Shown piece by piece: positions 1 through 64,000 of a DNA stretch of 64,000 nt (positions within the stretch are counted from its first letter, which is position 1; each line of letters starts with the position of its first letter). The notes beneath the pieces were generated by a model that saw only the letters and a list, made by a program, of their open reading frames with translations, was not told where the DNA came from and made no database searches. The stretch covers positions 310,001 through 374,000 of the forward strand of contig JAIWWG010000021.1 of assembly GCA_025435555.1 (NCBI GenBank). Reading direction: 5' to 3'. A program made the translations under genes and the position numbers. The stretch is from Chytriomyces cf. hyalinus JEL632. Lineage: Eukaryota > Chytridiomycota > Chytridiomycetes > Chytridiales > Chytriomycetaceae.

Positions 1-414
1 CGGCAAGCACTTTTAAACGCTTTGCTGTGAAATTGGCATGGTCAGAGAAGTTTCCACACTGAAAGGGCTCACAAACTCACCGTACTCAACGGCAGCCTCG
101 ACATCATGAATAGAGCAAGGACCAACAATGACCAGCAAGCGATCGTCTTCACCGTTCAAAATGTTGCGAGCATGCCGTCTTCCTCTGACTACCGTCTCCT
201 TGGAAATGTCCGACAATGGGTTCTCCATCTCAATCATGTTTGGGGCAACTACCGCAGCCATTCCAGGTTAGCGCCTTTGTTGAAGAAATTGATGGTTCCA
301 GCACTCACTCAGCGGCTCGTAGTCGGCAACACGAGTATCTTCGACGGCAATGCTTCTATCAAATGGGGGCGAATCCCGTCTGCGCTGTAGTCGATCGGAC
401 ATGGTTTGGAGCAT
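1..414 (-). CDS. DAHP synthase (3-deoxy-D-arabino-heptulosonate-7-phosphate synthase), 5' part only
   Basis: First enzyme of the shikimate pathway, condensing phosphoenolpyruvate and erythrose 4-phosphate. Only the N-terminal part lies in the window; the gene runs off the left edge. I read three exons: 414-309, 248-81 and 24-1. Splicing the first two joins DTRVADYEPL to IAPNMIEMENPLSD in frame, and the third continues EYAKRLKVLA. The family hallmark VIVGPCSIHD is at about residues 75-85, after the usual N-terminal extension carrying the DxRVxxYxPL feedback-region motif of type I fungal/bacterial enzymes (Aro3/Aro4 type). Two in-frame ATGs (414 and 402) could start it. The reading frame is open further upstream to 498, but that stretch contains a TATA-like element and is probably promoter. 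Which feedback class (Phe- or Tyr-sensitive) it belongs to cannot be told from this fragment. Confidence 0.9.
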
Positions 415-484
415 GATGGAATGCTTAAATGCAGACGGAGGGAAAAGAAAATGCAGTGCGCAACTTTGAAATAGTCTGGCTCCC

Positions 485-492
485 TTTTTATA
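485..492 (-). promoter_or_regulatory. TATA-like element of the DAHP synthase gene
   Basis: On the minus strand the sequence reads TATAAAAA, about 70-80 nt upstream of the two candidate start codons. The spacing suits transcription starting near 460. This is why the ATG at 498, which is in frame, was not chosen as the start. Confidence 0.4.
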
Positions 493-675
493 ACCCATTT
501 CTCATTGGGTTTCAGCGGAACAAACTGAAATTTTACCACGCGCATCCTATGTACAAATTGTAGATATGACAAGGGCACGTGTTAGTTTCCGTTTTCGTTC
601 TTGAGAGACAGATCGCCTTTGATGCGTGCTGGCATTGTCGGTGTCAAGTTGATGTGAAATTGAAGCAACAAAAAA

Positions 676-2721
676 ATGCAGCTCACACTGGCACTCGCAG
701 CGCTTGTGGCCGTCTCCGCGACGTCAGCCCCATCAAAACAACCTTCCACCAAGCAACCACTCACGCGCCAACTCGTCTATTCGGATCTGTTTGCATCCGA
801 GCGATTCGCCGTAAAATTCTCAAAGCACCCAAGCGGCGACATCAGCAACGAGGGGCGCGTGGACGTATCGGTCGGCTCTCGACGCTTCTCATGCGGTATC
901 CCGGAATCATCGGAGACGCCGTCTCCGCCGCCCGCTGCAGTCACGGTCTCGCCCGATGACGCGGATGATGACCCAGAAGAGACGGCCCAGCTGGAGCGGA
1001 AACAGAGCATCTGGAGAGGCGTTAATCTGGTCTTGGCCATGTCCGAAAAGTCCTGCATGCAGTATGTGCGTTGCTGTGATGGATTCCCCATTCAATACGT
1101 GGCATATTTAACTTAAATCTGAAATCAGATCCATGGCTGGTGGCACTATGAACTATGTCCCAAGACCCACATGCGGCAGTTTCATCCGAGATCAGCAGAA
1201 GAAGCCGCGAAATATCCCAACAAGAAGCAAGACTATGTTTTGGGCAAAAGATCTACTGCTGCCTCAGCTCAATACTCGAACGCCGATATTGTCACGGTCG
1301 AACTCGAAGGAAAAACTCAGTCATACTTGAGTCTATGGTACGAGGACGGAACAGCTTGCGACATCATGGGGAATAACCCTAGGAAAACCGAAGTGCAGTT
1401 CCACTGCGTCCCCGGATACGCAGACTACATTCACTTTGTTCGCGAAACCGCGAGCTGTCAATACCTAGTCCATGTAAATTCAGCAACTCTCTGCGGCGAC
1501 GAAGCATTTAAAGCGAAACCCATTGCGCTTTCAACTGGAGCTGTCCATGGAATTGATGCAAACCTGATCCTCTGCGAACCTGTTCAGGACGACGTAATTT
1601 CATTCAAAATGGATGACGATTCAGAGTCACCGCTGTCTCTCCGCGCTTTGACCAATGTGGAACCCGGCGCATACTCGCTTGCATCCATGTATCCCGACGT
1701 TCTTCAAGCAGCTGCAAAAGAAGATCCCATGGCCGCCGCCGTTGTGAAAGCCTTGACTGGAAAAAAGTCGGGCTCACGGATGACGAATTTGATCAACAAT
1801 GAGGATTTGATGAAAAAGGTTCAGCAGGCGCTCTCTGAATTGACCAAAGGTGATGCCACGTTGAACGATGGAAGCGAACTGAAAATGGTCGAGCTTGTGA
1901 TTGACGAGGAAGGGAATATTGTGATGGAGAGGGGCGACGTCGCAACTCTGCAGAAGTTTATGGGCAGCGATGTTGCTGAAGATCTTAAAACTGTGGACAC
2001 AGTTACGGCAGACCAGACGGCTGGCGATAGTGACAAGGCAGGAGTCACTGCAGAGGTCGAATCAACTCAACCGCCGACAAAGCGCAGCATGGATGAAGCC
2101 ATTCAGCAGCTCGTCGATGTAACAGAAGAACGCAATCGGAAGATTCTGAAGGCACACGAGGAGAAAGTTGCGAGATTAAAGCAAGAGCATGAGGCCCTGC
2201 ATGCAGAGCTTATGAAGAAAACTGAAGAAGCGCATGCGGCTCATATGAAACGACACGACGAACTACACCAAAAGAATGTGGACCGTGACGCAAGGCCGGC
2301 GCAGCTGCCTGAAGGACATATTGTGCGTGTCGTTCAAGAAGAGCAACGTGCCAAACGCGCTGCAGATCAAGCAAATCAGGAATCTTCTGAGAGCAGCCAG
2401 AGGTCCTCTGAATCATACTCTTCAGAAACAGTTGTGGAAGACGGCCGGATCGTCAAACAGAAATCAGAAGGAACAGCTGCGCACCAAGAAAGTCGAAATG
2501 GTGCTGAAGGCCCCATCGAAGTGATCACTGTGGATGGCAATGACGGGAACCTGGCAGATTTGAAGGACAAAGTCCGCGAGATTTTGAAAAATCGGAAAGC
2601 TGCGTCCGCAAAAGACGTTGAAGCAGCAAAGGCGTTGTTGGCTCAACGGATCCAAAACATGCGCGCAAAGAAGGAAAATGAGAAACAAAATAAGGAAGCA
2701 ACCGCTCACGACGAGCTGTAA
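676..2721 (+). CDS. OS-9/Yos9-like ER lectin of ER-associated degradation
   Basis: An ER-lumenal lectin that reads trimmed mannose on misfolded glycoproteins and hands them to the Hrd1 ubiquitin ligase. The start at 676 gives a signal peptide (hydrophobic LALAALVAV, small residues before the mature part). One intron, 1066-1128, is removed so that CMQY joins IHGWWHYELC in frame. The MRH (mannose-6-phosphate receptor homology) domain follows: GWWHYELC, LWYEDGTACDI, RKTEVQFHC, ETASCQY and a final Cys, which are the sugar-contact and disulfide positions of the family. A long charged region rich in Glu, Lys and Gln with probable coiled coil occupies roughly residues 290-500. The protein ends in HDEL, the fungal ER-retrieval signal, as in yeast Yos9. 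The ORF is longer than the MRH core needs; the C-terminal half is not recognised. It is divergent from the DAHP synthase gene. Confidence 0.9.
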
Positions 2722-2725
2722 TAAA
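2720..2725 (+). terminator. AATAAA polyadenylation signal overlapping the OS-9 stop codon
   Basis: The stop TAA is followed directly by TAAAG, so the hexamer AATAAA begins inside the stop codon. The signal is placed by motif only. Confidence 0.35.
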
Positions 2726-2919
2726 GCATCCGCTGAGTAAATATCTTGTCTGAATGATGCCAATGCCATCCAATGTCATACATACTTCTTAAATGAGCAG
2801 TTGCTAGACCTCAATTCTACATTGAAAGTAGCTGCGGTTCTATGATGAGCAAAAAAGTACCTCTGACATCAGTTTATTCATGCAGGTTTGACATGCACAG
2901 TGCGAAAGAAAAAGGTGCA

Positions 2920-3660
2920 TCATGGATGTTGGCTGTGAAAATCAGCGTAAATACCATCCAAAATAGCTTCAAGCTTGTCATTGACGCCTCGACATCCATT
3001 CGTAACCTTTTGAGCCCATTCCATGTACTCCTTGATCCTTTGCTCTGACCTGGAATGTGGATGAAAACTTCAGAGTGAGCATGATCGCCCATTCAGACAC
3101 TCAAAATCACGCTTACCATCCCAGTGGCGGGGACTTCACTATATCCCTCAGATTATAAATCTTGTCCGCCATTTTGATGCGTTTTGCTTGATCGGATACG
3201 AACGGAGCTTTCTCGATTTGAAGCCTGTCCGAAACAGAATGGGATTTGAGGTTGGATGTTCGAACAAGTTGCATGGGAGGAAAAACTGAACCGTTTGCGC
3301 TCCTTCTTTTCGAGCGTTTTGTCGTCCGTCACTTCAGAAACAAGTTTGCGCACAGTGGGACCGAATCGCGCTTCAATCTGAAAAAAAGCTCCTGTGGTCA
3401 AGCATGCTCATCCTATGCAGCTGCAAAGTATATCAAAAGGGACAAACCTCTTCGAAAGTGGTGTCCGTGTCTTCGACCGTGTCATGGAGAAGGGCGGCAA
3501 CGAGCGTGTCCGTATCGTCCACATTGCCCTCCGCAGTGAGGACCCGGCAAACACCGATGCAGTGGTTGATGTACGGAGCCTGTTCCGCATTCATGCGACG
3601 CTGGTTCACGTGTTTGGTGGCGGCAAAGTCGGCAGCTTCGATAATTGCATAGCCACTCAT
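2920..3660 (-). CDS. MESH1-type guanosine-3',5'-bis(diphosphate) 3'-pyrophosphohydrolase (HDDC3 family)
   Basis: A small stand-alone HD-domain hydrolase of the SpoT/RelA superfamily. Eukaryotic MESH1 removes the 3' pyrophosphate of ppGpp in vitro and acts as an NADPH phosphatase. Four exons were read: 3660-3448, 3377-3292, 3224-3117 and 3049-2920. Each junction restores family sequence: TFEE|IEARFG, KKERKR|LQIEKAP and PPLGW|SEQRIKEYMEWAQ. The metal-binding HD motif is LLHDTVEDTD at about residues 57-66, with the upstream NHCIGV His at about 32. The family motifs EVTDDKTL and ADKIYNLRD are both intact. Total length of about 178 residues matches MESH1, with no synthetase, TGS or ACT domain. The start codon lies 86 nt from that of eRF1 on the other strand, so the two probably share a promoter region. 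Confidence 0.93.
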
Positions 3661-3746
3661 TGTGGTGAAGGTCAGTTAAATATTTCGAAACAGATCAACA
3701 AGTGTGGACCTAAATTTTTCTTTTTTCCAACCAACCAACCGCAAGC
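3661..3746. promoter_or_regulatory. 86-nt divergent intergenic region between MESH1 and eRF1
   Basis: This is the whole space between the two start codons. It must hold both 5' leaders and at least part of both promoters. It contains a T-rich stretch and CCAACCAACC shortly before the eRF1 ATG. No clear TATA element is seen. Confidence 0.5.
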
Positions 3747-5538
3747 ATGGCCGATAATCCAGATGGCGACGCCAACATTGAGATGTGGTAAGTGTCTCTG
3801 CTGACTGCCCTCCTACCCTTCGAGACGCAGCGAGCTCACCTCACCTCACCTTCCCCCACAAACAGGAAGATCAAGAAGCTGAGTGAGTGCTGCTATTTGT
3901 TCACACAGACGACCCTCTTGCAAATATCCTCAACCCCTCTTCGCACCGTTTTTCGAATTCAGTCAAGGGACTGGAGCAGGCTCGAGGAAATGGAACTTCC
4001 ATGATCTCTCTCATTTTGCCGGTGAAGCACCAATCTTGACCTCCCCTTGTGCTGGCATGAGCTGTGTCTGACTTTCATTTCTCAAAAGCCCGGAACGCAA
4101 ATCTCCCAATCGGCGAAAATGCTGGCCGACGAATACGGAACGGCCTCCAACATCAAGTCTCGTGTGAACCGTCTTTCCGTTCTCTCTGCCATCACTTCAA
4201 CTCAACAGCGTCTTAAATTGTACAACAAGACTCCACCCAACGGTCTTGTCGTCTACTGGTGCGCATAACTCATCTTGGTGACATCTTCCCCAAATCTAAC
4301 TCAGAAAAAAAAAAAAAAGTGGAACGATTCTTACAGCCGAAGGCAAAGAAAAGCAAGTCACAATTGACTTTGAACCTTTCAAACCCATCAACACATCCCT
4401 ATACATGTGCGACAACAAATTCCACACCGAAGCTCTCAGCGAGCTCATGGAAAGCGACTCCCGCTTTGGATTCATTGTCATGGACGGAAACGGAACCCTG
4501 TTTGGCTACTTGACTGGAAACACGCGTGAAATTATTCACAAATTCACTGTCGATTTGCCAAAAAAGCACGGTCGTGGTGGTCAGTCTGCTCTGCGTTTTG
4601 CCCGTCTGCGTGTCGAGAAGCGTCACAACTACGTGAGAAAGGTTGCCGAACATGCTGTGCAGTTTTTCATCACGGATGACAAAGTCAACTGCACGGGATT
4701 GGTGCTTGCAGGAAGCGCTGATTTCAAAACAGAGTTGTCTCAATCTGACTTGTTTGACATGCGGCTGCAAGCGAAAATTATCAAAGTTGTGGACGTTTCG
4801 TATGGAGGCGAGAACGGTTTCAACCAAGCGATTGAATTGTCGCAGGAAGTGCTTTCAAACGTCAAGTTTATTCAAGAAAAGAAGCTCATTCAGAAGTACT
4901 TTGACGAAATTTCTCAGGACACGGGTTGGTTTTTTTGCAAAAGCAGGCTCGAGTTTATTTGTATATACTAAAAAGAAACACCTCCTCTACAGGCCGATAC
5001 TGCTTCGGAATTGAGGATACGCTGAAGGCGCTGGACTTGGGTGCAGTCGAAACTCTGATTGTTTTTGAGGGATTAGACGTTGCACGATATGTTCTCAAGA
5101 ATCCAGTCACTGGAGAGGAGGTTATCAAGCACTTGAACAAGGATCAGGAAGCAAAGCGTGAAAACTTTGTGGATCAGGAGACAAGCACGGACTTGGAAAC
5201 CGTAGATAAAATGCCACTTCTCGAATGGGTACTGAGATTCATAAGTTTTATGTTTATGATGAATGCTGAAAGTGGTATTTTTTGTTTCTCTTTTCCAGTT
5301 TGCTGAGAAGTACAAGGATTTCGGTGCCACGTTGGAGTTTGTCACGAACAAATCTCAGGAAGGTTCTCAGTTTGTGAAGGGCTTTGGTGGAATTGGAGGA
5401 CTCTTGCGCTACAAGGTGAGCTGAACCTTTTCCTGACGTGCGTTTAGTTACAAAGACATTAACCTCGTTTGGTTTCTTCAGGTTGACTTCGCAGGGATGT
5501 CTGCTGATTCTGATGAGGAATACTACGACTCGGATTAA
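3747..5538 (+). CDS. Eukaryotic peptide chain release factor 1 (eRF1)
   Basis: Recognises all three stop codons in the ribosomal A site and triggers peptide release, working with eRF3. Eight exons: 3747-3787, 3866-3882, 3963-4021, 4089-4258, 4320-4924, 4993-5228, 5299-5415 and 5482-5538. Domain 1 carries [11 protein letters not shown] (the NIKS stop-codon motif) and YMCDNKF (the YxCxxxF motif). Domain 2 carries [12 protein letters not shown] with the universal GGQ. Domain 3 includes [16 protein letters not shown] and an acidic tail ending EEYYDSD. All key residues are standard, so nothing in the sequence suggests an altered genetic code. Exon 2 is only 17 nt. The acceptor of exon 5 follows a run of 14 A and uses AAG. 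The gene is convergent with the carboxylase downstream. Confidence 0.97.
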
Positions 5539-5751
5539 ATTGACCCCCGCTCTTCAGTTTTCTGGTAAATGATGAGACATAGGATTTCGCCTTCTTGTTT
5601 TTTTTCTCTTTCCACACGCTTTTGTTTTGTTTGGGGTATTGAAGGGAAATACAAATTCTTTGGGGGATATCAAAAATTGCGATTTTATAAATGGTGTTCC
5701 ATATACTCGCTCTTGACGTTTATAAATGACATAATCCCCCCTTCTTCAAAA

Positions 5752-8499
5752 TCACTCAATCTTTGCCACAACCTCTCCCGCCTTGACCATGTCACCCTCC
5801 TTCACAGTCACAGTCACAATCCCTGCCACTGTTGCACGAATCTTGGTCTCCATTTTCATGCTCTCAATCGTTAGAATTGTGTCTCCAACTTTGACAGATG
5901 TGCCGGTCGTGCTGTTGACTGAAATTACTCGACATGGCATTGGTGTGATGAGAACTCCGTCTTGAAGAAAACAGAGGAGATTTAAGATGCACGGCAGGGG
6001 GCAGTTGCAAATTTTGTTGGGGACAAAAATACCTTTACTTCCACCTCCAGATTGGGCAGACTTGTATGGATCTGCAACACCCAGTACATAAAACTTGCCA
6101 CCCCATTCAGGAGAATGCATAAACATTTTCTCATCAAAAGACGACACCGTCAACGATTTCTGCACGCCATCTGTTTTCAAGGGTGAAAAAATAAGTAAAA
6201 AGTGAGCTGGAAAACAATGCATGAAAACAAATTCTATTTTACCACTGATAAAACGGATACTCGCGTTCACCCAATCAGCACCACCTTCATCAAATTGACT
6301 CTTCACAAGGGCCGCTTCACCATCCCAAACAACAGTCGCCTTTGGAGTTTGAACTTTACTTTTTGGTGCAGCCGGAACGAGCGTGGACACGCGGAAACGA
6401 AATTGAGCATCAGCGGCACCTTCGTAATTCGGAAGAACCGTGTACTCTACGAGCAATGCGTTTGCGTCTTCCTCAATGCCTTCAGGTTTTTTGATCAAAT
6501 CAAACTGCACAGATTGCATCTTGTAAGGAACGTTTCGGAATCCAGACTGAACGCGTCGGTAAGGCAAGTTGCTCGCAATGGCTTGCTTCTTCTTGAGAGA
6601 CCATCCAAACAGTGCTGCACCCAAACAACCCGTGACCAGATTTTTCAAGGATACCATTGGATCAACGGATATGCTTTTTTGAATCCTGGCCACTACACCG
6701 GTATCATAAGCACCCGTCCTAAAGTCCTTGAATCTAAGCGCCTGAACCAGGAATTCAATATTATGCGCAGGAAGTCCCAGCAAACAAGTGTCTGTTAGGA
6801 TAGAGAGCATTCGGTCAATGGCTTCGATTCGCGTTGGAGCATGGATGGTGAGTTTTGAGATCATTGGATCATAATAGTTTGTGATTTCAGAGCCTTCGAC
6901 AATGCCGCTGTCGGAGCGAATGGCAATGCCGGATTTGGGAAGACTCCATTTTGAGATTTTGCCAGTGGCTGGGAAAAATTCGTTGTCTGGATCTTCGGCG
7001 TAGATACGAACTTCAATCGCATGGCCCTGGAAATGTGAGACGGCGCTATCAGTACTCAATTTCCCTCAGGCATCGCAAAATCTGGGAAGGATATTACCTT
7101 CATTTTCACGCCGCCTGACTGGTCAAGAAAAGCCTTCAAAGTTCCTCCCTGCGCAACCCAAATCTGCAACGCAACCAGATCCAGTCCCGTGACAGCTTCC
7201 GTTACAGGATGCTCAACTTGAAGGCGTGTGTTGACTTCAAGAAAGTAATATTTCCCTGTCGCACCATCCACAATAAATTCGACGGTGCCTGCGCCGACAT
7301 ACGAAATCAAAGACGCAATCGCGACAGCGGAGGAAGTCATTTTTTCGCGCAAGTCCTTGGTCAAAAATGGAGATGGGCATTCCTGGAAGGGGTTTGTTTT
7401 TCTTGTCAAGTCTGCGCGCTTCGATTTACAAAACAACAAGAAGGGGGCACCTCAATAATTTTCTGGTGTCGTCTTTGCACCGAGCACTCCCGTTCAAACA
7501 ATGCCACAACGTTTCCATGGTTGTCTCCAAAGATTTGAATTTCAATATGTCTGGCTGTTTCAATGTACTTTTCCACAAGGAGTCGCGCATCTCCAAACGA
7601 TCGACTTGCTTCACCCTGCGCTCCAGATATTTCCTCCTTTAACCTGACGCGCGTGTATTGGTAAGGCTACTGACTGACTGGGAACTCACGAGAAAAAAAA
7701 GTAGCTCAACTGTTCAGCGTTTCGGACGACGCGCATTCCTTTCCCACCACCACCAGCACTGGCTTTCAGAAGGACAGGAAACCCAATCTTTAGACTCTCC
7801 TTCACAAGCGTCTCAATCGATTGGTCGGTGCCATTGTAACCTGGAAGCAACGGCACTTGCGGCGCACGCGTCGAAAGAAGCAATTTTGCAGAAATCTTTT
7901 TTGAAATGCAACGTTTGAGATTATCAAAACTTTCGAAGGAGAGCGAGTTGTTTTTTACCTTGTCCCCAATTGCAAGGATTGATTCTGGTCGCGGACCAAT
8001 AAAGACAATATTGTTCTTGGCGCACTTGTTTGCAAAGTCGGCATTCTCTGACAGGAAGCCGTAACCTTTTGTATAAAAACAAAGAAAACGCAACGAGGTT
8101 AACAAAAGAAGAGAGACGGGGGGGGGACAAAGTTTTTGCGCGCGCGCGAATTCAAAATACCAGGATGCACGGCGGCTGCGCCCGTTGTAATGCACGCGTG
8201 GATGATCTTGTCCGCGTCGAGGTAACTCAGGCTTGGAACTGAGTCGCCGATGCAAACAGCCTCGTCGGCCATGGACACATGGGGTGCATGAGCATCTGCA
8301 TGCGAGTAGACGGCAACAGTTCGGATGCCGAGTTGTTTGCATGACTTCATGACTCTGCATATAGGGTATGGGGTTTAGCGGACCTGACCAGCAGTAACGG
8401 GGCCCGGCATTGGCGGTTGGAAGTGAGAGAGAGAGAGACGGACCGACAGGCAATCTCGCCGCGATTCGCTACGAGGATCTTTGGGATGGCCACAGTCAT
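5752..8499 (-). CDS. Biotin-dependent acyl-CoA carboxylase alpha subunit, probably 3-methylcrotonyl-CoA carboxylase
   Basis: Carries biotin carboxylase and the biotin carrier domain of a mitochondrial carboxylase; methylcrotonyl-CoA carboxylase acts in leucine breakdown. The N-terminus reads [14 protein letters not shown], then an intron leads into [10 protein letters not shown]. Further on come [10 protein letters not shown], the ATP-grasp glycine loop [40 protein letters not shown] and [10 protein letters not shown]. The C-terminal biotinyl site is ESMKMETKI, with the lysine to be biotinylated, ending [10 protein letters not shown]. There are at least seven short introns. The only ATG in frame is at 8499, which leaves no mitochondrial presequence; a basic 28-codon ORF lies just upstream in another frame (see 8496-8582). 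Propionyl-CoA carboxylase alpha is the main alternative. The beta subunit is not in this window. Confidence 0.8.
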
Positions 8500-8582
8500 T
8501 TGCGAGTGTTTTTGGCGAGTGCAATTTTGTGGGGTTGTGACCAAACACAGGTCTGGACGCCACTTTTGCAAATCCGCTTCAT
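8496..8582 (-). other. 28-codon upstream ORF resembling a mitochondrial presequence, overlapping the carboxylase start
   Basis: ATG at 8582 opens a 28-codon ORF starting MKRICKSGVQTCVW and ending [10 protein letters not shown]. It has about eight basic and no acidic residues, like a mitochondrial targeting peptide. Its TGA stop overlaps the carboxylase ATG as ATGA, so it is one frame away from the enzyme. It could be a regulatory uORF, the true presequence displaced by an indel or assembly error (for example in the AAAAA run near 8506), or chance. Confidence 0.45.
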
Positions 8583-8645
8583 TTTTTTATTTTTTTTATT
8601 TTACTTTATTATTACACAACCTCCTTCTTTCTTCTTGCTTCATTT

Positions 8646-8676
8646 ATTATTATTATTGTTATTATTGTTATTATTG
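8646..8676. repeat. ATT trinucleotide microsatellite
   Basis: About ten imperfect ATT/GTT units on the plus strand, between the 5' end of the carboxylase gene and the 3' end of the next minus-strand gene. It is preceded by a T-rich tract at 8580-8610. Confidence 0.8.
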
Positions 8677-8686
8677 CTGATGAGTT

Positions 8687-9753
8687 TCATGCATTGAGAC
8701 TGACGATGCTGCGGCGTATCCACGAGAACCACGACGTTGAAGTGACAGAGACAGGCAGGTTCAGGATCTGCGGTTGCGGTACTGCGTGTGTGCTTGTCTC
8801 CTGGGACGGCGTTGCCTGTGCAGGGCTGGAGTGTGACATGCGTCTGGGCGGAATGCGGACATAACGCGGGTATGGCTTTGGAGCGGAATGCTGCGGCAGC
8901 GGCGGGGGCGCCCGGCATGGCGGTTTTGAGTCCACCAGATTTCCGCACTGTGTTAAACGAGTCAAATAAAGCGCGGGTTAAGAAGACTTTGTTTTTTCAC
9001 AAAAGATTTACAAACCTTGTTGATGACTTTGTCGAGGCCATTTATGCAAAGTTGATTTTTGGCCGAGAGAGACTTGAGAACACGTGTCCAGGTTCTGAGC
9101 ACACTTTGCTCAATGATACCCTTTTTGAGAAGAAAGAGCAGAATGGGCATGTGCGTATCGGCGCGAGATCCCTTGTCCCAAGGATCCGTCGTGCTGAGAC
9201 AAGTTTGAACCAAGCACGCGTCGAGCAGGATGCTGAGGGCCTCCATCTGCATCTTGGGAGTATCGATGATGGTTTGGAGGACTCCAAGCACGCGGTCTTC
9301 GGCAAGCTGTGGGTTGGTGTAAAATGAGTCATGTGAGTTTCAAACTTTGGCAAGATAAAAAAAAAACCCGCCGCGGCCCCTCACCCATTCCACGAAACCT
9401 GCCGCCGAAACACTGCAGCGGTTATCGACACAGTCCTGGCTGCTCATGGTGCTGACAAGCTCCTCGAGCGTCGCCGCAACAGTACGCGCAGCAGTGCTGA
9501 ACCGTCTGACTGGCTTCTGCACAGGTTTGACGCCACAGTACGCGCTCTCAGGTTTCGCAGCAGCTTTCTCGCCAGATTCCTCCTCACAGCGCGTGGCACA
9601 GGGATCCACATACCAGTGTGCCGTCTCAGCGTGGGTGACATGGCCGCTGCAGGCCCAGTTCTCGGCTGCAGCATCCATCATCAGCAGCGTCGTCGCTGAA
9701 GAGTCCGAGTTGCTTCTGGCCGCGCACGATGACACATATGACGCTTCGAACAT
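8687..9753 (-). CDS. Unrecognised protein, about 310 residues, three exons
   Basis: I do not recognise this protein. Exon 1 starts at ATG 9753 (MFEASYVSSC) and runs to AAGFVEW at about 9386. A GTGAGG donor and CACAG acceptor join it to LAEDRVLGVLQTIIDT. A second intron after LDKVINK leads to CGNLVDSKPPC and a stop at 8687. The N-terminal third is rich in Ala, Ser and Cys. The middle (LAEDRVLG to INK, about 97 residues) is helical and Leu-rich, as in armadillo/HEAT-like or cyclin-like folds, but no motif fixes this. The last 87 residues are Pro/Ser-rich and end in a hydrophobic SWFSWIRRSIVSLNA. Coding status rests on frame continuity across two plausible introns and on the lack of a better alternative. 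Confidence 0.55.
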
Positions 9754-10098
9754 GTTCTCTCTTTTTTTCTGTCTTTCTAGATTGTCCTTGTTCAGAAAAA
9801 ACACGTCTTTTTAAATATTCAACAAAGGAAAGAAAAAAAAAAAAATTGTTCGTATTACGTCGGTTTTTGATGGGGCGTCACTCTGACCAAAAAACGGTTG
9901 TTTTGCGCGTCAAGAAATCTTTCATTTCAAGCTGAACTGTCTTGTAAGATGTGAAGTGAGTGTCATTCATTCATTCATGCATGCATGGTCCACACATGTC
10001 CATCTGCTGTGCAGGCAGACAGATCGGGTGCTCTTTACTTAGAGACCAAATCTAATATAGTAGTACTCTGTAGCTTCTATAAAAGGCGGTGTCATCAA
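9754..10098. other. Intergenic region upstream of the tRNA
   Basis: Non-coding spacer between the unrecognised gene and tRNA-Gln. It contains an A-rich tract (about 9828-9845) and a short CATTCATTCATGCATGCATG stretch near 9965. I see no supported gene. Confidence 0.5.
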
Positions 10099-10170
10099 GG
10101 TTGTATAGTGTAGTGGTTATCACCCTGGTTTCTGATACCAGTAACCCCGGTTCGAATCCGGGTACGACCT
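10099..10170 (+). tRNA. tRNA-Gln (anticodon CTG)
   Basis: A 72-nt cloverleaf without intron. Acceptor GGTTGTA pairs with TACGACC (one G-T), leaving discriminator T. The D arm is GTGTAGTGGTTATCAC. The anticodon stem CTGGT/ACCAG closes the loop TTCTGAT, with CTG at positions 34-36, reading CAG. The T arm is CCCGG-TTCGAAT-CCGGG. Internal pol III A and B boxes are present, and a TTTTT terminator follows about 12 nt downstream at 10182. CCA is not encoded, as normal in eukaryotes. Confidence 0.95.
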
Positions 10171-10320
10171 GTCCAGATGTTATTTTTCTTTCTTGTCCCT
10201 TCTTCCGTCATCCCTTTGCATTCTTCCTGTCCCCTCTAAAAAACTAGTTCAAGAGGCGCAATTATCCCATTTATTATCATCTACTCAAAGTTGTGTGAAG
10301 GTCAGTCAGTCTAGTCTAGT

Positions 10321-11913
10321 CTATTCCATGAGGAGGATCATTGGAGTCATGAGCGTCAAAAAGATGCCAAAGACAAGCATCTGCCACATCCAGCCAAGGT
10401 ACTGGAACACGAACGATCCAACAAGAGGCTACAAGTGATTGAGTGAAGTGAATTGAGAAGAGAGAGAGTCCCCAGCGTTAGTTTTTCACACCTCGACAGA
10501 TGTACAAAAAAAAAGAACTAGTTATTTACCCCAATCGCAATCCCAAACGAAAACATGAAATTCATGAGCGCGTAACCAAGCGTATAATACTCTTTTGGCA
10601 CGGACGCAGCAATGGCGGGCATCATGGGTGCAGATCCGAATCCAAGAATGAACCCAGCAAACACGAGCACCGCGCACGTCCATACAATCGTTGAAGGCCC
10701 AGGGATGGCAAGTATAAACAATGCAACGGCGCTAGCGGGCATTCCAATCATGCAAGTACGTCGCATACCGAGTTTATCGAATGAGTAGCCGCCTAGGAGA
10801 CCGCCTGCAACGTTTGGGATTACGAGTGCAAGCCATACGACACCGATTTGGCTTGAATTGTAGCCGTAGAGTTTGTTCAAGTAAAGAGGCAGTGTTGGTT
10901 CAAGTTGAGTGAAACAGATTGCCATGACGGCGCAAAAGACTGCAGCAACCCAAAGCGCCTTCATTCTAAAGAGTGCTGTAATAGAGATGGGTTCGGGTTT
11001 CATGTCCGTGTTGGGAAGATGTTGTGAGGGTTGCGAGTTTGTTGTTGCAGTTGCTTCAAGAGTCATGAACTCGGAAGTCTTTCCAGACTCGACATGCTCA
11101 AGCGCAGCTTTCGATTCATTCGCGGGAGCAAGGGTCGATGGGTTCGACGACTGCGAATGAGAAGCGTCAACCATAGCGAGCCCATGTGAACCATTCCCAG
11201 TTTCCAGTTGTTCCAACGTTTCCTCCGTCCCAATTCCAATTGAAGAAGGCAAAGTGGACGGGTCTGCAATCAAGATCCGCCCAACCAAGTCAACAAACAC
11301 GAGCACGGCACAGAAAATGAATGGAGCATGCTCATTGACACCATAAAGCGCTCCACCAATGGGAGGACCCGCCAGCATCCCCAGAGACAGGCCAGACATG
11401 ATGATGCTCATGACGACACCAAGATTAGCTTGATCATTATCATAATAGTCTGCGACAAGTGCAAATCCCATGATCCAGACGCCCGTGGAAGCAAGGCCCT
11501 GACATAAACGGGCAGCGGCAAGCATCCAGATGCTCTTGCTTATGGCAAAGAAGAGAATGGAAAGCCATACAATGAGTAAGCTTGCAAGCATGACGTACTT
11601 TTTGCTCATCAAGTTTTTAGTGACGAGGACACCGAAGGCGATGGAGCCAATGATGACGCCGAGTCCGTAGATTGCGAGGAGGATGCCGACCCATGATTCT
11701 GGCTCTTGAAGCTGTTCTAGAATGAATGGAACGACTGCAAGAGTTGGGGTTAGAGCACTGCACTGCACTGGATGCATGCATGCATGCATGCGTGTCAGCA
11801 AGGACTTTACTTGGGATGATGATGGAGTAAATGGTAATGTCAGTAAAGATTCCCAACGTGACAACGGCGACTGCGAAATGCTTTGACGTGCGAATCTGCG
11901 AAAGCTGATGCAT
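10321..11913 (-). CDS. Major facilitator superfamily transporter (DHA1/vesicular amine transporter-like)
   Basis: A 12-helix secondary transporter; the substrate is unknown. Three exons: 11913-11811, 11734-10530 and 10428-10321. The first junction reads [15 protein letters not shown]; the last exon ends TPMILLME. Helix 1 is [20 protein letters not shown], then [15 protein letters not shown], a probable A-motif region after it, and [15 protein letters not shown] matching the family's motif C region (GxxxGPxxGG), which marks antiporter-type members. A hydrophilic loop of about 100 residues ([13 protein letters not shown] to PEPIS) separates the halves. The second half starts [18 protein letters not shown]. 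Fungal polyamine/drug transporters and VMAT-like proteins share this layout. The ATG directly abuts a CCAA repeat, which therefore lies in the 5' leader. A longer ORF reading through the repeat (PTNQ repeats) is out of frame with helix 1 and was not used. Confidence 0.85.
11769..11792. repeat. GCAT tandem repeat inside the first intron of the MFS gene
   Basis: Five or six copies of GCAT, palindromic in each unit (ATGC/GCAT), in the 76-nt intron 1 of the transporter gene. Its neighbour is the CCAA repeat 120 nt away. Confidence 0.7.
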
Positions 11914-11999
11914 TGGTTGGTTGGTTGGTTGGTTGGTTGGTTGGTTGGTTGGTTGGTTGGTTGGTTGGTTGGTTGGTTGGTTGGTTGGTTGGTTGGTTG
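11913..11999. repeat. (TTGG)n tetranucleotide microsatellite, about 21 copies
   Basis: An uninterrupted run of TTGG on the plus strand (CCAA on the transporter's sense strand), 87 nt long. It ends exactly at the ATG of the MFS gene, so the last repeat unit supplies the bases just before the start codon. Confidence 0.95.
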
Positions 12000-12122
12000 A
12001 GTGTGTTGGTCGTCGTTGGTCTTTTGGAAACGAATCTTGGTCAGCAATAAATTGTGACCAGATGACAGCACATTATTTATAATCCAATTTATGCACCGCT
12101 TGCGGCACTGCTTAATTTATTC

Positions 12123-12156
<34 letters not shown>

Positions 12157-12588
12157 CGTGTATACTGGGAAGGCACAGAGGCGGGTCTGTGCGAAGCGAG
12201 TCTGTCCCACTCTTGCTGCTGGGGTTCGTTCGTGTGATGGGATGGGATATACCCATCTGGGCAGAGAGACTGCGAGAGAGTGACTGAGAGACTGAGACAG
12301 ACAGAGGGACCCCATACCTACAACCAACTAACACTACAGCAGCATGCAGGGACATTGCATACCAACAGCTCCTATAAACAGCTGGCTCACTCACTGCTCA
12401 CTCACTGGGCATTGCATTTTATTAAATCCTTGCCCAGATGCAATTTGCCCACTCAAATGCAGCTTCAACTGACGAACATGCGAGGAGAAGAGCAGGTAAC
12501 AGCAGCTGCGACCAGCAAAGGCGACCGTTCCTCCCTCTGTGCGCTAAACAGCCCAAACCACTGTCCAGATGCCACTCACAAGACAAAA
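12000..12588. other. Divergent intergenic region with a GA microsatellite
   Basis: Spacer between the MFS transporter (-) and the UPF0658 gene (+). A GA/AG run occupies 12123-12156. A plus-strand frame is open from 12280 into the gene, but it has no family similarity before about 12620 and is probably leader. No other gene is supported. Confidence 0.5.
12123..12156. repeat. GA dinucleotide microsatellite
   Basis: About 16 GA units with a single A interruption, followed further on by shorter GAGA/GACTGAGA patches up to 12300. Confidence 0.85.
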
Positions 12589-13814
12589 ATGAAACTGCTC
12601 CACCGCATCGTCCCCATGACAAATAAAGACTCCGATGTTCCCGTCTTCTGGTCCAGATGCACCCTGTCTCTCTGCCTGGTTGTTGTGCTCCTCTGTGTGA
12701 GTCCCCCTCTTCCCCTCTTTGTCTCCCCGCGATTTGTAATTCTGATAACCCCCCCCCAGATTGTCTTTGAAGCATGGCTCATGGCGTCCGAAGACACCAT
12801 CCAAACCTCCCTCAAGAACGACGCTATCAGGCTAAACCTAGACTCGCTTCAAACAACAAACTTGCAGCTTGATTTGACAGTCTCCCTCACATACCACATT
12901 GTCTTTTTCATCTCCATGTTCTTTTGGCTGTTTCTCGTCTGGGACGCCGTCATGACCTTCAACACGCTCCAAATCATATCCATCAATGTATTCAATGTCG
13001 CCATGTTTGTTTACTCGGTACTTCAGCTGCTCCAAATCGAAACGGACAAGAAAAATACTGCAAGATTGTTTGGAGATGATGTGGACGTGCTGGCTTACCT
13101 CGATCCGCAAGGGTTTACAGTTTCACGCATGGCGCTGCCTGTCTGCACTGGCCTCTTTATCCCCGTGTTTGCGTATTTGACTGTCAAACTGAAAGCCGAC
13201 TTTGGTTGGCGCAAGTATCGTATCGCTGGCGGAGATAAAAATATCGAGCAAGGTGAGCAGCAAAAAACTGGGGTGACATCTCATTAACCAAAAAAAAAAA
13301 AACAACAAAAAAAAACACAGTCTTCATTTGGTACCACATTTTCCTCCTCCTCCAAAAATTCTCCTTCTTGTTTGTCCTCTCATTCGGAGCCATCAACTCG
13401 ATCCTCGTTGCCTCCGTTTCCGTAGAACCCCCAGCCATCTCCACAACCGTCGCAGTCACCATCATGATCCTCCCGTTTCTCGGCCACCACGCTGCTCGCC
13501 GAGAAAAAAAAATACTCGGATATTTCGTTGTACTCGTGTATTTTGCCTTGATTGTCCTGTGCTCGTATACTCTATGGTTCACGCTACATGCTTGGCAAGG
13601 ATATACTTCGAGGGATCGGAGAAACACATATGTGCGCATGCAGAATACGTTGCTCATGTATGCTGTCGTGGCGATTCTTGTTCTGATTGCGTCCGCTGTG
13701 GCGGGTGGATTCTGTGTCTGGAATTACGGCAAGGGGTTGAAAGATGCGCTTGATAAAGAAAAACTGCGGCTGCGAGGTGAGCAGCAAGTACAAGAGATTG
13801 ATTTAGACGAGTAG
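12589..13814 (+). CDS. UPF0658-type Golgi membrane protein
   Basis: A multi-pass membrane protein of the fungal UPF0658 family, placed in the Golgi in fission yeast; no reaction is known. Three exons: 12589-12696, 12760-13252 and 13321-13814. Family sequence includes FWLFLVWDAVMTFNTLQII followed by INVFNVAMFVYSVLQLLQI, and the junction IEQ|VFIWYHIFLLLQKFSFLFVL. About eight hydrophobic segments are visible, including the first at CTLSLCLVVVLLC. The C-terminal tail is charged (LRLRGEQQVQEIDLDE). Starts at 12589 (MKLLHRIVPM) or 12616 (MTNKD) both work; I chose the first. Intron 1 is 63 nt, has no stop in frame and a poly-C tract before its AG. A possible AATAAA follows at about 13845. It converges on the polymerase epsilon gene. 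Confidence 0.78.
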
Positions 13815-13917
13815 CAGGCCCCCCATTCTGCAACACTGCACTTTTGGAATAAAAAAAAACGTAATAGTATACAGTATCAACCCCTTCATTTTTTATTTTG
13901 CATGCATGCCTCAAATG

Positions 13918-16900
13918 TCAAACCATCCCACTCACCCATCGCACCACCTCAGCCAGCATTTCCATCTGATAAAATCGTGCAATATTTCCAAACACCTTCA
14001 ACTTTCTAATAAACTCCCCCCGTGATAACGTGGTAGTATACGCTCCAGAACACTCACACTGCAAATCCACATTTCTCGCTCGAATGTTTTTACAAAGCTT
14101 GCATTTCAAATCTTGAAGCTGCCAAAGCATGAGCCGCTTGGAAACTAAATCAATCAGTTTCTGTTCAATAGAGGTGCGGTCATACTCGGTCCCACAGGCA
14201 CTGCATAACCACTCGCGTGCAGAAACTTCCATTCGAGAAGTTGAACCGCCCCCGGCACCTTTTGTTTTCTTGTTCCTTGGACTTTTTTTGGCTTCTTCGT
14301 CGTCTTGGTGTGGATCCATGTCATCATCCTCGTCAGCATCATCGTTGCTGTCATCTTCATCTGACACGTATGCAGCCGCACCATCCGCTCGCTCCTCTTC
14401 ATCCTCATTTTCTTCAACAATCCGTTGAATTGGGAGAAGATCACGATCCCGCGTCAAATCCATATCCCGCGTCAAATTGCAATACTCGCAAATAATCTGT
14501 GGCAGCCGAAACGGTTCACACGGATTCACAAACACAGCTTCTTGCGCAAACTCTTTGATTCCCAAAACATTGAGCAAATCCCGCTTCAACACGCGTGTAT
14601 CCCGTTCAATCGTCTTGTCAAGCTCTAGGATTGCCAAGAGCGTTTTTACAAATTCTAGGGCAGGATTTTTGAATTCCAAGTGGGATCCGGGCAGGTCGGG
14701 GAATTGATGGTCGCTGGGGCTGTTGCTGTGGACTCGCCGGTCAATGGTTTCCACGTATGCGAGCATTTTTCGTTTCAAATGCTTTCCAATCAGCTCTCGC
14801 AGGAACACTGCCATGTCAATTGGAGTAGATGCCGTCACCGCCTCGGCAGCCTCTACACCTGCATCCTCAGGTGCAGCGGTACCTTCTTTAAGCCGTTTAG
14901 CCCTTCGCGTCGCTTTGTTCCGATGGACTTCATAAATGAAATGTCCGATAATCTGTTCAAACTCAGAATGCAGAACCGGCGGCAAGTAATCCATAATGTT
15001 CCACCGCATTTCAATTGTCATTGTCTCTCCATCCACAGTCTCAGAAACTTGCCGATTTTCTATAACGTCCTGCGGATTCTGACATGCAACTCCTCCGTAA
15101 TTGTGACGGTCCATCCAGATTAAATGATCCCAAAACTGCGTCACCGCAACATCAATATGCAAAAACAATGGCCGCTTGCAAATCGTCTCAATCACATACT
15201 TTGCATAATGGATCGCTTGCTTCAACGATGTCTTGCACGTTGACAAGACTAGCTTTTCAAAACTGCAATACACCAATTGACTTCCCAGCTGCTTAAATTC
15301 ACCAACAAACTGCAAAAACACTTTCCGCATGAGCCGATGAATCATGTTATACAATGCTGGGTCGTGCATGCGAGAAGCAGAGCTTGTGAGCCATCGGTAC
15401 AAGTGCTCTAGCATCATTTCTGCAAGTCGGTCATGTCGTGATTCAAACTGGTATTGCCAAGCTTGAACCATTTCTCGCATAATCCTGAAAGTGCGTGCGT
15501 TCACATGCTTTTCGTCAGATGTGTTTAGAGATGAAGTCGTCAATTGATGCTCCTCCGATTTAAGTTGCTCATTGTTTGCCGTCTTGAACTGATCATCCAC
15601 AAAGTTGGAGCCGGTAGCGATTCCATCCACTTCAGAGGAACCTTCGATTTCATTCACGTAGCTTGATTGAAGTACTGTGTTGAACGCCAGATTGAACATG
15701 TCTATTTCAACACAGACATTGGTATAAGTCCCTGGATGGTTGATTTCTGGATTGACTAGATCCTCAAGCTCGAGCTGGTGATCATCTTGCTCACGGCCGC
15801 CAAGGTCGGGTTTATCTGATGGCGAAAACCACAACACCATATCTGACTTGTGCAACCGCCGAGCGAAAAACACGTCAGCCAGAAAGAGCGGGTAGTCATT
15901 CTCAATGTTGCCGATAGGAATGTCAGAGTAACGTGACAGCTCAACACGCTCATTGAGAAAAGAGTTGATGTTCAAAAAATGCGACATCATTCGCGTTGAC
16001 GCTTGCGTTTGCCATCCCAGAGCCTGAAAGAGATTGTCATTCTTGTGCGACTGGATGCAGATGATGGGAAAGTCGTTCAGATGAGACAGTCCCGATGTTT
16101 GAAGTTGCCGCGAAGTTTTAGAAGACTGCAAAACAACCATTGTTGGTCCGCGGCGAGCATTTTGGTACTCGAAAATTGCAGCATTTACTGCCGAGATTGC
16201 ATCCGCATCAGTTTCATGCACCGTGAAAGATGTTGCCATGGTCTCGGTATATTCAAAAGCAATTCCAGCGGATTCACCCGGGGTTCGCTGAGTTGATTGC
16301 GTTTGGGAAGAAGAAGACTGGTACTGTGTTCCAGCCTCGCCGTCTGCGTCACCAGATCGGTCACCTCGTCGCTCGAGATAGACACGCCCCAAATTAGGAA
16401 CAGCCGCCCGATTCCGTGCAGGATCCACGTAAAATACCGCAACCTTGTCTCCCGCGGAGGAAAAGAGTCCGTAAATGTGTCGTGAACCACGGCCCGCGTG
16501 GTAAAGATATAGAATTTTGAGGTTCGAGTCTTTGAGGTACGGAACTTTTGAGAAGCTCATGTGCTGCAAGTCATTCAGCTCAAAACCAGCATTCAGATCA
16601 CGGCCACTATGCACACGGCTTGACGCAACAGTAGCAGAACATCCAAGATTCATCAAGGCGCGAAACAAAAGCGGGATTTGCGTCTCATACACTCCTTCAA
16701 CATCATGGTGGCAGAACATTTTGGCAAAAACGTCTGAATGCTCGTGATAAAACGCCTCAGTCATATAGAGTTCATAAAGATTCAAGCACACATGCGACCG
16801 TGGGAGGGTTTTTTGGCGTTTTTCCATTCGATATCCATTCCGATTAACGTCAACGTCTTCTGGCATGGGAACTCGCGAGTTGATATAAAACACACGAGGA

Positions 16901-19900
16901 ACTTGTAGCTTGACCTTGTACATAGAATCTCCGATTAGCGCCCACACAAAGAATTCGCCGCCAGTGTCAGTTGCCACAATTTGAAGAATTTGCCACGGCA
17001 GCCTTAAAATGGATTTCGTTTGCTGCACGAAGAAACTCTCCGTGTTCGACATTGCAGCTCGTCCAAGACGGCGCGTCATGCCTCCGTTGCTTTTAGAAGA
17101 AGCGACACCAACACTACCGTCCCACCCCCTATCCGCATGCATTCTGCGCCATTTGATTTTTTGGTATTTAAGCCATGCACTGTAGTTTTCAGTTGGGTCT
17201 GGAAGGATTGCCGGAATCACAATGTCGTCGTCAGTCGGATCTTGAACGGCGACCCGGCCGCGCTTTCGAACGTTTTTGTGAAAAGTAGGCTGAACGATTC
17301 CGTTGGGTTTAAGGGTGCCGCGGTCTCCGTCAGGAATCACATCTTCCATGTCTTTGTCCTTCACCCCTTCAGCAGCAGCAGCATGATTGCCCACCCCATC
17401 TTCATCAATTTCAATATCCAGAGGAACACTAAAATCTCCATAAGCTGTCCCAGCATGTTTCGAAAACATGTCCGTTATTTTCCTTTGTTTGAATCGATCT
17501 TCCATGACGGCCACACGTTTTTGAAGCCAATCTGGATGGCGAATTCTGGGCACAGGGTTTGATACTCCCTGCATTGCCGCCGGAATCGTGATAAGTTTTT
17601 GAATCACACTGCCAAATCGTTCCAGGTAATATCTGTTGATTGCGAAAACGATACAGATGCACTATTAGCTGGCAGAAAGCAATAACACGAAGAAAAAAAT
17701 GGACAACTAAACTGCCAATCGAGAATTTGTCGAATATCAATATCCAAAAGACTCGAGTCTTTCAGCCACTTTCGAAGGTAATGTTTTTTGATGGAGTCTT
17801 CGGCTTGGAAAATCGAAACCGGAATGGCGCGTTCGCTTACAGGTAGACCGACAGGCTTTTGAGAGATGATAAATTTACAAGCAAGGCCTTTGTCTTTCAC
17901 CATCGCATCTCCCAAGAACTCAGCTAGACGCTTTGCTGTACTGATGGATGTTGACTTTTGAGATCCATAGTCTTCCAGAGATTTGCTCATGCTTCGATTC
18001 TCTGAAATCAAATCGAACAGTTCGTCGTCTGGCACATCAGCACCCTTGCTGTACAGAACATCCAGCCATTGATTCGCAATTCCAGCAACAGCAGTGTAGC
18101 ATTCATCCAAGGTAGTTCCTTCGAGAAAGACTTTGAATAGTGCCGTTTGGAAAATTTTGATGAGTTTCAATTCTCCACGACGTTTGACTTCAAATCCTTT
18201 CAATTCCGCCAAGCTTCCGTCGTCATTAAATACCGCATAACGCTTTTTGAGGAGCTTGTCTTCCTCTGTGGACGATGGGAGAATCATGGCCTTATAGGGG
18301 CCGTCAACTTCGAAGAAAATACTATTTTCGCTTTTGACAACGTATTCGCGAATTGCAGCATGAGGATCTTTCAAATCTTGGTATTGATGATTCGTGAATT
18401 CAGCATGCACGAGATGGTTAAGCATCACACATGGGTACGAGATGTAGGCAGATTTCCCGTTCTTGAGTTTGAAGACAAAGTTTTCAGGGAAGCCTTTTGG
18501 TAGAATGAGCCAAATTCCGTCTGTATCAAGCTCCAGCGGTCTTCCCAGTTGCTCAACACGAGAACGGGCAAGTTGAATGATGGTAGATCCTGTCAAACAT
18601 ACGATTCCGGCCATCTCCATTGAGTACCACCGCGCACCTTTCCTCATGACGTAACCATAGAAAGAGTTCAAGCTGTTGTCATGAAATGCAGTAAAACAGT
18701 TAGTCAGAATCTTCGTATCGGGCCAGAATGAATATGACCCACATGCACTTGTGTGCCAACTGCAGAGAATCATAAACGACTGTCATTTTTTTCGCTTCGC
18801 TGACTGCAGCAAGGTCTCCATCCGAGACAGCGTCGTCAACCTTTTTCTTCCATGTTTTCAACAGCCCCTTGTAGGTATATCGTCGATCACGGAAGTTTCT
18901 GACCGTATCCACGTAGAAAGGATTTTCCCTTTGGCAAACAATCGACTCCTTGTCAATAACCTTGTTGACCAGCTTCCTTGCATAAATCTTTTTGCTGTAC
19001 TCTTCGACACGTTTTTTGATGTGGGCGTCCTGCTCCGACAAGCGAAGATCGTGAAAACTCTTTGAAGGCCCTGCCCCGCCGTTTGCATAGGTGGTCGGAA
19101 ACATTTCGCGCTCAAGTTGATTGCGAATCATGTTATATTCACTTCGTTTGGCCGGAAAATATTCTCCACGCCATGACCAAATCATGCGCCGCTGGCAACT
19201 GCTGTCTGGCCCTTCATTAAAGTCACAAGCTGCACAGTCATTTTCCGTCACAATTGCATCGGGCTGAAGACGGTTTGTCAGAATGATATTTGGGTACATC
19301 GCAGCAACGTCCAAGTGGTATATAAGGGGGAGACGCATGCGATTGGGTTCGTCACGGAGTTCAGTTAGATTTTCGACAATTGACGCCCGAATCTGACCAG
19401 CCAATGATATTTGAGAGTGAGAAACAACACGAATTGTAATGCTAACAGAAAAGTACCTCTTCATAGTTAACAACATCTTCGATATTCAATTGATGCTCGA
19501 CTTTGATACTGAACTCAAGTGCTTGATCAATTTCATCAATCAACTGCAATTGAAAGAATCAGTTCCCTTCAGCCTAACTTTCAACCAGAATTACTCACTT
19601 GCTGGTATGCAGAGGGAACAAGTTTAAACTGGGTCTCCAAATCACTGCGAAACACTCCTGCCTCGAGAGCTTCGACATGCCCTCCAACATACGTTTCACT
19701 TTCAAGCAAATGTCCCTCAAACAACTTTCCTGTTTGGTCTTGATGCTTGTTTGGCATCAGAACATTGGCTTTGTAAGATTCAACCTGCCCACAATTTCAT
19801 GATCGATTAGTACAACTCTTTTTGAGAAACAATTTCAGGCTTCACCATTAATAGAGTTTCACACAAGGTTCCCGATCCTCTTCTTAACACGTCATCCGGA

Positions 19901-22178
19901 TTCATGGGAATAATATTGCATAAAGAGAAAATGAATGGATGAACGTATTTCATGTATAAATAGTAGGTAGCCACGGCATCAGACACAGAGTATTGTGCAA
20001 GCGTCTGCGGTTGCTCTGCCGCGAACCTGAAGAATGGAAAATTTGAGATCCCAGACAATCAACTTAGTACGAGGTTTCAAACCGTGTCATGTCCTCAGGG
20101 TCTAGTTCCAAAGGATTATATCCAAGTTTATAGGTTGTAACCGCCTTAAAATGATCGGTTTTAGTCACACGTAATTTTGCGAAGAGGCCGGCAACAACCA
20201 AATGGCTACCTTTAAACCCTGACTTCCTTGGGGTAAATAACTGTCACGCTTCACCCAACAGAATGCATCCATATGGATCGCATGAGACGCTTTGTACTCA
20301 TCTTGGCTGTCTTTGCAGAACCCGATTTCCTGAGACGAAAAATCATATCCATCAATCGATAAGCTGAATAAAATGATAAGTTGATACCTTTTTTAAGGTC
20401 ATGCCATGCTGCTTTGCGCGCGCATCAATAAACGGCCAATCGAAAAAATCTCCGTTGTATGTCACAAAGACTGTCGGTTTTGACTGTCGAATATGATCGA
20501 AAAATCGGACGAGAACAGCTTTCTGAACACATTTGAAAAGTGTGCGAGTTAACATTTGATGTGTTTCATTTGACATAAGTACGACAGAAAAGCAACTCAC
20601 TTCATCTGCTTCATTGAAGATTGTAAATGGGCCCTCGTATTCGGGTTTTGGTGTGTAATCAAAGTCCTCAATATCGCATGAGACTAAAGCGCGGTTTGTT
20701 ATCAAAAAGCCCTTGAAAAAAAGAGGTTTATGGCCCGAAATCAGAATCCAGCAATAATGCGTCTTCCTGATATATACCTGCCCATCTATCATGTATGAAA
20801 TCATCATAATCGAATCAATCGCGGCATCCGGGAACTTGAGTGGTAACTTTGTCGTTTCGATATCAAACGCAAGCACGACAGGTTCTGCACGCTTTACTTT
20901 GTCTTTTCGTTCTTCGATAGAAATTCGGCCAAGCCCTGATGCTTTCACCTCATACCAAAGACCAACTCGGAAATCTGTGGACGCGATTAACCTCTTTTGG
21001 AATTCTGCCAATCTTCGATCACTCACCACAATCGATTGCGGCCCGAACGTAATACATGACATCATACTCTCGGATATCAGCAATATAATCTGCTGCTTCG
21101 CGTACATGTGCTTTTTTAGCTACTTTTCGTTCTGATTCACCGCCTTCCAGACTGCAAGGTTACAGGGAAATATCAGACACGCTACCCAAATGGGACACGA
21201 TGAATTCCTCACTCATTCATTCCTTCATAAGTTGATTCTGCGCTCATCTTTCCCTTGTTTGCCGTCACGATGGGGAAAATAGATTTTCTGACGCTCAGTA
21301 GGTTTTGCATGTTGTAGAAACTGAGTTTGATGACGGTTTGAAGTTTCCCAGACAGATGATTCGGCTAACGTGAATTTACATAAGCCTTCATATTTCTTTC
21401 AAGCAGATGCGCATTGGAGACTCACCAGCTTGAGGTCCTCCTTCTGCATGGTCGCGATGGATGATATCAGGCCTTGAAACGATCGACGAATGAAATCTTC
21501 CACGTCTGGTTCAGTACCAGGCTTGAAAGATGGATGATTAAGTTTTCGAACGTTTTCGGTCGTTGACAATCGCTTGGATTCACCTTGCACACGAGGTAAA
21601 AGTACGGCTCATAAAGAATGGTGACTTTGAAAGAGGCCCCATCTTCCTCAAGAAAATAGCAATCGATAGCTGCGTGTCCAGTTGCGCATTCCGGAGTGCG
21701 GGCGATAGTCTGATGTATATCGTGTTTGGTGTTATGGGGTCCGTTTAACGTCATCGCATTTCATTTCCGCACCTCGACCATGTTGACCATCCAGCCAAGA
21801 CGAGGCGGTCCTTCCGCAAAGCGTTCGAAACTAAAGCACATATCAGTGAATTGAATGCGCTCTCATTAGATTCGAAATAAGATGCAACGCAGGTAACTTG
21901 ATATGAGACAGGTCGCAATCCACATGTCGGTGACAAAGACGGGATAAGTAACAGTCGGAAACTCACCCCATCGATGCATCGAGGGAGTCCTGGGTGTTGA
22001 CCCAGTCAAACTTGATTGCAATGTCCACAGCCGATGACCAAGCACCAAGCGAGTTCTCAATGTCTGCCGCAGTCTCCTTGTCTTTACGCTGGGCGCTGAA
22101 ATCGTTCGTTTTGTTCGCAATGCCGAAGCCGCCCTTCTTCGCCTGGTTCGGTCCATCGGCGCCCCATTTGCGTTGCAT
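13918..22178 (-). CDS. DNA polymerase epsilon catalytic subunit (Pol2/POLE)
   Basis: Leading-strand replicative polymerase with 3'-5' proofreading. The start at 22178 gives MQRKWGADG. Exons towards the N-terminus are short; the C-terminal half is one exon of about 1,229 codons (17607-13918). Exonuclease motifs: Exo [12 protein letters not shown] near 20875, Exo [17 protein letters not shown] near 20450, Exo [19 protein letters not shown] near 19960. Polymerase motifs: [21 protein letters not shown] near 19290, [19 protein letters not shown] near 18640, [13 protein letters not shown] near 18520. The C-terminal inactive polymerase half and two Cys clusters follow. CysA is CEYC...CSAC, CysB is CKLC...CEC. 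All catalytic acids are intact. Unusually, an acidic low-complexity insertion of about 70 residues (14,400-14,230) splits the CysA module. The gene sits just downstream of CATSPERB on the same strand with a 92-nt gap. Confidence 0.96.
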
Positions 22179-22270
22179 TTTGTTTCTTTCGGTCCGCGTG
22201 TCCGAATTTTCCTTGTTCCAGTATTTTATTTATTTATCAACAATTTTACAAAACCAACTTTGCTGCCACT

Positions 22271-25200
22271 TCAGAAGGACGCCTTCTTCTGTCGCTGCCT
22301 GTTCAGCAGATACGCGACAAGTAATATCACACCAAACGACACAGCGGATATGCTCATGTACGTCAGCGTGATTGCTGTCCGCGGCGTGGGAATGATCACA
22401 TACACTGCAAACCTGGGAGAAAACAAGTTCCAGTCAGTGCTACTGCTGTTCATGAATACCCGCGCTTTCACTCACTCAGCATACAGCGACTGGCAGTATT
22501 CCTTTTCCACGACCTTGAGTCTAAAATGGTACAACTCCGAGCTACTTGGCAACCAGTAGATACCGTCATGGGTGGATGGATCCAATGAAGTCGCACTTAA
22601 CACATTGGAGTTTCCGCAGACGATGCCGGATTTAATACCTGTGTTTACACAGGTTGAGAGAACAGATCAGTCGTTATCGCCAACATTTCAAAGTTTGCGA
22701 GATCGTACTCAGACAGTAGTCAGTCCGATTATTGAGCTCGACAAGCGTGTATCGCTTCATCAGCACAAAGTCATTCATGCCATCATCATGGACTTCAAAC
22801 TCCGGCCGATACAGCTCTTCATTCAGAACTCGTTCCACCTGCACAAAATATCAATTCGTTCGCCTCTACAACAAATATTGATTCTACAAACTCGATTCAT
22901 GCAGTCAGAGGCTGAAACTTTCATGGCATATCGTTGAGCATCCGTACAGTTGCAGGAAACGCGATCCGCCTTTCCTTGACACTGTTTATACTCTCCAGTC
23001 CGCTGGGAAACGCCGTACCGATTGTTGTGCCGAGGCAGAGAAGGGTCTGCGTTGTACATGTTGCCTGTTGTTGGGACAAATGCACCTAGAGCAGAAGGCG
23101 GCCTGTAATTCACCTGCACAAAGTTTAAGTCGTTTGCTGTGGTTTAGAAATAAGGTTCAAAGGCTCACAGGGAGATTTTCCAAGGCCGGCAAATTGTCCA
23201 AAAACACCGGGTTCCCATACAAATATTCATCGCGAGATATCGGCAAATGGAGTTTGATCTTTCTTGAGGGAGAGCAGCTGTTCAGAAGTTGAATTGGACC
23301 ATTGAAGGCAGATAGGCACAACAAAGACGCGCAAGCCGGCCGAACCGAGACACCAACGCGTCCCTGTAGTAGACATGTCTTAACAAAGGGCAATCATTCT
23401 AAACATGGACTGAATTTACCCCATTTCCAACGTCGTTCAAGGTTAAATTTGAAGATACCGTCCTCGCAAACCGGCTTGTTTGGGTTGAAATAGAAAAGTT
23501 GTACGCTTTTGGATTTGTTATAACGATACTTTGCTGCATGATGTTGTAGTATGGATTGTCAGCATAGGTTGCCGCTTGCATGTCAGAGAGAACGCTGACG
23601 CTTCCTTCGTAACTGACGAATTTAGCTGCCTGTCCGGCACTGCTCTTGAAGTTACTCCACGGACATTCATCCGTAGTCAGGTTCCAAGAGCGCGTCTGTT
23701 TCCTTAGTTTAAGATTTTACATTAACTTAAATTACAGTCAAAGGCTTTTTACCCTGTAAGGCTGTGTGGGAAACGTTCCTGGAGCGTACGCCTGATTCAC
23801 ATCAAACAGGCTCCATGAACCTTGAGCGTATGTCCCACTTGGCGTCTCAAACGGTGTGAGCTATTTTAGAAGCCACGTTTAGCTTCCAAAGAGATGTTCG
23901 TAGAAATGAAAAATAATACCAGTAGAGTGCTCGTTGCAGTGACATCTTGTACGATACCCCATCCATCATTCGTAGCAAGAAACATCCCCTTTAGTGCACT
24001 CGTAAATGTCAATGTCCCTGACGCAAGCGTGACTGTTGCAAGTCCGCTTGACACACTTCCGATTGTAATGCTTTGAGAATTTGTGTTGTACTCGATGTAG
24101 GAGCGGAAGTCGTACACGCTCCAGGACCCTGTTAACACAGTTCCGACTGTCAAGGGTGCCCGAATTACAGACACTGTAACATCAGTAGTGCTCGAATACG
24201 CGGTAATCAAGAACGACCCGAAATTTGCGACAACCGTCTTTCCCACATCGCTCGCGTACCAAACCCCAGAACCACTGCCGCTCAATGTAAGCGTTATTGT
24301 GGAATAGGAAGTGGAATCGCTGACGGTAGGTGAGGTGGTTGCCCCAGTGCTCCCAGTAATCACCAAACTCCGATCCAAAGCTGGAGTTCTAGTTGTAGAA
24401 TCCCCAACGAACGACTGAGTGATGACACAGTCCGCGACATAACCCTGCGAGCTGACGCTTTTTATGACTGCGGAGCCTCCAGTTGTCGCCAATACGATCC
24501 GCATTCCCACGTGAGAATCTTGAAACACGGCTCCGGTGACTGCACTCGATGCATAAAATTGCACGCGCCAGGGCCCGATAAACACGGGAACAATGCTTGC
24601 AGCAAACGAAACATCCAAAACACGCGCAGCGCTTTCTTTTGCGACGGACACGCGCTTCAAGTACGGGTCAAGCCAACCGCGGATATCCCCATTGGGACTG
24701 TTCAGAAATCCCAAGGGATACGACGACGAAGTGTCAGGATACGAGGTTGGCGTTGCGATCCATGTTGCAAACACAGTCCCCAACTGATCAATCATAACAT
24801 CTGCGAAGCTCAGGGCCGGTGGTTTAGCTGAGCTGATTTTCGAAACAGTCCTTGTGCCTGCTCGTGTGTTATAGAAATTCTTCAAATTTGTGACCAGCGC
24901 GATCGTGTCTTCGCCGACACTTGAGTCCAGCTTAGTAAAGCATTCATCAACAGTAGTGGATGTGAACGAAAACAGTTCGATCCAATTGCGACCACCGTCA
25001 ATCGAGTGCCACAGCCTCGAGCCGTAAGCGTAGAGATCCATCCCATTCAAATGAAGCGAAAGACCCACCAAGCTTGCGCCACTCGGAAAGGTAAATGAAA
25101 CTGAGGTGGCGTTTGATGTTGTGTTATGGAGCACGATAGCAGCAGACTTTGCGCAGCTGGCTGTGCCGCAGGAGGTACTAGAAACCCCCACAAGGTAAAC

Positions 25201-26955
25201 ATTCGAAGACAACGCTGCATATCGAGTCATTCCAAAAAATGAGTACGCGCTGCTGAGGCCAGAAATACTGGATGACAACAGCACATTGGACCAGGAGTTT
25301 GATGAGAGCTTTGCCTCTGTTGTATATATGAGAGAGCTTGCGATGGAGGTGCTTGGTCCAGCAAATGCCACGTAAAGATATGTCCCGCCAGAGAGCACGC
25401 AGTCTGCCGTTGAACCCAAGACAAGAGATGCTGGCAAAGCGGACGCGGCCCCATCATCAATCCTCGAAGCTCCCGTCATCACCTGACGAAAGGTGATTGG
25501 TGAAGTTTGGCCAGACCAAGGAATTTTGGAAGTCATGTAAAGTCCTCTGTTTGTGCTGAGCAAGACTCCGGTATGCATCACCACTGCGTCCTGTATCTGC
25601 AAGTTTTCGCAGTTTCGAACAACCCCGCACAGAGAAGCATTTGCCATGCTAACACCAATGGAAGGTTGAAGCAAGTCCCGAATGAGAGTCGAATTGTAAG
25701 CATTCGAAGTGGTGACAACAACGGCCCCAAGGCTATCTCCCAAATTCGATGAGCCAAGGATTGCCAGACCGGTCTTTTTAGCGCAAGAGTTTTGCCGGAC
25801 TTTGAAATAACTGGGTTGGTAACTTTTAGATTTCAGTGTCAAACCTGTGTAGGTACCGTCCGACTAGTTTCCAAACATTGAGTTTCGCGTGCCTCAACCT
25901 TTAACAAGCGTAAACCATGTCGCACCTTTTTTGAATCCAGCGAGAGTCCAAAAGAAGAGAAATCGACTTGCGGGGAAACGTCAAAATTGGTTGTCCTTGC
26001 TGTGCAACCCATCACATCTGCGTCGACAGAAGCGACGGATAGTGTTGAAGGGGAACTATCAGACGCGCTGTACGGAATATTTACACTCCAGGAATTCTGA
26101 TGTGCAAGAATTCTGTGAGCACATGCACTGGAAATGTTTTCGGGTTGTTACCGCTTTAGCGAGTGATGGAATTAGAGAACTAGCAGTCATATTCTGTAAA
26201 AACATCTGTGGAACAGGGCTTATGGAAACGAATGCTAACGAGACATCTTTTGATTTCGCCCCATTTGTTGGAGCACTCGGATCAAACATGGACACCGCAA
26301 CACTTGTTGACAGCCCAACGGCAGACATTGATGGTGCCCAACTACTTGACAAGTTGTATGAATAGCATCCGGTTCGAGCAGACACGTATATGTTCACGTA
26401 AACTGTGGAGGCTGGGAAGCTTGAGGCAGTGACTGAGTAGTACTGGACATTTGCATCAGCTGCCGAGTTTACGAATGCAGCGTCACTGACGCGTAGAACA
26501 GCGCGGTAATATCCAGGTCGAGAGTAAATCTGTGAGATGGGTCGTTGTTAGCTGCTTGACACGCATGTTGCTTAAAGGTACAAACATGGTATGCTCTCGG
26601 ATTGGAGCCAGAACTTGCATATGCACCATCACCAAACTCAAAACTGTAAAAGTAACTGCTGCTTGAAACTGGGAGCAGACTTGATGTCGCGTCAAACGTC
26701 AGTTCTGCTCGTTTGAGCTGCGTCAGATTCATTGCGACAAAAGCTTCGAACCAAGAGCAGTATTTACGCACCATCTCCTTGGTAATAAGCGCCGTCGAAA
26801 GAATACGCGCTGTGGACGGACAAGGATGCAATCGGATACGAGGACAAGGTTAACGATGCCACGTTTGATGTTAACACTGCCGCATTCGCCGTCTCAAATA
26901 GAAGAGCTGCTGCGCTGATCAATGCTGCCGCCATCATCTGCGGTAAGCGCGTCAT
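22271..26955 (-). CDS. CatSper auxiliary subunit beta (CATSPERB) homologue
   Basis: CATSPERB is the large extracellular, single-pass subunit that forms part of the canopy over the sperm flagellar Ca2+ channel CatSper. The start at 26955 (MTRLPQMMAAALISAAALLFETANA) gives a clear signal peptide. The longest exon (about 25840-23866) encodes a beta-propeller-like region with LDLYAYGSRLWHSIDGG-type sequence near 25040, at the position of the animal LYAYGNQIW-SVDGG motif. Nearer the C-terminus, VNYRPPSALGAFVPTTGNMY, NADPSLP, then a Lys-Gln-Cys/Cys-Asn-Cys-Thr block (23,119-22,930) follow the animal CATSPERB order closely. SSELYHFRLKVVEK, then EFAVYVIIPTP, one membrane helix (SISAVSFGVILLVAYLL) and a short basic tail RQRQKK end the protein at 22271. 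At least nine introns. Several N-glycosylation sequons. The pore-forming CatSper1-4 genes are not in this window. Identification rests on remembered family motifs, not a search. Confidence 0.88.
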
Positions 26956-27054
26956 GACAGAGTGTCACTTATGTTTGTAAACAAGATATAGTCTGGTCTG
27001 TAAATAATGTCTGGCTATAAAAGTAAATAAAATCTCAACTTCCCACACAACGGC

Positions 27055-30000
27055 ATGCGAGACGCAGACGGCCTGTTTGAAAGCCGCGGAGTTGCTGATG
27101 TTCGCGTGCTGCACAGCAAAATGGGGAGCGAGATTGAGCAGAAGAAGAAGGATCTGCGGCTGATGGTTGGGTAAGTGGACTAGCGGCTAATTGCAGACTC
27201 CGCTCATGCGAATGGAGGCATTCAGCTCAATCAAAATGCCATCCAACCTCGCATTGACGAATCGCATTGACGAACTAAGCAAACACTTGCAAAATTAGAG
27301 AGCGCTACCGCCATTTGATCGAAGCAGCGGACAGCGTGGCTCATATGAAAGAGGCATCTCTATCGCTTCAGCGTCTATTCGAAGGTGTATCCCAGCTCAC
27401 GCCCAGCAGCAGCGCCAAACCTGTTAAAGCGACCCCAAATCCGGCGTATCCAGGCGCTGTCCGTATTAAACTTCTTGTCGACACTCCGGAGCAGGTTTAT
27501 TCTTTGTGATCGCGCTCATCATTTATGCTGGAATTCATTCTCTTTCTATTTAGATCTGGAATGCGATCGAGTCAAACGCGCATTTGCGTGCGGCGAGGCT
27601 GTGGCAGGCGGCAAACTCAATCAACAGATCCCTCCAATCAGAAAACCTCGCCGACAACTTTCATATTCCTTTAACGTTTCCACTCGTGCAGCGCCAGTGG
27701 GACTCCATTGCCCACTTTCGCGAAAAAATCCTGAGCAAGGCGAAAGACGCTCTCAAGAATCCCTTTTTGCCGGAGCAAGTGAGTCTCACTTTGCACAACG
27801 CAATTCGTGCTAACTCTTTCTTTGTGAGGCTATCGCTGAGTCCATTTGCGCAATCATGCTTCTTGAGCGCATGACACAGCGACAAGTTCTGTCTGTTTTC
27901 TTGGCAACTCGAACGCAGTCTGTCGCCGAAATGAGCAACTTCAAAAACTTGGTCAAGACTAGCCCAACCATCCCTGACCTTCTCTTTCGAATTTCCTCGG
28001 TTATTCAGACGACCATTATCCAAACCGCGAAACTATTCTACCCTGTTGATGCGGCAGCACATCCACCTCTTGTCGAAGCTATGGTTCTAGAACTCTCAAA
28101 GCCTCTGTCTCTGACTGCTCAAGATGCTGCGAGCTCTTTGGCGCCGGTTGCTGCTTCGAATTCAATATACTCCCTCTATGCAGAAAAATCAAACATGCAC
28201 GTAATTTTCCGTCACTTGCCGTTACCGATCCAAAATCATGTGCCAGTGTTTAACATGGGAAGCAACGCGTCACCCGGATTTGTTGATCAGCAGTATGTTG
28301 TGCAAACTATGGACGCATGGATTAAAGAAATCGTGACTGATGTGAATCTTGGCGTTGTTGACGTTCTTCGGCATGTTTCTGGGGGTGCCCAACTTGCAGC
28401 GATTCGAGAAACTTTGATCAAGGATCTGCAAAAGCTTGAAAAAAGTCTCGATGCTGAAGTTGGGTTGAAAACCCCCGCAAAGGATGCGAACTGGGATTCT
28501 GCCGCGACCCATCCCGACTTGAAGAAAGCGGACTGGAATCATCTCTGTGTGCATTTAATTGGCCGAAAATTCTCTCTTTGGAATGATGTCTTTCGCGTTT
28601 TGTTCAAAGAAGTTTCAGTCGGAGCGATCGAGCGCTCATTTATGGAGCTTTCAAATCAGGTGGAAACTGTCCTTCTGCCTCTGATGCAGTCTTGTCATAG
28701 CGCTGATTCGAAAGGTTGTTTGATTTCTGGTACTTCATGTCTCCCCACCTATTTCTCAGTGATTTGATTGAATGGAATCTAGATTGGGATGTTTCCACAT
28801 TCATTTGGACAGCACCGCCGAAATCAAAGCAACAGCACGCGTCAAATCCAGCTCCATCACTCAAACCCTCTCAAAAGAATCCATCAGCGAAAATCGATTT
28901 GGGCTGCCGAGTGCAAACCCCATCCATTTTGAAAATCACCGAAACGTTCGAAGAAAGGCTAAATGAGATCAAAGCGGACATTGTGCCGCTCATCCACCCG
29001 AGATATTTTGAGAAACAACGTCGACCGAGTTTGTCTCCGTCGAAGGCGAGCTTTCCTGATGTGGTTGCAGATGATGCTGAGAGGTGATGATTGCCATTTT
29101 ACTCGTGAATCAATTCCCTGCCGAATATTTACTTGCATGGTATTTCGTAACTGAATAGGGATGTGGCTGGTTTCACAACCTCATTTCAAGAGAATTACTT
29201 GAAAGCCCTGGATAACTATCAAGAAAGGCTGCAGGAGCTACTTCAGTCTGTTTCAGGAAGCGCCTCTCCTGGTAGGAAAATTGAAAATCAAGTCACTAAG
29301 ATTGATGATCTGAGATCTTTTTTTTTTTTCAACGTTTGGTTTTCAGAATCCTTGGGTCAAATTATGTTCATTGCTCGTGCTGCTAAAGCTTTGGCCATCA
29401 AGGTGAAGTCTCTGAGCGCGCCAGTTTTATTTGTGCAAGAAGACGGTGGAAACGCTTCAGCAAGCACATCAATTGTCGCACGACTGAGAGAGCGGAATAT
29501 GAATCGCACAGAATCAGGTTCATAAACCTAGCGCGGACAATCTTGTGCGAAGCTTGCCAAGATCTAACTGGTTAATTTTTCTTTTTCATTGCATAGTGAG
29601 TCTTGTAGGGCTTGAATCTAGCCAGGCGCTACTCATGAAGGTGCATGTATCGGCCACGAAACTCTGGATTGACAAAATTGGGATCGATTTTGAAAAATCT
29701 CTTTCGCATGGGTTGAAAAATGAAGACTGGACCACCGGCTCGAAATTCTTGGGTGTCTGGGAAGGTTCGCTTCTCTCAAACATGGTTTATTTAGGAGCCT
29801 GAAACCCGTTTGTTTTGTGAATTCGCAGCAATTTCACTCGAAGCTAAAGATGAATCTGGCGAGACGCAGAAAGATCAGCTGAAATTCCCAGTTCACGTTT
29901 CTTCATTTGTGATTCAAGCGTTGCTTGCAGTTGCTTCCCAGTCAAACAAATACAACGGAGTTTTGTTGGAAAAGGTGTGTTGGTTTTTTTTTTCCCCAAC

Positions 30001-31054
30001 CCCAACAGTTAACCTCTCACCTGTTTCAGCCGTGCCTCAAACTACTGCTCCAAGAAATGGCTCATCGAATCGTTGCGTCATATCGCCGTTTTCTGGACTC
30101 TGTTCTACCAGAACTGAACGCGTCCGATAAAGCATATGTGCAAATCTTGTTTGATTATGAGTACCTGGTCAAGGTGGTGGATGGCTGTTGGGTTTATGAT
30201 CCGGAGCAGGGAGCGGATTCCCCGATTGCAAAAGACACGAAAGTTCCATCTTTGGCTGTACTGGCTTTAATTCGATCTCTGGTAAAGCAACGCGCGTTTA
30301 TTCATTCCAGCAAACAGTTTAATGATTTCTTGATTGTTAGATTGATCCCATCGACCTTGCAATAGCGTCGGCCCATTTGTCCGCAAACGTGGATCGTTTC
30401 TATTCACGCACGTCAGTTTTGCTGGGATCGTTGCTGGCGTTGAATGACAGGCCGGCTGAAATGTGAGTCTTGATGATCCGTCAAATTTAAACTTTTGGCA
30501 AATTAAACGGATTTAATTCACTCAGGAAAAAGAATCCGTCGATGCACGAAATGCACAATGTGATTGCAGTTGCAAACCAACCGCCGCGTTTCACAATGCT
30601 ACTGACATCGCTGCCCGGCGCGTCTCTGCCAGCGTCGTCGAACGCACGTATGCGCAGCTCGCTTTCATCGCTGGCACTCTCTAACGGCGACTTGAACCCT
30701 GCGCCGCGGCGAACGCGCCCTTCACGCGCAAGAATTCAAATTTCAGCAAACGCAACCGCAAACCATGCAGCTAGCGGCGCAAAAGATGGTGCTGGTGCCG
30801 GTGCAAGCGGCGGTGCGGGTGCGGGGGCGTATGCGATTGGCGCGGGAGTATTGAGTGGCGTTGTTGGGCTTGTTGCGAGTCAGCAGGGTTCTCTGTTTGG
30901 TGGTGCCACAAGTGTCTTTGGCGCGTTTATGGGCGGCGGTGGGGGTGGCACTGCTGCTGGAACTGCTTCTGGCGCAGGTGTTTCTGGGAGAGTGTCTGGG
31001 GATGCTTCGGCCGCGAAGGTCAATGGAAATGGGCCACCCTATCGACGAGGGTAG
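27055..31054 (+). CDS. Conserved oligomeric Golgi complex subunit 1 (COG1)
   Basis: A subunit of the COG tether for retrograde vesicles within the Golgi. The start ATG 27055 opens MRDADGLFESRGVADVRVL. The Cog1/Vps51-type helical N-terminus continues through SEIEQKKKDLRLMVGERYRH and LIEAADSVAHMKEAS. The next exons include PEQ|IWNAIESNAHLRAARLW and FLPEQ|AIAESICAIMLLERM. The C-terminal family part has IDPIDLAIA, then PPRFTMLLTSLP, which normally lies near the end of COG1. Here the protein goes on for about 140 residues, Ser/Arg-rich then Gly/Ala-rich, with a stretch (YAIGAGVLSGVVGLVAS) hydrophobic enough to span or insert in a membrane. About ten introns, including one near 29320 with a T11 tract and one near 29990. 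Divergent from CATSPERB with 99 nt between start codons. Confidence 0.87.
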
Positions 31055-31274
31055 AGAGAATTAAACGATATCTTCTTCAACAATTCTGCTTCAGTGCCAA
31101 AGCCATGTCTTGAATTCACGCAGTGCCAGTGTCGTTGAGAATTCTTTACAACTAACACACTTACACTGCCAGTGCCTGCACCGTGTATGCAACCATCCAG
31201 CACGCAAGCAACCCACCCACCCACATGTTAAAACAGATTATTAATCCCGCGGTTGTGATTTTATTCACAATAAA

Positions 31275-34200
31275 ATGGAACGCATCAAACAGCTGCAAAC
31301 CCACGTCGGCGTCCGCGAAGGCGACGATGCCAGCGTAACTACGCGGACACTTCCGGAGTCGAAGCAGCGGGAGCTGTCCATCGGCGGCGTCACTGTCAGA
31401 GTCAACGAACCTAAAAACATTGAACTGGTCCCTGTCTTCAACGATCCTTTTTATGCGGAGGCACAGGTTTGATAACAAGGAATCTGTGGAAGTCAGCTAA
31501 TCATTGCGTTGGTTTGCTGTTGCAGGAGATTCTTCGGCACTTTCGCTGGATGATGCAGAAGGACGCGTTAGGCCAGGTGACCATCTCACTTCCATCCTCT
31601 GATCAATCCAACTTAAGTCTTACTATGCCACACACGCAAAACTTTCAATGCATATTCACAGGACATGTTTCTTATTGGGTAGGAACTGGCGGATAGTCAT
31701 TTTCATTTGTACTTGCTTTTAAAAAACGCACCGCATTCAGCCCCCCAGGACCTTTCAAGCGCCATCTAGTTCAAAAATACGCGCAACTTGCCCATCGCGA
31801 GGTTGAATACATCTCGCTCTCGAAAGATATGACCGACGGTGACTTGAAGCAGCGGCGCGAGATTCGAAACGGAACCGCATTTTACACGGATCAGGCTTGT
31901 GTTCGAGCTGCGATCCATGGTCGAATTCTAGTGCTTGACGGAATCGAAAAGGCTGAACGCAATGTGCTTCCGATCATCAATAATCTTTTGGAAAATCGAG
32001 AAATGGCGCTCGAAGACGGCAGGTTTTTGGTGCACCCAAAGCGCTTTGATTTGCTTGTCGCCAGCCAGTCGGAAAGTGAGCTTGCCAAATGGAAGGTAAT
32101 AGAGCAGATATTGGTGACGCATAACGATTCATAACATTGTGTTCAATCAGCTCGTACGAACCTCCGAAAAATTCATTGTCATTGGCCTGGGTCTGCCTGT
32201 TCCTGTTAGTATATTTTCACTCCTCACTTTCTTCTGACTAATTCCCTTTCGAATATCAAGAAATACGAGGGTCATCCGTTAGATCCACCGCTTCGATCGC
32301 GGTTTCAAGCGCGAAACATCAATATTCCTACTTTCCTGACTCAAATCACCGAACTTGTCAAAATTGCGCCCAACGTTCCACAAAAAACTCTTGAAAAGCT
32401 CATATCAGTCGGAATAGTCCTTCGCGCAGAAGCAACTACGGCGCAATCCAGTAATACTGCTACCGTCGCCATTCCAGAGTTTCCAACGACTTTAGTACCC
32501 GTCGCTCGTATTCTTAACAAGGCTCCTGGAGTCAATCCGCGGTCACTCCTTGACAGTGTCTATCCGCATGCCTTGATGGAAACTCTCGAAAAAGAGCAAA
32601 TAAGCGTCATTGAGGCTACATACCAGCGCTTTGATTTTGGTTCCGAAGTGAGCGGGAAAAAAACCGCATCTGGCAGTGCGTGGGCATACGACTCCAATTT
32701 CCGCATCGCCAACATTAAGATTGTGAAAGGAAAAAAGCTCGACGCAATTGTCGACTTGATTCCCTCGTCCATGAAGAAATCCAACGCTTCTCCAATCAGT
32801 ATAACCGTCAAGCGAGGAACCAAAAAGCTTTCGGCCCCTCTGTTTTTTGTGCAAACCGACTATCACGCATCTTTGACTGCTAACCTTGTTCTGGTGCATA
32901 GTATCAGCGACATTTGTATCATCGGGCCGAAAGGTGTCGGAAAGAGTGCCTTATTGCGCGCCATGATCGACAGCCTGGGCTATTCAACCGAGTATATCCC
33001 GGTTTACAAAGACATGAGCGCTCGAGACCTTCTTCAACGACGAAGCACCAACTTGAAAGGAGACACAATTTGGGAGGACAGTGCGCTTGTCAAGGCTGCT
33101 ATCGAAGGAAGTTGTGCCGTGTTGGACGGCATCGAAGTCCTTGGCGAGGGTGTTCTTGCAAGCGTGAGCAGTCTCATTGGCGAGAGAGAAGTGGCGTTGC
33201 CTGATGGACGCATTCTGATTGGACGCGAAAGATACTCGTTCTTGCGTAAATCCCTTTCTGAACAAGAAATCGCGAATCGAAATGTGGTTCGGGTCCATGA
33301 CTCGTTCCGCATTGTGGCCTTGGCCCGGCCAACTTTGCAGCTGGGAGGACAGCGCGGAAACTGGCTCTCACCGGAGATTATGAACCTGTTCGTGTTTGTT
33401 CCCATGCGCACTTTATCGTACGCTGAGGAGAAGGAGGTCATCCAAGCAATTTGTCCAAGCATTGGGGAAAAGATATTGGATGAGCTTCTTGCCTTTGCAA
33501 ACACTCTGCGTGGTCTGCAAGATGAGAGTTTGAAGTCATTGGCGGGGGCTTTGAGTACTCGTCAACTGCTTCGCTGCGTGAGGCGGCTGACTCTTTTCCC
33601 TGAGGATTCTTTGCATGAAGTGATTCTGAAGGCGCAGTTGTGGCAGTTTTTGCCGTCACTGACCCGAGAGGCGTTGGAGCGCCTTTTGAAAGAAAACAAT
33701 ATTCTCAAAAAAGAAGAGGATGAAGTTGCATTTAAGGAGCTTACTTATAGCGTTCATGTCGAAAATGGGGTGGATGTGCTACGTATTGGGAACGGTGATC
33801 GCTGCTTTTGGCACGGCTATTTTCTTACACGCCAGTCCTAACAAATGGCCGTTTTTGATAGTTGCGCATCCTGTATCGAAGGACTCCAACAAACTGTTGA
33901 TTCCAGATATTGTATTCTACGATAATCCAAAACAGACTGCGGTGCTACAGGAAATGCTGAAAGATTACATTCTTGGAGAACACCTGCTCCTCGTCGGCAA
34001 CCAGGGTGTTGGTAAAAACAAGCTTGTGGACAAATTGTTGCAGCTATTGCAACTTCCACGGGAATACATTCAACTCCATCGCGACACGACCATTCACAGC
34101 TTAACATCCACACCATCCATAGTTAATGGAGTGATTGTTTATGAAGATAGCCCGCTTGTTAGAGCCGCACGCGAAGGGTACATCTTGGTGGTGGATGAGG

Positions 34201-37200
34201 CAGACAAGGCCCCAACGCATGTAACTTCGGTTCTTAAAAGTTTGGTGGAAGACGGAGAAATGGTGTTGAGTGACGGAAGGCGGCTGATGTACAGAGACAA
34301 TGATTCATCAGGTGCGTAATCTTGCCTTTTGGTTTTCATTCTTGCTTTTCTTTTCGTGAGATGCTGAAAGTTGTCCCCCCTTTTATTTCCTTCCCAGAGA
34401 ACGCGATTTTTGTGCACAAGAATTTCCGGATGTTTGTCCTCGCAAACAGGCCCGGCTTTCCATTTTTGGGGAACGATTTCTACGGCGAAATTGGTGAGTT
34501 GACACAAAATGGAATCTGTTTCGTTTCTATCATGAAGACTGACTGCTGTCGGTTTTTTTTTTTTTGCAACAAAGGCGACGTGTTTGCGGCTCACTGCGTT
34601 GGAAATCCAGACAAAATCTCTGAGCTGTATCTTTTGAAGAAATACGCGCCGTCGGTCGATGAAGACATTCTAATTAAACTGATCGACTCGTTCAACGATT
34701 TGCGCCGCCTTGTGGATGAAGGGCTCATCAACTACCCGTACTCGACACGTGAGCTTGTGTCGGTGGTCAAGCATCTTCAATCGTTTCCTCGCGAGGGTCT
34801 GTCGCGTGCGCTGCAGAACGTCTTTGACTTTGACTCGTACGACACGGACGTAAAAGAACTGATTATCACCACCTTGTCCAAAAATGGACTCCACATTGGC
34901 ATGGAAAGTGATTTCAAGGTGGACTTGGGGTCTGAGAAGAACCTGCCTGAGCCTGAGTTGCTGGAAGTTTGGAGCCGTAGCGCGCAAAAGGGAGGAGCAA
35001 TGATGTGGGAGTGCGCATCTGAAGCCCTTCGGTATCAAATGCTGGTGCGTTTAAAAGATTGGTCTTTGAATTCACTGTTAATCTGATGATCGACATAGGG
35101 GGGTTGGAACCTATCATTTACCGACCAATCTGCTTCGGACGGCGATGTCAAGCGAAATTCTGGCCTTCAAAGAATTGATGGTTGGTTTCATTTTCGGCCA
35201 AAAAAAAAAAAAAAAGGGGGTGACACTGACATTTTACAAACCAAAGCGCGGTCCAGCATATTCACCGAGCAAGTCTACGCATTCAAAGTTCCATGCAACG
35301 GTGAAGTATTGGATGTATGTCGCACATCTTCGACAGGCAAAGGGGATCCATTCTACGTTTTGACGACAAACCCCATCGCACTTCATTGCGTCGATGAATT
35401 GCATCGTAAAGTTCAAATTGTGGATCTCTATGAGTTTTTCCCACTTCAGAAAAGTACGTCATTTGCAGATGAACATGGCTCTCAAAACTAAACGCCTGGC
35501 ACAACAGGCCTTCCAAATCTCAAAATGATTGAGCTGATTCCAGGTGTGCTCGTCTTGCATAACGCTGATGAGAATGTTCTGTTATGGTTGAACATGAATG
35601 AGAAGAAGGCGTATTCTATGAATGTAAGCGCTGAATGCAATTAATATTTTGTGGTTGTTAACTTGCGGATGCTTAGTTGGACTTCACGGATCGCAAGCGA
35701 TCATCAGCACTAGCGACGGCAATCTCGCGAACGGGGGAATTATGTAAAGCATCGTGATCTTCACCGCAACTTCTTCTGTTTTTTTAATCGGTCACCGCCG
35801 CAGTTTTCTTCCAGCCAAACGGTCAACAACTTGTGTTCATCGATTATCTGAAATCGCAGAAAACATCGATTGTCCTTCCAACCTTGAGTGAGTTTCTATT
35901 CAGGCGATTCATCAGAATATTTTTGCGACTAATTTGAGTTTATAGTAAGGAGAGTGCTTGATGGCGGTGCTTTGGTTCCCAATGGCTGGCTGATTCAAGG
36001 AATGGATTCTTCGACAAACCTGTTGCAAGATTATGCACTCACGCGAAGCGACAAAAAGTAATAGTACAACTACTTCTTTTTTGATTCAGCAATGCAGCAA
36101 CTCACCGGATATTTTATTTCAAAGGTGGTCATTAGAGTTACTGCAGGTCAAATGCACAAAACATCCATTGCACGAAATCGAAGCCATTTACCCAACGCGA
36201 TTTGACCATTTCGATTATCCAAGCGCATCGTATCCAGTTTCAATGAAGACTCCCATATTCTCGCATGGATCCTTTGTCAAAGCCCAGCCAGCCGGCATTG
36301 CCGAAGAAATGTTGCTACACCAAAACGCATCGATAATGAGTCTTTACCACTGGCCGCGTCAGCCCTTGAAAGCTGAAAAGATTGTTGGGAACCGGTTTTC
36401 AAACCTCAACGATGGGTTTGTTTACTTGGAGCAGAGCAAACAGATGGTCACGGTGATTCCGAAGGATGATGGTACTCAAGAGGGTGTAATGGAGATTATA
36501 AATCCGCGTATGGGCACCGTTCGTTCTGTTAAAGTGCCTGTTTCGATCCCTGCATATGCCACGACAGAAAGGTACATGTTACAAAATCGCGCATAAAGCC
36601 GCCATATATTAACCATCCACTGCATCCCGATCTATGTATACCCTCTTTTCAAGGCCCCTCTCCGACGCTCCCATGAAAAAGCGAGCTGTCTTATCCATGA
36701 TTGAGCTGCATGACGGCAACCTTTTAACAGTCGACCTTACTGGAATGGTGAGAGTTTGGCAGACACAAGCACAAAGCATCTTGAAAGAAATGGCGGATTG
36801 GAAGAGGTTGGTTGGGTCCCTTGAAGTCAGTTCTCTCAAGATTCTCTATTCGGGTGGTCCTGACGAGGAAAAGAATGCACTTGAAAATGATGCTGCAGGA
36901 AACCAGAATGGCGATGGAAACGGGGAAGGTAGCGGTGAAGGAAATGGAAGCGGTGAAGGGAGCGGGAATGGAAGCGGCAAAGGTGACGGTCAGGGCGAAG
37001 GGTCAGGCGGCTCGGGAGGTGCCAGCGGCAGTGGAGGGGAGGGTGGCATGAGTGGCGGGTCAGGTGAACCTTCTGCTTCTGGTCGTGAGGATGGAACCGT
37101 TGACCTGTCGACTTTTAACCTGGTGGGTAACATAGCAAAAAAAATTAATCCCGTTTACTGACTTATTCTCATTTCGCAGAGGACGGCAAATGATGTTCCC

Positions 37201-38266
37201 CGCGAAGTAACAGAAGCTCAAAAAGAGATGCACGAAATGGCGATGAGAAAGCGATTGGAGCAATTAAAGATGACAGAAAAGGAAATGAAGGTATCTTCAC
37301 TGTGGACTTTGGTGTATCCTCACAAGGTCTTGAACAAAATTTCCTTCAAAACGTTCAGTCATTTTCCCAGTACCGGCAAAACATTGTGCGAGAAACTCGC
37401 GAACTTCGAGCCATCATTGAGGCAACCGAGGCCAAAAACAAGGAACGCGTCTGGTTACGCAATCAAAGCACTGGTGATGTGGACGACACCAAATTGGTTG
37501 AAGGAGTAACTGGCGAGCGGGCAATCTACAAGCGCCGTGGAGACGATGATTCAACTTTTCAGCAGAAACCCAAAAAAATGTACGTCACGTTTGACCTCAG
37601 TGCAAGCATGACGCGTTTCAACGGGCTGGATTCAAGATTGGATCGAAGCTTGGAATGCGCGTTGTTGATCATGGAGGCCTTCAAGAGCTTTGAGCATAAA
37701 TTCCAGTACAGAATATCAGCCCATTCCGGGGACACGGCCAACATTGACTTTGTCACTGAGAAAAAGTATCCTAAAGATGAAAAGGACATGTTTGGAGTTC
37801 TTGGGAAAATGAATGGTCATGCGCGGTTTTGCCTTTCTGGGGATAACACCGTGGCTGCTGTCGAGCAAGTTGTTGACAGTATCGTGGCCGAAGAAGCGGA
37901 TGACTACTTTGCATTGATTCTTTCTGATGCAAACGTGACGCAGTACAATATTCGTCCGGAGGTTATTGCGCGCGGTATGGACACCGATTCTGAATGTGTA
38001 ATCAAACTCATCACTCTTGTTTTTTCCTGTAGCTCTCAAGAAAAACGACAAAGTCAACGCGTACATCATTTTCATTGGGTCCATCAAGGATCAAGCTGAA
38101 AGGTGAGGCCCGGTTGCCGACATGTTTTCCAAAGAAACCGCACTGATCTCATTTCATATCTTCCAGTTTAACGAAAGCAATGCCCGGGAACGCATTCACG
38201 TGTTTGAACACGAAAGATCTTCCAAAGATCTTGAAGACTATTTTTGTCAACAGCATGTTGAAATAA
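31275..38266 (+). CDS. von Willebrand factor A domain-containing protein 8 (VWA8), AAA+ ATPase
   Basis: VWA8 is a large dynein/midasin-like AAA+ protein, mitochondrial in animals. The start at 31275 follows an in-frame stop. Exons join YAEAQ|EILRHFRWMMQKDALGQ|DMFLIG|PPGPFKRHLV. Three ATPase modules: the first loop GPPGPFK lacks the Walker lysine (as in animal VWA8, known-family feature); the second, IGPKGVGKSALLRAM near 32925, and the third, VGNQGVGKNKLVDKLL near 33990, are intact. Each is followed by a DGRxL/LEDGRF-type hairpin. A linker made almost only of Gly, Ser, Glu and Asn lies at 36,900-37,065. The C-terminal VWA domain has the MIDAS motif DLSASM near 37600 and ends VNSMLK. More than a dozen introns. 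No clear mitochondrial presequence is visible at the chosen start, so either an upstream exon is missed or the protein is located differently. Confidence 0.93.
36900..37065 (+). repeat. Gly/Ser/Glu-rich coding repeat in VWA8
   Basis: Imperfect GGN AGN/GAN codon repeats encode alternating Gly with Asn, Glu, Ser or Lys (NGEGSGEGNGSGEGSG pattern). It separates the ATPase part from the VWA domain and is probably a flexible linker. Confidence 0.8.
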
Positions 38267-38315
38267 AAACGCGACCAAAGCAGGTCTTTTTATTTCCCTG
38301 ATTTGGAAAAAAAAA

Positions 38316-40017
38316 TTATCGGGCAGCCACAGTGATGTACGGCATCATGTAATTGACGGGGAACCAGACATGTGTGGATTTTTGGCGACTTGGTAGAAGA
38401 GAGTAGTGCTTGAGCAGCTCGAAAACAAAGAGTCGCACCTGAGATATATGTGAGAGACTGAAGAAACAGCTTCAAAAATAATTCATCAAACCTCCAAACG
38501 AGCCAGATTGATACCAAGGCATTGTCTTGGACCAGCACCAAAAGGTGCATACTGACAAGACGCTTCCATCTTTTTAACTTTGGCCACATCCAAGAAACGC
38601 GCAATCTGAAAATCGTCAGGACTTTCAAAAACATTTGGATTGTATCCGACGGCCCCTGTCGCGATGCTGAGTCTTGTCCCCGGCTGCAAGATGATTCCTT
38701 CCAATTCGACTTGGCTCCCTTCAGATACTTGTCGCGGCACATGCATTATGGGTGGTCTAAAACGCAGCATTTCCTTCACAAAGGCATCCAGTACGGGCAT
38801 ACTCAGCAGTTGTTGGTACGTCGGGTCAGACTGAAATCCATCAATTTCCGCAAGAAGCATGGCTTGTTCACTTGGCTGCATTTCGTAGGTGAAGCAGTGA
38901 ATGCACGACGCGATTGAGGCAGCAGTTGTGTCATTGCCGGCGAAAATGAGGACAAAGATGTTGTCCACCAGCTCTTGATCTGTGAGAGATTGGCCACTTT
39001 CGGTTTTGGCTTCAAACAGCTTTTGAAGTCCGTCTTTGTGGGTGAGCTGGCCGCCAGTCCCAGATCTTCTCGATTTGAAAATATCCATCAAGATAATTGC
39101 AACGTCTTTCTTTGCTTTCAGTCCCTGAACACTTGATAGTCAGTAAGCCAGTTTTGGTTATTAGAAATGATCGTAGTTACCAGAGCATAGGGCCCTCCGA
39201 GGAACTTGGGGATAATAAAATCCGCGAGACCGTTGGTCCATCGCACAAACTTCTCGAGTTGTTGATTCATGATAGCCACATCGCTATCGCATCCCCCGAA
39301 AATGAACAAGATGATGGCGTTGTAGGCGAACACTTTTGAGCGGTTGTACACATCGACTGGACGGCGAATGGATTCTTTGACAAGTTCTGCGATTCTTGAT
39401 CGTGCACTGTCTTGCATTTGTGGCACAGATTGTGAAAGCACGCTGGGCAAGAACCATTCGTCAGGAACAGCATACTTTAAAATAACAGATGAATCATGAC
39501 GCTTACTCTGGAGAGATTCCCTGACCTAGCAACACGCGTAGACGCTTATGTTTCGCTTGGTCAGCTTCGACAGCGACGGAGCTAGGGCCGAGTAATTTTT
39601 GCCAGCGCTTTGGCCAAGACGGACTGAGTTGCGAGCCTGTTCCCTGCAATTTCAGTTTTAAGTCGCAAGGCATGTTATTATGCTGAAGTTACATCACTAC
39701 TGATGTGCCTTCACCTTTACGAGTGCCCACTTGACAAGGTCAGCCGAGACAAGGCCGACGCCGTCTTCAATGAGGGTCACGTTTGCCGCAGCACGGGTCC
39801 CGTTCTTTGACAGCCGCGCGTAGAAGAGAGAAGGGCGTCTAAGCAGAAACAAATGTCCGGCAATGGGCCAGTTCACGAGGGTGTTTGGGAATTTGGTCCG
39901 GCGGCTGCGTCCCGTCGAGCGGCGGAGAGTCCAGGCGGCCAGGAGGGCAACCACGGCAGCGGCAGTCAGGGCAAGGCGGGACTGGACGGAGAGAGTGGAG
40001 ACTGTCAGGCTCCGCAT
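38316..40017 (-). CDS. Cytochrome P450 monooxygenase
   Basis: A haem-thiolate monooxygenase, substrate unknown. The start at 40017 gives a signal anchor (LALTAAAVVALLAAWTL) followed by a basic stretch, as in ER-bound P450s. FPNTLVNWPIAGHLFLL supplies the hinge. Exons then give the C-helix region (GTGSQLSPSWPKRWQ, HKRLRVLLGQ). The large exon 39091-38486 has the I-helix FAGNDTTAAS, K-helix ExxR as KEMLRFRPP, and the haem loop APFGAGPRQCLGINLARLE with the axial Cys. The last exon ends VNYMMPYITVAAR. The overall pattern resembles CYP26/CYP120-like enzymes, but this is a weak placement. It converges on VWA8 with 49 nt between stop codons, and its 5' end lies 140 nt from the Dicer stop. Confidence 0.92.
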
Positions 40018-40157
40018 TCTTTTCAGATTTGGTGAGAGCCGAATGTTACGTTATCAGTTCTGGATCGGAACAAGAAATTTCCCCATTCTCCAAATGCATT
40101 GCAAAATCCACTTCCTGCCTGTCAACCTGCACTTGCTTTCACATCAATGCTATTATT

Positions 40158-43100
40158 TTACTTCTGATTGCGTCCAAACAGCTTGAGCAATTGCTCGCTC
40201 TGAAGCCGCTGCAGCTGCATTCGCTCCTGCTCCTGCGCCGCGAGCAACTGCGTCAAAAAGTAGTCGCCCGTCGACGAAGTTGCGCCAGGAGTTGAACTTT
40301 GCTGCGCTTGTTCTCGAGCTTCTTCGTCCGCTTTCGACATTTTCTTCAGTTCCAGTGCGAGAAGGCAAGCCTCAAACGGATCCATGCCTTTGAAAAATTC
40401 GGGTTGGTCCATCGTATACTGAACGTCTGTTTCTGCCACAACCGCGTCTTGCGACACAGTCGGAGCAGCATCACCGTTTTTGGACCGCTCGCCAGACTTC
40501 TCTTTCGTTCCTCCAGTCAATTGAGCATTCACCTTTGCGGCGCTTGTTGAATTCCTCCAATTTTTACCCGGATTCTGATTCCTTCGACTGACCAGAGTCT
40601 CCACTTCCTTCTGATTCTCCATAATCCATTTGAGCGCGTTCACAGAAGTTCGCCGCTTGGCCAGTTGTTGCGAGCTTCCGTTTTCCTCGGCAATATTGAC
40701 ATTCAATATATGAAAGTTGCACGAGAAACGCGTCACATCATTTTCAGTCAACTCTTGAAACCTGCAATCAGCGTTTTAAATTTTGAACTCCGAAAATTAC
40801 AATAGTCAACGCTTATATTTTACTTACGTGTACCAGATTTCCGGAGGTCGAAACCCTAGACTCTGCAGATGCTCGTGCAATTTCCGAATCGGACTCTTTT
40901 GCACAATCGATGGATTTACGCAAGTTTGCAGAAACCCTGCAAGCATTGGCTTCAACACTTGAAACACGACATTCAGGTTGTTGCCTGAATCCAAGAATAT
41001 GGCCCCAACAATCGCTTCAAACAAATCTCCCAACACTTTGGGGCCCTCAATGTCCACATCCAACGGATCTTTTGCAAGCACGCCCGGAACTGCCAAATGC
41101 GTCAAGTATGACTCCAACTCAGCCTTCAGAGGCGCTGATGACATTTGGACAAACTGGTGCAGTCCATACACGGCAGACAGACGACAAAAACTTTCGTTAT
41201 TCACTGCCGCTTGTCGAAGATCCGAAAGTTTGTCTGGCTGCAGGTCGGGGTATGTTCGAAAAAAGTGCTGCATCACAAGCCAATCCAGTACAGCGTCGCC
41301 TAAAAATTCCAATCGCTCGTACGATGCTCCACCAGAAATATGCGACGCGTGCGTCATTGCTTGCAAACCAAGTTGTGCGTTCTGAAACTGATATCTCATC
41401 CGCTTTTCCAACTTTCTCTGACTGAAACCAGAATTCAGCGTTTTCGGAGTGATACGCTTGGTTTCCAGAAACCGGGTGGAATCAGTCGAATCGCTGGTTT
41501 GAAAGTCCAAATTTTCCAAATCAGCAAGATTCAGAATCGCGTCCTCTGATACCAGCCCCAATTTCATCAGAAACTTTAAGCCACACTCCTCTCCACCGTC
41601 AATGACTACTGCACCAATCAGAGCTTCAACAAAATCAGCCAACCGCTTCTCACTGAAATGAAACTCAATTGCATTTAAACTGCCCGCCGATACGTCAGGT
41701 TTCCAAAACGGCCGTGGCGGATGCCAAAGACGTACTTTGAACGGGGAAACGATCATCAAACCGCCCAAATCAAAACTTTGTGCGATGCGAGCCAAGTTTT
41801 TGTTGCAAACGACCGCACTTCGAATGCTCGAAAGGTCCCCTTCATTTGCTGTTTCGTAGCGATGTATCAGATCAGAGGAACAAGTCAGTTTTAGAAACGC
41901 GTCGCCCAGGGTTTCAAGACGTTCATAACTGAACGGTTCCAACGCAGATGAAGCCGTAAAAGCGTGTTGAAGTGTTTGCATGGATAACTCGGGAATGTCC
42001 AAATCCGTACGAAGCTGATCCATTTGACAATAAGATTCAATCCGCCACAGTACAGAGGGGATAATCTGAGCTAATCGAGCCAATTCCGCAGGAAAGGGTA
42101 CAACGGTGCAAACATCCATAGAAAGAAACCTGACAAACGAATTTGTTTCAGGTGATTCGCTGTCGTTCTCAGTAGGCCGTGACGGCCGTGTGAAATTTTG
42201 ACGCGCAGGAATGCTGTGAACCTGAACAAGAGGCGCTTCGGGATGCGATAAGCTGTATCCGAGCTTCTCAAAGTACTCTCCAAAACAGGAGACACCAGTG
42301 AATTTGACCGTTTCAAAGTGGCTGCTTGCATTCAAATGTGATGACAGCTCGGCAGGCATATAGACAATTTTGTTGTGCGGCGTTTGAACTAGTGTTTGCT
42401 GAAGTACCTGATTGACTGCATCAAGAAGACCTGACGTTGAGCGTATGTTATTCCATATGACATCTGGCGATAAATCCGACATCTTTGAACCCGCCCTGCT
42501 TGCGAGACTATAGACTTTTTCGAAGGATGGCATCTGTCCGCCTGATTCAATTGAATTCCACAGAAGATGCAGCTCGTTGGAAGTTGCACCTTCAGTTGAG
42601 GTTTCTTCTTCTCTCTTCCGTTTTCCGCTGCTGCTTGACTCAATTTCCGATCTTTTATATGCGCGCTTTTTCGACCCAAGCCCAAGGGATTGAACGATAT
42701 CTGAGAACGACGATTCGACACCTTTCTCCGAGTCAGATTCATCAGAGCTTTCATCCGATGAGACGTCATCCGATAAATAATTGCTGTCTCCAAGAGTATT
42801 TGTGAAAGGAAGCTTCAATGTTCCTTCATGCCGATCCTGACCGGACCCAGTACTAAATCTTCGTTTTTTGGTGGACAACCGGTGCCGAAGCTGGGCACTC
42901 AACCGTTCCTGAAGAAGCAACACCCAATCATACAGTGTTACTCGTTCAGACGCGGGGTTATTTACGCGACGAATTGTATCCCAATCAATGCACCAATTGT
43001 GATCACTTGCAGAAAGCAAAGTGTCCGTATTCCATGGACCCGCTTTATAATTCAGGCCACTTTTTGGAGTCTCTTCTTGCTCATCTGAGTAGGCGAATCT

Positions 43101-46100
43101 TCGGCGCGGGTAGACGTGAGGCAACCCAATCATCGGAGCAATAAGATAAGCGGATTCTACGGGCTCAGGTGATTCGCTTGAGCTAGCAGTGGCGCCATTG
43201 GTTTTGTGTCGGTGAAGAACAAGATTCCAGAATTCTGACTGGAACTGCTTCAAAGACTCCCATTCTGATTTCAGCATTTGCACTGAATTGTCCTCTTCGC
43301 CCATTCGGGTGTAATTTGAAGTGAATGGGAAAATGTCAACTTTGGAGGGTGTAGACTGGAAGAATATTGGGAATGACGGTATTTCGTCTGTGGGAATTGG
43401 CTTTGCTGTTACGATTGCAAACGTTCGTCGAGGTTCGTTGGAGGGCGGATATGATTGCAGAGCATGGTAAAAGTGATTCTCCTGGCCCTGATTGGAGGCA
43501 TCTGAAAAAAGTCCTTGAAAGGCGCAAACTGGCGGATTTCTGTTTCGCGTGTAGATCTCTGCCTCAGGGCCAAGAACGAATACTGTGACGAAAACTGAAA
43601 CTTCTTCTTCTGAAATTTGAAACGGCTTGTTGTCCGATTGTGAGGATTCCGGCACAAATTCGTCCACAAGACCCTTCCAAAGGACAGATTTCGACAAGCA
43701 CTTTGGAATTTTCCGTCGATGCGCAAACAGAGCGTCCTCTTTTCCCTCTCCAGACGCCGGATCATACACGAAAAGTTGTTGCGCGCCATTCGACTTTTCT
43801 TTCTTTTCGCCTCGCGTCAGCTCCAATAACTCTCGAGCGAACGAAAATGTGCGACTGTGATTATTTTTGCGGTTTTTCTTGTATGCGGGCAGCAAATGAT
43901 CGTTGAGCAACCCACATCCATGGAGATACCGGATTGCTTCGATACCCGCAGATTGCATTGCTGCCTTTCGTGTAAAGCGCATGGATCCCACAATTTCAAC
44001 AGTCTCCTTGTCGTTGATTTCTGCATCTGACGGCGACTGAAGAAGAACGGTGAACACAAATCCTGACACAGATGTCTGACGAGGTAAAGCAATCGATTCT
44101 TCATCGAGCCCGGCAGATTTCCACAAAAGCCTTTGTTTTTCTTTGCGGCGCACATATTCATCCCACCCATCAATATTCGTATCGCTGTTTCCTTCAAGAA
44201 GAAGGCGATATTCTGGCTTTCCTCGAAACGCTCGAGATAAGACACCATTCACTCCAGACAACGTCGCAACGCTGACACCAGGTGCCCCACTTTTACGTGC
44301 GATCGAGTAAACATCTCCCGATCCAACAAACTCTGAAATAAGACCATTGTCCTCTTCGCCTCGAGAAACAGATGCGGCATTTGATGCATCTTCCGTTGCA
44401 GGCATCCGCGAGACAAGGGCTCGTGTCATCATTTCGGCGGCTTTTGCGTGGGAGATTGTTTCGACTGCGTGGGTATCGTTGCGCCGCACCAGGATTATAT
44501 ATTCGCTGCCGCGGACATCGCGCGCTCGTCCACGAGATTGCACGTAGCCAGTATTGGATCGAAACAAGTCAAAGATAATGATGAGTTTGCACGCGGGTCT
44601 AAATGCCGAAAAAAGGATCAGCCAAGCATTCAGAAAACTACTGTTGACAAGGTCAAATCTAACATATCAATGCCTTCTTCAGCAACTCTTGTGACAACAA
44701 GCAAGTTCACCTCTCCACTGCGAAACTGTTCCAGTGCCTGGTTTTGGATATTGGAGTTCATTCTGGCATGGGTGCTTGAATTGCTTCCTTGTCCCGTCAC
44801 AAAACCACATGCAATTCCTGGGAAATGCCGTGGCGCAAGCTGGGCCAACAAGTCACAAAGAGTCGATGCAGTTGTTCGCTTCTCGACAAAGACCATTGCT
44901 CGAAATGTCTTGGGGTTGCTGCGTCCGTCCTTGAATCTCTGCTCGATCAAGTTTATGAGAGACCACACTTTCGGGCCAATGTCTGAATCCTTCACTTCAG
45001 AAAGGTTCGGTATTGAAGGCAGCTCGCCGGTGATGACGGAAACGATTTCTTTTTTCGCCTCCTCATTTGAGTCTCCTGTTTTCTTCGCCAACCAGGCAAA
45101 AAGGTTAAGGAAAGATTGCTGGGTATACATGCACAGATTTATGTATACCTCTTCTCAAATGTCGCGCTTCGCTAACGCTGGAATATAGACATGAAGCCAG
45201 CCTTCCAGCGCACCAAACTCCCAAATCAATCTCAAGATCTTTGACAAGATTCAAGCACTTTTTCACAGAATCGGCAACGGATACTTCCTCCAACGCCTCA
45301 ATTCTTTTGAGAGCCGTGACGTAGAAATGAAAGAAAGCAGCAGCTTTGGTTGATCCAGGCTCCAGTGGGTTCCCGTCGGCAATCGAATCAAATAGCGTGT
45401 AACTTTGCGGATTGAATTCCATCAGATACTCTTTTGCTTGCGACACAAAACCGTCAAGGCTGTTTCGATCTGATACGGTCACAATTCTGCAGTCCAATGA
45501 CGCCTGAAGTTCGACGAGCCTAGCTTGCGAGTCTTCCAGTGTACGACTCTTTTGGAAGATGGGGCTCGCAGTCATTCCAAGAATCTGAAAGTTTTTTTCG
45601 TTCTCTGTTGGCATGGTTTTGCGTGTCCGAAAGAAAAGAGATGGTTGACATACCTTCGGACGATCTGGAACCGGCAATGGATTATAGAACTCATTCATGA
45701 TGAGCAGGTACGGGTGCGAACCAACAGCATGATGGCATTCATCAAAGACAATCAGGGATAGGTCTGCACCCATTTTTAAATATCCGTGCCTGAGCGTGTT
45801 TAGCAGAGTCTGCGACATTCGTTAATCAAATGGCCTCGCCTAAAAGTAATGCGGAAGACCAATTACGGCCAGTTTGATAGTACCTGGGGCGTGAAGACAA
45901 GCACGTGGCTGTCTGCAACTTGCTTTCGAAACTGGTCAAACGAGAGCGCCAGAAGAGACCCGGACTGGGATTCGCGAGTGAATTCGCAAACAATTAGATC
46001 GCTGGTGCGGCGCATTTTTTCAGACTGTTGGCGTACAAGGGCAACTGTCGGCGCAACGAAGGCAATCTTTTTTGGTTGCCTGGGCGACGAAGCAGAAAAC

Positions 46101-46372
46101 ACAGTTTAGGACATACCGCCCCCCACCCCCCCCCCCCCCCCCCCCCCCCCGGAAGATCGCTGCAGTTACCGTTTAAGCTCGCTGTCAATCGTGTGTTGCG
46201 GTGCGTCCGCATCCAAGTTGAGAGCCACAAGCGGCACCGCCATTTTCTCCATCAGAAGAATGGAAACTAGCGTTTTACCAGTTCCTGTGTCAAGAAAAGC
46301 AATGGTGTTGTGTTCTTGCGCTCGCTGGAATAGTTCCAGCTGGTATGGGCGCGGCGTCGGCACCTGTCTCAT
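40158..46372 (-). CDS. Dicer-like ribonuclease III
   Basis: Cuts double-stranded RNA into small RNAs. Starting at ATG 46372 (MRQVPTPRPYQLELF), the helicase has Walker A DTGTGKT, DECH box FDECHHAVGSH (near 45750), LGMTASP and motif VI QSRGRARDVRGSEYI at the start of the large exon (44567-40824). RNase IIIa: YERLETLGDAFLKL with FVEALIGAVVIDGG. RNase IIIb: YERLEFLGDAVLDWL with GDLFEAIVGAIFLDSG; both keep the catalytic acids. A dsRNA-binding domain starts at PIRKLHEHLQSLGFRPPEIWY and continues across the last intron to RRTSVNALKWI. About 1,850-1,950 residues, a full-length Dicer. The middle, between helicase and RNase IIIa, is where dimerisation and PAZ domains sit; I cannot pick out a clear PAZ motif. 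Intron 1 carries a 25-nt C/G homopolymer. The frame is open upstream to 46453 but only from GTG. Confidence 0.95.
46119..46150. repeat. Poly-C tract (poly-G on the Dicer sense strand) in Dicer intron 1
   Basis: A run of about 25 C preceded by CCGCCCCCCA on the plus strand. In the Dicer pre-mRNA it is a G-run about 20 nt after the donor GTAACT and could form G-quadruplexes. Confidence 0.9.
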
Positions 46373-46472
46373 TTCTTGGATATTTATACGCCCAACTTTA
46401 TCCCACGTTGGACAATAAAACAAGCATCGCCGAGATAGCAAAACAACGCGCACAGAGCTTAAAAATGATCTA

Positions 46473-48958
46473 TCACACGATCCGTTTAATCATGTCAAAC
46501 CGCTCCAAACCATCCAATTTCTCGTCTTTTTGAACAAACAGAATCTCAACATTCCCATTGGACTTCAGGGGTCCCCTGTTTGTAAATGCTTCCGATTTCG
46601 ATCCGTTTCCTTTTGCTGCATCTTTCGGCTTGGCTGGGTAAACGACATAACCAGCATCGATAACCAGCGGGGAGCTAGGTCTGCGTCCGGCTCTAAATTT
46701 TGTTGGAGTACTGGGAACTGTGGGAGCAGGGGCGGTTGATGCAGTAGCAGATGCAGTTGTTGGTACCGTTGTTGCCTCTGCAGCTGAACTGGAAGTCCAA
46801 TGCGCGCATTTTCGAGCTCCATATCGAATAAGACTGAACCCAATCATAACCTTGATTGTAAAGAGTCTGTAAAAGATAAGGTTCGACATTAGAAGAAGCA
46901 GCATATTCAGCAGAGAAATCACTTACATGACGTATCCAGTCGCAAAAAGAGCAAAGCATTGCGCGACAGCTCCAATTCGATCCCAACCCCACTGCACAGC
47001 TTCCGTATCAGCAAAGAAACTGACTCCAACGCGCTCAAAACATTTCCCAACATCCGAAAACATAAACTCATCATCCAATTGCATCGATACGCCACGGACA
47101 CATGCACCGACTCCACCCATCACCGCATAATACCCACGCGGGAGATTCCAATCTAAATTCCAGGGCATCCGCGCACAAATCCCGCCACTCTCCTCATGCA
47201 CACACAACATCTTTCCAGACTCTCGAAACACTCGCACAACAAGACACGCTACAGGAAGCGTGACTAAACCGATCCGCCGTGCAACAGTTGTACTTCGCCC
47301 CGCTGGATTCGCATGATTCGGGTTATACACGCCATGCGCATCTGCCATTAAATCGCGCGCAAGTGTCTGGCGATACTTTTTGTACACGGCGTGAGGCTTC
47401 ATGTTGTTGAATTTGGTCATGAAGCCATGTTTGATCCAGTCAATTAAGAATTCGGTTGCGAGGATGTAAATGGCTGGCGTGAGGATAATGTTGATGAGGT
47501 TGATTGTTTCTGAATCGGGCGCGAATTGAGACGCGTCTGCGAATAATTGCGCAGGTAATGAAGAGAGTGATGCGAGAAGCGATTGATCTGATTGAAATGC
47601 AGAATAGGCATTTGAAATCAAGGCGGAAACAATTGCGAGTGTTGCCGTTGCTGCGTTTGGAACGGCGACGCTGAAAAATTGAACAATGGAATGCGTGTTT
47701 GCTGCCGTGAACTCAATGTAATTCCGCAGGCAAATGATGACCAGAAATATTGATAACTGGAACCGCTCCACAATGTCTGAGAATCAAAAACATCAGTACT
47801 TGCTCCTTCACCGATTCTCTGGGCACATACCTCCGCATGAGAGCTGGAACAGAAATTCGCGATCATATTTTTTAAAAACAAACGCTTTGATTTCGTAAAA
47901 CTGATTTCCCAGAATCAAACTGAAGAGCGTATTGGACTTGCTGTTGAATGCAATGTTGAGCGCAATCACATGATAGAACAGCAACAGGCTATGGCAGAAT
48001 AGGTAAATAAGCGCGAGTCCAAAGTGAGTTACGCGATTGATGCGACGGACACTTAAAACTTGGATGGGTGCTTCGGAGGTGCCTTGAAAAAGGCTGTCGA
48101 GGATATCATGGCCTAAACTTGAGAGCAAGCTGTTCCCAATCTACAAGGAATTTGCATTGTTAGTCGTGCCAATATACTTGTTCCGAGACAGTGGATCACC
48201 TCGAGCATGTTATACAAGACATACAGCTTGATGTGGGATTGCCCGCGAACAGAGTGATAGATTCGACTGCCATCAATATGCTCCATAAAAAAGCAGCAAA
48301 TGACAATGAGAAGGCCTTTCATGAGGTCGCATTTTTGGGAAGCTGAAAGCTTTCGTTGCCTGGTGCAAAAGTAGTTTCGTTCAGTTCGTTTCAACTGGTT
48401 TCACGTTCACACAACCAAACACACAGACCTCGCAAATAGGGCCATGCATATTCGAACAGGAAGGATGGTGAAAATGTACAGCAAAGAGTCGAGGCAGATT
48501 GCGAAACCGAATCCCATGAGCTTTTCGAGTTCATACGGCACCGTGAAAAAATGTTCTACCAGTTCCTTTTTGGTTGAGGCGTTGTTGTAGGGAGCTGGCA
48601 TGTCGGACCAGTATTCCGGACTTTGAATTTGGCCCTTGAAGAATTTGGTGAAGCGGAACCGGTTGATGATCTTTACGGTGACAGTTGGAGGTGGATCGGG
48701 CTGTGGTATAGGGCTCTGGATGACTGGGTCTGCTGAATGCAATACAGAAGGTGGTTTCGACTCCTCGAGAACTGACGGCATGTGATCTGCTATTGACTGG
48801 GTTGCTCGTTTCAGGTTGTTCGCTTCTCCCTCGCGCAGTTCCATTGACTGAAGGATCGCGGCAGTATTTGGTATCGCTCTGATCTCGTCAGTAGTCGCAG
48901 TCGTTGGCGGTTCGGCAGCAGCAGGAACGTCTCCACTTTGAAATGCCGATGTCACCAT
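46473..48958 (-). CDS. TAPT1/Emp65-family membrane protein
   Basis: A multi-pass membrane protein. Yeast Emp65 works with Slp1 in protecting soluble ER proteins; animal TAPT1 is linked to ciliary basal bodies. The start at 48958 opens a disordered N-terminus of about 120 residues. The family core begins with KLMGFGFAICLDSLLYIFTI and LPVRICMALFAR. After an intron comes SQKCDLMKGLLIVICCFF, then LYVLYNMLE|IGNSLLSSLGHDILD, DREFLFQLSCGDIVERFQLS and LVIICLRNYIEF, all in the order of the family. The C-terminus after the last helix is Ala/Thr/Pro-rich, ending LDGLERFDMIKRIV. At least five short introns. It is 44 nt from ALG13, divergent, and its stop is 100 nt from the Dicer start. Confidence 0.9.
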
Positions 48959-49002
48959 TGGCTCTTGGATGAGTTTAAATATTTACGAAACAGTAAAATA
49001 AA
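48959..49002. promoter_or_regulatory. 44-nt divergent intergenic region between TAPT1 and ALG13
   Basis: The full space between the two start codons. AT-rich, with TTTAAATATTTA in the middle, which could act as a TATA-like element in either direction. Confidence 0.5.
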
Positions 49003-49550
49003 ATGAGCGTTTTTGTGACAGTGGGAACGACGCAGTTTGACGCGCTTGTCGAAGCAGTCACCAGCAAAGCGTTCATTGCTCGAATCGCAGCAAGCGGAAT
49101 CACACAACTGACCGTGCAGCACGGAACATCTGAACCACAGAACAATATCATGGAGAATACCCCACTGCGACTGACGCTCTTTGACTACTCACAGTCACTG
49201 CATGAGGTGAATCTGGCGTTCGTTCTCTTCGAAATACACGCAGCTTACACCTTTCCGAATCCCTCACATCTCTTACCTCTATCCCTCCATCCCTCTGCTG
49301 CCAGCACATGTCCACTGCATCCATCGTCATATCACACGCAGGAGCCGGATCGCTCCTCGAGTGCCTACGACTCAAGAAATGCACGATCGCAGTTCCCAAC
49401 GCAACCCTGATGCACAATCACCAGGCACAGCTTGCAGACCGCATGCATCAAGACAAGCTGGTGGTCTCTTGCATCTGCGATCCGGATTCGCTTGCTGACT
49501 TGATTGTGGACAGGAATAAGAACGTGTTGTCGCAGCTGGATCCAGGTTAG
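49003..49550 (+). CDS. ALG13, UDP-GlcNAc transferase catalytic subunit
   Basis: With the membrane partner Alg14 it adds the second GlcNAc to dolichol-linked oligosaccharide on the cytosolic face of the ER. Exon 1 starts MSVFVTVGTTQFDALVEAV, the glycosyltransferase family 28 N-terminal glycine-containing motif, and ends SQSLHE at 49206. The intron (GTGAAT...CCAG) is about 105 nt. Exon 2 contains VISHAGAGSLLECLRLKK and LMHNHQAQLADRM, the UDP-GlcNAc-binding signature of the family. Ends LSQLDPG. About 147 residues, a normal stand-alone fungal length. Some 15-20 residues usual before VISHAGAG are short here, so the splice site may be slightly off. Confidence 0.88.
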
Positions 49551-50105
49551 CGACCCCTCCCCTTTGATTTTAATTCTGTCTCAACGAAGTTTATATTTGA
49601 TGCGATGCACCGGCGGGAAACAGGCGCGTGGGATAGAGACAGGGATCCTCTCGCTGGCTCCAGGAACGTCATGCGAGTGTTGGAAAAACTTGTTCAGTAA
49701 ATTGAAATGCATTGGCTCTGAAATAGTTCGGCCTGTTTGCTCTTGTCTGCGTTGAGACGAGGATAACTTACAGATACGCACCAAGTCCAAACGATGCCTT
49801 CATTCGTTATACAACCAGTTTCTAAAGAGTATGAGTAGGCGGCGACAACTTGACGGTTGGAGCCGGGCCAGATGTGCTTGATCACTGACTGTTCTGACAC
49901 GCAATTTTCAGAGCAGCAATAATGGTATACGAATGAGTTCATGCGGGAAAGCTGGGATGTCCCCCATTTGATGACTCGTTTTATTGGGGCTGAAGGTAGT
50001 TTACTGCAGCTTAATACTGGGCACTAGGAAGTGTGCTGTGTATCCAGCGTGCGCGGACAAAGCTGTTGCTGCACTTCCACGTCAGATAAATAAGCGTGAT
50101 TTGAA
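49551..50105. other. Intergenic region; possible small minus-strand ORF
   Basis: Between ALG13 and the esterase. A minus-strand frame (49942-49694, MNSFVYHYCCSENC...) of 82 codons has four Cys and many aromatic residues. It has no signal peptide of its own and no homologue I recognise, so I do not call it a gene. Nothing else is evident. Confidence 0.3.
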
Positions 50106-51476
50106 ATGCGGAAAAACTCTGCTTCAAAACCACCTCAAATGATCCCGTACCCCGGCCCACACGCTGTCGGCATCGCACGCGTTGAAACCACAGCAACAGA
50201 CAAGAAACTCGGCGTCCTAGGATGCATGTTTTACCCGAGCCCCGCTCAAACTGCGACAAAATCAAAGTGGCTCATCGGCCCCACCGGCTTCTACGCCCGT
50301 GGGTTCGGGGCATACATTGGTGCGCCACAGTTTCTATCCAACACATTGCTCACATGGCTGCTTGGGGCTGTTACGATCGACGCGTGTGTGGAGTCGCAGG
50401 CTCGTGATGCTGCAAAGATGCCTGTCGCTGTTTTTAGCCATGGACTTGGTGGTAATCAGACGACGTACTCAGATTTGTGTGGAACGTTTGCTTCACGGGG
50501 CTTCCTTGTGTTGTCCATCGAGCATCGGTGAGGGAAATCTTCTCACTCATGGTCCCGATCCCACTTATCACTTTGTCAACTAGGGATCGCTCTGCTTCGG
50601 TTTCGGCGAAATCAAACTACACTGAAAAGATTGATTGTAAGAAACCTCAACGCTCTTGCTTGTTTCCTTCCGAAAACACTTTGTAAGCTGATCATGCAAA
50701 TCCGACCATTCCAGATCAAAAACCTCCAAAAGACGAGGAGGAGTCACGCCAATTCCGATCCAGTCAGGTCGAACAACGAGTATCCGAAGTCAGCGAAGGC
50801 TTCCAACTGCTAAGAGACCTGAACGATGGTAAACAGGTCGAGAACCTGCTGGGCACATCTCTGCCTGACTTGAAGGGCCGCATCGATTTGGATAACTCTG
50901 TCATGATTGGCCACAGTTTCGGCGGCGTGACTGCAATCTCGGTTCTTCAGCAACCAAACAATCCCTTCATGTGAGTCGCGCTGTTTCAGTTTTTCAAAAT
51001 TTGCTCATCCTTTATCGACCACCCCCAGCGCTGGTATTGTTCTGGATCCGTGGATGTTTGCGCTTTCCAGCAGAGAACCTGTAAAAGTGCCCGTACTCTC
51101 TATTCAATCCGAAACGTTCCACTGGCGTAAAAACATTACCGCATTCCGTGAAATCTGGGATAAATCCACAACGCCACCAAATCGCCCATCAAACACATTC
51201 ACAGTCCTCTACAACACCAAGCATCAAGATGTGTCAGATTTGCTCAGCATTGCTCCATCGTTCCTAAAGAACACTATCGGTCTTGGAAAGTTGGATGCAA
51301 AAGTTGTTTACGACGCGTACGATAAAATGTGCAGTGGGTTTTTGAAAAAGGTTCTGGATGGGCGCAGCAAACTTGCGGACGAGATTGTGGTTGGGGATGT
51401 GGATGCTGCTTTGGTGGTGAAGGACGAGGCGGCGTTCGAGTTTTTAGACACGATCATGGCGCCAGCGAAAGTGTAG
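50106..51476 (+). CDS. Platelet-activating factor acetylhydrolase-like (PAF-AH II/plasma type) esterase
   Basis: A serine esterase that removes short or oxidised acyl chains from phospholipids; no direct substrate evidence here. Exon 1 has YPGPHAVGIARVE, then LGCMFYPS and VFSHGLGGNQTTYSDLC, the family's oxyanion loop. After two short introns (IEHR|DRSAS and KID|YQKPPKDEEE) comes VMIGHSFGGVTAISVL with the nucleophile Ser in GHSFGG near 50915. LDPWMFAL near 51045 holds the catalytic Asp. NTKHQDVSDLL near 51225 holds the catalytic His. No signal peptide is visible, which fits the intracellular type II enzymes rather than the plasma form. Four introns, all under about 90 nt. Confidence 0.9.
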
Positions 51477-52098
51477 TCTTTTATTTTTATTTTTTCTCGT
51501 GACTTGCTTTATTCCGTGATATTATTGTGCTGCATCTTGTTTGATAAGTACGGGATGTGTCTTTGCGACTCTGCGTGGGCGTCTGAAAAACACTGGGCAC
51601 AGTAAAAAACGTCATCTCAAATGTGCGACTTGAACCAGAGATGGTGCAATAAAAACTGCGGGAGCAGATGCGTGCGACAATTTGGTTACCCAAAAGAAGA
51701 CATGGCGCCCTTGTTGAAAAACGCAAATTTTTTATCAACTTTTAAATGGTGTTTGCCAGCAAATATATCGGAACAATGCTCCGAACTCCGGATGCGATTC
51801 AGGAAGGATTCGAAGAAAGGGAATGGTGGACAGCGGGTGGTGAGAGGAGCTCACCAAAGAAAAAAGAAAAAAAGAAAAGGTGCTTTGGAAGTTGTTTCAC
51901 ACACGACCACATTTCGTCCAGTGAGTAGCGAACTCTAAATCGCATCTTCATACGGTCCACCGTCAATAAGCAGGACGGTGCTGGTCAAGTCCTGAGCAAC
52001 GTGGTATGTAGCGAGCAGGGGAAGAAAGAATGGCAAGGATCAGCGCGCATATCTGACTGTATTTTTTACCAGAATAAATACTATTCTTTTTTTTACAG
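51477..52098. other. Intergenic/decayed region before the Crinkler-like gene
   Basis: Contains repeat copy 1 (51600-51850) and an A-rich tract near 51865. Short plus-strand ORFs cross it, but none is convincing. The first exon of the Crinkler-like gene may lie here but I could not place it. Confidence 0.45.
51600..51850. repeat. Diverged direct repeat flanking the Crinkler-like gene, copy 1
   Basis: Matches 53804-53995 in the same orientation and order: CAGTAAAAAA, ATCTCAAA, GATGCGTGCGACAATTT (copy 2 has C for one T), a TTCAGGAAG block, and GAGAGGAGC at the end. Copy 1 is about 60 nt longer in the middle. Confidence 0.65.
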
Positions 52099-53797
52099 TT
52101 CTCATTATTGCAGACGCACGCTTCCTCAACGTCAAGTGCAAGACACTTCCGGTCGCTGAACTCAAGGTCATTGGCATAACACGGTTGGGTGGACTCACGT
52201 TGGCTATAAAGGACTTCTTCTCTCTCGGTTGTGGTTGCGGCCTGATCCACCTCTACGACAAGAACAACAATCGAATCGCGACGTGGGCTCAGTTCAGCAA
52301 GCTTCCTGCTGAATACTTCACAGAGGATGGTAGTTTCCTCACCGTTCGGACGTCTCCACCACCATCGATGGAAGCGAGCAACGTTTCAGAGTTGGCAGCA
52401 ATAAATACGACGGAGGATGCTCCAAAAAAGCAGCACATCGAAGATTATCTGGATTCTAATATGACTGCTCGGTTTCAAGCCTTCAACACTGCGCAGGTCG
52501 TGGATGGCTGTATCGTCTCGCCGGGACAAGCACTTCTGCCATATCCATTGGAGAACTTTCGAAAGCTCTGTGTCCGAACTTGCTACAAAGACGTCTTTGA
52601 TCTGCTTGTTGAGAAAGATAAGAGTGGCTTGGAATTGTTTGCAATCACGGGAACTCCAGGAACCAAAAAGTCGCACTTCTTCATCTACATTTTGTATCGC
52701 TTGCTCAAGCACCAGTCCAGGCGTCCCTCACAGTCTCGCCCAAGCCCTTTAAAATCAAAAAGAGTTGTCCACCAAACCAGGAGCCGCCGCTACTGCTTTG
52801 ACTTGGACAATCAAACTGTTTTTGAAGTCACCAAATGGGACGCGAAGAATTTAGTTCGTCTCTCTGAAACGCTGTACATCATCAGCGGACGTAATTCTCG
52901 AGCCCTTCCCAATTCTTGTGTTACCCTGTTCACTGCGTCTCCTGGGTCGGAAGTATACGATCAATTTAGAAAACACGTTCGGTTACTCCGAGCTGATAGT
53001 ATGTCGCCAAAGTTGTTATTTGGATTTGCCGATTGCCGATTTCCATGATCGACTGCGTAGATATGGTGGAAGCGCCGAATACATCTTCAATTGCTTTCGT
53101 GATGACCTGGAAACAGCTTTGGCGGATCCAGATGCTGCAACACGTGTTCAAAATTATAGAATATGCACAGAATCGTATGCGGGATTGCATTTGCTGCTTC
53201 ACATGATTCCATCTGCAGATGGCCAGTACAAGTACAGTCACGCTGCGTTGGCTTCGAGATATGTCGGCGAGCAACTCTGGAAGAATCACTCGGAACAAAT
53301 TGTGGCGAATCTTCAACAAATGATTTCCAACGGTCCATTCGAAATATGGCGCCGTTTGTTTGAGATACGGTCACGGTGCTTTCTGCTCGGGTGGAATTAA
53401 ACTCAAATGTCGAAACTTGGCGACTGGCGCGGTTTCCGAACTGACAGTGGATAAGCTTGATGGCGCCCGAGTTCTTCTTGGACGGGACCTTTTGCCAAGC
53501 TGGCCAATTTTGCAGTATCATCAACGTTCAGATGATGACACTTTCCCGGCAATTGACGCATTGAGTCCACAGGGAATGTTTCAGTTTACTGTGGGGAATG
53601 ATCATCGGCCGCAAGACGTCGAGGTTTTGAACCGTCTGTGTGCCTTGTACGACAAACCAAAATTGTACTTTGTGGTGCCGCCACTTGATTTCAAGAACCT
53701 TGTGGAACAAAAATACTTGCAAGCGAAAGGGTGGGGTGATGTGGTGCCAATCGAAAATCTGGAGCAGTATGTCGTTGAGCTGCCTTTTTCGCAGTGA
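52099..53797 (+). pseudogene. Crinkler (CRN)-family effector-like gene, frameshifted
   Basis: CRN proteins are modular effector-like proteins of oomycetes, chytrids and some other fungi. Sequence after the acceptor at 52098 has the ubiquitin-like header region (IHLYDKNNNRIATW, then LTVRTSPPPS near 52350). It then has the linker LPYPLENFRKLCVRTCYKDV and a P-loop NTPase region GTPGTKKSHFFIYILYRLL near 52650. The Walker A glycine before the lysine is replaced by Lys, so nucleotide binding is doubtful. Downstream come RRYCFDLD and YDQFRK, then the frame changes near 52,975 and again near 53,365, each by about one base. The third frame keeps CRN-like sequence to a stop at 53797. No start codon or first exon could be placed. 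The two shifts could be real decay or assembly errors; I see no introns that would explain them. The repaired protein is deliberately not written. Confidence 0.72.
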
Positions 53798-53803
53798 CTG
53801 AAG

Positions 53804-53995
53804 CAGTAAAAAAGAGCCATCTCAAACGCGTGATCTTGGATTGAGAATATGCCACACGAATTCAGGAACCGATGCGCGCGACAATTTTCACAACGCAAAA
53901 TTATATCAAACGGTTTTTGGTATTTGTCAGTTAAATGATATCAAAAAAGACAGTTTCAGGAAGAAGCTTGGAGGGAAGCGGGTTTTGAGAGGAGC
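53804..53995. repeat. Diverged direct repeat flanking the Crinkler-like gene, copy 2
   Basis: Partner of 51600-51850, starting 7 nt after the Crinkler stop. Its last 40 nt are also the final codons of the F-box/LRR gene on the other strand. Confidence 0.65.
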
Positions 53996-55249
53996 ATTTC
54001 TAACTCTCTGGATTCCTCGACGACAAACAGTTTCTGCAAATGCGCGGGAATGTTGGCGCATTTGCACAGATTCAAAGCCCTCAACGCGTGTCCTTTCATC
54101 TCAGCAATTGCATCCACAACTTCCAGAGTCACCCACGCACATCCGCTTAAATCTAAATTCAGCAGCCTTGGACACGATCGCAGCAATGTCAAGATGGAAT
54201 CTGCGGCTGAAACAAATACCCGTTTCAGGCTGGCATCTGGAACGTCCAGCAGCATGCTTTGATATTGATCCAATTCGGGAAAATACGTGTCTGGTTCCAA
54301 GGCACTGTGCGCCAAATTCAAACTTTTGAGATTGGGGCATGTTCTTGAGAGGTGGATGAGCGACCCGGCGGTGACCTTCTTGGGCGGGTTGTGTAAGACG
54401 GGAAGCATCCATTCAGCTGTTGATGTATCCCTGTTGGACAGACCAAACCTTTGGAAACGATGGTGCAGATATTGCTGAAGCCCTTGCAGCCATTGCAGTT
54501 CATCCTGATCCTCCTGAGTGGTAATGGAATCTTCAAACTGATCGCTGAAGATTGAGCGCCTGCCCTCCAGTACTGTGAGGCCCTCGTTGGCTGTAATCAA
54601 TTCGCGAAGACGCCTCCAATTCGGAAAACGCACATGTGCCATTGCTTGAGAAATAGGCAAATTTCTGTCCGCGTGCAAGCATCCGTAGTACTTATCGGTA
54701 AAACTGCCCGATAAATCCACCACCTTGTTTGATCACACGTGAGTTGGTTTCAACAACAGTGAGGCTTTAACGAGCGCCCGTCGTCACCTGAACAAAGCTT
54801 CCAACACCATCACCGAGACTGGTGCTCCCTCTCTCGCCCGCCAGCAGCAGAAAGACGAACTGGGCCCAAGACAGCGTCGAGTGCGGCTTGACAACCCTGG
54901 ATGTTTTAAAGCACTGAATCAGATATTATCTGTCATTTATGGTTGTTCCCGCACAAACCGGTGCAAAACGCGGCGACCCGCCCGAACAAAGTGGGCGTTG
55001 ACGGCGCAGATGTCTTTGAGATCGCACTGATTGGTTCCCGCGTCTGTTTATGTTCGTGCGAGTTTTGGTATTTAAACTATTGAACAACGAAGATGCGCTT
55101 AAGGTTGCTGTTTGTGGTGGCTTGCGTGGGTGGTTGTGCAGAAACGGAGAGGAAGCGCACTCACACTCGATGATGCGTGTAAGGATCTCGAGAGGGAGAG
55201 AAGATATGCTGATGCAGTCGGTGGTGGCGGTGGTTGAGTCTGAGGGCAT
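53956..55249 (-). CDS. F-box/leucine-rich repeat protein
   Basis: Likely substrate receptor of an SCF ubiquitin ligase; the target is unknown. From ATG 55249 (MPSDSTTATT) exon 1 reaches the F-box start ISSLPLEILTRIIE. An intron (GTGAGT...ACAG) restores the F-box as NQCDLKDICAVNAHFVRAGR, RVLHRFV. A further intron of uncertain ends leads to the LRR exon (about 54723-53956), with TCPNLKSLNLAHSALEP and SCPRLLNLDLSGCAWVT and HALRALNLCKCANIP, typical Cys-containing LRRs. It ends SLQASS inside a direct-repeat copy shared with sequence near 51.8 kb. About 370 residues with few LRRs, so it may be shortened. The stretch 54,725-54,930 is treated as intron but is open in more than one frame. Confidence 0.7.
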
Positions 55250-55657
55250 GACTGGCGTTGATGCTGGATGGTTTGGTGGCTGCTTGTTCAGTTTATTCAA
55301 AGCTGTTCAAAACAAATGTTCAACGAATCTTCACTCGCTGCGAAGTTTAAACCTCCCATCTACACCGTTTGCAGCGCCGTCTTTCGCTTCAATGAACGGT
55401 TAAAAGTCAATGTTGTGCCTGCGAAAGATGGCCCTTCCCACGCATGTGCGCCATCCCGGTTCCTGGGACTCCCCTTCCTCTCGCTATTATCAGACCGAGT
55501 GTGTGTGAGCACTGTATACACACATCTCCTATTTAAAACGTACGCGAATAAAACGGGCGTTGGGAATCGCGTTTTCCCGTTTGCTAAACTCACTGGAATA
55601 TTGTTGAACAGGGACGCAAGAAATTAACAATCGCGGAGACAAAAGCAAAAGCAAGCC
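55250..55657. other. Divergent intergenic region, F-box/LRR to surface protein
   Basis: It holds both 5' regions and a TATTTAAAA element near 55530. A first exon with the signal peptide expected for the downstream surface protein might be hidden here, but I could not identify one. Confidence 0.4.
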
Positions 55658-57604
55658 ATGTCTGCAGCTGGGGTGATCTTCAGATTCTATCACAACGCCA
55701 CGGATCTGGCATGCAACTCAGCAGTGGTGCGCATGGACTACAGTCTGACGGAGACTTGCACCGCCAATGCAAGCGCCAATGCCCTCACCACCACGAAGTG
55801 TAGAGCCAACGAAGAGACCACCGACTCTGCTCGGCACAGTACTGGCTGTGTGGCTCCATCCAACCTTCCCTCCGTCTATCTCACCTCCTTGGCACTGCCG
55901 CTGGTTCTGTTCAAGCAGTTTGCGGACTCGGACACTGCCTGCACCGGGTCAGCGCTTGTCGGCGGGACTCAGTACCCGGTAGACTCATGCGTGCAAGCGC
56001 ACACAGAGACCGGATTCCACACCGAGAATGGACGTAAAGTCCAGTCCGAGTATTTGTCAGCCAACGCGTCAACGGGCCAGCTTGTGAGGTCTTTCTATTC
56101 AGACGATCAGTGCTACAACCACATCAGATCTGTTCCTCTGGATGAAAAGTTGGAAGCATGTCAAGAACACATGTCCGCCACAATCATCAACCCGCTCATT
56201 TTCGAGCGGACAATCACATATTTAGATGACGCATGCACTCAGCCTGGCACGATAGACTACGACATATCAAACTTTGTAAGCTGCGTGGATACCACGGACT
56301 GCAAAAAAACGGAACAGGGTCGGCAAGAGATCAGTTGCCTGAATCAACCGTCGCTAGGGGATGACGCTGCAAGCCTCTTTAAAAGCAAACCATACGGCGT
56401 ACTCGACTACCATCAGGATAAAAACTGCGCAGGACTTATAGGATCCCTCGCACTACTTTTAAATGTTTGCCAGCCGACTGCAGGAAGAAAGTCGCACAAT
56501 TTCACCGCGCTTCCCGATGGATCCTTCGTGGGGACATTTTATAAAGCACCAAATTGTATCGGCGAATCAACCGTTGGTAGATTTTCTCAGAACGGCGCCT
56601 GCTCCGGTTTTACACGTCTGACAGTCTTCAATTCTCCATTCAACTTGGGCGGTATGGCCGGAACTGACGCTGTCGCTGGAAGCAGTGGGAACTCATCAAC
56701 TACAAACTTGAACCTTGCTCCAATTGTCGGAGGCATTGGTGGTGCGGTTGTTGTTCTCGGAGTTGTTGCCGCAGTTTTCTACTTCCGCGAAAAAAAGAAA
56801 CGAGACGCAACAATGAATTTACGTTCATCAGATACCCCGGATACTTCAGGAACTTCAGCTTCTCCACCTCCTGGCCGGTCGAAACAGCTACCTCTCGTGC
56901 TGGGCGGCCCATCTGAGTTTGCAGTTGCACGAGATCCATCCTCCTCACCAACGTCCAAGTTTCCAACCGTTTATACACCTGCTACAACGGACGTTATATA
57001 CCAAGCAACTTCTGTTTCATCATCAGACTCGGACGCGGCGCGTGAGACATATGCCGCCTCCTCCTCCGCCGTCACTTCAAGACCTGATCCCGAAAAACTC
57101 CTGTGCGTCATGCACAAACATATCCTTTGCTCTCGCCCTCACTCTTCCAAGTTTTACTGATACTTATATCTTCAAAACAGATCCAGGGAAGGTCCACCCT
57201 TACCAGTGAAAAGCGCTGCCGAAAACGAACGAACCTCGTTTGTCAATGCTCTCGCGCCAACCACGCATATATCTCACCCAACTGCACTCTTTCAGCCAAT
57301 ACACATTGGGGAAAAAGTGACACTTCCCATGGACCCGGCAACCAGGACCGTCGCGGAAGTGGCGCTTTGGATCTTTGCTTACGGCGGCACGAGTCTGTCT
57401 GCACAAATATCAAAGGAGCACGAGGTGGATGGACGGTCCCTGATGAGGGTCAACACGGTTGAGCTTCTACAGGTGTTCAAGATTACGAAAATTGGGCAAA
57501 AGTTGCGGTTTGAGGAGGGTCTCGAGGAATTGAAGATGAGGAGTGCGGTGTATGGTGCGGGTGGGAAGGATCGGAGTCCGGGGCCACCGCCGGCTTATAA
57601 TTAA
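55658..57604 (+). CDS. Type I cell-surface protein with six Cys-pair repeats and a cytoplasmic SAM-like domain
   Basis: Not a named family I recognise. Two exons, intron about 57101-57180. The outside part (residues 1-340) contains six units of about 55-60 residues, each with an aromatic-x-D/N-x-x-C motif and a second Cys about 20 residues later: NATDLAC, DSDTAC, SDDQC, LDDAC, QDKNC and KAPNC. A membrane helix (LAPIVGGIGGAVVVLGVVAAVFYF) is followed by KKK, then a Ser/Thr/Pro-rich tail. Exon 2 adds LPMDPATRTVAEVALWIFAY to LQVFKITKIGQKLRFEEGL, which reads as a SAM (sterile alpha motif) domain, then PGPPPAYN, a PPxY-type motif. No signal peptide is seen at the ATG used, which is odd for this topology; a 5' exon may be missing. 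A receptor or adhesin role is inference. Confidence 0.72.
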
Positions 57605-57957
57605 TGGATTTTGAGGTCTTGTAACTATTCTCGGACTTTCGGACTTTTTTATTTTTTTATTTTCGCACAAACCAACAGAGATTGGCATATGTATTTCAGC
57701 TTGTTTGACTAGGGAGAATAAAATGTGGTCAAAATAGAAGAACCGAAATTGTGGAATTGGCAAGAATCATTAGTGTTTTGGCAATTTTCTCAACCATTCT
57801 TCCTCATTAACGGTTTGAAGAAGTTTAGCAACAGCGTGGTAAAATTCTCCGAAATACCAACAACGCCAACGGCCAGGATTGGAACTCTTTTCCATGAAAT
57901 AAATGCCCAGTGACGATATTTCCTCAACGTTTATTTATAGTGCCTCAATGAATAGAA
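57605..57957. other. Convergent 3' intergenic region
   Basis: AT-rich space between the surface-protein gene and the kexin gene. It contains an AATAAA near 57717 (plus) and the reverse TTTATT near 57930, suitable as poly(A) signals for the two genes. No gene is seen. Confidence 0.5.
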
Positions 57958-60735
57958 TCAAAGATTCGACGCCTGCGTATCATCAAACAGCAAATCATCA
58001 ACCAAATAACCGCCTTTCCTCAGCTCCTCCAACTCTGCGTCATTTGGCCCTTCGAAATCTTCAAATTCGTCCAAACTACTGCTGCTGCTTTCATCCCTTT
58101 CCCCTACTTCTCGATTCAACCGCTGAAACTCGTAGCTCTCGCCGCTACCGCCAACTCCAGTTGCTCCCATCTCGTTGTCGTTCATTCTTTGTTGCCGCAT
58201 CAGGAACCATTCAAAGATTTCAGTGCGTTTGGAGTATAGGTACCATCCTGCACCGCCTAAACCGCATATGACGATCAGGGCAATGAACCAAGCCACGCCA
58301 CTGCGTCCTCCACTGTTACTGGGTTGAGCAGTATCACCCTTTCCGTCTTCTCCTATTGCGCCTGAAGGTGTGTTGGAAGTTTTGCTCGCATCAGCAGGCT
58401 GTGCTGATGCATCAGTAGGGACGGGTACGGTCGGGGGTTCAGCTCCACCACCAACGACATCTGGCTTTTTGTGAACGGTGCTTGTTTGCTGTGAGCCCCA
58501 GAACGTGATGGCTGCGTTCTCAAAAGTCCCCGTAAGGTCAGGAGTTTCTGCATCGCGAATGACAAGTTGCCATCTTCCAACGGGGTTTTCGTCCCTGTAG
58601 AAAAAACAGGCAAGTTTATCTACCATGAAATTGAATCAAAGAAAGAGCCACTCACCAATGCGCGACAGTCATAAACGTCCAATTTGAGTAGCCAGTATCG
58701 GATCGATCTCCGTGTCGCTTCACTCCCAAGAAACTCATAATTCCGTTTGGAGAAATCAAATCTACAGCAACGTCACCGCGTTTCTTGTGCTGAATGTTGA
58801 TTGTCACGGTAATATGCTCCAGCAGCCCAAAATTCGCTTCTGCCAGAGCGTCGCGCGTAATGTCATAGATGGCGCGAACATCTTTCCCAGACTCTTGCGG
58901 AATCTCGGCAGCGCCTTTCTCATTGGGTGCGACAAATGCAGTTTTGTAGAAAGCGTGCGCGGGGACAGTTTTCCAAGTCTTTGCGAGTTCGAGGATTGCA
59001 TACGCGTCCAGTTTGCCATACCCATATTCGTGGCTGTACAGGCGACCAGCGTGGGTTTTGAACCATGACGGGTCTTTTGTGTTGACTGGCACTGCAGAGC
59101 GAACTGTAATGTGCTGATAGTCTCTCCAGGATAGATCGGGCCTGTTTACTTTGTTATTTTTTTCCGCCATGGTGATGCAGAGGTGGATTAGCATTTCACC
59201 TGATGGAGTTGACTAATGCGTAAATTCCAGACGCAAGTGGCGCTGATGCTGACGTTCCGCCGTGAGATTTTGTGCACAGATCGCCTTCGTGGCCTAATTG
59301 CCAATCCGTTGTTGCCTGCAGCGAGAAGTTTTAAAGGACAGTTCAACAACACTAAGACAAACTCACAATCGCATCATCATGTCTTTGATTCGCAGACGAG
59401 TACATGACAATCATATTTGCCGAGCATGCTTCCGAATAAACAGGGTGTAAATTGTTGCGATCCACGGAGGAAACAGTGATCGTATAGATGCTGTTTGTGT
59501 ATCCGTCAAAGTTGCAATTGTCCCCGGCGGCACCCCCATTTCCACTGGCGAATACAAAAATTGATCCAAGCCCGCCTCGACCATTCTTGATGCCATTCAC
59601 AACCGCATCACTCACAATCCGCGGAGGCGCTTCCATAGTCGCGCCATTATCCGTTGGACCCCAACTACATGAATAAATATGATTGTCCTGCATTTTATAG
59701 TTGATGGATGCAGCTTCATCCGCCTCAGTGAGCGATCCACCCAAGATTCTCACAGCCGAGACTTTTGCTTTGTACGCAACCCCTACGCCGCATACATTAT
59801 TTCGAACGGCTGCAACTTCTCCTGCACATCGCGTGCCATGGCGATCTTCGTATGTTTTTGGTATAGGATCTGGCGTGTGGGCGTTGTAATCGTATGAACC
59901 TTCGGCATACTGCGAGTTTTGTATGCATTGTCAATTAAACAAGACACTTAACACGAAAAGGATGCTTACATAGTTATCTTTAAGATCATTGCTGTTGTAG
60001 TTCATTCCATCATCCACAAAGCACACCACAGACCCATTTCCAAATATTCCTGCAACAAATATGCGCTGTTAACAAAAGGCCAAAGAAAACATAGTTGTCA
60101 TGCAAACCTTGGCTCCATGCACCCGTCACATTATGATCATTTCCCACCTGGGAAGGACTGTCGTTGATGAGATGCCACTGATTTCCAAACTCTGGATCGG
60201 TAATCTCAAACAGCTTCGCAGCCGCTTCTATACGACCCTCATTACCACGTCCCCATAGATGCAAATCATCTTCCCAAACTTCAGGAACACTCCTTTTCAC
60301 AAGTCGATTCTTGGGAACCTGCATTTCCGCCCACGCCACATCTGGATGAGTCCGAATGCACTCCTGCACGCTGTTCATGAGTTCGACCGAGTCTCGGCGC
60401 ACGGCAACTTGAAAGTAATTGGGCAGCTCGCCCACTGCGCCGATAAACACAACCGTCGGCGCAGATAGATCCGCGCACGCTGATTCGCTGCGCCGTGAGA
60501 GTGAGTCTTGGCCGAGCCATAGTGCCACGTTCGCTGCTCGTTGCGCGAAGGGTGAAGCTTCGTGTGCAAGATCGCGGCGAGCTCTGGCGGATGAGTCGGC
60601 GGTGGAAGTGTCGCCGTGGATTTGGTATGCAAAGTATGCAAAGTTCTCATGGTCATTTGGCGGTGCGTTTGCCCAGGATGCAGATGCGGTGGCCATGCTC
60701 AGACTGAGCCAGGCGAGTGCATGCAGTGCTTGCAT
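57958..60735 (-). CDS. Kexin-type proprotein convertase (Kex2/S8B subtilase)
   Basis: A Golgi serine protease that cuts after Lys-Arg. The first true ATG is 60735, giving signal peptide MQALHALAWLSLSMATASAS. The pro-region ends at NRLVKRSVPEVW, the likely self-cleavage site. Catalytic Asp: VCFVDDGMNY near 60015. His: EDRHGTRCAGEVAAV near 59840. Oxyanion Asn: FVFASGNGG near 59540. Ser: HGGTSASAPLASGIY near 59240. The P (homo B) domain follows, with DVAVDLISPNGIMSF and HWDENPVGRWQLVI. Then come a Ser/Thr/Pro stem, one membrane helix (GVAWFIALIVICGLGGAGWYLY) and an acidic cytoplasmic tail with YEFQRL, a candidate tyrosine sorting signal. About 800 residues, like yeast Kex2. About seven short introns. 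All catalytic residues are present. Divergent from a secreted-protein gene with a KR site. Confidence 0.95.
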
Positions 60736-61043
60736 TTTGACGGTTGGTTTCACGGAATATTTTCCGTCTTTATTTTTATCTGGTTATCCACGCGCTTGAT
60801 CGACAACAGGGACGAGCTTTTGAAAACGCAATCCCTTGTTCAGTATTTTGCGTGCATGTGGAGAATATATATCGTGATTTGAAGTTTTTAAAAATCTAAA
60901 ATGCGGTTGCAGTCGAGGAGGACGCGGGCTTTCCTTATGATCGAGTGTGTAATCAAGCGGTTGACACCGAAAGAAACAGAGGATCTTCACGAGAAAATCG
61001 TTAAAAATAACAGCGCAAACATTGACAAAACCGTTTGCAAAAA
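60736..61043. other. Divergent intergenic region, kexin to secreted protein
   Basis: About 308 nt holding both promoters. AT-rich patches (GATAAAAATAAAG on the kexin side near 60770). No gene is supported. Confidence 0.45.
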
Positions 61044-61913
61044 ATGAAGCTTGTTTACGACGCGTCCGTCATTTTACTTCTCTTGACTCTGCCGCATCTG
61101 ATCTTGCAGGCTGCGCCGGTTGCTTCAGAACAAAAGCGGGATCAACCGCAAATTTTAAACAGCGTTGGCGATGCCTGTGGCAGATTCATAAGCGCAGACA
61201 ATGATTCCCCGAACGATCCAATCTGCAACCCCGTAAACCTAACGTGTCTTTTGGCGAAACTACCTGACATAAGGCCCATTTCTCGCGTTAAAGGCGGCTT
61301 CACACATCGGGGACGCGGAAACATTTTCCCAGGACGCCGGGATTCAGATCCGCAGGGAAGACTTGGGATCATTCGTGGTCACGGCCCTGTACTGCCGCCA
61401 AGTGACGATCAAGATCATTCAGGCAATTCAGACGGCTCCACAGGATCAAACTTGCTCTGGGGAGATCAAGACTATAAGGATGTGAACGACGTCGTGGCAG
61501 CTGAATCGACGCGTTTAGGGCAATGCGTAATCAAGCATGGAAAGCTGGGCGAGGCATGTGGAACATTTGTTCAGCCGTCGGTTGTGTGCGAGCCCAACCT
61601 GGTTTGCGCTTTCGATTTAAAGTATCCACCGCAGAACGCGGAGTATGTCGACTACCAGGAGGACAAGCAGACCGCAGAAATCGGAACTGAGATGGTGTCG
61701 CCGTCTGCAATAATTGAAGTGCAAGTTGGTGATTCTGGAGAAGTCATGTCTCCTGGGGTCAAAGGGGCGTGTGTTCCAGTGGTGGAGGCTGTGGGCGGAT
61801 CGTGTTTTGGAGCCAGAAAGTATCCCCCGCACTGCTCAGAAGGGTTGGAGTGCAGTGTCGGGATTTCCAGTTTGACTGAAGGTGTGTGCGTGAATGTGAC
61901 TGCGTCAACGTAA
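61044..61913 (+). CDS. Secreted Cys-containing protein, function unknown
   Basis: I do not recognise this protein. A single exon starts at ATG 61044, MKLVYDASVILLLLTLPHLI, a strong signal peptide ending near LQAAPVA. Shortly after comes SEQKRDQP, with a Lys-Arg that a kexin could cut. The mature part has 11-12 Cys in two clusters. The first is DACGRF...ICNP...TCLL; the second starts GQCVIKHGKLGEACGTF, then VVCEPNLVCAFD, GACVPV, SCFGARKYPPHCSEGLEC and VCVNVT. The G.C....C.....C.. order recalls Dickkopf/colipase-like or EB-type modules but is not conclusive. A Gly/Asp/Ser-rich linker (about residues 75-140) separates the clusters. It is probably extracellular or wall-associated. Confidence 0.65.
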   Translation: MKLVYDASVILLLLTLPHLILQAAPVASEQKRDQPQILNSVGDACGRFISADNDSPNDPICNPVNLTCLLAKLPDIRPISRVKGGFTHRGRGNIFPGRRDSDPQGRLGIIRGHGPVLPPSDDQDHSGNSDGSTGSNLLWGDQDYKDVNDVVAAESTRLGQCVIKHGKLGEACGTFVQPSVVCEPNLVCAFDLKYPPQNAEYVDYQEDKQTAEIGTEMVSPSAIIEVQVGDSGEVMSPGVKGACVPVVEAVGGSCFGARKYPPHCSEGLECSVGISSLTEGVCVNVTAST

Positions 61914-61970
61914 AATCCGACCATAAAATATATTTATAAACACAAACCACGTTGTCCCTCCAAGACGCGC

Positions 61971-64000
61971 ATGGCATCGTCGTCATCGCGCACATTGCAA
62001 TCGCCGAATGCGGATGCCGCATTCTCGAACGATTCGAGCGCAATGAGCGTGTGGCTGTCGTTAATCGGACGAGAAGGCGAGGCCGCGCTGAGATGGTGAC
62101 TTACAATGAAGCATCAGTGGCACCCTCTTCTGACTTCTCGCACACATTCTCTGTATCACAGTCTTTCAGCCGGAACAGTGGATGCGTCTTCAGAACAAAG
62201 CACGCGCGCTCTATTTCTGTCTGCCGTTCCCTCCGCCGACCCACGCGAAACACTTCTCAGCTCCATTCCCATACGCGCATTCCTAATTGTCCATGCCGCA
62301 CTGGCCGACTGTCAAAGGAGGATCTCGTCCACCACGGAGCATTCCCTTTTTCTTACCACTCACACCAAAAAGGGAAAGGCGCCAGCCAGCTCGATAATTG
62401 CATACCGCGTTGATCTCCGTGCTCAACAATTGGCCACCCTCGTAACTTTACCCGAAAATTTATCAACTGACCGAAAAGGGCGTCCGATAAATGTCAAGGT
62501 TTCTTCAACGTCTGATTTTCGAGTGTTGGTTTGAGCTTATTGTTTCAACCCAGTCACATAGCGCGCTTGGAGCAAAGTTTTCAATGAAATCGGAGCCTTC
62601 TGAGGAGGACGTCAGTCTTCATTACAAGCGAATGCGGGAATTTTTCAAGTCGCACATTTTGGATGACTCGATCGCCTTCGAAAAACTGACAACGACGAGC
62701 AACCCAATTGTCCTAAAAGCCCTCAGCGATGCAAGCGCCTGGTTGTTCCCAGATTCCTGTACAGGATGTATGGTGAGGCATCTAATTGTTCCGTGCATGA
62801 AATTCAATAAGTTAAAGATGCTATCCTCCACATCAGAATTATCGGCTACAACAGTCATTTTCGCAGCGACTTTTAGCCCTGTCAATGACTCCAGATACCC
62901 TCGAAGCTCAATCAATACCCCTCAATCAGTCCAAAGCCGAAAAAGACCTCCTTCTTTCTCGCGACGAACAATTTTGCCTGTCAAATCTTCATTTTCAATC
63001 CCCGACAACGGTCGAAGCGATTCGGCCAATGCTGAAATATATTGCAGCGCGGTTTGACCCTGACGATCCGATAGAATTTCATTCGCACATCTGCCGGAGT
63101 TTGCATTCGTCTCCAGTTACTCTGAACACTTTGTACTTGCTTATGTGGAGCTCATGCCAAGGCTCTCTCCTGATTCAAATAGAAGGAAGAGGAAATATGG
63201 GACCACTGAGTGTTTACGATGATGTGAAGGAACCCGAATTGAATCTGCGAGAACGGAAAACACGATCAAAAATGTGTGACGTTTCCCTGGATGAATGCGA
63301 TGTCGAAGTGCAAAATATCGACCATACAGATACCATCGTAAAACTCGAAGACACAGAATTTGATTTGACTGAATCTTCAGCTTTGGTCAACATTCGAAAG
63401 CAAGCCAGAGATTTGCTTGTTGCCAACCAACAAGAATACACGGATTCGATATTGAAGGCCGCTCCACTTGGTGCTTTATGGACTTTACATTTGCACGACA
63501 AAGCACACTCAACATTGCGAAGAATGGGGAAAAAAAGTGCTGGTTCACTGATTCCTGCCCTCATAAACTTGATGATGATCGCGAATGGAATGTGGACATC
63601 TGGAACAGCGTGCGCGCTTGTTGCGAAAACTGCCGTTGTGCTTTATGAGGCGAAAGTGCTGGTGAGTATATCTTTCGAATGTTGCATCAAATTTGTTTTC
63701 AAGTGACCTGTTCCACTCTTCAGAATAACCTCCGAATTGTTTGGCAAGTAGATGTCGCGTATCTGGAAGCTCCGCGATGTTACTCGCAAGTCATCAAAGT
63801 CTGGTGCATTGGAAACCATGCACACGTGATAACAGCTGTGAAATATGTCACCGGCGCACAACGAGCGTATTCCCAGGAGCGAATCAATCGATGCAAAATT
63901 CGTAAAGAGGAAAATGGAATTGTGCACCCTGTCATTTTCAACGAGGATTGCCAAGACGGGAAAGTGGATTTCAAGTTGTCTCTTTCCGAAGATGACAATG
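61971..64000 (+). CDS. Unrecognised multi-exon protein, 3' end outside the window
   Basis: I do not recognise this protein. From ATG 61971 (MASSSSRTLQSPNADAAF) exon 1 ends at 62095 (EAALR). An acceptor at 62161 continues CLSAGTVDASSEQSTRALF, giving a shared frame through IPIRAFLIVHAALADC. A short intron near 62,510-62,561, another at 62,773-62,866 and one at about 63,661-63,723 complete what is seen. Later exons contain HYKRMREFFKSHILDD, LKYIAARFDPDDPIEFHSHI, an acidic region (IDHTDTIVKLEDTEFDL) and VWQVDVAYLEAPRCYSQVI then KVWCIGNHAHVITAVKY just before the edge. Frames agree at each junction, which supports one gene. The intron near 62.5 kb may be only 37 nt, so that border is doubtful. No signal peptide or membrane helix. 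Confidence 0.6.

Follow-up and report, generated by a model that had tools for sequence, protein, structure and literature searches.

A CATSPERB orthologue with an N-terminal PKD domain in a chytrid assembly that also carries candidates for other CatSper subunits

The gene described here lies within a 64 kb stretch of contig C123 (hereafter the window), taken from an assembly of 37.8 Mb in 242 contigs which we also searched. It is encoded on the minus strand, starting with an ATG at 26955 and ending with a stop codon at 22271, and when spliced by hand its twelve exons give an open coding sequence of 4,032 nt and a single protein of 1,343 residues (Table 1); the first-pass annotation had described the gene as intact, and the coordinates it gave proved exact. 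Each of the 11 introns is of the GT–AG type and 53–70 nt long. A homology-free gene finder recovered 10 of the 12 exons exactly, moving exon 1 to a later ATG and exon 7 to a later acceptor, but this prediction is not fully independent because the codon table was trained on the long open reading frames of the window including exon 5, and the splice weights were chosen after inspection of the same introns. The database model of the Chytriomyces hyalinus orthologue (HDU81_000424, referred to here as P0001) begins within the equivalent of exon 3 and uses the same frame.

Table 1. Coordinates of the CATSPERB gene, its exons and the domains predicted for its product (positions are those of the window).
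Feature	Position	Strand	Remarks
CATSPERB orthologue (by sequence), whole gene	22271..26955	minus	12 exons, 1,343 aa; Pfam and PDB matches
Exon 1	26772..26955	minus	ATG; hydrophobic stretch resembling a signal peptide; beginning of PKD
Exon 2	26586..26704	minus	PKD core (FEFGDG)
Exon 3	26152..26529	minus	End of PKD and second N-terminal domain; frame shared with P0001
Exon 4	25926..26096	minus	
Exon 5	23920..25863	minus	Beta-propeller and head domain
Exon 6	23753..23860	minus	
Exon 7	23420..23695	minus	
Exon 8	23169..23363	minus	
Exon 9	22892..23113	minus	NYRPPS and CNCT block
Exon 10	22709..22838	minus	
Exon 11	22476..22638	minus	ELYHFR motif
Exon 12	22271..22412	minus	Predicted transmembrane helix (~22375-22304), short basic tail, stop
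PKD domain	26473..26787	minus	Residues 57-120; interrupted by introns 1 and 2
CATSPERB_2nd (PF21548), propeller	24817..25347	minus	Residues 457-633; 6.5e-10
CATSPERB_head (PF22830)	24103..24543	minus	Residues 725-871; 7.5e-9
CATSPERB_C (PF15149)	22301..23276	minus	Residues 1090-1334, exons 8–12; 5.5e-42

Three Pfam models of the CATSPERB family match the predicted protein in the arrangement found in animals. All three exceed their curated cut-offs, CATSPERB_C with 144 bits where 27 would suffice, and the matches lie well outside what chance would give. A sequence search of the PDB returned two CATSPER-beta sequences as the top matches (4.8e-31 and 5.6e-31), and CATSPER-beta was also the best structural match for the predicted model of P0001, which is 88% identical to the window protein and lacks its first 209 residues. 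It should be noted that the whole-chain arrangement of this model is unreliable because the mean pLDDT is 61.9 and the long structural alignments have an rmsd near 25 Å. These results bear out the first-pass annotation, which had named the gene as a CatSper beta subunit with a propeller-like ectodomain in the order of animal CATSPERB, and we conclude from sequence comparison that it is a CATSPERB orthologue. The alternative that the protein is a propeller of some other kind (sortilin-like, xyloglucanase-like or WD40-like) and resembles CATSPERB through its fold alone was rejected: CATSPERB comes first by a wide margin in both sequence and fold, the strongest match lies in the stem which is not a propeller, and the profile search that had been proposed as a check placed the protein in CATSPERB, leaving this alternative with next to no probability.

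The first-pass annotation had also pointed to three short conserved motifs, a signal peptide and a single C-terminal helix, and all of these were recovered in the spliced protein. NYRPPS is found at residue 1127, CNCT at 1179 and ELYHFR at 1277, and in a 14-member family alignment the NYRPP and NADP columns and several cysteine columns are almost invariant and the histidine of ELYHFR is invariant, with the C-terminal stem that carries the three motifs being the best-conserved region. Hydropathy identified a hydrophobic stretch near the N-terminus (residues 9–28) and one strong segment near the C-terminus (~1309–1335), plus one more window at residue 696 that is barely over the threshold; the signal segment and transmembrane helix are judged by hydropathy alone, with the C-terminal helix also present in the P0001 model (at 1101–1124).

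The window protein shares the order of propeller, head and stem, the NYRPPS, CNCT and ELYHFR motifs and the single C-terminal helix with animal CATSPERB proteins (PDB chains 7eeb_E and 9ubw_E, and reptile, fish and sea cucumber proteins P0008–P0020), with which it has 22–34% identity over the aligned stretches. Unlike in animals, neither CATSPERB_1st (PF21541) nor CATSPERB_Ig-like (PF22831) gave a match in the window protein at a maximum E of 10, and as these two models also fail at E 1 in the non-animal CATSPERBs P0001, P0002 and P0005–P0007, they may be animal-specific. Closer homologs were found amongst the fungi. Along the longest stretch that aligns, Podochytrium sp. JEL0797 HDU98_003037 (P0005) and Physocladia obscura P0003 are each 43% identical to the window protein, and P0002, whose record already names the CATSPERB family, is 40% identical. 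Two more distant non-animal proteins, P0006 and P0007 (Eukaryota sp. TZLM3-RCL), match CATSPERB_C as the window protein does (6.5e-46 and 8.9e-40), but in the middle domains they have diverged beyond what the Pfam models can match, unlike the window protein.

The nearest protein overall is P0001, with 88% identity over its longest aligned stretch of 1,135 residues, and we infer that the host is a chytrid (Chytridiomycota) close to C. hyalinus. The catalytic subunit gene of DNA polymerase epsilon (POLE) lies directly downstream on the same strand (identified by Pfam matches to its large exons; start near 22178, by eye), and a COG1-like gene, named from its likeness to P0003, runs divergently from a predicted start at 27055, ~100 bp upstream. 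In P. obscura the database model P0003 fuses the beta subunit to COG1, unlike the window gene, which indicates that the two genes are adjacent there too, although in a different order from that of the window since a fusion requires one shared strand. The window is a raw assembly stretch and might in principle contain DNA from a contaminating animal or other flagellate, but the 88% identity to a C. hyalinus protein, the position of the gene on one contig between POLE and the COG1-like gene, and the joining of beta with COG1 in P. obscura make this scarcely credible, and contamination by animal DNA was rejected.

The N-terminal region contains a PKD domain at residues 57–120, where PKD_4 (9.3e-8) and PKD (8.5e-7) both score above their curated Pfam cut-offs. 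This domain continues in frame into exon 3, whose frame is confirmed further downstream by the C. hyalinus model, and as a prediction from sequence we consider it solid for this gene. The domain does not appear in the first-pass description of the gene. None of the seven animal CATSPERBs scanned from the 14-protein alignment has a PKD match, nor do the precomputed Pfam domains of 13 animal CATSPERB entries include one, and P0021 is likewise without a match. Matches were found in two of the 14 aligned proteins, P0006 (6.3e-4) and P0007 (0.016), both below the Pfam cut-offs; by eye, the PKD-like domain in each follows an N-terminal hydrophobic segment and precedes a Cys-aromatic pair, as in the window protein. 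The four chytrid database models (P0001, P0005, P0002 and P0003) are uninformative on this point because they start at the equivalents of window-protein residues 210, 372, 226 and 232, beyond the PKD region. A shared origin of these PKD domains is made less likely by a phmmer search of residues 1–330 against 20 proteins, in which P0001, P0003 and P0002 alone were matched, and not P0006 or P0007. A homologue search with residues 1–300, which considered at most 7,994 candidates, listed C. hyalinus and two PKD proteins and no further CATSPERB among its matches, and the structure search listed no PKD chain, as expected given that P0001 is without the PKD part. The below-threshold matches are consistent with a PKD domain common to the window gene and distant CATSPERBs, which we consider possible but weakly supported.

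Candidates for the CatSper pore were found in the same assembly, in which the Ion_trans profile gave 26 matches, with 10 of these in five loci that we read as CatSper pore genes. These were assigned by the best-matching CatSper chain in the PDB and not by a tree, and suggest one best-matching candidate for each of CatSper1–4: contig C200 for CatSper1, C68 for CatSper2, C236 and C7 for CatSper3 (a pair of copies sharing 92.5% identity across 8.77 kb), and C212 for CatSper4. For C200 the CatSper1 chain was first among the PDB matches listed (2.7e-38, 135 bits), although with a shorter piece of this candidate two Nav channels ranked first. CatSper3 was also first among the matches listed for C236, the copy used in the search (2.2e-41), and among the CatSper chains in the best 60 matches chain C scored 146 bits vs 50 for chain B. 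For C68 the best CatSper chain was CatSper2 (1.7e-42; 149 bits for chain B vs 54 for chain C among the CatSper chains in the best 60 matches), ranking fourth after T-type Ca2+ channels, and for C212 it was CatSper4 (2.9e-31, 112 bits) at rank 35 after multi-domain channels; multi-domain Ca2+/Na+ channels outscore these two CatSper chains because their four domains add up. It is the longer match that supports naming C212 as CatSper4, since with the pore and tail alone CatSper4 exceeds CatSper3 by 2.5 bits and T-type channels and NALCN lie above both.

The pore motif of CatSper channels is T-x-D-x-W. The candidates have TLDSW (C200, read from a hand splice over an intron with an AAG acceptor), TLDQW (C68), CADGW (C236 and C7, compared with TVDGW in the aligned PDB chain) and TQIGW (C212), so that the motif is complete in two of the four and the aspartate is retained in three, with the CatSper4 candidate being the one without it.

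Two auxiliary subunit candidates were also identified. The CATSPERE candidate on C221 matches CATSPERD-E_C (1.1e-29) and CATSPERE_NTD2 (1.6e-11), and its best PDB chain is epsilon (7.9e-38) vs delta (1.6e-20), while the CATSPERG candidate on C24 matches CATSPERG_C (2.6e-10), CATSPERG_Ig-like (8.1e-9) and the gamma PDB chain (1.4e-7). A separate delta gene or second D/E locus was not found in the assembly by profile search, as would be expected if delta arose later, which is the view given in PMC5362262: there, with a citation of Cai, Wang and Clapham 2014, epsilon is put at the same age as CatSper1–4, beta and gamma, delta appears later, and Allomyces macrogynus is among the genomes searched. 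In a search of the assembly that had no positive control, neither the CATSPERG nor the CATSPERD propeller model gave a match, and this means little because the C-terminal models then recovered both gamma and epsilon; the membrane partner TMEM249 (PF15158) similarly gave no match, again in a search without a positive control. The axonemal radial-spoke family is represented by 12 matches on three contigs. The genome search for other subunits that the first-pass annotation had recommended was thus answered in part, with candidates for CatSper1–4, gamma and epsilon but none for delta, and a genome lacking pore subunits or a flagellum was rejected given the CatSper1–4 candidates and radial-spoke genes of this assembly.

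The observation made in the first-pass annotation is confirmed and its interpretation as CatSper beta is supported at the gene level, and we think it very probable that the product of this gene serves as the auxiliary beta subunit in the CatSper channel of a flagellated chytrid. Such a protein would be secreted into the membrane and anchored by its one C-terminal helix, with the PKD, propeller, head and stem domains facing the cell exterior, and if it is placed as its homologue is in the mouse complex, it would lie above one pore subunit, where its ectodomain and those of gamma and epsilon would form a roof over the CatSper1–4 pore. It would likely hold the complex together and array CatSper on the zoospore flagellum, where the channel would admit Ca2+ and so change the flagellar beat. 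That the complex assembles, sits on the flagellum, admits Ca2+ and is used by zoospores is what we infer from the set of genes. The comparison is with mouse sperm, for which PMC9205950 describes a canopy above the tetrameric pore whose roof consists mostly of the beta, gamma, delta and epsilon propellers. There, one beta meets another at the dimer interface, and the flagellum loses the complex entirely when a pore or transmembrane subunit is absent; the same paper lists for sea urchin sperm the same seven subunits as our candidates.

A different possibility is that the protein is a CATSPERB-like orphan in the membrane which has a task outside CatSper, such as adhesion or the sensing of surfaces, and binds through its PKD domain. 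PKD domains are common in surface and extracellular binding proteins, the extra domain is missing from the animal CATSPERBs scanned, and the CatSper4 candidate is without its pore aspartate, all of which would fit such a role. Against this, candidates for CatSper1–4, gamma and epsilon are held by the same assembly, and the stem at the C-terminus, where NYRPPS, CNCT and ELYHFR lie, shows the strongest conservation, a pattern not to be expected of an orphan protein, and we therefore regard this explanation as improbable and retain the role as a CatSper subunit.

CatSper has been studied mostly as a sperm channel, and the seven core gene candidates in a chytrid suggest a complex in a non-sperm cell type, probably steering zoospores. 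Chytrid zoospores can be cultured in bulk and are free-swimming, so that the role of the channel and its large outer canopy should be testable outside fertilisation. That CatSper occurs in flagellated fungi has already been published, as the first-pass annotation had said of some zoosporic fungi, and one paper, PMC13358043 (2026), turned up for CatSper in connection with both Batrachochytrium and Chytriomyces. With this and the CATSPERB family name on P0002 already known, what is of interest is the set of chytrid genes together with the PKD-bearing beta subunit, and not the bare fact that a zoosporic fungus has CatSper. Among the papers listed in a search of mainly open-access literature we found none on CATSPERB in a chytrid or on a PKD domain in CatSper, and an N-terminal PKD domain looks to be a new feature of CATSPERB.

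The PKD domain poses a specific question about the evolution of the canopy. We tentatively suggest, at somewhat less than even chances, that in the ancestral CatSper beta the outer tip of the ectodomain carried a PKD domain, that this was kept by chytrids and some protists and lost in animals, and that in a zoospore array, at the place where two beta subunits come together in the mouse structure, it adds a contact between neighbouring channels or with an external surface. If this is true, such a contact would mean that the fungal channel array is built or steered unlike that of sperm.

We also looked for a sperm-type Na/H exchanger (SLC9C), and the 13 Na_H_Exchanger matches in the assembly are weak evidence on this, with C68 the only contig to have both Na_H_Exchanger and Ion_trans matches, which are >12 kb apart. 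Finally, of the 16 Ion_trans matches outside the pore loci we singled out the Hv1-like match on C46, where two Hv1-like voltage sensors lie in tandem and the best PDB match is 3wkv_A ('Ion channel', 1.5e-7) followed by a voltage-gated hydrogen channel (0.0077).

The two CatSper3-like candidate pore genes share 92.5% identity across 8.77 kb, flanks included, and could be unmerged haplotypes or the product of a segmental duplication. The CatSper3-like pore reads CADGW, with Cys where Thr stands in the motif. The CatSper4-like pore reads TQIGW, all five codons of which lie within a single predicted exon, and places Ile at the filter position where the CatSper pore motif has Asp. Elsewhere in the assembly two tandem genes encoding only a voltage sensor resemble the proton channel Hv1, and a comparison of one of the two copies with PDB matched 3wkv_A (1.5e-7) and a voltage-gated hydrogen channel (0.0077). 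These genes are a possible pH partner of a CatSper channel.

Coordinates of CatSper-related candidates in the assembly (GCA_025435555.1) and of window features
Feature	Location	Locus	Strand or orientation	Basis
CatSper4-like pore	C212:15746	L030		TQIGW
CatSper3-like gene, two copies	C236:74030-74667; C7:35332-35981	L028, L029		
Two tandem voltage-sensor-only genes	C46, about 314,090-316,600	L035	minus	likeness to Hv1
CATSPERB/COG1-like intergenic gap	window 26955-27055		head to head	predicted starts
DNA polymerase epsilon catalytic subunit	window 13936-22178		minus	POL2_thumb, DUF1744, zf-DPOE
Dynein-related AAA_5 domain in a large gene	window 32210-33793		plus	domain match
Dicer-like gene	window 40830-44597		minus	two RNase III domain matches, Dicer dimerisation domain

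The database models of chytrid CATSPERB from Chytriomyces hyalinus (HDU81_000424), Physocladia obscura (P0003) and Podochytrium sp. JEL0797 (HDU98_003037), as well as P0002, a CATSPERB family protein by its record, all start downstream of the PKD region, and this domain may therefore have been missed in automatic annotation. The P. obscura model also merges CATSPERB and COG1 into one gene; in the window, the predicted starts of CATSPERB and the head-to-head COG1-like gene are separated by about 100 bp. CATSPERB is adjoined on its downstream side by the DNA polymerase epsilon gene, whose start (22178) was assigned by eye. The window also carries the Dicer-like gene and the large AAA_5 gene, which is possibly VWA8-like.
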